Shown here: piece after piece, positions 1-34,053 of the stretch
Layout: each line of letters begins with the position of its first letter
Position numbering within the stretch: the first letter of the stretch is position 1
NCBI GenBank assembly: GCA_903911135.1
Contig: CAIWCG010000163.1
Location: 1 to 34,053, forward strand
DNA: 34,053 nucleotides
Direction: 5' to 3'
Origin: an uncultured Bacteroidota bacterium
Lineage (GTDB): Bacteria; Bacteroidota; Bacteroidia; AKYH767-A; JABDAW01
The notes under the pieces: generated by a model
Seen by the model: the letters and a program-made list of their open reading frames with translations, nothing else
What the model was told of the DNA's origin: nothing
Databases searched by the model: none
Program-made: the position numbers and the translations under genes

Positions 1-244
1 AAAAAAAATGAGATAAGATTCAGGAATAATCAAGAAAAATACAATGATTTACAAGTAAATGTCAAAAATAATCGCATCCGGTTCAGGCATCTTTCCATTT
101 TTATCAAGTAGGTTGGCAATTTTTGCAAGAATATGGAGTGTTTTTACAGACATAAATGGCATTATTTCAGGCATTATCCAATTCGTTTCACCTTTGTTTC
201 AAGCTGTTGTTGATAACATTATGAACCATTTATAAATAAATCCG

Positions 245-252
245 TATTTTTG
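245..252 (+). promoter_or_regulatory. -7 promoter element (TATTTTTG) of the S8 protease gene
   Basis: This matches the Bacteroidota -7 consensus TAnnTTTG, 28 nt before the ATG at 281. No convincing -33 TTTG is seen at the usual distance. Confidence 0.55.
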
Positions 253-280
253 TAATCATATCATTAATAATTCAAGCATC

Positions 281-2494
281 ATGAAGAAATTTTCCATCAT
301 CCTGTTTTTGGTTTCAATGTCGTTGTTTTGTCGGTCTCAAGACCTGTATAACAAGATGAATATGGGGCTTATCAAGTCCATTCAGATTCCTAATGACCCC
401 GAAAGGTGGATTAATATGTTGGTTCAGGGCGATTTGCAGGAGCTGAAACGCAGTGTTTTGGCCAATGGCGGCATTTATAAATACGATGCCGGCGATGTGG
501 CTTCGATAAAAATCAAGGTTAAATACGTATTGGGTCTTGCCGCTTCAAAATCGATCAGAAGGCTGGAAACAAACGAACATAAATATTCACCGATGAATGA
601 CAAAATGATACTTCCGAGCCATACCAATGCACTTTCGGTGCAAGATGGCACCTGTTTCGGCGGAACGGGGTATAATGGCGAAGGAGTAGTGGTGGGCATC
701 ATTGATACGGGCTTGGATATTGCCCATCCCGACTTTAAAAATACCGATGGCACTACCAGAATCAAGTATATTTGGGACCAAAGGCCGAACTTTTCAGGAG
801 GAACGCAGCCTATTTACGGCTATGGGATGGAATGGAATGCAAGTGCCATCAATAATGGGTTTTGTACGTCGCAAGATACGGGTATAGACCACAATTCTCA
901 TGGTACCATAGCAGCAGGGGTTACAGCCGGAAACGGTAATTGTATAGGAAATTATCATGGTGTGGCACCTAAGGCGGATTTGATTGCAGTAGCCTTGGAT
1001 TTCAATAACTTCAATGGCAGCAATGCAGACATTATTGCCGATGCAGTGAACTATGTTTTCAATAGGGCTTCAGCTTTGGGCGAACCCTGTGTGATAAATT
1101 GCAGCTTTGGGGATTATTTCGGCTCGCATGATGGGCAAGACTTGGAAACGGTGATAATAAACAGCATGGTTACGCAGCAAACTGGGCGAGCATTTGTGTG
1201 TCCGGTAGGCAATGCGGGTGGATATCCGCTTCATTTGGGCTATGATGTGTCATCGGTGGATACAAACTTCACTTGGTTCAACACTACCGGGGGATTGATT
1301 TCAAACGATGTGTGGGCAGATACGAATAACTTCAAGCATGTTTCCTTTTCCATCGGTGCTGACTTGGTTGACAACGTAAATCATAACTATTTTTTCGCTG
1401 GCAGGACCAAATTCCGCACGATAGATTCAATTCCGTTGCATACCAATGTGCGCGATACGATATTCAATGCAAGTGGCAACCGGATAGCGATAGTAAATTT
1501 CTATGCTACCATACAATATGGCAATACTTATGACCTTTGGTTTGATGTGGTGCCAGATTCGACGACTTATCAGTTCCGATTCATGACCACAGGTTCAGGG
1601 CACTTCGATTGTTGGAACTATTACATGACATCTGCCAACCTTCCGAACCAATCGCAGTATGCTGTGATGGCACATTACATAGCTCCGGACGCAACGCAGA
1701 CAATGGCGACGGGTTTTCAGTGTTCGGACAAGACCATTACGGTAGGTGGCTACACCAACAGGAACACTTATACGGTGAGTTGCATAGATACCTTGACACA
1801 TACCTATACTATCTTGTCGGATACGGGCTATCATGTGGGACAAATATGGAACCAGTCGAGTGTTGGGCCAACAAGGGACCGACGTTTGAAGCCAGAAGTG
1901 ACGGCGCCATCACAATTGGTGATTTCGCCCGGTGTTTTGTCCGAAATGCCTTATATGAGTTCGCATCAATGTTGGAAAGTAGCCGCAGGTGGCTGCGATT
2001 TGGTGGCAAACGGGACCTCATTTTCAAGTCCTGCGGTAGCTGGCATCGTTGCTTTGTACCTTCAGTTGAATCCTACTGCAACTTGGGACCAGATAAGGAA
2101 CTGTATCATCTATAATACACGGCAAGACAGCCTTACGGGTTCAAATTTGCCGAACAATACGTGGGGATATGGCAAAGCCGATGCATGTTTGGCGCTTCAT
2201 TGTTCAAACACCGCGGTTTCCAAGGTAAATCAGGTAGTATCTAACTTGAATAATTACCCCAACCCGTTTAATGAGACGACAACGATATCCTATCGCTTGC
2301 CATCAGACAAGGATTTTAAGGATGCCGTGATATCCATAAGTGATGTTTTGGGTAATGAGCTGAAATCCTTGCCAATAAAGGAGACAGAAGGTACAATGTC
2401 GTTCAATAAATCATCATTAAAGAGCGGAATTTACTTTTATTCCTTGAAGATAGGCACCAGAACAGTGGCTACGAGGAAGATGGTGGTGCTTTAA
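281..2494 (+). CDS. Subtilisin-like (S8) serine protease with T9SS C-terminal sorting domain
   Basis: A 737-aa secreted endopeptidase of the subtilase family. An N-terminal signal peptide (about residues 1-19) is followed by a probable propeptide. The catalytic triad is visible: Asp142 in VGIIDTGLDIAHPDF, His207 in HNSHGT and Ser580 in NGTSFSSPAVAG. The roughly 370 residues between His and Ser are longer than in a minimal subtilisin and suggest an inserted beta-rich domain. The C-terminus from about residue 660 (NYPNPFNETTTISYRL to the final KMVVL) is a type A T9SS sorting domain, so export through the outer membrane and surface attachment or release are expected. A TATTTTTG element at 245-252 lies 28 nt upstream of the ATG, which supports this start. 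The substrate cannot be inferred. The family call is very secure. Confidence 0.95.
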   Translation: MKKFSIILFLVSMSLFCRSQDLYNKMNMGLIKSIQIPNDPERWINMLVQGDLQELKRSVLANGGIYKYDAGDVASIKIKVKYVLGLAASKSIRRLETNEHKYSPMNDKMILPSHTNALSVQDGTCFGGTGYNGEGVVVGIIDTGLDIAHPDFKNTDGTTRIKYIWDQRPNFSGGTQPIYGYGMEWNASAINNGFCTSQDTGIDHNSHGTIAAGVTAGNGNCIGNYHGVAPKADLIAVALDFNNFNGSNADIIADAVNYVFNRASALGEPCVINCSFGDYFGSHDGQDLETVIINSMVTQQTGRAFVCPVGNAGGYPLHLGYDVSSVDTNFTWFNTTGGLISNDVWADTNNFKHVSFSIGADLVDNVNHNYFFAGRTKFRTIDSIPLHTNVRDTIFNASGNRIAIVNFYATIQYGNTYDLWFDVVPDSTTYQFRFMTTGSGHFDCWNYYMTSANLPNQSQYAVMAHYIAPDATQTMATGFQCSDKTITVGGYTNRNTYTVSCIDTLTHTYTILSDTGYHVGQIWNQSSVGPTRDRRLKPEVTAPSQLVISPGVLSEMPYMSSHQCWKVAAGGCDLVANGTSFSSPAVAGIVALYLQLNPTATWDQIRNCIIYNTRQDSLTGSNLPNNTWGYGKADACLALHCSNTAVSKVNQVVSNLNNYPNPFNETTTISYRLPSDKDFKDAVISISDVLGNELKSLPIKETEGTMSFNKSSLKSGIYFYSLKIGTRTVATRKMVVL

Positions 2495-2541
2495 ATTTCA
2501 TCTTTGTAGAAGAAATCATCATCATTAACGCCATTTTTAGT

Positions 2542-2549
2542 TAGTTTTG
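2542..2549 (+). promoter_or_regulatory. -7 promoter element (TAGTTTTG) immediately before the ubiA-like start codon
   Basis: Only CGGCC separates the element from the ATG at 2555. Transcription starting about 5-6 nt after the element would begin at or next to the start codon. Confidence 0.6.
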
Positions 2550-2554
2550 CGGCC

Positions 2555-3427
2555 ATGTCCACATTAAAGACCATCAGTTCGTATTTTTCTCTCGTAAAAT
2601 TCAGCCATACCTTGTTTGCCTTGCCATTTGCGATGATTGGCTATACATTGGCGGTGAAGATTACGGGCAATTACTTCGATATAAAGAAACTGTTGCTCGT
2701 TCTTGCGTGCATGGTAACGGCAAGAAGCGCAGCAATGGCCTTTAATAGATATATAGACAAGGAATTCGATGTAAAAAACCCCAGAACTGCCACAAGGGAG
2801 ATTCCTGCCGGGGTAATTTCTGCCAATTCTGCCTTGTTTTTTGTCTTGATCTCTTCAGCTTTGTTTGTGGTGGCCACAGGTTTCATCAATTCCTTGTGCC
2901 TTTATCTGTCACCGGTTGCATTGTTGGTGATTTTGGGCTACAGTTACACCAAAAGATTTACAGCTTTGTGCCATGTAGTGTTAGGAATCGGGTTGTCATT
3001 GGCACCAATAGGGGCTTATTTGGCAGTAACGGGCAAGTTCGATTTGCTTCCCTTGCTTTTTTCGTTTGCCGTGCTGTTTTGGGTGAGCGGTTTCGACATC
3101 ATCTATGCATTGCAGGATCATTCCTTCGATAAAAGCAACAAGTTGTTCTCCATTCCCACCTGGCTTGGCTTGAACAAGGCCCTTATGCTTTCAAAGTTGT
3201 TCCATTTCGTTACCACTTTCTTCATTGGATATGCCGGAATTTACGGTTCTTTTGGCATGGTCTATTGGATTGGTGCAGCAATGTTCATTGGCTTGTTGGT
3301 TTACCAGCATAGCTTGGTGAAACCCCATGATTTATCTAAAGTAACCTTGGCATTCGCCACCACAAACGGCGTAGCTTCCATACTATTTGCCACTTTTACC
3401 ATAGTTGATTTGATAATCAGCAAGTAA
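2555..3427 (+). CDS. UbiA-family polyprenyltransferase (4-hydroxybenzoate octaprenyltransferase-like / MqnP-like)
   Basis: A 290-aa integral membrane aromatic prenyltransferase. Both Mg-diphosphate binding signatures are visible: NRYIDKEFD at residues 64-72 (followed by NPRT) and the second aspartate-rich motif, FDIIYALQDHSFD, at 180-192. About eight hydrophobic segments are present, and the length is normal for the family. Family knowledge: such enzymes attach an isoprenoid chain to an aromatic precursor in quinone biosynthesis. In Bacteroidota this subgroup is commonly tied to menaquinone synthesis, possibly the futalosine route (MqnP), but no other quinone genes are nearby, so the substrate is open. 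The -7 element TAGTTTTG (2542-2549) lies only 5 nt before the ATG, which implies a leaderless transcript. Confidence 0.88.
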   Translation: MSTLKTISSYFSLVKFSHTLFALPFAMIGYTLAVKITGNYFDIKKLLLVLACMVTARSAAMAFNRYIDKEFDVKNPRTATREIPAGVISANSALFFVLISSALFVVATGFINSLCLYLSPVALLVILGYSYTKRFTALCHVVLGIGLSLAPIGAYLAVTGKFDLLPLLFSFAVLFWVSGFDIIYALQDHSFDKSNKLFSIPTWLGLNKALMLSKLFHFVTTFFIGYAGIYGSFGMVYWIGAAMFIGLLVYQHSLVKPHDLSKVTLAFATTNGVASILFATFTIVDLIISK

Positions 3428-3528
3428 AATAGGGTAGGGGCTTCGTATTTCTTCTGAATATTTTCAATGGTTACAGTCATTTAATGGTAAATGGCCGAAT
3501 CGGTAATGCAAGTACCAAAATAAAATTC

Positions 3529-3536
3529 TATTTTTG
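3529..3536 (+). promoter_or_regulatory. -7 promoter element (TATTTTTG) of the membrane-TPR gene
   Basis: TAnnTTTG match 26 nt upstream of the ATG at 3563. Confidence 0.55.
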
Positions 3537-3562
3537 CCCACAATAGTTTTAATATTCATACA

Positions 3563-5614
3563 ATGGCAACAAAAACGCATGGGAAGCATTCAAAACCGAC
3601 AATTAATAAGGAAGGAAACGCCGGTAAAACAACAACTACAACGGCAAGCAATCCACAATTTCAAAAGAACTTGAAGTTAATTTTGGGAATCGTTACAGGT
3701 GTGTTCGGGATACTGTTATATGTAAACACCTTTCATCATAATTATGCCTTGGATGATGTAGCGGTCATCAAATCTAACAAGTTCGTTCAGCAGGGTTTGG
3801 CTGGAATCCCGACTTTGCTGCATACTTTTTACTGGCAAGGCTATTGGAATGCCAATGCGGGGTTATACAGGCCGCTTTCCATGATTCTTTTTGCCACAGA
3901 ATGGCAGTTCTTCCCCTATTCTCCGCACATTTATCACATGGTTAACGTGTTATTGTACGGGTTGATGGGCTTTTTGCTCTTTACTGCCTTATCAAAAGTA
4001 TTTAACAAGGTAAATCTGGTCTTTCCCTTTATAGTTTCGCTGTTATTCGTTGCCTTTCCGCTGCATACCGAGGTAGTTTCCAACATTAAAAGTGCCGATG
4101 AATTGCTAAGTTTCATCTTTTTCCTGCTTACTGTAAACATGCTTTGGACTTATTTCTCAACTAACAACAAATCTAAGCTGTATCTCTCTGTAATGTTCTT
4201 TTTTATCGCCCTGTTTGCCAAAGAAAGTGTGGTTTCCTATTTGCTTATCTTGCCATTAATGATTTATTATTTCACTAACAACGACATTACGAAGGCAATC
4301 AAAGCAGTTATCCCTTTTGCTATTGTTACTGCGGTGTTTTTGATTATCCATACAGCCGTTTTAGCTTCTGTTGGCATCCCAAAAATAACTTATACCTACC
4401 TAGACAATACATTGGTGGCCGCAAACAACTTCATGGATAAGGAAGCTACTGCAATGGTGATGATGGGCAAGTATCTTACCATGCTTTTCATCCCATATCC
4501 CATGTCTTACGACTATTCCTTCAACGAATTCCCTATCACTAACTTCGCTGATGTCAAGGCTTTGGCGAGTGTGGTCATCTATTTGGCCCTTTTTGCTTAT
4601 GCCATCATCAATTTCAAGAAAAAACAGCTTCTATCGTTTTGTATTTTGTTCTATCTCGTAACCATGTCCTTGGTTTCCAATCTCTTTGTGCTTATAGGTG
4701 CCACTTTTGCTGACCGTTTCCTGTTTGTTCCGTCCTTAGGTTTCTGCATTGCCGTAGGATATCTGTTTACCAAACTCACCAAGACATATAATCTCAAGAA
4801 ATCCTTTAATTCCATCGGCGATTTTGTTTCGGTCAACGCCAAAGTTATGCTGCCTGTGGCGGCTTTATTGGCCTTATATTCCTTTACTACCATTAATAGA
4901 AACAAGGATTGGAAAGATGATTTCACGTTGATGACTCATGATGTGAATGTTTCTCAAAACAGCAGCCGAACACATTATAATAATGCCACAGAAATCATGA
5001 ATGTCTATGCTATTCCAGAAGAAAATCCGGATAAGAAGCGTATCCTCTTCGATACGGTGGTAAAAGAGTTGGAAAGGTCTCTTAAATTAGACTCAAACTC
5101 CAACCAAACCTACCAAAACATGTCGGTGGCCTATTATTTTCATGGTGATTATGCCAAATCCATCGAGGCATCGAAAAAAGTTCTTTCCTACGACCCGAAT
5201 AATGACGGAATGCACCTCTATTTGGGCAAGGCAAACTTCAGAAACAAGGATTATGCGTCCGCAATAGAGCACCTTAACTTCGCTGAACAGCATGGAAACA
5301 AAACAAGTGAGGTTTATAGTTTCCTTGGTGGTTCTTATACCATGCGTTTGGATTATCCCAAGGCCATAGAAAGCTATAAAAAAGCCTTAATGCTCACTCC
5401 AAACGACGCCGTTACTTATTCTAATCTTGGCGGTGTATATGGAAACGCCGGAGATTTCAAGAGTGCCATCGAGACTTTCAACAAAGCTTTGGAATTGAAA
5501 CCAAACGATGCTCAAACTCTATATTATATGGCGATTACCTATAATGGAATGGGCGATAAGGAAAATGCCAAAAAATATATGGAGCTATCCAAAGCCGCTC
5601 AAGGACATAAATAA
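3563..5614 (+). CDS. Multi-pass membrane protein with C-terminal TPR repeats (TMTC/GT-C-like architecture)
   Basis: A 683-aa protein. A Lys/Thr-rich N-terminal tail (1-35) is followed by about ten membrane segments up to about residue 450. A C-terminal domain of tetratricopeptide repeats then runs to the end (units such as YSNLGGVYGNAGDFKSAIETFNKALELKPNDA, described here only by position: 630-663). The first loop carries an acidic DD pair (YALDDVAVI, about residue 60-68) and LYRPLS. A later loop has HTEVVSNIKSADELLS. This arrangement resembles GT-C glycosyltransferase-like proteins of the TMTC/DUF1736 type, which have membrane catalytic halves and TPR tails. A glycosyltransferase role is therefore possible but unproven. 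It has its own promoter, TATTTTTG, at 3529-3536. Confidence 0.8.
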   Translation: MATKTHGKHSKPTINKEGNAGKTTTTTASNPQFQKNLKLILGIVTGVFGILLYVNTFHHNYALDDVAVIKSNKFVQQGLAGIPTLLHTFYWQGYWNANAGLYRPLSMILFATEWQFFPYSPHIYHMVNVLLYGLMGFLLFTALSKVFNKVNLVFPFIVSLLFVAFPLHTEVVSNIKSADELLSFIFFLLTVNMLWTYFSTNNKSKLYLSVMFFFIALFAKESVVSYLLILPLMIYYFTNNDITKAIKAVIPFAIVTAVFLIIHTAVLASVGIPKITYTYLDNTLVAANNFMDKEATAMVMMGKYLTMLFIPYPMSYDYSFNEFPITNFADVKALASVVIYLALFAYAIINFKKKQLLSFCILFYLVTMSLVSNLFVLIGATFADRFLFVPSLGFCIAVGYLFTKLTKTYNLKKSFNSIGDFVSVNAKVMLPVAALLALYSFTTINRNKDWKDDFTLMTHDVNVSQNSSRTHYNNATEIMNVYAIPEENPDKKRILFDTVVKELERSLKLDSNSNQTYQNMSVAYYFHGDYAKSIEASKKVLSYDPNNDGMHLYLGKANFRNKDYASAIEHLNFAEQHGNKTSEVYSFLGGSYTMRLDYPKAIESYKKALMLTPNDAVTYSNLGGVYGNAGDFKSAIETFNKALELKPNDAQTLYYMAITYNGMGDKENAKKYMELSKAAQGHK

Positions 5615-5647
5615 TAGCCAAAAAGCCCAATTAGCCATTAAAACAGC

Positions 5648-5675
5648 CTTTAAATGCAATTATAAGCATTTAGAG
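5648..5675 (+). terminator. Hairpin downstream of the membrane-TPR gene
   Basis: CTTTAAATGC pairs with GCATTTAGAG (10 bp including one G-T pair) around an 8-nt loop, 33 nt after the stop. There is no long T-run, so this is a weak terminator candidate. It precedes tandem array A. Confidence 0.4.
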
Positions 5676-5762
5676 TAATTATTTAAAATTATATCTTTTA
5701 TCGAGATAAGCATCGGTTTTGACCATGTTTTATTCGAGAATGAGCAAAAGTATAACTTATGT

Positions 5763-6010
5763 TTACATTTGTTATACGAATGGTTACATTTGTTATACGA
5801 ATGGTTACATATGATATACGAATGGTTACATACGATATACGAATGGTTACATTTGATATACGAATGGTTACATTTGATATACGAATGTTTACATTTGATA
5901 TACGAATGGTTACATTTGATATACGAATGGTTACATTTGATATACGAATGGTTACATTTGATATACGAATGATTACATATGATATATTAATGCTTACAAA
6001 GTATATAAAT
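5763..6010. repeat. Tandem array A: 21-bp period, 11 full units plus a degenerate 12th
   Basis: Units start every 21 bp from 5763 to 5994, with core TTACATTTGATATACGAA. Eleven are full length (5763-5993) and a decayed copy follows. Most copies differ by 0-3 bases; changes lie at the ATTTG step (ATATG, ATACG) and at the last base. The array fills the gap between the convergent membrane-TPR and hutI genes. Because 21 is a multiple of 3, two plus frames stay open (7-residue peptides MVTFDIR and YEWLHLI), but there is no convincing start or promoter, so I do not call a gene. Confidence 0.97.
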
Positions 6011-6028
6011 ATCCTCTTTTAAGATTTA

Positions 6029-6052
6029 TTTTTCGAGTCGTTGGCTCAAAAA
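6029..6052. terminator. Bidirectional hairpin between array A and hutI
   Basis: TTTTTcGAGTC pairs with GGCTCAAAAA around a 3-nt loop, with one bulged C. It is T-rich on both sides, so it could end transcripts from either convergent gene. It lies 19 nt beyond the array. Confidence 0.5.
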
Positions 6053-6080
6053 GTGATTCCTGATAACTTATAATAGCCTC

Positions 6081-7346
6081 TTAATAAGCTATTATTTCGC
6101 CATTAAGTATCACCGTTTCGACCAAATTGCTGCCGAAAGAGTAGGGGAGGTAAGCGTAAGACGGAATTTCTTTGGTGATGAACACATTGGCCTTTTTACC
6201 TTTGGTGATGCACCCCAATTCCTTTTCCACACCCATTGCATAAGCCCCGTTTAGCGTGGAAGCATTGAAAACTTCCTCCGGATTTAGCCGATATTGTATG
6301 CACGCAATCGACATCATCGTGTTCATATTGCCGGAAGGTGAGCTGCCAGGGTTATAATCCGACGCAATTGCAACGATGGCACCGGCATCAATCAACTTTC
6401 GGGCAGGCGGCGAAGGTAAACCTAAAAAATAAGCCGCCCCAGGTAATATGGTTGCCGCAGTTTTTGAATATTTAAGGAGTTCAAGATCGGTTTCATTGGC
6501 ATATTCCAAGTGATCTACGCTGATGGCACCACATTCCACACCAGCTTCTATACCACCAGTATGGCTTAATTGCTCGGCATGTACCTTCGGAATCATGCCA
6601 TTTTTCTTCCCACATTCCAAAATATGGATGGTTTCTGCTTTGGTAAAGTAATTGTTTTCGCAAAACACATCACAGTAATCAGCCAGATTTTCTTCTGCTA
6701 TTTTCGGCATCATATTGTCCGTTATCAGCTTTATATAGCCACTTTTATCCTGCTTATATTCTGTTAGAACGGCATGAGCACCTAAAAATGTAGCTTTAAT
6801 GGTCAGTTTTGAATCTTGTTTGAGTCTTTTAATCACCCTAAGCATCTTTAATTCGGACTCCAACGACAAACCATAGCCACTTTTTATCTCCACTGCACCG
6901 GTTCCCGACAAGGCAATTTCCTTTAATCGTAAACTTGCCGATTCATATAATTCATCTTCAGAAACATTAGCCAAATGCTTCGAAGAATTAAGAATACCAC
7001 CCCCACGAAGGGCAATTTCTTCATAAGTAAGGCCATTTATACGGTCCACAAATTCACCTTCTCGGCTGGCAGCATAAACCAAATGCGTGTGAGAATCGCA
7101 ATAGCATGGCATAACCATCTTGCCCTTGACATTGATAGCGATAACATCCGATTGATTTAATAAATCATTGTATTTATTTGTGGTCATTGGCCCGAAATCA
7201 GCTATCAAACCATCCTTTATCAATAAAAATGCATCCTCAATGGTATTTAAAACGGCCATTTCAGCACCTTTTAGGTTGATTCTTCCTTCCGGTTGAATTC
7301 CAACCAATGATTTTATGTTATATATATATATAGTATCCGATTTCAT
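6081..7346 (-). CDS. hutI: Imidazolonepropionase
   Basis: A 421-aa cytoplasmic amidohydrolase that opens 4-imidazolone-5-propanoate to N-formimino-L-glutamate, the third step of histidine degradation. The metal-binding HTH is at residues 86-88 (CDSHTHLVYA). Further family motifs are visible: KVHAEQLSHTGG, SVDHLEYAN and ASDYNPGSSPSGN. The length is normal for the family. No other hut gene (hutH, hutU, hutG) lies nearby, so the gene is separated from the rest of the pathway. The -7 element TACTTTTG (7352-7359, minus) is only 5 nt from the ATG, so the mRNA is probably leaderless. A small hairpin (6071-6094) spans the stop codon. Confidence 0.95.
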   Translation of the reverse strand: MKSDTIYIYNIKSLVGIQPEGRINLKGAEMAVLNTIEDAFLLIKDGLIADFGPMTTNKYNDLLNQSDVIAINVKGKMVMPCYCDSHTHLVYAASREGEFVDRINGLTYEEIALRGGGILNSSKHLANVSEDELYESASLRLKEIALSGTGAVEIKSGYGLSLESELKMLRVIKRLKQDSKLTIKATFLGAHAVLTEYKQDKSGYIKLITDNMMPKIAEENLADYCDVFCENNYFTKAETIHILECGKKNGMIPKVHAEQLSHTGGIEAGVECGAISVDHLEYANETDLELLKYSKTAATILPGAAYFLGLPSPPARKLIDAGAIVAIASDYNPGSSPSGNMNTMMSIACIQYRLNPEEVFNASTLNGAYAMGVEKELGCITKGKKANVFITKEIPSYAYLPYSFGSNLVETVILNGEIIAY

Positions 7347-7351
7347 GCCTG

Positions 7352-7359
7352 CAAAAGTA
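7352..7359 (-). promoter_or_regulatory. -7 promoter element (TACTTTTG) abutting the hutI start
   Basis: On the minus strand TACTTTTG is followed by CAGGC and then the hutI ATG. This predicts initiation at or beside the start codon. Confidence 0.6.
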
Positions 7360-7394
7360 TCAAATCCATTAAAACTGCTTTATGATACAAACAA

Positions 7395-7422
7395 AAAAGC
7401 CAGAGTTTTATCTCTGGCTTTT
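7395..7422 (-). terminator. Rho-independent terminator after the DUF4197 gene
   Basis: An 11-bp perfect stem (AAAAGCCAGAG with CTCTGGCTTTT) and a 6-nt loop, followed on the minus strand by a T-rich run. It separates the DUF4197 gene from hutI. Confidence 0.85.
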
Positions 7423-7496
7423 ATAATCAGGGTATGTTTTAAAGACATTTTTTCAATTAAGTGAAAGCAAACAATCACTTAATTATAAATGCATTA

Positions 7497-8246
7497 TTAG
7501 TTTACAAAAACCTTCTTCAAAATATCTGTAACCCTTGCAACAGGATCTTTTCTAATCTTAAGTTCTTCTTGAGAAACCAAATAAAATAGACCATCCAATG
7601 CCTTATTACAGATATATTCGTTCAAATCAGGGTTCATTTTTTCAACAAAAGGAACCTTATTATAGGTATCAATAAGAGGCTTCCAATACTTTGTAACTTC
7701 AACCTTATTGATCGAAGCCTGAATAATTGGTTTAAACTTCGACTTTAACTCAACTGAAGTGGAATTGCGCAAGTAGGTGGTTGCGGCATCGTCTTTTCCC
7801 TTTAAAATGGTCATGCCATCGTTGATGGTCATGTTTTTTACGGCGGCAACAAATATAGGTGCAGAAGATTTGGCAGCATCTTCGGCAGCACGGTTGATGG
7901 TCATCACGAATTTATCAACTTGAGAACCCATACCAACATCACGAGCTGTAGTTTCAACCACTTGAGCGTCCTTTGGAAAAGGAATTTTAATGACCGGATG
8001 CTTGTAATAGCCATCAACTTTAGAGGCATTGCCAGCAGAATTATTGCTTCCAATGGTTAGTGCTTCCTTTAATCCCTTAACAATGTCATCATTAGACAAA
8101 CCTGATTTGCCTTTGTTGTTTGATAAATTGTTAAGATCTTTCTTGGCTGTGTTAGCTTCTTTTTGAATCTGATTCAGGTTAAACTGTGCACAGGCATTAA
8201 TGTTAATCAGAATCATCAGGGCTAAAATAAATTTAATCGATTTCAT
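7497..8246 (-). CDS. DUF4197 family exported protein, possible lipoprotein
   Basis: A 249-aa protein with an N-terminal hydrophobic signal. The sequence ININAC around Cys19 could act as a lipobox, which would place it as a periplasm-facing lipoprotein. The rest matches what I know of the DUF4197 family: LSNDDIVKGLKEAL near the start of the mature part, VVETTARDVGMG in the middle, and KALDGLFYLV near the end. No biochemical function is established for this family. It is monocistronic: promoter element TATATTTG at 8283-8290 (minus), terminator at 7395-7422. The 298 bp upstream (8247-8544) hold the promoter and otherwise AT-rich sequence in which I see no gene or repeat. Confidence 0.85.
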   Translation of the reverse strand: MKSIKFILALMILININACAQFNLNQIQKEANTAKKDLNNLSNNKGKSGLSNDDIVKGLKEALTIGSNNSAGNASKVDGYYKHPVIKIPFPKDAQVVETTARDVGMGSQVDKFVMTINRAAEDAAKSSAPIFVAAVKNMTINDGMTILKGKDDAATTYLRNSTSVELKSKFKPIIQASINKVEVTKYWKPLIDTYNKVPFVEKMNPDLNEYICNKALDGLFYLVSQEELKIRKDPVARVTDILKKVFVN

Positions 8247-8282
8247 TTTATTGTTGTTATTGTTTTATATTTTTAGACTTTG

Positions 8283-8290
8283 CAAATATA
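8283..8290 (-). promoter_or_regulatory. -7 promoter element (TATATTTG) of the DUF4197 gene
   Basis: TAnnTTTG on the minus strand, 36 nt upstream of the ATG at 8246, followed by an A-rich leader without Shine-Dalgarno. Confidence 0.55.
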
Positions 8291-8544
8291 CTGCCAAAAA
8301 AGGAAATCAAATTTCCATTTATCTTTGATACGGTTTATAAGACTACCACATCGATACCATAATGGATAGTGTAAAGTCAATAGTTGACAGCGTAATTCAA
8401 ACGTTACCTTAATACACATAATTAATATTATGTTAAATATAATATTTGAACAAATGAACATGAAGGTATCGTTAAAACAATATCTCCTCACCCCTTTGTT
8501 GGATAACTTAAATCAAAAAAAAGAAACAGATTAGTCTTTAATAA

Positions 8545-9678
8545 TTAGACTTTCGAAACAGGAAACAATTGTTTTAGGACAGAAATTGTGTAATCGATTT
8601 CTTCCTTGGTATTATAGCGGCTAAATGAAAATCTAACATTTGATCTGTTTGGATCAGCATTTATACCAGCTAAAACATGTGAACCAATATTGCTTCCAGA
8701 TGAACATGCACTTCCTCCAGAAGCTGCAATTCCTTCAATATCCAGATTGAACAACAACATTTCCCCGATTTCTGATGGCGGAAACGAAACATTCAAAACT
8801 GTATATAAGCCATTTTCATAATCTCCATTGAATCGAATTCTTGGAATGGCTTCCTTTAATTGGGCAATCATGTAAGATTTTAGCCCCTTTATATATTCCA
8901 TATCCATATCGAGATTCTTGCAGGCAATTTCCAGAGCTTTTGCCAAACCCACTATTCCATATATGTTTTCTGTTCCGCCTCTCATGTTTCTTTCCTGTGA
9001 GCCTCCAAAAATGAATGGATGAATTTTGATGTTACTGTTTATATAAATGAACCCGATACCTTTTGGTCCATGAAATTTATGAGCTGAACAATTGACAAAA
9101 TGAACATTTAAATTCTTTAAATCATAAACATAATGACCCATTGATTGAACTGTATCTGAATGGAATATTGCGTTATACTTCGAGCAGATTTCACTCACCT
9201 TTTTAATTGGCAACAACGTTCCAATTTCGTTATTTGCATGCATCAACGACACTAAACTTCGTTCATTATTGGCTAATAATTCTTGTAAATGTTCCAAGTT
9301 TACATGTCCTTGGGCATCAATGTTTACATAACTTAATTTTATCAATCCCCTTTCTTCCAACTCCTCCAAAGTATGCGTAACTGCATGATGTTCAATCCTT
9401 GAACTGATGACATGCTTGATTCCCAAGTCGCGAACAGTACAGTATATTGCCATATTGTTCGCTTCCGTGCCGCTTGATGTAAAGAAGATTTCGGATGGAG
9501 AAACATTCAATAAGTTAGCTACCGTTTTTCGGGAGGTTTCGATGAGACTTCTTACTTCCCTACCATAGGAATGTATCGAGGAAGGATTACCGAATTTTGT
9601 TTTCATTACTTCCAACATAACGTCTATAACTTCTTGATTTAGAGGCGTTGTTGCAGCATTATCTAAAAATACTTTCAT
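8545..9678 (-). CDS. Cysteine desulfurase (NifS/IscS-like, class V aminotransferase)
   Basis: A 377-aa PLP enzyme that removes sulfur from cysteine as a persulfide for Fe-S clusters, tRNA thiolation and related pathways. The start (FLDNAATTPLN), the PLP-binding Lys201 in SAHKFHGPKG and the persulfide-carrying Cys325 in GGSACSSGS are all visible. The loop is of the IscS/NifS group I type. No iscU, mnmA or other partner lies next to it, so the specific acceptor is unknown. A selenocysteine lyase role feeding the SelD at 21543 is conceivable but unsupported. It sits 57 bp downstream of glmM on the same strand with no obvious own promoter, so co-transcription is possible. Confidence 0.93.
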   Translation of the reverse strand: MKVFLDNAATTPLNQEVIDVMLEVMKTKFGNPSSIHSYGREVRSLIETSRKTVANLLNVSPSEIFFTSSGTEANNMAIYCTVRDLGIKHVISSRIEHHAVTHTLEELEERGLIKLSYVNIDAQGHVNLEHLQELLANNERSLVSLMHANNEIGTLLPIKKVSEICSKYNAIFHSDTVQSMGHYVYDLKNLNVHFVNCSAHKFHGPKGIGFIYINSNIKIHPFIFGGSQERNMRGGTENIYGIVGLAKALEIACKNLDMDMEYIKGLKSYMIAQLKEAIPRIRFNGDYENGLYTVLNVSFPPSEIGEMLLFNLDIEGIAASGGSACSSGSNIGSHVLAGINADPNRSNVRFSFSRYNTKEEIDYTISVLKQLFPVSKV

Positions 9679-9735
9679 ATTTTAAATATTTATTATTAAT
9701 TGATTGATTGTAAGATGTTTTGATATAAATACCTG

Positions 9736-11139
9736 TTATTGTTTGTCCTTGCCGGAAATAATGTCCCTGATGTCGGAAATTATCTTCTCGGCCAAGTTAT
9801 TTGCTGTGGTCACGAAAGCGCTTTCTGCATATATTCTTATAATAGGTTCGGTGTTGGATTTTCTTAGATGCACCCACTCCTTATCAAACTCAATCTTGAC
9901 TCCATCTATCGTATTGATCGGTTGTTTGCTGTATTTCTTTTGTATTTCCGCCAATACATTATCCACATTTATCTCTTTGGTGAGCTCAATCTTGTTTTTT
10001 GAGATAAAATAATTGGGATAATTGGTCCTTAATAGCGAGCAAGTCTTGCCAAACTTGGCCAAATGAGTTAAAAACAAGGCAATTCCTACCAAAGCATCGC
10101 GGCCATAATGCAATTCCGGATAAATGATGCCCCCATTTCCCTCGCCTCCTATTACGGCTTTGTTGGCTTTCATCATCTCCACCACATTGACCTCCCCTAC
10201 TGCTGATGCATAGTAATTTCCCCCATTTTTTAAGGTAATGTCATTCAAAGCTCTGGTAGATGAAAGATTTGAAACGGTATTTCCGCCGTGCTTATGCTTT
10301 AAAATATAGTCAGAAACCGCCACTAAAGTATATTCCTCTCCAAATGGTTCGCCATCCTCTGACACAAATGCCAATCTATCTACATCAGGATCTACCGCTA
10401 TGCCTAAATGGGCATTGTTTTTCTTGACAATCTTCATCAATTCGGACAAATGCTCGGGCAAAGGCTCTGGGTTATGGGTGAAATTTCCATCGGGTGTGCA
10501 AAACAATTCGATGACATCATTTACACCTAACGCTTTCAACAGCATAGGAACCACTATTCCGCCAGTAGAATTTACACAATCGATGACAATCTTGAAATTC
10601 TTTGCCTTTATCGCCTTAACATCTACCAATGGCAAGGCCAAAATCATGTCTATGTGCTTTTGAAAATAAGAATCGTCCGTTTTATAAGTGCCCAATTTGC
10701 TTACGGTGGCATAATTGAATGCATCATTGTCGGCAATGGAAAGAATCTCATTTCCATCGGCTTCAGAGATGAATTCCCCTTTGCTGTTCAGCAGTTTCAA
10801 GGCATTCCACTGTTTCGGATTATGGCTTGCCGTGATGATTATTCCTCCATCTGCCTTCTCTTCCATTACGGCTATCTCCACTGTGGGGGTAGTCGAAAGT
10901 TCCAGGTCTATCACATTGATGCCCATTCCCATAAGCGTTCCGGCAACGATGTTTTTCACCATTTCGCCCGAAATTCTGGCATCGCGGCCAATGACAACCT
11001 TCTTCGTTTCGGTGCTTTTGCCTATTATCCAGGTGCCATAGGCGCTGGTATATTTCACAATATCCAAGGGTGATAAATTTTCCGCTGGCTTCCCTCCTAT
11101 GGTTCCCCGTATTCCTGAAATTGATTTTATTAGAGTCAC
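9736..11139 (-). CDS. glmM: Phosphoglucosamine mutase
   Basis: A 467-aa alpha-D-phosphohexomutase. The phosphoserine loop is TASHNP (Ser105), the Mg loop is DPDVDR (250-255) and the sugar-binding loop is GEGNGG (332-337). The starting SISGIRGTIGG is typical of the Bacteroidota proteins annotated as GlmM, which convert glucosamine-6-phosphate to glucosamine-1-phosphate for UDP-GlcNAc synthesis. A phosphomannomutase or phosphoglucomutase specificity cannot be excluded from sequence alone. The reading frame begins with GTG (11137-11139). No ATG lies between the promoter element TATATTTG (11163-11170, minus) and this codon, so a GTG start is likely. The cysteine desulfurase follows 57 bp downstream. 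Confidence 0.9.
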   Translation of the reverse strand: MTLIKSISGIRGTIGGKPAENLSPLDIVKYTSAYGTWIIGKSTETKKVVIGRDARISGEMVKNIVAGTLMGMGINVIDLELSTTPTVEIAVMEEKADGGIIITASHNPKQWNALKLLNSKGEFISEADGNEILSIADNDAFNYATVSKLGTYKTDDSYFQKHIDMILALPLVDVKAIKAKNFKIVIDCVNSTGGIVVPMLLKALGVNDVIELFCTPDGNFTHNPEPLPEHLSELMKIVKKNNAHLGIAVDPDVDRLAFVSEDGEPFGEEYTLVAVSDYILKHKHGGNTVSNLSSTRALNDITLKNGGNYYASAVGEVNVVEMMKANKAVIGGEGNGGIIYPELHYGRDALVGIALFLTHLAKFGKTCSLLRTNYPNYFISKNKIELTKEINVDNVLAEIQKKYSKQPINTIDGVKIEFDKEWVHLRKSNTEPIIRIYAESAFVTTANNLAEKIISDIRDIISGKDKQ

Positions 11140-11162
11140 TTTGTTTTTAATTTTTGAGGCGG

Positions 11163-11170
11163 CAAATATA
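11163..11170 (-). promoter_or_regulatory. -7 promoter element (TATATTTG) of glmM
   Basis: TAnnTTTG on the minus strand, 23 nt before the GTG start of glmM. Confidence 0.55.
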
Positions 11171-11483
11171 AGCTTTTTATGGATAGTTTTTTATCCCGTT
11201 CACCTTCCTGAAACCAGCATCTCGAATCCTCCCACTTATTCTATACCTATATATATAAGGAGTGGAAAATTATTGGCACTGCCTATTTTAATGATGTTTG
11301 AGGATTGTAAACAGGTATAAGGATCATGGATTTTGATTCCGCCAAGGCTGAAAATGAGTTTTCAGGTGGCAAAAGCGGTTTTTAGCCCTAAAATTCATAA
11401 TTAACCTTTATGCTTATTATCAATGACTTATAAATATTACTTGTAGCCAAAAGCCCTTTTTGGGGTATCGAAAAGAGCAAATG

Positions 11484-11756
11484 CTAAGGATATGTGTAGA
11501 AACCCTAAGGATATGTGTAGATACCCTTAGAAACTCCACTTTAATACTTAGGATATGTGCAGATATACTTAGTATTTGTGTAGATATCCTTAGCATTTGT
11601 TCAGAATCCCTAAGGAACTCCACCTTAATACTTAGTATATGTGCAGATATGCTTAGGATATGTGAAGATTGCCTAAGCATATTTGTAAATACACTTAGTA
11701 TTTCTGCAGATACTTGACAACAATGTGCAGATATTTGACGGATTTGCACCTATCCA
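11484..11756. repeat. Tandem array B: 21-bp period, 11 clear units plus two decayed
   Basis: Units start every 21 bp from 11484, with typical core CTTAGGATATGTGTAGATA. Units 3 (11526-11546) and 7 (11610-11630) are a distinct variant containing ACTCCAC. Units 3-6 and 7-10 align position by position, giving an 84-bp higher-order repeat. The last two units (11715-11756) keep only parts of the core. The array lies between the 3' end of the T9SS gene (11887, minus) and the 5' side of glmM (11139, minus), about 310 bp upstream of the glmM promoter element. The remainder of this 747-bp gap shows no gene. Confidence 0.95.
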
Positions 11757-11886
11757 CTACCGCGCAGGTATTATTGCTGGCAAGCCTTTGCCTTGAGGTT
11801 CAGAAAATTCGTTAAAATTATTGGTATTGGAAATTATAAATAATTTCCATTTATTTTATGCTGATACTATTAATGTAGCTACTCCC

Positions 11887-13551
11887 CTATTTTATGATCA
11901 CCATCTTATCATAAGCCAAAACCGTATTATCAGCCATTATTTTCCAAAAATAAACTCCTGAACTGATGGCCGAAAGATTGATGTTTTGTTTTTCTTGAGT
12001 TGCTGATAGTGGCTGGGTAAGGATTAGATTGCCAAAGAGGTCATATATATTAAGGATACCATTCGTGGTTAGCTTTTGTTCGATAAAGAAATTTCCATTG
12101 TTTGGATTTGGGTAGAGAATTCCATTTTCCTTTTGAACATCAAGCTTGGCAATGCCTGTTTCCAAATCGAGAATCTTGGCCAAAAACATGGTATAATAAC
12201 CAGCATTATAAATGGTATCGGCATCGAAACTTAGCGTGTCGCTCATGTAGGTGCCACACAAGTAAACGGCCCCTGCGGCATCAATGGTAATGCAGGTGGC
12301 ATCGTCAGAATACATAAATCCGCAGTGCTTCGACCACATGTTGCTTCCATTGGCATCAAATTTTGTGATGAACAAGTCGTCGTAACCGTTATTGATGTAA
12401 TTATTGGTGCCGATGGTAATGTTGGTGCTGTTGAAAGTCCCCGATACATATACATTATTGCCATCAGTAGTGCAGCCGGTTCCGTAATCGTCGCCAGTTC
12501 CCACGGCACTTCTCACCCATTGCACATTGCCGTGGTTATTATATTTTGCTATAAACATATCGGCGGTGCCAGCGCCGGAATTTGCCATCGGAAAGGTTCC
12601 AAAAGTGACATTCGTGGATTTGAAATAACCTGAAACGAAGATGTTTCCGGCGTTATCCGTGCATAGCCCCTCCCCTACATCATAGCTGTTTCCACCTACG
12701 CCCTTAGCCCAATCCACCACCCCGGCAGTATCGAGTTTAACCAAAAAGATGTCGCAAATACCATTGGTAGAAAGGGCAGTTGCGCCAAACTGAAGATAGG
12801 TACTGTAAAAAGCGCCGGTTATATATATATTGTTGTTGGCATCAATCACCATCGCATTGGGGCCATCTATGCTGGTTCCGCCAAACCTTTCGGCCATCAC
12901 CTCATGACCGGTTGAATCATATTTCACAAAGAAAATATCTTCCGTACCAGAGGAAGCATTGGTCAGGGTAAAGTTTCCAAAGGTAATCGTTGGGCTCTTG
13001 AAAGTGCCGGTAACGTAGAGATTTGAGTGAGCATCCACCACCAATGCGCTGCCAATGTCTTCGTTGGTTCCACCAGCCTGTTTTGCCCAAATCACATTTC
13101 CGTTGGCATCATATTTTATGATGAATACATCGAAGAGATAGGCAGTATTATTATATAGAGTAGTATTTCCCACAGTCATGGTTGGGCTTCTGAACTTGCC
13201 TGTTACATATACATTGCCGGCAGCATCGGTAGTTACCGCATTGCCAACATCACTATTGGTACCACCTGCACTTCGTGCCCATATCACATTGCCGTTTCCA
13301 TCATATTTCACCAGATAGAAATCGGAAAAACTGTTTACCGTATCGGTATTGGTGAGCGACACATTGCCAAAGGAAACATGATGACTGAAGAAATGGCCAG
13401 TAACATAAACATTGCCAAAATGGTCGGCAGTAGTGGCGTTTCCGTAGGTATGATTGGTAACATCCGCCTCACGTTCCCAAACCCAAGTTTGGGCAGATAC
13501 ATTACAAATGCCAATGATGATGGCGATAAGGAGTAGTGATATTTTTTTCAT
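11887..13551 (-). CDS. T9SS-secreted beta-propeller-like (SBBP-repeat) protein
   Basis: A 554-aa protein with a signal peptide (about 1-20, ending SAQ). About seven repeats follow, each of roughly 55-60 residues and marked by GNVYVTG, TFGN, FFVKYD and GNVIWAK-type strings. These are the SBBP or seven-bladed propeller-like repeats of surface proteins. The tail from about residue 475 (LYPNPNNGNFFIEQ to the end) is a type A T9SS sorting domain. It is therefore expected to be exported and anchored or released at the cell surface, possibly in adhesion or polymer binding. No catalytic motif is visible. The promoter element TATATTTG lies at 13596-13603 (minus), about 44 nt upstream of the ATG. Confidence 0.9.
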   Translation of the reverse strand: MKKISLLLIAIIIGICNVSAQTWVWEREADVTNHTYGNATTADHFGNVYVTGHFFSHHVSFGNVSLTNTDTVNSFSDFYLVKYDGNGNVIWARSAGGTNSDVGNAVTTDAAGNVYVTGKFRSPTMTVGNTTLYNNTAYLFDVFIIKYDANGNVIWAKQAGGTNEDIGSALVVDAHSNLYVTGTFKSPTITFGNFTLTNASSGTEDIFFVKYDSTGHEVMAERFGGTSIDGPNAMVIDANNNIYITGAFYSTYLQFGATALSTNGICDIFLVKLDTAGVVDWAKGVGGNSYDVGEGLCTDNAGNIFVSGYFKSTNVTFGTFPMANSGAGTADMFIAKYNNHGNVQWVRSAVGTGDDYGTGCTTDGNNVYVSGTFNSTNITIGTNNYINNGYDDLFITKFDANGSNMWSKHCGFMYSDDATCITIDAAGAVYLCGTYMSDTLSFDADTIYNAGYYTMFLAKILDLETGIAKLDVQKENGILYPNPNNGNFFIEQKLTTNGILNIYDLFGNLILTQPLSATQEKQNINLSAISSGVYFWKIMADNTVLAYDKMVIIK

Positions 13552-13595
13552 GTTGTTTTTGTTTTAATGAATGATGAGTTTGTTTATTGATGTGG

Positions 13596-13603
13596 CAAAT
13601 ATA
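13596..13603 (-). promoter_or_regulatory. -7 promoter element (TATATTTG) of the SBBP/T9SS gene
   Basis: TAnnTTTG on the minus strand, 44 nt upstream of the ATG at 13551. Confidence 0.5.
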
Positions 13604-13757
13604 TGCAATGTATTTTACATTTCATAATTAATGGTTTCAAAATAAAAGTACTTTCAACACCTATAATAAGTCCGTTTTATAGGTCCTCCTCCCTATCAAA
13701 CCAAATAAATTTAAAGAGAACCATTATAAATTTTTTTTATTAAGTAATATTTTTTTG

Positions 13758-13765
13758 TATCTTTG
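13758..13765 (+). promoter_or_regulatory. -7 promoter element (TATCTTTG) of the RRM gene
   Basis: TAnnTTTG, 26 nt before the ATG at 13792, with a T-rich stretch upstream. Confidence 0.65.
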
Positions 13766-13791
13766 CCGCCTAATTAAAAAAATATAATAAA

Positions 13792-14103
13792 ATGAGAATT
13801 TTCGTAGGCGGTCTTCCTTATAGTATTGAGGAAGGCGAAGTTAGGAAGCATTTTGAGAACTTCGGAACAGTTGCTTCTGTAAACATTATTTCCGATAAAA
13901 TGACCGGTCGCAGTAAAGGCTTCGGCTTTGTTGACATGGAAAACGATGAGGAGGCCAACAAGGCGATGTCCGAATTGAACGGAAAAGAACTTGAAGGTAA
14001 AAAATTAACTGTAACTGTTGCAGAAGAAAGAAAACCAAGAGAAGATGGCAAACGTGGTGGTGGCGGATACAACCGTGGCCGCAGCGACGGTAACCGTTGG
14101 TAA
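13792..14103 (+). CDS. Small RRM-domain RNA-binding protein with RGG-like tail
   Basis: A 103-aa protein made of one RNA recognition motif (residues 1-78) and a glycine/arginine-rich tail. RNP2 is IFVGGL (3-8) and RNP1 is KGFGFVDM (42-49), both with the expected aromatic residues for single-stranded RNA binding. The tail (GGGGYNRGR) resembles those of cyanobacterial Rbp and Bacteroidota RRM proteins. Such proteins are abundant and often cold-induced, with roles in mRNA handling, but the target here is unknown. A clear TATCTTTG element at 13758-13765 and a strong terminator at 14133-14163 make it a well-bounded single-gene transcript. Confidence 0.95.
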   Translation: MRIFVGGLPYSIEEGEVRKHFENFGTVASVNIISDKMTGRSKGFGFVDMENDEEANKAMSELNGKELEGKKLTVTVAEERKPREDGKRGGGGYNRGRSDGNRW

Positions 14104-14132
14104 TCAGTATCGACAAGTACACTAAAACGACT

Positions 14133-14163
14133 AAAGGGAGATTAATAATCTCCCTTTTTTTAT
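14133..14163 (+). terminator. Rho-independent terminator of the RRM gene
   Basis: An 11-bp perfect stem (AAAGGGAGATT with AATCTCCCTTT) and a 3-nt loop, followed by a T-run. It is a strong terminator, and its A-rich 5' flank lets it also serve the converging arginine decarboxylase gene. Confidence 0.9.
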
Positions 14164-14213
14164 TTAATCGATGAAATAACTAAGGAATCTATTCCAAACA
14201 ATTACAGTCTAAA

Positions 14214-15617
14214 TTAATATCCCAAAATCTTAAGCATCGATTTGGCGCTTTGTTCCTTGGCAAATAGGCGCGTGGTGATTTCGCCATCTTCATTTCTATC
14301 GATGATGACATGTTTGGGGGCAGGCACCAAACAGTGTTGAATGCCACCATACCCACCCAATGATTCCTGATATGCTCCTGTATGAAAGAAGCCTATATAA
14401 AGCAGGTCTTCTGCCGGACTTTCGCCATTAAGTTTTGGAAGATAAACTACGTTATTTGAAGATTCTCGGTTATAATAATCATCGCTATCACATGTCAATC
14501 CACCAATATTAACCCTCCAATATTCATTGTCCCATTTATTGATTGCAAGCAAAATGAATTTCTGATTGATGCCCCAGGTATCGGGCAAGGTAGTAATAAA
14601 TGAACTATCAATCATATACCATAATTCATTATCATTCTGTTGCTTTTGGTCAATTACGGAATATAATATTGCACCACTTTCGGCAACAGTAAAGCTGCCG
14701 AACTCTGTAAATATGTTAGGTTCTTTCACCTCTCGCTGAACACAAGTATTTTTAATTTGCTGGATGATTTCGTCAGCCATATATTCATAATCGTAGTTGA
14801 AATCCAATTTTGTTTTGATTGGGAATCCACCACCAATATCCAATGATTCCAACTCAGGGCAGATTTTCTTTAGGTCGCAATAAACATTTATACACTTATG
14901 TAGTTCATTCCAATAGTAGGCTGAATCCTTGATACCGGTATTGATAAAGAAGTGAAGCATTTTAAGTTCAAACTTAGGATTATTCTTTATTTTGGTCTTA
15001 TAGAAATCCAAAATGTCATTGTATCTGATACCCAGCCTGGAGGTATAGAAATCATTCGATGGCTCTTCATCGGCAGCAATCCTAATTCCTATCTTGCATT
15101 TGACATTGTTATTTGTTTGATAATAGTTCAGCTCCTTCATGTTATCTAAGATGGGGATGGCATTGACAAAACCGTCATTGATCAATTGAGAAATATATTC
15201 CATATAATTATCTCTTTTAAAACCATTGAACAGAATATATTTATTCTTGTCAATCTTTCCTTCTTCAAATAGCTTGTGAATAATCGGAATGTCATAAGCC
15301 GATGAAGTTTCAAGATGCACATCATTTTTCAGCACTTCATCCATAATGAATGAAAAGTGAGAACTTTTGGTACAATAGCAGTAAGTATAAGTACCCTTAT
15401 AATCAGCCTTAGCAATTGCTACATTAAAGAACTTCTTTGCCTTTTGTATCTGCGTGCTTATCTTTGGAAGGTAGGTTATCTTCAATGGTGTTCCATATTG
15501 TTCAATGATGTCCATCAAGGAAATACCTTGAAAGTGTATGATACCATCAATAAGTTCAAAACCTTCCTGTGGAAAATCGAATGTTTGATCAATTAAGTCT
15601 CTATATTTGTTTTTCAT
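14214..15617 (-). CDS. Arginine decarboxylase, short Bacteroidota type (PLP fold III)
   Basis: A 467-aa fold-type III PLP decarboxylase. The PLP lysine is Lys84 in YCTKSSH, the phosphate-binding glycines are at 262-264 (DIGGGFP), and the active-site Cys376-Asp377 lies in LTCDSDD. Family knowledge: proteins of this length in Bacteroidota are annotated as arginine decarboxylase, converting arginine to agmatine for polyamine synthesis. They lack the extra domains of the 658-aa E. coli SpeA. Diaminopimelate or ornithine decarboxylase specificity is less likely but cannot be excluded by motif alone. The arginine context (arginase divergent, then argS) supports the call. A -7 element lies at 15682-15689 (minus). 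Confidence 0.82.
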   Translation of the reverse strand: MKNKYRDLIDQTFDFPQEGFELIDGIIHFQGISLMDIIEQYGTPLKITYLPKISTQIQKAKKFFNVAIAKADYKGTYTYCYCTKSSHFSFIMDEVLKNDVHLETSSAYDIPIIHKLFEEGKIDKNKYILFNGFKRDNYMEYISQLINDGFVNAIPILDNMKELNYYQTNNNVKCKIGIRIAADEEPSNDFYTSRLGIRYNDILDFYKTKIKNNPKFELKMLHFFINTGIKDSAYYWNELHKCINVYCDLKKICPELESLDIGGGFPIKTKLDFNYDYEYMADEIIQQIKNTCVQREVKEPNIFTEFGSFTVAESGAILYSVIDQKQQNDNELWYMIDSSFITTLPDTWGINQKFILLAINKWDNEYWRVNIGGLTCDSDDYYNRESSNNVVYLPKLNGESPAEDLLYIGFFHTGAYQESLGGYGGIQHCLVPAPKHVIIDRNEDGEITTRLFAKEQSAKSMLKILGY

Positions 15618-15629
15618 TTAAATAATTAT

Positions 15630-15637
15630 TATATTTG
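15630..15637 (+). promoter_or_regulatory. Candidate -7 element (TATATTTG) for arginase
   Basis: TAnnTTTG on the plus strand, 100 nt upstream of the arginase ATG. If used, the transcript starts inside the arginine decarboxylase leader. It is an AT-rich region, so a chance match is possible. Confidence 0.4.
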
Positions 15638-15681
15638 TAATCGAATATTAATTGTAAGTTTGCCGGATTAGAATCGGGATG

Positions 15682-15689
15682 CAAAAGTA
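15682..15689 (-). promoter_or_regulatory. -7 promoter element (TACTTTTG) of arginine decarboxylase
   Basis: TAnnTTTG on the minus strand, 64 nt upstream of the ATG at 15617. It overlaps the probable 5' leader of the divergent arginase transcript. Confidence 0.5.
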
Positions 15690-15737
15690 AGTAACTCGGA
15701 TGATATAAAAAAGTATAATGTAAAATATTTTAGTATT

Positions 15738-16682
15738 ATGAAATCATTAAAGATAATAGAAGTAAAATCAGAAATTGGTGCAGGAACGCGTGGAGCCAGT
15801 TTAGGTCCTGATGCAATAAGAATTGCAGCTTTAGACTATGGAAGCAACCTATTTAGGGTTGAGAAGTCAAGCCAAGTACCTGTTGACAACAACATTTTGT
15901 TTGATTCTCAAGGTAGCCCTTACGCTAAACGGATTAAAGGTATGGTAACTTTATATGAGAAGATAGCTACCGAGGTTTCGCATACATTAAAGCATAATGA
16001 ATTCCCTTTGATTTTGGCTGGCGACCACAGTTCTGCTGGTGGCACGATAGCTGGAATTAAGATGGCGTATCCCAAACAACGCCTTGGTGTAATATGGATT
16101 GATGCTCATGCTGATTTGCATTCCCCATACACTACTCCATCTGGAAATCTTCATGGAATGCCACTTGCTGTCTCTTTAGGTGAGGATAATGTTCAGAATA
16201 AAATGAACAAACCTGACAAAGAAACTGTTGATTTATGGAATAAATTGAAGAAAATCGGCAATATTTCACCTAAAATCGAGTATCGAGACATAGTATATAT
16301 ATGCCTTCGTGATGTGGAACCGGAAGAATCGTATCTCTTGAAGAAACATCATGTTAAGATATTCACAACATCAGAAGTTAGACGAAATGGTGTTGAAAAG
16401 ATTGCCCGAGATGCCTTATCCCATCTTTCAAAATGCAATCTTATCTACATTTCCTTTGATGTGGATTCGATGGATTCATCCATTTCTAAAGGAACTGGAA
16501 CTCCAGTTCGTAATGGAATTACAGAAAAGGAAGCTGGAAGTCTTTGTGTTCGACTGATACAGAATGAAAAAGTCTGTTGTTTCGAAATTGCTGAAGTAAA
16601 TCCTACTCTTGATAAGGAAAATCTGATGGCCGAGAACACTTTTGAGATTCTTCAAAGGATCGTTAGCCAACTTACCAACTAA
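15738..16682 (+). CDS. Arginase (ureohydrolase family)
   Basis: A 314-aa binuclear manganese ureohydrolase. Metal ligands are visible: His97 in AGDHSSAGG, Asp122/His124/Asp126 in DAHADLH, and Asp241/Asp243 in SFDVDSMDSS. The substrate loop PSGNLHGMPLAVSLG (134-148) and the later EVNPTLD follow the Bacillus-type arginase pattern closely, favouring arginine to ornithine plus urea over agmatinase or formimidoylglutamase. It is divergent from arginine decarboxylase and followed 112 bp later by argS, so arginine use by three routes is encoded in one 4.4-kb block. Confidence 0.88.
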   Translation: MKSLKIIEVKSEIGAGTRGASLGPDAIRIAALDYGSNLFRVEKSSQVPVDNNILFDSQGSPYAKRIKGMVTLYEKIATEVSHTLKHNEFPLILAGDHSSAGGTIAGIKMAYPKQRLGVIWIDAHADLHSPYTTPSGNLHGMPLAVSLGEDNVQNKMNKPDKETVDLWNKLKKIGNISPKIEYRDIVYICLRDVEPEESYLLKKHHVKIFTTSEVRRNGVEKIARDALSHLSKCNLIYISFDVDSMDSSISKGTGTPVRNGITEKEAGSLCVRLIQNEKVCCFEIAEVNPTLDKENLMAENTFEILQRIVSQLTN

Positions 16683-16794
16683 AATTATTCCAATTTAATA
16701 CTAATTAATTCTTCCATTGGGAAGGAACACTTATATTATAGTGTAGTCTTTTGTCATTAATACTAATAAACTAAATAAATACCCCCAAATAATT

Positions 16795-18606
16795 ATGAAC
16801 ATAGAACATGATCTTAAAATTAAGATAGCGGAAGCGCTTTATGCCTTATACAATATCACCATTTCTCCCGAAAGCATCCAGTTGACCGAGACTCGCAAGG
16901 AGTTTGAAGGTGATTTTACACTGGTTGTATTTCCTTTTATCAAGGAAAGCCGCCTATCGCCGGAGGAGACTGGTAAAAGTATCGGGGAATACATCAGTAA
17001 TAATTTCAACACCCTAGCAAACTTTAATGTGGTGAAAGGTTTCCTTAACTTAGGTCTGTCGGATGGGCAGTGGCTGGAGTACTTTAACGAAGTCGGATAT
17101 TTGAATAAATTCATTTTAAAGGTAAAAGGAAACGACTCCATTGTAAAAAATGTGATGGTGGAATATTCTTCCCCAAATACCAACAAGCCGCTTCATTTGG
17201 GGCATGTAAGGAATAACCTTTTAGGATATTCGGTGGCAGAAATCCTTAAGGAAGCAGGTAATTCCGTTAAAAAGGCGAATCTTATCAATGATCGCGGCAT
17301 ACATATCTGTAAATCCATGTTGGCTTGGCAGCGTTGGGGAAATGGCGAAACACCAGATTCCTCGGGTTTGAAGGGTGATCATCTGGTAGGTAAATACTAT
17401 GTGAAGTTCGACAAGGAATACAAGAAGGAAATAGAGGAACTGATGAAGAATGGCCTGAATGAGGACGAAGCCAAGAAGCAAGCTCCCGTGATTATAGATG
17501 CTCAAGAGATGTTGATCAAGTGGGAACAAGGGGATTCATCCGTGATGGAGCTATGGAAAACGATGAATGGATGGGTTTATGAAGGTTTTGACGCTACTTA
17601 CAAGAAGCTTGGAGTCGATTTCGATAAGATTTATTATGAATCGCAGACCTATTTGTTGGGCAAAGCGATAGTGGAAGAGGGATTGCAGAAGGGTATCTTC
17701 TACAAGAAAGAGGATGGCTCCGTTTGGGTTGATTTGACTGAAGATGGCCTGGACGAGAAGCTTTTGTTGCGTGGTGATGGCACTTCCGTTTACATTACCC
17801 AAGACTTGGGCACTGCTGCCTTGCGTTTTGAGGAATATCCGAACCTGGATCAGTTGATATATGTTGTTGGCAACGAACAGGAATACCATTTCAAGGTTCT
17901 TAAACTCATTTTTAAGAAATTGGGTAAGCCTTGGTGGGATGGTTTGTACCATCTATCCTACGGCATGGTCAATTTGCCATCTGGGAAGATGAAATCTCGC
18001 GAAGGCACGGTGGTAGATGCCGATGAATTGATTGAAGAAATGGTGAATACCTCTCGCGATACCACTCTTGCATTGGGAAAAGTGGAAGATTTTACCATGG
18101 AGCAGGCCGAAAAGCTCTTTTACAAGCTGGGCATGGGTGCCTTGAAGTATTATATTCTCAAGGTAGATGCCAAGAAAACCATGTTGTTCAATCCTGCCGA
18201 AAGCATTGACTTCAATGGCAACACGGGGCCCTTTATTCAATATACTTATGCACGCATCTGTTCCGTCATCCGCAAGGCTGAGAAATTGGATGGCTTGAAA
18301 TCGTTTCGCCAGCAGTCTGTTTTGCTCGATAGGCCGATGATGCAGAAAGAAAAGGACATACTTCGACATGTTTTCCAGTTTCCGAATATCGTACATGGTG
18401 CTGCAACTGAACTTAGTCCTTCCATCGTTGCCAATTATGTTTATGAACTTGCCAAGTTGTTCAATACCTTCTATCACGACTGCCCAATTGCAGATGCTGA
18501 AAAGGTGAATACCTCTCTTTTCAGGTTGCAATTATCCAATATTGCCGGTCAAACCATCAAGGAATGCATGAGATTAATGGGAATTAAGGTTCCGGAACAG
18601 ATGTAA
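16795..18606 (+). CDS. argS: Arginyl-tRNA synthetase
   Basis: A 603-aa class Ia synthetase that charges tRNA-Arg. The HIGH-type motif is HLGH (134-137) in SSPNTNKPLHLGHVRNN. The MKSREGT region (399-405) takes the place of the KMSKS loop, as usual in ArgRS. The N-terminal 110 residues form the tRNA-contacting domain, and the C-terminal helical anticodon domain ends in the typical LMGIKVPEQM. The length is normal. No clear TAnnTTTG element lies in the 112-bp gap after arginase, so read-through from arginase is possible. A hairpin with T-run overlaps the stop codon. Confidence 0.96.
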   Translation: MNIEHDLKIKIAEALYALYNITISPESIQLTETRKEFEGDFTLVVFPFIKESRLSPEETGKSIGEYISNNFNTLANFNVVKGFLNLGLSDGQWLEYFNEVGYLNKFILKVKGNDSIVKNVMVEYSSPNTNKPLHLGHVRNNLLGYSVAEILKEAGNSVKKANLINDRGIHICKSMLAWQRWGNGETPDSSGLKGDHLVGKYYVKFDKEYKKEIEELMKNGLNEDEAKKQAPVIIDAQEMLIKWEQGDSSVMELWKTMNGWVYEGFDATYKKLGVDFDKIYYESQTYLLGKAIVEEGLQKGIFYKKEDGSVWVDLTEDGLDEKLLLRGDGTSVYITQDLGTAALRFEEYPNLDQLIYVVGNEQEYHFKVLKLIFKKLGKPWWDGLYHLSYGMVNLPSGKMKSREGTVVDADELIEEMVNTSRDTTLALGKVEDFTMEQAEKLFYKLGMGALKYYILKVDAKKTMLFNPAESIDFNGNTGPFIQYTYARICSVIRKAEKLDGLKSFRQQSVLLDRPMMQKEKDILRHVFQFPNIVHGAATELSPSIVANYVYELAKLFNTFYHDCPIADAEKVNTSLFRLQLSNIAGQTIKECMRLMGIKVPEQM

Positions 18607-18629
18607 CAGGTCATTTCTGTTACTTTTCT
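18603..18629 (+). terminator. Terminator overlapping the argS stop codon
   Basis: GTAACAG pairs with CTGTTAC (7 bp, 7-nt loop) and is followed by TTTTCTC. The stop codon TAA lies inside the left arm. Confidence 0.6.
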
Positions 18630-18795
18630 CAATAATTCATTGTTCTGCTAAATATAACGGATATATTTACATTTATATTTGTTTATCAATACATTATATA
18701 AAAGTAATTTATACGTAATTATCATTAATGATTAATATAAATGGTATGATAATTAATGTTTAGGCATTAATGATTGAATAGCTATAAGTTATTTT

Positions 18796-18835
18796 ATGCT
18801 TTTATAATACTATAAGTGGTATAAAATAAAAGCAT
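18796..18835. repeat. Inverted repeat (10-bp arms) before array C
   Basis: ATGCTTTTAT and ATAAAAGCAT are perfect arms around a 20-nt AT-rich loop. It lies in the otherwise featureless AT-rich stretch between argS and array C. Confidence 0.5.
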
Positions 18836-18865
18836 CAAAACGAGAAAGTTATTATTGTTGGTCTT

Positions 18866-19130
18866 AATAAGATGATTAGACCCATAAACTTTAATCCTTT
18901 GCTATAAATAAGATGATTAGACCCATAAACTTTAATCCTTTGCTATCAATAAGATTATTAAGACCAACAAACTTTAATCTGTCGGTCTTAATAAGATGAT
19001 TAAGACCAACAAACTTTAATTTTTCGGTCTTAATAAGATGATTAAGACCAACAAACTTTAATCTTTCTGTCTCAATAAGATGATTAAGACCAACAAACTT
19101 TAGTCTTTCGGTCTCAATAAGATGATTAAT
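18866..19130. repeat. Tandem array C: 42-bp (2 x 21) units, each with a perfect 9-bp dyad
   Basis: Units begin at AATAAGATGATTA at 18866, 18907, 18948, 18990, 19032, 19074 and 19116 (partial), giving spacings 41, 41, 42, 42, 42, 42. In the later units GGTCTTAAT and ATTAAGACC flank AAGATG, making a perfect stem-loop at each unit junction. The first two units carry TTAGACCCATAAAC with a one-base deletion and lose the dyad. The array lies between the convergent argS and FKBP genes. A minus-strand frame (18891-19163) reads a 14-residue repeat containing NHLIETERLKFVGL but is not called as a gene. Confidence 0.95.
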
Positions 19131-19314
19131 AGCGAATGTCTTCTCCCTTCCCCTATGAATCATTTGTTTTTGATCTATTGTCAGTTAAAGATTCTTATCA
19201 ATGACTTTATAATTACCATTACCGGTAATCATAAACCATTAAATATCCCAAATATTGGGGCTATTTGGATGATTATTGATGATAATCAAGAGAAATTACT
19301 TGAAATTGGAGGCA

Positions 19315-19878
19315 TTATTTGATGGAAAGCAGCTCTACATCGTAAAAAAGGATGGAATTGGCAGGTATTTTTTTGTCATCACCCACCAAACCATATCCCA
19401 AATGCTTGGGGCAAAGCAATCGGGCCCTGTCCCCTACCCTCATTTTCATTACTCCTTCTTCTAATCCTCGTGCGACTTTAGATTTGGAGACTTGAAAAAG
19501 ATAAGGTTTGTCGATGTCGTATTTATAGCAAAGGGTTCCATCCAAAAGATAGACCATGAAGGCTACCGAGACGAAATCGCCTTTCTTTGGAGTGGCATTT
19601 CCGGTTCCTTGCTTATATATTTGGTAACGAAGACCGGTGCCGGTGGCTTCCATATCCCAATTTCTGCGTTTTGCAAAGGCCTCAATATCAGCCGATTCAT
19701 CCTGCATACCTTTTCTATTGTTGTTGATGAGCGCCTCCTTCATGCTATCGGTAGGCGGAGTGGTCAGGTCAGGCTGCTGGGGAGCATTGGTGGCAGTATG
19801 GCACGAAAATAAGCTGATTATAACACAAAAACTGATTATTAAGACCGAAGCGGTGTTATGTTTGGCATTCATTTTCAT
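19315..19878 (-). CDS. FKBP-type peptidyl-prolyl isomerase lipoprotein (GldI-like)
   Basis: A 187-aa protein. The signal peptide ends in the lipobox LFSC (Cys26), so a lipid-anchored, periplasm-facing protein is expected. The FKBP domain spans about residues 80-187: GDFVSVAFMVYLLDG, then GLEEGVMKMRVGDRARLLCPKHLGYG, then IPANSILFYDVELL. Family knowledge: it catalyses cis-trans isomerisation of prolyl bonds in exported proteins. In gliding Bacteroidota the related GldI lipoprotein is needed for motility and T9SS function. It is the downstream gene of an operon with the DHH phosphoesterase (14-bp gap). Equivalence to GldI is an inference from fold, lipobox and neighbours. Confidence 0.88.
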   Translation of the reverse strand: MKMNAKHNTASVLIISFCVIISLFSCHTATNAPQQPDLTTPPTDSMKEALINNNRKGMQDESADIEAFAKRRNWDMEATGTGLRYQIYKQGTGNATPKKGDFVSVAFMVYLLDGTLCYKYDIDKPYLFQVSKSKVARGLEEGVMKMRVGDRARLLCPKHLGYGLVGDDKKIPANSILFYDVELLSIK

Positions 19879-19892
19879 GGTTTATAGGGCAG

Positions 19893-20918
19893 TTATTTTA
19901 ATAATTCGTGCTTATAATCAGGCAATATCGACAAGAATTTCTTGATGGCATCATCTATGGAAGTAAAAGATTTGCCGCCAGCAGCATTCCTATGTCCACC
20001 ACCCTGAAAATGGGCCTGGGCGACTTCCTTGACCGAAAAGACACCCTTAGACCTCAAGGAAATCTTCACCAGATGAGGGGTTTCATAAAAAAATGCCGCC
20101 AACTTGACATCCTTGATGCTTAAAGCGAGATTTACAACCCCCTCGGTATCGCCAGTGGTGCTTTTGAATTGCTTGAGATCCTCCTGGGAGAGACTGATAT
20201 AGGCCGTTTTGAACTCGGGAACCATCACCAGGCGATGAAAAAGGCTGAAACCAACCATCTTCATCCGGTCGTAAGAGAAATTATCATATACATTTTCATG
20301 AATCACATAATTGGCAGCTCCTGCATCCATCAATCCGGCTATGGTACGGTGGGTATCGGCTGTCATGGTCTCAAAACGGAAGGAATTGGTGTCCGTCATG
20401 ATGCCCGTATAAAGACAATCGGCCACAGCCTTGTTGATGAGCGTCTTGTCGTCCATGGAAACGATGAATTGATAGACCAGCTCGGCAGTGGCACAAGCCA
20501 AAGGATAGGAAAAAGTGTGGTCGCAGAAGGCCTGCGGATGCAAATGATGATCTATCAAGACCTTGATGGCCTTCGAGGCGAGCATATCGGCCTCCATCTC
20601 CTCCACCCTGTTCGGCTGGTTGAAATCAAGACAAAATAATATCTCGGCATCATTAAACAATTGCTTGCATTGTTCTTTTGCCTTCGGATATTCTATCACA
20701 GTGTGGTTTCCAGGCATCCATTCCAAGAAATCGGGGTAGTCGGAAGGGACCACAACGGTAACATGATGGCCCTTGGCTAACAGGTAATTGTATAATCCCA
20801 ACGAAGAACCCATGGCATCGCCATCCGGCTTGTGATGAGTGGTTATTACTATGCGCTTGGGGTCTAAGAGCAGCTTGATAAGAGGCAATACTTCTTGATA
20901 TGGAAATCTATTTTTCAA
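19893..20918 (-). CDS. DHH-family phosphoesterase (NrnA-like nanoRNase/pAp phosphatase)
   Basis: A 341-aa Mn-dependent phosphoesterase with the DHH domain, THHKPDGDAMGSS (residues 27-39) and LIDHH (121-125), and a C-terminal DHHA1 domain with GGGHRNAAGG (306-315). NrnA-type proteins degrade 2-5 nt RNAs and dephosphorylate 3'-phosphoadenosine 5'-phosphate in the cytoplasm; a c-di-nucleotide role is also known for relatives. The frame begins with TTG at 20916-20918. No ATG exists between the promoter element TACTTTTG (20944-20951, minus) and this codon, so a TTG start is likely. The FKBP lipoprotein gene follows after 14 bp. Confidence 0.9.
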   Translation of the reverse strand: MKNRFPYQEVLPLIKLLLDPKRIVITTHHKPDGDAMGSSLGLYNYLLAKGHHVTVVVPSDYPDFLEWMPGNHTVIEYPKAKEQCKQLFNDAEILFCLDFNQPNRVEEMEADMLASKAIKVLIDHHLHPQAFCDHTFSYPLACATAELVYQFIVSMDDKTLINKAVADCLYTGIMTDTNSFRFETMTADTHRTIAGLMDAGAANYVIHENVYDNFSYDRMKMVGFSLFHRLVMVPEFKTAYISLSQEDLKQFKSTTGDTEGVVNLALSIKDVKLAAFFYETPHLVKISLRSKGVFSVKEVAQAHFQGGGHRNAAGGKSFTSIDDAIKKFLSILPDYKHELLK

Positions 20919-20943
20919 TGTTTCTATTGTTTATGTTTGGCTG

Positions 20944-20951
20944 CAAAAGTA
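20944..20951 (-). promoter_or_regulatory. -7 promoter element (TACTTTTG) of the DHH-FKBP operon
   Basis: TAnnTTTG on the minus strand, 25 nt upstream of the TTG start at 20918. Confidence 0.55.
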
Positions 20952-21029
20952 GAAAAGGGAAATGACAGTAGCGTGAACATCAGAAGGAATTAAAAGTAAA
21001 GGAGTTTAAATTTATACATTTAAAATTGT

Positions 21030-21037
21030 TAGATTTG
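21030..21037 (+). promoter_or_regulatory. -7 promoter element (TAGATTTG) of ndk
   Basis: TAnnTTTG, 34 nt upstream of the ndk ATG, followed by an A-rich leader. Confidence 0.6.
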
Positions 21038-21071
21038 CGGCCTTAAAAAATAAAACAACAGATAAAAAGTA

Positions 21072-21491
21072 ATGAGAACAGATCGCACATTCACGATGAT
21101 TAAGCCCGATGGTGTAGCAAATGGGTACACCGGAGCAATTTTAAACAAGATTATTGAAGCAGGTTTCAAGATTATTGCCATGAAATACTTGCAATTGACA
21201 CCAGAACGAGCAGGTGAGTTCTACGCCGTTCATGCAGAAAGACCTTTTTACAAGGACTTGGTGAGTTATATGTCGTCAGGACCAATCGTGGCGGTGATAT
21301 TGGAGAAGGAAAATGCAATAGAGGACTTCCGAACGCTTATCGGTGCTACCGATCCTGCTAAAGCGGCCCCAGGAACCATCAGAAACTTGTACGCAAAAGA
21401 CATTTCCGCCAATGCAGTGCATGGATCTGACAGTGATGACAATGCTGCCATAGAAGGAAACTTCTTCTTCAGCAACTTGGAACGATTCTAA
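21072..21491 (+). CDS. ndk: Nucleoside diphosphate kinase
   Basis: A 139-aa enzyme that transfers the gamma phosphate between NTPs and NDPs through a phosphohistidine. The active-site His117 lies in NAVHGSDS, and the N-terminal [10 protein letters not shown] and the [14 protein letters not shown] loop are canonical. The length is standard. It is divergent from the DHH-FKBP operon and followed by selD after 51 bp; no TAnnTTTG element is evident in that gap, so co-transcription with selD is plausible. Confidence 0.97.
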
Positions 21492-21542
21492 GCAAAAGCT
21501 TACAACTGGGGCTAAACGCTCCTTAATATATAGGTATCGCTT

Positions 21543-22592
21543 ATGGAAGAAAAGATCAAACTGATGCAATTCAGCAAGGGTGCTGGCTGCGGATGTAAAA
21601 TACCTTCTTCGCAGTTGGACATCATCCTTAAAGGCAACGAAAGCAGCAAGGACTTTGCCAATTTGCTTGTTGGAAACAACAGCCGCGATGATGCCGCTGC
21701 CTATGACCTTGGTGATGGTCGTGCTTTGATAACCACCACCGACTTCTTCACTCCTATCGTTGATGATGCATTTGATTTCGGAAGAATAGCCTCCTGCAAT
21801 GCAATCAATGACGTTTATGCTATGGGCGGCAAACCGCTTTTGGCAGTGGCCATCCTTGGCTGGAACATGGATACCTTGCCTGCCGAACTGGCTCAAGAAG
21901 TAATTAAAGGCAGCAGAAAGATATGTGAAGAGGCTGGCATTCCCTTGGCTGGCGGACACAGCATCAACACTACCGACCCCATTTTCGGCTTGGCTGTGAA
22001 TGGAATCATCCCTACCACAAACCTTAAAAAGAACAACGCCGCTCAAAAGAACGACCTCCTTTTCCTTACCAAACCTCTTGGGGTAGGAATCATCTCTACC
22101 GCAGTGAAGAAAGGCATTGTGCGTGACGAAGACTATCAAACCGCCTTGGCCCTGATGATAACCTTGAACAAAGTGGGCGAAGAGCTTGGCAAACTCAAAG
22201 GAGTGAATGCCTTGACGGATGTTACCGGATTCGGTCTCTTGGGGCACCTTATAGAGATGGCAGAAGGCAGCAACCTTTGCGCCGAACTCCACTACCCTAG
22301 CGTACCTTTGATAAAGGATTTGGACTTTTACATCAAGCAATATTGCTACCCGGGAAACGTAACCCGTAATTGGGGAAGCTATGAGAAGAAAGTGACAGGC
22401 ATAGACGGCAATTCCTTGATAACGCTATGCGATCCGCAAACAAGCGGTGGACTTTTGATAGCCGTAAATCCGGACTCCTTGAACGAATTCCATGCCTTGA
22501 TGAAGGACTTTGATCTATCAGAAATAACAAAAACGCCAATAGGAAAGCTGGTGGCACCAAGCGAAAGCGAGTTCGTAAGGATACTTTATTGA
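21543..22592 (+). CDS. selD: Selenide, water dikinase (selenophosphate synthase)
   Basis: A 349-aa ATP-dependent enzyme making selenophosphate for selenocysteine or 2-selenouridine in tRNA. The active-site loop SKGAGCGCKIP (residues 11-21) has Cys16, Cys18 and Lys19, so this is the cysteine form, not the selenocysteine form. Further motifs: DDAAAYDLGDGRALITTTDFFTPIVDD and LTDVTGFGLLGHL (described by position: about 57-83 and 225-237). No selA, selB, selenoprotein or mnmH (SelU) gene is in the window, so the use of selenophosphate is unknown. Its stop codon directly abuts the stop of the convergent gene at 22593. Confidence 0.95.
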   Translation: MEEKIKLMQFSKGAGCGCKIPSSQLDIILKGNESSKDFANLLVGNNSRDDAAAYDLGDGRALITTTDFFTPIVDDAFDFGRIASCNAINDVYAMGGKPLLAVAILGWNMDTLPAELAQEVIKGSRKICEEAGIPLAGGHSINTTDPIFGLAVNGIIPTTNLKKNNAAQKNDLLFLTKPLGVGIISTAVKKGIVRDEDYQTALALMITLNKVGEELGKLKGVNALTDVTGFGLLGHLIEMAEGSNLCAELHYPSVPLIKDLDFYIKQYCYPGNVTRNWGSYEKKVTGIDGNSLITLCDPQTSGGLLIAVNPDSLNEFHALMKDFDLSEITKTPIGKLVAPSESEFVRILY

Positions 22593-23633
22593 TTACTCCT
22601 TCACTATCTTGCCATTCTTGATGATGCCTTTATCATTAATAATTTGATAAAGATAAATGCCTCTGCTTAAACGCTCTATATTAATATCTGCATTGCCAGT
22701 GAACTCTTGCGAAAGCAGTTTGCGGGATAGGACATCATAAACCACTATCGTTAAACGCTCTTTATCAGAAGTCTTTACAGAAAGAACATTCCCTGTTGGG
22801 TTTGGGTAGATACTTGTTTCGTTGATGGAATTTATGGCCTTGATTCCTTCATACCAATGAGGAACCGAACTGTCCAGTTCGGCGAGAGTATATAATCTCA
22901 CATCATCCAAAACCAATTCGGTGCAAGTTTGACAAATATGCCCCCAATTGGTGAATTTTATGGTGTGTGAGGTGGCGGTAGCAATAAACTCAATGATGTA
23001 ACGGATACCAATTCCGGTATTTATAGGTGTAGGTGGGTTTTTCAACAAAGTGTTTCCAAAGCCTACATTAACGGCAAATATCCCCGGATGAGGATTGTTT
23101 TCGCCACCGGCCCAAAATTCCAAAACATAGGTAGCGCCTATGGTCAAGCCCGTTACGTTTTGGTTTAAACTGATGCCCGTATCTCCACCATAAAAACCTA
23201 CCACCGAACTTTGCGGATACCCAAAAGGAACCCCCGAAATGGTGCAGCCATTATGGGCAATGCAGGCGGTATCATCCATAGTTGGTGAGCAAGGCAAGGC
23301 AAGCAAATTGCCAAAATAGGCTGCCTTGGCACCTTCTGGAATTATTGAATTGGCGTTATCGAAAATCCCTGCATAGGTATTTACGCCACCCCCAGTGCAT
23401 TGCCAATTCGCAATATTGCAATTGTAGGCATTTGCAGTAGGACAAAATCTGCCATTGCCCGGAAAGGGGACACAATTACTATTCTCAAACCCGCCATTCA
23501 ATATCAAATTATGCACACCGTGGCTGATGGAATCGTTTTGGTCGTAGCAATAAATGCAAAGAACTTGGGCACTCGCCTCTTTATATATAAGCGTTGAGAT
23601 GATCAGAAGGAGGGTAAAGATTTTGTTTTTCAT
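22593..23633 (-). CDS. T9SS-secreted protein with galactose-binding-like (jelly-roll) domain
   Basis: A 346-aa cysteine-rich secreted protein. A signal peptide (1-22, ending ASA) is followed by a beta-sandwich segment starting NLILNGGFENSNC and ending LVLDDVRLYTL at about 245-250. The opening NGGFE and closing DDVRL pattern is typical of carbohydrate-binding, galactose-binding-like folds. About a dozen cysteines suggest disulfides. The last 80 residues (SIYPNPTGNVLSVKT onward) are a type A T9SS sorting domain. The ligand is unknown. The candidate promoter TAATTTTG is at 23660-23667 (minus), with a TTTG at 23689-23692 partly inside a palindromic element. Its end abuts selD tail to tail with no gap. 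Confidence 0.85.
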   Translation of the reverse strand: MKNKIFTLLLIISTLIYKEASAQVLCIYCYDQNDSISHGVHNLILNGGFENSNCVPFPGNGRFCPTANAYNCNIANWQCTGGGVNTYAGIFDNANSIIPEGAKAAYFGNLLALPCSPTMDDTACIAHNGCTISGVPFGYPQSSVVGFYGGDTGISLNQNVTGLTIGATYVLEFWAGGENNPHPGIFAVNVGFGNTLLKNPPTPINTGIGIRYIIEFIATATSHTIKFTNWGHICQTCTELVLDDVRLYTLAELDSSVPHWYEGIKAINSINETSIYPNPTGNVLSVKTSDKERLTIVVYDVLSRKLLSQEFTGNADINIERLSRGIYLYQIINDKGIIKNGKIVKE

Positions 23634-23659
23634 GAGCTTGGTATTTGGTTTTAGTCATA

Positions 23660-23667
23660 CAAAATTA
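23660..23667 (-). promoter_or_regulatory. -7 promoter element (TAATTTTG) of the third T9SS gene
   Basis: TAnnTTTG on the minus strand. A TTTG at 23689-23692 sits 21 nt further upstream, close to the expected -33 spacing and touching the palindrome at 23691. Confidence 0.5.
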
Positions 23668-23690
23668 GGAAAAATAAAATAGAAAGACCA

Positions 23691-23757
23691 AACTTTACCA
23701 AAGTTCTAAACTTTGGTAAAGTTGGAAACCACTCCGGTCAATCGACCGCTGTGGTTT
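23691..23757. repeat. Compact palindromic element: two nested palindromes plus a hairpin
   Basis: AACTTTACCAAAGTT (23691-23705) and AACTTTGGTAAAGTT (23709-23723) are perfect inverted copies with a 3-bp spacer, and each arm is itself a 6-3-6 palindrome. Immediately after, AAACCAC/GTGGTTT (23726-23757) encloses CGGTC/GACCG with a 4-nt loop. This resembles the REP-like palindromes scattered in Bacteroidota genomes, but it could also be a paired operator because it touches the -33 position of the minus-strand T9SS gene. Confidence 0.8.
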
Positions 23758-23853
23758 GGGTTTTATTGATTATTTTAATGAAAAAGCCCTCCAAAAAACG
23801 ATTAACTTGCTGATAATGATGGTAATAAAGGTTTTTACTTATAGTTTTATGTT

Positions 23854-24084
23854 ATGCCAATCCACGAACGTGGAATGCCAATCCACGAACATGGAATGCC
23901 AATCCACGAACATGGTTTATCAATCCACGAACATGGTTTGCCAATCCACGAACATGGTTTATCAATCCACGAACATGGTTTATCAAAACACGAACATGGT
24001 TTATCAAAACACGAACATGGACTGCCAAAACACGAACATGGATTACCAAAACACGAACATGGTTTACCAAAACACGAACACGGT
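23854..24084. repeat. Tandem array D: 21-bp period, exactly 11 units
   Basis: Units start every 21 bp from 23854 to 24064. The constant part is CACGAACATGG, and the preceding part drifts: the first six units have CAATC, while units 7-11 have CAAAA. The first unit has the perfect dyad CCACG-AA-CGTGG. The array sits between two divergent genes (T9SS protein and FN3-like protein), so it is upstream of both. A plus frame (23854-24114) starts with ATG and reads heptads such as LPIHEHG, but no promoter or RBS supports it. Confidence 0.97.
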
Positions 24085-24185
24085 TTAGAAAAATTTGCCA
24101 CCTTTTTTTTTTGATAATCCAAGATATTTATTCTTGAAAATCATTCAACAAAAAAAGTAATGAATAATACCAAATTAAAAAATCG

Positions 24186-24193
24186 TATATTTG
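24186..24193 (+). promoter_or_regulatory. -7 promoter element (TATATTTG) of the FN3-like gene
   Basis: TAnnTTTG, 39 nt upstream of the ATG at 24233 and about 100 bp downstream of array D. Confidence 0.55.
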
Positions 24194-24232
24194 CAACGAT
24201 AAAAAAAGTATAAATTTATAAAAAAATAAATC

Positions 24233-24883
24233 ATGGCAAAATTAATCGAGTTTTACGAAAACAAAACGATTCCTGAAACAGACGAAATCCGCATCAGGAT
24301 AAACAGCGTTTTTGGTACCACAGGCATGGGGATTTCTGGCAATACGAACTTTACAATGATTCACGCCGAGGATGTGAATGTCCTTGCCGGTGGTGTGGTT
24401 TGGAGAACTGCGCAAGACAAGGCGGCGAACAGAAACGAAATAGATATCCGCCATGCAGAAGAGAAGATGCTGGCTTTCCAAAAACTGCTGAAGGTTTATG
24501 CTGTAGAAGCCAACCGTCAACATGGCGGAACTAGCGTCTTGGCAGATGAAGTAGCCCTTGAAACTACTGGAATGACATTGGCCAAACCAGGCGAAGAGGT
24601 GGGACAGATGGACCAAGCCGTCATCACCACCATAGAGGCGGTGAAAGGCGTAACTGGCAGGGCGAAAATTACGGTGCAGACATCGAAGAAATATTGCCAC
24701 GGAACCTACGTGGAAATAACGGAAGTGGTGAGCGGAGAGGTGACGATAGAACATTCTACCGACAAGCACATAGTGATAATAGATGGGATGAAGCACGGCA
24801 AGGATTACCAGGTTCGTGTGTGCTACGATGGCACCGACAAAACCCGTGTTTGGTCGGACCCAAAACCGTTTACGGCGGTGTAG
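24233..24883 (+). CDS. Hypothetical protein with C-terminal fibronectin type III-like domain
   Basis: A 216-aa protein without a recognisable signal peptide or membrane segment. Residues 1-125 are a mixed region I do not recognise (NTNFTMIHAEDVNVLAGG, then a Lys/Glu-rich helix around 75-95). Residues about 126-216 look like an FN3-type beta sandwich (GRAKITVQTSKKYCHGTYVEI, ending GKDYQVRVCYDGTDKTRVWSDPKPF, at 185-213). The YQVRV and W-S-D-P end pattern is the main support. It is monocistronic with its own promoter element and a strong terminator (24907-24951). I cannot assign a function. Confidence 0.75.
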   Translation: MAKLIEFYENKTIPETDEIRIRINSVFGTTGMGISGNTNFTMIHAEDVNVLAGGVVWRTAQDKAANRNEIDIRHAEEKMLAFQKLLKVYAVEANRQHGGTSVLADEVALETTGMTLAKPGEEVGQMDQAVITTIEAVKGVTGRAKITVQTSKKYCHGTYVEITEVVSGEVTIEHSTDKHIVIIDGMKHGKDYQVRVCYDGTDKTRVWSDPKPFTAV

Positions 24884-24906
24884 TTTCTGATAAAACAATA
24901 AACATC

Positions 24907-24951
24907 AAGCGGACCTGCTACTATAAAGTGGGTCCGCTTTTTTGTTTTTTA
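24907..24951 (+). terminator. Rho-independent terminator of the FN3-like gene
   Basis: AAGCGGACC pairs with GGTCCGCTT (9 bp, 15-nt loop) and is followed by two T-runs. Confidence 0.85.
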
Positions 24952-25021
24952 CAAGTTCGTTTTTAGAAGCAGCCAGCACCTAACCACCAAAGGCGTTTAG
25001 GGGGAGTGGTTTCTGTTGAGA

Positions 25022-25684
25022 CTATTGATTGATGGGCATCAGGTAGCCATCTTTCATGGTGAGCTTTCGGTCGGCCATGTTTGCCAGTTCCTCGTTGTGG
25101 GTTACTATTACGAAAGTCTGGTTGAACTGCTGCCTAAGTTGGAAGAAAAGATTATGAAGGTCGGTGGCAGCATTAGAATCGAGATTGCCCGAAGGCTCAT
25201 CGGCCATCACCACCGATGGGTTGTTTATCAAGGCCCTTGCAGCGGCCACACGTTGCTGTTCGCCACCGGATAGCTCCTTGGGTTTGTGCAGCAATCTATC
25301 CTTGAGACCGAGGAACTCAAGCAGTTCGGTGGCCTTCTTTTCGGCGTCCTTTTTGCCAAGACCGGCAATGAAGGCCGGGATGCATACATTCTCCAAGGCA
25401 TTGAATTCGGGCAGCAAATGATGGAACTGGAAGATGAAGCCGATGTTCTTGTTTCTGAAGGCCGCCAGCTTCTTTCCGTTCAGTCCGTTTATATCTATGT
25501 TGTTGAAAAGCACGGAGCCTTTGTCGGCCGTATCAAGCGTGGATATTATGTGCAGAAGTGTGCTCTTGCCAGCACCGGAAGGGCCCACAATGGAGACAAT
25601 CTCGCCCTGCTCTATCGTTACGTCGATGCCCTTGAGCACGGGGAGTGTGCCATACGATTTGAAGATGCCCTTAGCCGTTATCAT
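25022..25684 (-). CDS. ABC transporter ATP-binding protein, LolD-like
   Basis: A 220-aa ATPase: Walker A GPSGAGKS (34-41), Q-loop FIFQFHHL, signature LSGGEQQR (138-145), Walker B VVMADEPS (158-165) and a switch His in IVTHNEE. Sequence and length fit the LolD/MacB subfamily, which drives lipoprotein release from the inner membrane (LolCDE) or similar extrusion systems. No lolC/lolE permease gene is adjacent, so the partner must be encoded elsewhere. It follows the TPR gene by 18 bp on the same strand and is probably co-transcribed with it. Confidence 0.88.
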
Positions 25685-25702
25685 GTTGAATGGGGGCGGT
25701 TG

Positions 25703-26932
25703 TTAGTCGCAGTTCTTTACGTAGGCGTTGATGGCCTCTTCCAAGCCCATGTCGGCAGCCTTTTTCAGGTCGGCACAGCTTTCGGTTTTCCTGTCCATGG
25801 CTATCTTGGTGAGCCCCCGTTTCGAGTAGGCTTCGGCATAGTCCGGACTTAACTTGATGGCCTGGTTGAAATCATCCAAAGCGTCATCGTTCTTTCCCAA
25901 CGACATGTATGCCACTCCCCTGTTGTAATAGCCTTCGGGGAAGCTTTCCTGCTTGCCCTTGAGCTCCAAACATTTGGAGAAGCTCAAGATGGACTGTTCG
26001 AACTGCTTCTGTTTGAGTTTCACCAAGCCGAGATAGAAATAACTGTCGGCATTGTCCGATTTCAGGCTTATGGCCTTGTTCAGGTTGCTCATGGCCTCCT
26101 CATATTTGGCAGCTTTATAATAGGCATAGCCCAAGTTGCAGTAAGCATCGGCATAGTCCACCTTAAGTAGTATCGCCTTGTTCAAATCGGCTATCGCCAG
26201 CGTGTATTTGTCGAGGTGGTTGTATGCCAAGCCACGGTGATAATAGGCATCGGTATAGGCTAAATCCAAGGCGATGGCTTTGGAATAGTCTTGCACGGCC
26301 GGCTCATAGTTTCCGAGATAGTAAAACGCCAAGCCACGGTTGAAAATGGCTTCCTTGTAGGTTGGTTTTATGATAACGGCCTTGTCGTAATCGGCAATGG
26401 CGGCCTCATATTTATCCATCTGATAGTAACATAGGCCGCGGTTGAAATAGGCATCCGGTTTGTCGCCGCCTATTTGTATGGTCTTGGTGAAATCCAGCAC
26501 GGAGAAGTCGTATTTTCCTATCTGGTAATAGCCCAACCCTCTTTTGTAATAGGCATCCATGTAGTTCGGATTGATCTGTATGGCGCGGGTATAATCGGAA
26601 ACGGAAAGCTCGAACTTGTTCATCTTGTCATACACCAAACCTCTATAATAGATGACCTCGGCGAAGTTGGGATTGTACTCTATTGCCTTGTTGTAGTCCG
26701 AAATGGCGGCATCATACTTCGCCAATTGATAATAAGAAAGGCCTCTGGTGCAAAAGGCCAAAAAGGCATCCGGTTTCTGCTGTATCACCTTGCTGCAGAG
26801 GGAGATGGCTCCCACAAAGTTGGAGTTTTTATATTCGGTAGAGGCCTGTGTCATCAAGGATTCAGGCGACTGCGCCAACAAGGCAGCCTTGGAAACGAAG
26901 ATTAGGATCAGTAAGGAGAGAACTCTTTTCAT
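25703..26932 (-). CDS. Secreted/periplasmic TPR-repeat protein
   Basis: A 409-aa protein with a signal peptide (1-20, ending LLAQ) and about eleven 34-residue tetratricopeptide repeats filling the rest. Examples are AYYKRGLGYYQIGKYDFSV and the recurrent YNRGL, YDKAI and KPDY-type strings. TPR arrays are scaffolds for protein-protein interaction; no enzymatic domain is present. It is the first gene of an operon with the LolD-like ATPase. The promoter element TACTTTTG is at 26952-26959 (minus), 19 nt before the ATG. The partner is unknown. Confidence 0.9.
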   Translation of the reverse strand: MKRVLSLLILIFVSKAALLAQSPESLMTQASTEYKNSNFVGAISLCSKVIQQKPDAFLAFCTRGLSYYQLAKYDAAISDYNKAIEYNPNFAEVIYYRGLVYDKMNKFELSVSDYTRAIQINPNYMDAYYKRGLGYYQIGKYDFSVLDFTKTIQIGGDKPDAYFNRGLCYYQMDKYEAAIADYDKAVIIKPTYKEAIFNRGLAFYYLGNYEPAVQDYSKAIALDLAYTDAYYHRGLAYNHLDKYTLAIADLNKAILLKVDYADAYCNLGYAYYKAAKYEEAMSNLNKAISLKSDNADSYFYLGLVKLKQKQFEQSILSFSKCLELKGKQESFPEGYYNRGVAYMSLGKNDDALDDFNQAIKLSPDYAEAYSKRGLTKIAMDRKTESCADLKKAADMGLEEAINAYVKNCD

Positions 26933-26951
26933 TGATTTTAAATTTAGGCTG

Positions 26952-26959
26952 CAAAAGTA
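26952..26959 (-). promoter_or_regulatory. -7 promoter element (TACTTTTG) of the TPR-LolD operon
   Basis: TAnnTTTG on the minus strand, 19 nt upstream of the ATG at 26932. Confidence 0.55.
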
Positions 26960-27008
26960 TAAAATTAAACAATTCTTTGGATGATGATTGGTGATGAAAC
27001 AACTACGG

Positions 27009-28409
27009 TTATTCAGTATATACGGAGTACGGAAGATGCAGAGCCTCTTTCAGGTAGCTGTTTTGAATATTGGCAGTGTCCGAGCTGATGTCGCCATCGT
27101 ATAACCACCCGGATGGTGGCAGAGCCCTGACTTTTACCGCTTGTTTTTGATCCTTCGGAATGCCTTTGAGGAAAATGATTCGATCATCATAAGCGGCAGC
27201 ATGCGCCTTTATGATTGGGTATTGATGAAACAACAATGCGGCATACACCGCTATCAAGAATATAGGCGTAATCATAGAAAGGCGTTTAGGCAAAGTTGTT
27301 TGGTATCCCATCTTGATGCCAATGAGAATAAGTATTGTTGTTTCCAATAACGTCATGGTTGTTAATGATCTCATTGGAGGCACTCCATGAATGGCCACAG
27401 CACTAATGATGATGTTGATGAAGCAAAATGCCATCAATATATAGATTATGGAATTGATTTTTGAGATAAACCTACCGATGATTTCATTTCTCAATGATGA
27501 TAACTTTGTTCCAAGAGCCACCCATATCAAGAAGAATGGTAAAATGAACCATACCTTTTCTACCGCAGTGATTTTCATCACTTGAAAAGAAGTATAGGCA
27601 ACCGACTGAAATACATGCATCCAACTTAATGGTGGAAGGAATGAATTCCTTATAGCTATGCCAGGGCAAAATAACGTTATCATAAACGAAATGAACATTG
27701 CGGTCACAGCTAGTATGGTTTTCCTTTTCATTGCATTGATAAAGGGAATAGGCATAGATGTTTTAAGCTTCCTAAGCTTGAATATCATCAATGATAACAA
27801 GCAAATCATGATTATGACGAATGGTTCGTTTCCACCTCCCGCCAAAATGAAAGACAGAAAGATCAATGCATATATTGGTGTTGTTGTTTTTCGATTGATG
27901 ACTAATGATAAACCAACACAAAACATGATTACTGGAAAGATATATATCGTAGAGGCGTTCATCCAAAACCAAGTCTCACCTATTCCCATATTAAACAGAA
28001 AGAATCCGGAACATGCCAACATGGAATAATTCAGAAGGTTTATAGGTGAAGGTTTAACCTTTAACAAATCACAAAAAGATCCAATCAACTTAAATACGGA
28101 ACCAATGAATAATAAAAGAAGGAATATATAATACAACAATAACGACGCAGTTGGGTCAAAACAATTCATCATTCCATTCATTAACAATATTGAACTCCAG
28201 CGAGTGTTCCACGTTTTATATGAAAAGATGAATGCATTCCACATTCCCATTTTATCCACCCTAAAACAGTAGGCGAAGTCATCATTGCACATTCGAGTAA
28301 AATAGCCGAAAATAAGATAGGTCACTATAAAGATGCAATTGGCAGTAAACAACAGAATAGGCAAAGTTGTACTTAACCCATTTGTTTTCAATACTTTTTG
28401 ATCGTTCAT
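27009..28409 (-). CDS. Multi-pass membrane protein, DUF6056-like
   Basis: About 466 aa if translation starts at the ATG at 28407-28409 (MNDQKVLK). The open frame extends 34 codons further upstream, but that part is AT-rich, overlaps the promoter region of the divergent gene and lies upstream of a -7-like element (28446-28453, AAGATTTG, minus). About ten to eleven hydrophobic segments are present. The first loop has CNDDFAYCFRVDKMG and NTRWSSILLMN, a DD/R-W pattern seen in polytopic GT-C-like or DUF6056 proteins that may act in surface glycan assembly. That is a family-level guess, and no substrate can be inferred. No sugar-synthesis genes flank it. Confidence 0.75.
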   Translation of the reverse strand: MNDQKVLKTNGLSTTLPILLFTANCIFIVTYLIFGYFTRMCNDDFAYCFRVDKMGMWNAFIFSYKTWNTRWSSILLMNGMMNCFDPTASLLLYYIFLLLLFIGSVFKLIGSFCDLLKVKPSPINLLNYSMLACSGFFLFNMGIGETWFWMNASTIYIFPVIMFCVGLSLVINRKTTTPIYALIFLSFILAGGGNEPFVIIMICLLSLMIFKLRKLKTSMPIPFINAMKRKTILAVTAMFISFMITLFCPGIAIRNSFLPPLSWMHVFQSVAYTSFQVMKITAVEKVWFILPFFLIWVALGTKLSSLRNEIIGRFISKINSIIYILMAFCFINIIISAVAIHGVPPMRSLTTMTLLETTILILIGIKMGYQTTLPKRLSMITPIFLIAVYAALLFHQYPIIKAHAAAYDDRIIFLKGIPKDQKQAVKVRALPPSGWLYDGDISSDTANIQNSYLKEALHLPYSVYTE

Positions 28410-28497
28410 CCTACTTTGAATTATTCTTATAAAATGTAAAATAAACAAATCTTTAATTAATAAAATAAAATTCATTATTCGTTCACAAACAACCTTA

Positions 28498-28505
28498 TAT
28501 ATTTG
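28498..28505 (+). promoter_or_regulatory. -7 promoter element (TATATTTG) of the Spy/CpxP-like gene
   Basis: TAnnTTTG, 27 nt before the ATG at 28533, with a leader lacking Shine-Dalgarno. Confidence 0.6.
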
Positions 28506-28532
28506 CACCATTAATAATATAAAAATATAACA

Positions 28533-29030
28533 ATGAAAAACTTCGTAAAGATTTTATTAGTAGTATCCATATTCGGTTATGGAACTGTTGCCATTGCTCA
28601 AGAGAAGCAAGATCCAGCTGCTAAACAAGCTGCCCCAGCTGCAAAACCTGCAGGTGATGCTAAAGGTGCTCCACAACAAGCTCCAAAACCATTGACTCCT
28701 GAAGAAAGAGCTGAAAAAAGAGCTGAACAATTGAAGAAAAGATTGGATCTTTCAACTGAGCAAGTTGCAAAGGTTAAAGCTATCATCATGAAAAGCGACA
28801 CTGAAATGCAAAATGCAATGAAAACTGCAGGTGCTGACAAAGAAGCTAGAATGGCTGCAAGAGACAAAGTTCGTGAAAACGAAAAAGCTGAAATGATCAA
28901 GGTTTTAAATCCAGAGCAACAAACAAAGTACAAAGCAATGGAAAATCCTCCTAAACGTCCTACTGAAGGCGGAAAAGATGGCAAACCAGCTCCAGCTCCT
29001 GCTCCAGTGAAAAAAGAAGAAGCGAAATAA
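28533..29030 (+). CDS. Small exported Spy/CpxP-like helical protein with Ala/Pro/Lys-rich ends
   Basis: A 165-aa protein with a signal peptide (1-22, ending AIAQ), an Ala/Pro/Lys-rich linker (23-50), a charged helical core (51-133) and a Pro/Lys-rich tail. The core has LTPEERAEKRAEQLKKRLDLS, then QVAKVKAIIM, then LNPEQQTKYKAM. This is the LTxxQ-style arrangement of periplasmic Spy/CpxP proteins, which act as chaperones or stress-signal modulators. The call rests on motif layout and composition; similarity is modest. Strong promoter and terminator elements and a simple composition suggest an abundant single-gene product. Confidence 0.75.
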   Translation: MKNFVKILLVVSIFGYGTVAIAQEKQDPAAKQAAPAAKPAGDAKGAPQQAPKPLTPEERAEKRAEQLKKRLDLSTEQVAKVKAIIMKSDTEMQNAMKTAGADKEARMAARDKVRENEKAEMIKVLNPEQQTKYKAMENPPKRPTEGGKDGKPAPAPAPVKKEEAK

Positions 29031-29052
29031 TTTAGTTAATTCGCATGATTTT

Positions 29053-29087
29053 GAAAAAGAGGGTTAATAGCCCTCTTTTTCTTTTTT
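29053..29087 (+). terminator. Rho-independent terminator of the Spy/CpxP-like gene
   Basis: An 11-bp perfect stem (GAAAAAGAGGG with CCCTCTTTTTC) and a 7-nt loop, followed by TTTTTTA. Confidence 0.9.
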
Positions 29088-29144
29088 ATGGCAACAGATA
29101 AAAATATTTAATGTAATTTAGTCCCGCTAAAAAAACAGAATATC

Positions 29145-30161
29145 ATGATTATAGATTTAAGAAGCGATACCGTCACCAAGCCTACCAAAGGAATGCTTGA
29201 TGCTATGTGGAATGCTGAAGTTGGCGACGATGTTTTCTCTGAAGACCCATCAATAAATAAACTGGAGGCCAAAGCTGCAGAAATGTTTGGTATGGAAGCA
29301 GGAATTTATTGCCCGTCGGGTACGATGACCAACCAGACGGCAATAAAAGTTCTTACCCAACCGCAACAGGAAGTCATTTGCGATGTGCAAGCTCATATTT
29401 ATAAATACGAAGCTGGTGGCATGGCTTTCAATTCTGGTGTTTCTCCAAGGCTTGTAAATGGCGACAGAGGAAGAATGACGCCACAAGATGTCATCGACAA
29501 CATCAATCCTGAAAATACCCACTTTGCCCCTACCTCTTTGGTAGCTTTAGAAAACACCAGCAACCGAGGTGGAGGAAGTTATTATACGATGAAGGAAATG
29601 GCTGCCATCCATCAGGTGGTGAAGGATAATTGCTTGAAGTTTCATCTTGATGGAGCCAGAATTTTCAATGCCTTGACTGAAACTCATGACAACCCGAAGG
29701 ATTTGGGTAAACTTTTCGATACCATTTCCGTTTGTTTATCGAAAGGACTCGGTGCTCCGGTTGGGTCGGTGATGCTTTCTTCAAAAGAAAATATCCATAA
29801 GGCCAAACGAATCAGAAAGGTTTTCGGCGGGGGCATGCGTCAAGCCGGTTTTCTTGCTGCAGCAGGCATCTATGCTCTCGACAATAACATAAAACGCCTC
29901 AAGGAAGACCACCAAAGAGCCAAAATTATCGAGACCACCCTCAAAAACTTGACCTATATAGAAAGCATCATGCCGGTGGATACCAACATCATCATTTTCA
30001 AGCTCAACAATTCGATGACTCATGAAGATTTCTTGGCAAAACTGGCTGCAAAAAACATCAAGGCTGCAGCTACCACCAAGCAAACCATCCGCATGGTTAC
30101 GCATCTTGATTTCAATGACGACATGCTTGATGTTTTGGTCAATACCCTGAAGTCCATCTAA
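29145..30161 (+). CDS. Low-specificity L-threonine aldolase
   Basis: A 338-aa fold-type I PLP enzyme cleaving L-threonine or L-allo-threonine to glycine and acetaldehyde. The opening DLRSDTVTKPT is diagnostic, with CPSGTMTNQ (56-64), HLDGAR (167-172) and the PLP Lys200 in CLSKGLGAPVGS. Length and order match the family. The stretch GGGMRQAGFLAAAG is also canonical. A secreted hypothetical gene follows after 33 bp, probably on the same mRNA. The upstream region has only a one-mismatch -7 element (near 29116), so the promoter is uncertain. Confidence 0.94.
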   Translation: MIIDLRSDTVTKPTKGMLDAMWNAEVGDDVFSEDPSINKLEAKAAEMFGMEAGIYCPSGTMTNQTAIKVLTQPQQEVICDVQAHIYKYEAGGMAFNSGVSPRLVNGDRGRMTPQDVIDNINPENTHFAPTSLVALENTSNRGGGSYYTMKEMAAIHQVVKDNCLKFHLDGARIFNALTETHDNPKDLGKLFDTISVCLSKGLGAPVGSVMLSSKENIHKAKRIRKVFGGGMRQAGFLAAAGIYALDNNIKRLKEDHQRAKIIETTLKNLTYIESIMPVDTNIIIFKLNNSMTHEDFLAKLAAKNIKAAATTKQTIRMVTHLDFNDDMLDVLVNTLKSI

Positions 30162-30194
30162 GCCATTTTTACCCAATTCCATCCCTTTTATGCC

Positions 30195-30698
30195 ATGAAA
30201 AAGATACTACATGCACTCCTTTTGATGCAGTTTATTCTTTTCTTTATGAATATTGCCCAAGCGCAAAAGAACAACGTCCTGAAACCCGCTTATGCAGGCC
30301 ATATCGACTATGCAAATGGCAATTTCGGCACCTTCAATTATCCCCAAAGCGGCGATTCGGTCATCGTTTTCATCACCGATAGTTTGCATATAAACGTACT
30401 TATCTTCCAAGGGCAAAATGTGAACGAAAAACGAACCATCGAGGCCCCGATGGGCAACCTGAAACTCATGCGCCGCAAGGTTTATGACGATATTCAGGCC
30501 CCCGATAAAATCATTCCTACCACCAGTGTCGATGCCAAATATCTGGGTAAAAGCGCCAGCCACAATGGCACCAGTTATACCCTCACCATCACCCATTTTG
30601 GCAACGGAAATATCGCCAACTTGGTGTTTGTGGAAGAGCACGGTGGCGTGAGGATAGATGATTTATTCTTGGCAGTCTTGAAAAAAATCCAGCAGTAA
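30195..30698 (+). CDS. Secreted hypothetical protein
   Basis: A 167-aa protein with an N-terminal signal peptide (1-23, ending AQAQ). The mature part is predicted mainly beta (GTFNYPQSGDSVIVFITD, TSYTLTITHFGNGNIANLVFVEEHGG), with one helical end. I do not recognise a family and see no catalytic motif. It lies 33 bp after the threonine aldolase with no promoter element between, so it is probably co-transcribed. The stop codon lies inside the left arm of a 9-bp hairpin that begins two tandem stem-loops (30692-30768). Confidence 0.75.
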   Translation: MKKILHALLLMQFILFFMNIAQAQKNNVLKPAYAGHIDYANGNFGTFNYPQSGDSVIVFITDSLHINVLIFQGQNVNEKRTIEAPMGNLKLMRRKVYDDIQAPDKIIPTTSVDAKYLGKSASHNGTSYTLTITHFGNGNIANLVFVEEHGGVRIDDLFLAVLKKIQQ

Positions 30699-30768
30699 AA
30701 TAAGACTTTTTTTACTGCCAATATTTCTATGATAATTGCCCGAAAGGGGCATAATTATAGAAATATTG
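30692..30768 (+). terminator. Double stem-loop after the secreted hypothetical gene
   Basis: The first hairpin is GCAGTAAAA with TTTTACTGC (30692-30718), including the stop codon. The second begins at the next base: CAATATTTCTAT with ATAGAAATATTG (12 bp, 30719-30730 and 30757-30768), enclosing TGCCC/GGGCA with loop GAAAG. No T-run follows. It could end transcription or protect mRNA 3' ends. Confidence 0.6.
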
Positions 30769-30900
30769 ATGAAAATTTTATCCATTAATAAATTATTCAT
30801 GATTATCATTGATGGAATATGGATGCTATTAAAATACTCCATACTTAATAAAAATAAAAATATGCCTTGATAAATATACAACCTACTCAAGAAAGCCAAA

Positions 30901-31047
30901 ATCTTACCCCTCTTAAGCTAAATCTTACCCCTTTATCTCAAAATGTTACCCCTATAACCCAAAATGTTACCCCTTTATCTCCAAGTTTTACCCCTTTTAC
31001 GCCAACTTTTACCCCTTTTATTCCAAGTTTTACTTACGATTCTTTTA
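30901..31047. repeat. Tandem array E: 21-bp period, about 7 units
   Basis: Units begin at 30901, 30922, 30943, 30964, 30985, 31006 and 31027, marked by TTACCCCT with a variable remainder. The last unit has TTACTTAC and runs into a 9-bp perfect hairpin (TTTTACTTA/TAAGTAAAA, 31043-31064). A plus frame (30867-31058) would read heptads such as NVTPLSQ and SFTPFTP. It lies in the 745-bp gap between two plus-strand genes. Confidence 0.93.
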
Positions 31048-31064
31048 CTTATGCCTAAGTAAAA
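31043..31064. terminator. Hairpin between arrays E and F
   Basis: Perfect 9-bp arms (TTTTACTTA and TAAGTAAAA) with a TGCC loop. No T-run follows, so it could be a terminator or simply a structural boundary of array E. Confidence 0.4.
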
Positions 31065-31087
31065 ATAATTTGTGTTGATGAACCTCA

Positions 31088-31234
31088 AAATAGTACATGG
31101 TTACTTCCAAATAGTACATGGTTACTTCCAAAAAGTACACGATTATTCCCAAAAAGTACACGATTATCCCAAAAAAGTACACGATTATCCCGAAAAAGTA
31201 CACGATTATCGCCAACTTTTACCCAGATTTCAGC
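31088..31234. repeat. Tandem array F: 21-bp period, 6 units plus one E-type unit
   Basis: Units begin at 31088, 31109, 31130, 31151, 31172 and 31193. The first two contain TAGTACATGGTTACTTCC, and the next four AAAGTACACGATTAT. The seventh position (31214) reads AACTTTTACCCAGATTT, which matches array E. The phase of E and F is the same: the shared CGCCAACTTTTACCC occurs 210 bp (10 x 21) apart. The rest of the gap up to the gene at 31444 has no further repeat. Confidence 0.93.
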
Positions 31235-31416
31235 TACTTCTGTCTAAGGTTTTAGCTTTGTTGAGTACATTAATATTGATAATTTACGTATTAAAATGAT
31301 AAATAGACACAATTTTGGCAGACTTATTCATCATGAATTGACAAAAAGACAGTTTGGGTTAAATGCTTTTTAAGGTCATCAATAAAAACAGTAGGCCCCA
31401 TGCCCACCGAAATGCT

Positions 31417-31424
31417 TAGTTTTG
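31417..31424 (+). promoter_or_regulatory. -7 promoter element (TAGTTTTG) of the DUF2027/Smr gene
   Basis: TAnnTTTG, 19 nt before the ATG at 31444, implying a leader of about 15 nt. Confidence 0.55.
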
Positions 31425-31443
31425 CCACCGGAATAAATAAATC

Positions 31444-32451
31444 ATGACAACACGTAAATTCAATATCGGCGACAGCGTAAGGTTTCTTAATGAGACTGGC
31501 GGAGGCGTTATTTCAGCCATCATCAGTCACGATTTGGTCATGGTTTCCGTTGAAAACGACTTCGAGTTCGAATTTCAGACCAACCAGTTGGTTTTGGTGA
31601 ACAACAAGACTGATAAAAACAACACCACCTCCTCCACTCCACGTAAAACCACCGCCTTCAACGACCAGATTTCGGGCAAAGAGGGGCTATTTTTAGCTTT
31701 CACCAAAGAAGACGAAACCGAAAACCCCACCCATCACATCTATTTGGTCAACAATACCAATTTTATGGTTCTTTATGCCTATAACATCGTTCATAAACGC
31801 GAATTCATCGGCGTAAATACGGGTGTTATCGTCCCGGTTTCAAAACATCTGATGCAGGTGGTGAAACAAAACGAACTCGACGACTGGAATGCCGTTTCCA
31901 TCGATGCAATATTTTACCAAAAAGGGTTTTATAAGCCACTCGAACCCGTTTCCAAACTCCTCACCTTAAACATTTCGTCCTTTACCCGAGCTAAGAATTT
32001 CAAGAAGCTTGATTTGCTCGACAAGGAGGGTTTTGTCTTCAGCATCTGGATGAAAGAGGAGCCCAAAAAGGAAGAAAAACCAAGCATGAAGTTCGTTGCC
32101 AAGGACATTTCGGAAGGAATGATGAAGGTAAAAGAGGTCATTCGCAAGCCTGCAAACGATTTTCCAGGCATGACGACCATGGAAGTGGACCTTCACATCG
32201 AAGAACTGATTGACGACATCCGTGGCATGAGCAATGCGGAGATTATCAAGATTCAATTGCGCCATTTCGACCATAAACTGAACGAGGCCATTACCAATAA
32301 AATGCGCAGTATCGTCTTCATTCACGGTATCGGCAAGGGTGTTTTGAAGAACGAGATCATTTCCATTTTGGATACCATGGATGGCATCACCTATTCCAAC
32401 GCTTCGATGCAAAAATATGGCAACGGGGCCACCGAAGTCTTTCTTTATTGA
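31444..32451 (+). CDS. DUF2027 and Smr domain protein
   Basis: A 335-aa cytoplasmic protein. The N-terminal region opens with an SH3-like barrel (KFNIGDSVRFLNETGGGVIS) followed by the DUF2027 middle domain found in Bacteroidota. From about residue 243 to the end comes an Smr domain: MEVDLHIEEL, then FIHGIGKGVLKNEI, then the final GATEVFLY. Smr domains, first seen at the C-terminus of MutS2, have nicking endonuclease or RNA-cleaving and ribosome-rescue functions; the activity here is untested. ruvB follows 60 bp downstream with its own promoter element. The pairing of an Smr protein with the Holliday-junction helicase makes a nucleic-acid role plausible. Confidence 0.9.
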   Translation: MTTRKFNIGDSVRFLNETGGGVISAIISHDLVMVSVENDFEFEFQTNQLVLVNNKTDKNNTTSSTPRKTTAFNDQISGKEGLFLAFTKEDETENPTHHIYLVNNTNFMVLYAYNIVHKREFIGVNTGVIVPVSKHLMQVVKQNELDDWNAVSIDAIFYQKGFYKPLEPVSKLLTLNISSFTRAKNFKKLDLLDKEGFVFSIWMKEEPKKEEKPSMKFVAKDISEGMMKVKEVIRKPANDFPGMTTMEVDLHIEELIDDIRGMSNAEIIKIQLRHFDHKLNEAITNKMRSIVFIHGIGKGVLKNEIISILDTMDGITYSNASMQKYGNGATEVFLY

Positions 32452-32499
32452 TGAAAAATGGGCATAATTTGCCAAGATTAAAACATACCTTGTTTTTAA

Positions 32500-32507
32500 T
32501 AAATTTG
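32500..32507 (+). promoter_or_regulatory. -7 promoter element (TAAATTTG) abutting the ruvB start
   Basis: Only CGAG separates the element from the ruvB ATG, which predicts a leaderless transcript. Confidence 0.55.
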
Positions 32508-32511
32508 CGAG

Positions 32512-33537
32512 ATGAAAAATAAGAATCTAGATGCCTCTGACGAGAGCATGACGCCCGAAGAACAGGAGATAGAGAAGGTTTTGCGGCCTGCTTCCTTTCA
32601 TGATTTTACCGGGCAGTTCAAGGTGGTGGACAATCTCAAGGTTTTTGTGCAGGCTGCCAAGCAACGGTTGGAATCCTTGGACCATGTGCTGCTGCATGGC
32701 CCTCCTGGTTTGGGCAAAACTACCCTTGCCAACATCATTGCAAACGAACTGAATGTCGGCATTCGCATCACTTCAGGTCCTGTGCTGGACAAACCAGGCG
32801 ATTTGGCCGGTTTGCTCACCAACTTGGAGCCAAACGATGTTCTTTTCATTGATGAAATACACCGACTTAGCCCCATTGTGGAGGAATATCTTTATTCAGC
32901 CATGGAGGATTACAAGATAGACATCATGATAGAGACCGGTCCGAATGCAAGGTCGGTTCAGATAAAGATAAACCCTTTTACCTTAATTGGAGCCACCACT
33001 CGTTCGGGGCTTCTCACCTCTCCTTTGCGTGCCCGTTTCGGTATTAATGCCCGTTTGGAATATTACAATGCCGATTTGATCAAGACCATTCTCATTCGTT
33101 CTGCTGCCATTTTGAAAGTGGAGATTTTAGACAACGCCGCCTACGAAATTGCCCGCAGAAGCCGTGGCACTCCACGTATTGCCAATGCCTTGTTGCGCCG
33201 AGTTCGCGATTTTGCCCAGATAAAAGGCACGGGTTCCATAGATATGGAGATTTCCAAGTATGCCTTGGAGGCCTTGAATGTCGATATTCATGGTCTCGAC
33301 GAGATGGATACCCGCATACTTTCCACCATCATCGATAAGTTCAAGGGAGGCCCTGTAGGCCTGACTACCATAGCCACTGCCGTAGGCGAAGAGGCCGAAA
33401 CGATAGAAGAAGTCTATGAACCCTTTCTCATTCAGGAAGGCTACCTGATGCGAACACCCCGAGGACGCGAAGCCACCGAACTGGCCTACAAACATCTTGG
33501 CAAAGCCTATGGCACAAAAGGCGGAACCTTGTTTTAA
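32512..33537 (+). CDS. ruvB: Holliday junction branch migration DNA helicase RuvB
   Basis: A 341-aa AAA+ ATPase that, with RuvA, drives branch migration at Holliday junctions. Walker A is GPPGLGKT (63-70), Walker B LFIDEIH (111-117), sensor 1 GATTRSG, and the [15 protein letters not shown] sensor 2 region is present. The C-terminal winged-helix domain includes [12 protein letters not shown] and ends with GRVAT-like RGREAT and a short tail. The length is normal. The start is supported by family N-termini of the same length. ruvA and ruvC are not in the window. Confidence 0.97.
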
Positions 33538-33718
33538 TCCTGACCATCCTCTTTTTATTGCACCGAGGCGGTATCATAAAAAGATGAAGAAAACCTTGAA
33601 ATCATAAATATTTAAGGCATCATAATCCATTCTTTACCTAAAATATGGTAAGTTCCCTACCCTATTTCAATAAAAAATATAGGTATAAAAGGAATGTTTA
33701 GAAGGAAAAGAGGAAAGT

Positions 33719-33970
33719 GCGGACCCGTTTAAAGAAACAGCCGCACTATCTTTAGATATGGCGGATGTATCTATATAAACGGCGGACGTTTGTAAAGTAA
33801 CAGCGGACGTTTCTTTACAAACAGCGGACATATCTAATGAAACAGCAGACGTATCCATACAAACAGCGGACGTATCTGTACAAATGGCGGACGTATCTAA
33901 AGAAACGGCGGACGTATCCTTACATTTGTCCGCCGTTTCTTTAGATAGGTCTGAACTATCCACTATTCCC
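33719..33970. repeat. Tandem array G: 21-bp period, about 12 units, one inverted near the end
   Basis: Units begin every 21 bp from 33719, with core GCGGACGTATCTAAAGAAAC. Units 1-10 are direct. The eleventh (33929-33949) is in reverse orientation, and with unit 9-10 sequence it makes a perfect 20-bp stem: arms 33894-33913 and 33928-33947, loop 14 nt. Unit 2 is also internally symmetric (CCGC..TATCT/AGATA..GCGG, 33741-33764). A minus frame reads heptads such as VSLDTSA from a GTG, but no promoter supports it. The array lies 181 bp after ruvB; the remaining 83 bp of the window show nothing else. Confidence 0.95.
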
Positions 33971-34053
33971 TTGTATTTATATTGAGCAAGACTAAAATTA
34001 AGGTTCTATAAGACCCAAGAAATGGGTTTTGGGATACTATATATATATAGGGG

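Follow-up and report, generated by a model that had tools for sequence, protein, structure and literature searches.

The E/F locus

The window analysed here is the entire contig C163 (34053 bp) of the genome under study, G000, an assembly of 3.8 Mb in 296 contigs. It carries a block of 21-bp direct repeats, E/F, between a short open reading frame and a gene for a DUF2027 protein with a C-terminal Smr domain (Table 1), and genes for RuvB and a lyase are also found nearby. The relatives compared below are two congeners, G001 and G002, and G003 from the sister genus. When cut at every 21 bp from position 30902, the region yields, in order, six E units, three units of degenerate sequence, six of F type and an E-like remnant, with the proviso that array copy number on MAG contigs may be wrong. 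Tandem Repeats Finder calls a period of 21 over E (30899-31033). The E units are mutually identical at 13-18 of 21 positions in an identity matrix, and units F3-F5 at 19-20 of 21.

Table 1. Positions of the E/F features, the adjacent genes and the other 21-bp arrays in the window
Feature	Position	Strand	Description
Upstream ORF	30195-30698	+	167 aa; no Pfam match
AT-rich hairpin	30719-30769	+	tip GCCC-cgaaag-GGGC; terminator-like by reading; outside the array, downstream of the ORF at 30195-30698
Weak inverted repeat, left half	30884-30901	+	TACTCAAGAAAGCCAAAA
E block	30902-31027	+	six 21-bp units, TCTTACCCCTCTTAAGCTAAA ... TTTTACCCCTTTTATTCCAAG; from unit rows, Tandem Repeats Finder and identity matrix
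15-mer, copy 1	31000-31014	+	CGCCAACTTTTACCC; E5/E6 boundary
Degenerate middle	31028-31090	+	63 bp, exactly 3 lattice units
F block	31091-31216	+	six 21-bp units: TAGTACATGGTTACTTCCAAA x2, AAGTACACGATTAT... x4
Last F unit	31196-31216		AAGTACACGATTATCGCCAAC; F/E chimera with F left part and E5-like right end GCCAAC
15-mer, copy 2	31210-31224	+	junction of F6 and E-like remnant
E-like remnant and right array border	31217-31248	+	remnant TTTTACCC
Weak inverted repeat, right half	31250-31267	-	TTTTAGCTTTGTTGAGTA; 16/18 complementary
Downstream gene	31444-32451	+	DUF2027 + C-terminal Smr domain; orthologues in G001, G002 and G003
Other array	5759-5998		period 21/42, different unit
Other array	11484-11712		period 21/42, different unit
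Other array	18860-19129		period 21/42, different unit; gap downstream of argS
Other array	23857-24087		period 21/42, different unit; gap downstream of the gene at 24242
Other array	33747-33919		period 21/42, different unit

With head-to-tail copies of constant length and no spacers, E/F is a tandem minisatellite. A CRISPR array was considered and rejected, given units that abut without spacers and the neighboring genes named above. A structured RNA was likewise rejected, there being no Rfam match over threshold and fold z values of -0.37 and +0.49. The divisibility of the step by three also raises the idea of a coding array of seven-residue repeats, which we regard as extremely unlikely. Stop-type triplets are somewhat scarce in arrays (1.75 per unit vs 2.01 in GC-matched flanks, with controls at ~2.0-2.1, for 69 arrays of G000-G002), and frame +1 of E/F contains a single stop. 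However, this frame is broken at ~31055, all frames through E/F hit a stop, and no ORF of at least 80 aa covers the region. Moreover, variation across arrays shows no codon-position excess (p 0.92), and periods of 18, 24 and 27, which are other multiples of three, are absent from the genus sample.

A common 21-bp register for E and F

A sequence-only reading of the window had claimed that E and F are two unit families sharing a single frame. The shared step is in itself weak evidence for one lattice, because nearly all arrays of this genome have a period of 21. What bears out the claim is phase, in-phase similarity between E and F, the chimeric unit at the end of F and a 15-mer unique in the genome. 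The seven occurrences of TTACCC (30904 to 31219) fall on a single residue modulo 21, and so do the six of AGTACA (31092 to 31197), such that F unit starts occupy a fixed lattice, as had been proposed. Together the two motifs define a common 21-bp lattice from 30902 to 31237 that spans the degenerate middle, and all pairs of repeated k-mers of at least 10 bases within 30880-31260 are spaced by multiples of 21. The same reading had suggested autocorrelation at lags 21 and 210 as a check; self-match over 30880-31240 is 0.694 and 0.543 at these lags, above the 0.17-0.38 observed at lags 15-20 and 22-27.

The consensus units of E (TCTTACCCCTTTAACTCCAAA) and F (AAGTACACGATTATCCCCAAA) share 13 of 21 positions when aligned at phase 0, the highest value over the 21 offsets. 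Only 17 of 3000 column permutations gave an identity as high at any offset (~0.006), a value that is indicative only, as are the other p-like values given here, because several tests were picked post hoc with the data already seen. The 63-bp spacer also matches E best at phase 0 (rank 1 of 21, and nothing stronger).

The 15-mer CGCCAACTTTTACCC occurs exactly 210 bp, or 10 x 21, apart in its two copies, as had been noted, with starts at 31000 and 31210, where the reading had given approximate positions of 31001 and 31211. A whole-genome pattern search of the 3.8 Mb returned only these two exact copies. The remaining matches have two mismatches each and are not more frequent than those of a reversed-pattern control, and the 15-mer thus does not have the genome-wide commonness that could have undermined the proposal. 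The chimeric last F unit continues directly into TTTTACCC. The sequence-only reading placed an E-type unit at this point; the sequence is indeed E-like, but it is a remnant of just ~8 bp and not a full unit.

That two independent 21-bp arrays came to lie side by side and in phase by chance is very unlikely. Such adjacency would not be rare where almost all arrays have period 21, and 63 bp of degenerate sequence do separate E from F. Chance fails to account, however, for the in-phase identity of 13/21 with its permutation value of ~0.006, for a shared genome-unique 15-mer that sits exactly on the lattice where F meets E, or for a spacer that measures a whole number of units. Judged by these in-phase likenesses, the E and F units are evidently diverged versions of one unit. 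The 32 bp that follow E (from 31028) also resemble the 32 bp that follow F (from 31217), at a lag of 189 bp (9 x 21) and with 21 of 31 positions identical. This is the best border likeness among all lags up to 900 bp, while a gapped local alignment is by itself not significant, and it hints that E and F could be two array-plus-border modules in tandem.

Twenty-one-bp arrays and unit turnover in the genus

Arrays were surveyed with Tandem Repeats Finder in a 437-kb sample of G000 (11.5%, picked by contig number), from which genome totals were extrapolated. The period is 21 or 42 in 72 of 79 tandem arrays, corresponding to ~630 genome-wide by extrapolation. These periods also dominate in the congeners (19/21 arrays in G001 and 5/8 in G002), and are found in 1 of 29 arrays in the sister genus G003 and in 1 of 16 overall among 18 genomes from other families. 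Densities per 10 kb of unmasked sequence are 1.67 for G000, 2.28 for G001 and 0.75 for G002, and shuffled sequence gives zero such arrays. Intergenic self-match in the genus peaks strongly at lags 21, 42 and 63. The arrays are intergenic, typically have 7-13 units and are not clearly biased with respect to gene orientation; for ~45% of intergenic positions an array is no farther than 400 bp away.

The units themselves are mostly unrelated. Among 69 arrays, the best pairwise unit matches track the shuffled distribution apart from a slight excess at the top (22 pairs reach 14 or above vs ~9 expected, and six reach 17 or above), and neither a common k-mer nor a 10-11-bp sub-period is present over all units. 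Cross-species array matches of ~70-73% identity over repeats were judged compatible with chance, because a single unit match multiplies along an array. Thus, within the genus, step length is conserved and unit sequence mostly is not. The Bacteroidota -7 promoter motif occurs in the units of two arrays vs 1.0 expected. Enrichment of TTTG in units was discarded since it disappears in comparison with flanks, and hairpins at a fixed ~130 bp from arrays, hinted at by a few loci, proved not to be general.

Several side observations were made during this survey. The window array at 33747-33919 is ~70-75% like arrays of G002 (C3, C38). A 33-bp palindrome, AACTTTACCAAAGTTCTAAACTTTGGTAAAGTT, occurs in the window at 23691-23723 and at L051:19363-19397 and L063:3082-3114; in two species it is ~130-170 bp away from arrays, and dispersed copies also exist in both G001 and G002. 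The sister genus G003 carries many intergenic 7- and 8-bp arrays, such as TCAACCTA and CTCATAC, instead of 21-bp ones (L067-L072, L113-L132), and G021 (L105) likewise has 7-bp arrays.

Homologous loci in G001 reveal how units change. A 68-bp tail (CATCACTTTAGTAGTTTTCTC...TATATAAGGAGT) is found at nine dispersed loci (L348-L356), with one additional fragment. All nine tails adjoin a 21-bp array, always in one register, while the units differ between loci: they begin with TGTRAY, AGTGAY or a near variant and then diverge (TGTTACACGACCAGGTGGTAA, TGTGACATTGTAATACTTCCC, TGTGATGATGCAAGGTTGCAA, AGTGATGTTGTCACCTGACAA and others). The general flank-orientation counts of G001 (72 same, 7 opposite) mix in duplicate loci and loci fetched through paralogues, and so the tail family alone was used. 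A dyad in its units (positions 14.5/4) is kept at 59 of 90 pairs, compared with 46.8 (SD 3.4) after letter shuffling between loci. A value as high was reached in 6 of 20000 permutations, and in 2 of 120 with five one-per-family representatives. The exchanges are T-A/C-G and A-T/C-G, and because the arms covary in register across the nine loci, register and dyad persist as letters change. The replacement of units within one lattice, which had been suggested for E/F, gains indirect support from these nine loci, where the same tail and register accompany different units. For E/F, which are homologous, the word would have to mean that a diverged variant was amplified, or that a unit was duplicated and diverged, and not that a foreign unit was swapped in.

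The orthologous gaps downstream of argS (L139:1147-1400) and of the gene at 24242 (L155:2261-2383) in G001 contain 21-bp arrays, as do their counterparts in the window (Table 1), with different units, and orthologous gaps of congeners also differ by gain or loss of an array. Relatives with only E or only F in a different phase, which would have spoken against the proposal, were not found: the gap before the Smr gene has another 21-bp unit upstream in G001 and does not exist in G002. The G001 array, one of the nine with the tail, lies 179 bp upstream of the DUF2027-Smr orthologue, has a unit unlike those of E/F and is preceded by a gene that is not syntenic with that upstream of E/F. An array before the Smr gene in both species may be a coincidence, because so large a share of intergenic positions have an array within 400 bp.

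The shared tail also recalls a MITE-like mobile element, comparable to BrickBuilt (see below), that could have brought E/F in as one element, an account that we consider rather unlikely. Tail plus array is common to the nine dispersed G001 loci, and E/F is framed by a weak inverted repeat of 16/18 (Table 1), whose score of 26 is reached by ~4% of swapped flank pairs and is therefore nominally unusual but suggestive only. Across all arrays, however, six flanking inverted repeats score at least 26 where 2.4 are expected, hardly above the swapped-flank level. Both flanks of E/F are unique across the three genomes of this genus, with no leader or tail in common with dispersed copies, and neither a target duplication nor a clean empty site was found.

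Dyad symmetry extends beyond the tail family. Unit-consensus palindromes with scores of at least 6 are found for 22% of the arrays in G000 and 38% in G001, compared with ~2% of shuffles. In 18 of the 21 palindromic arrays the arm columns are better conserved than the remaining ones, which is partly a selection effect. The palindrome excess, together with the in-register covariation, points to some constraint. One source of constraint might be binding by a dimeric DNA-binding protein or a phased filament at sites two helical turns apart, with spacing and dyad selected while sequence drifts. We consider this unlikely. It would fit the length of 21 bp (2 x 10.5), the enrichment and arm conservation of palindromic units, the dyad arms that covary in nine homologous arrays, and the blockwise conservation along the unit. 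On the other hand, palindromic arrays are a minority, the arrays as a whole have neither a common motif nor the 10-11-bp sub-period, E and F units are without a dyad above chance, and there is no candidate protein.

Flavo-1 RNA beside the arrays of G000

A 130-bp interspersed element near many arrays proved to be the Flavo-1 RNA (RF01705), a structured RNA in Bacteroidota of unknown function (PMC2864571, PMC9723704). It adjoins ~30% of G000 arrays in a fixed orientation (e.g. L086:8992-9074 and 9508-9590), with 149 copies among the G000 matches listed. Of the 43 copies in the sample, 27 have an array no more than 400 bp away, 14 sit at the end of a contig and two are far from any array; random intergenic placement would put 45% near an array. 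All 27 point away from the array, whatever the gene orientation, and the 14 contig-edge copies are oriented as though an array lay beyond the contig end. For the best 30 copies genome-wide, a set that partly overlaps the first sample, an array is present within 400 bp upstream in 23 cases and downstream in none, and all nine close pairs are divergent. The element was not found in G001 or G002, and in the other genomes checked it occurs without linkage to 21-bp arrays. The Flavo-1 burst is specific to G000 within its genus. Flavo-1 is absent from E/F and from the whole window.

Origin and significance of E/F

We think it probable, with good confidence, that E and F belong as two sub-blocks to a single intergenic minisatellite in 21-bp register, in which an F-type unit was amplified by whole units. 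In this process, a diverged F-type unit would have been amplified locally, inside or beside an E-type array, presumably through slippage or unequal recombination. Whole-unit events of this kind would explain the fixed period, the local homogeneity, the chimeric unit and the retained register. Amplification might have been preceded by duplication of an array-plus-border segment of 189 bp (9 units). Genus-wide, unit sequences would change rapidly, with the 21-bp step and the register to flanks preserved. Common descent of all arrays is something that we infer rather than see, because most have no sequence relation beyond chance.

No match was found in the literature on 21-bp intergenic arrays in Bacteroidota. 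The closest comparison is with BrickBuilt, a minisatellite MITE of Porphyromonas gingivalis with 23-bp direct repeats at 19 sites, which grows and shrinks by whole units between strains (PMC4596501). Both systems are intergenic, belong to Bacteroidota and consist of fixed-length direct repeats without spacers, with leader or tail segments common to several loci and units that have conserved and variable parts. However, BrickBuilt is one family with a 23-bp unit, whereas the genus studied here has hundreds of 21-bp arrays whose units vary even beside an identical tail. E/F, moreover, lacks a shared leader or tail, the shared tail being a property of other arrays in G001. Bacterial VNTR loci are likewise intergenic tandem arrays that change in whole-unit steps, but ordinary genomes contain many periods, whereas here ~90% of arrays have a single period and mostly unrelated units.

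Most likely, the arrays are largely neutral or selfish repeats similar to BrickBuilt, some of them under a putative dyad-symmetry constraint. A purely neutral process leaves a step of 21, and not 20 or 22, unexplained. A founder class with rapid unit turnover is the simplest account of this step, and a constraint of two helical turns is the most interesting one. A broader form of the latter, that several hundred arrays are kept genome-wide and selected for spacing and dyad symmetry, with units replaced in register, to serve as phased sites for protein binding or nucleoid organisation, with Flavo-1 diverging from them in one species, appears to us quite unlikely.

Dispersed arrays usually share sequence and vary in length, whereas the hundreds of arrays in this genus share a step length and leave the sequence free. 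The oriented pairing of arrays with Flavo-1 places an RNA family of unknown function in a consistent genomic setting. That a 21-bp step prevails in this genus but not in the sister genus offers a testable case for what fixes the period of bacterial repeats, be it descent from a founder whose units turn over fast or a physical constraint imposed by two turns of the helix, and the G001 tail family is a ready comparison set.
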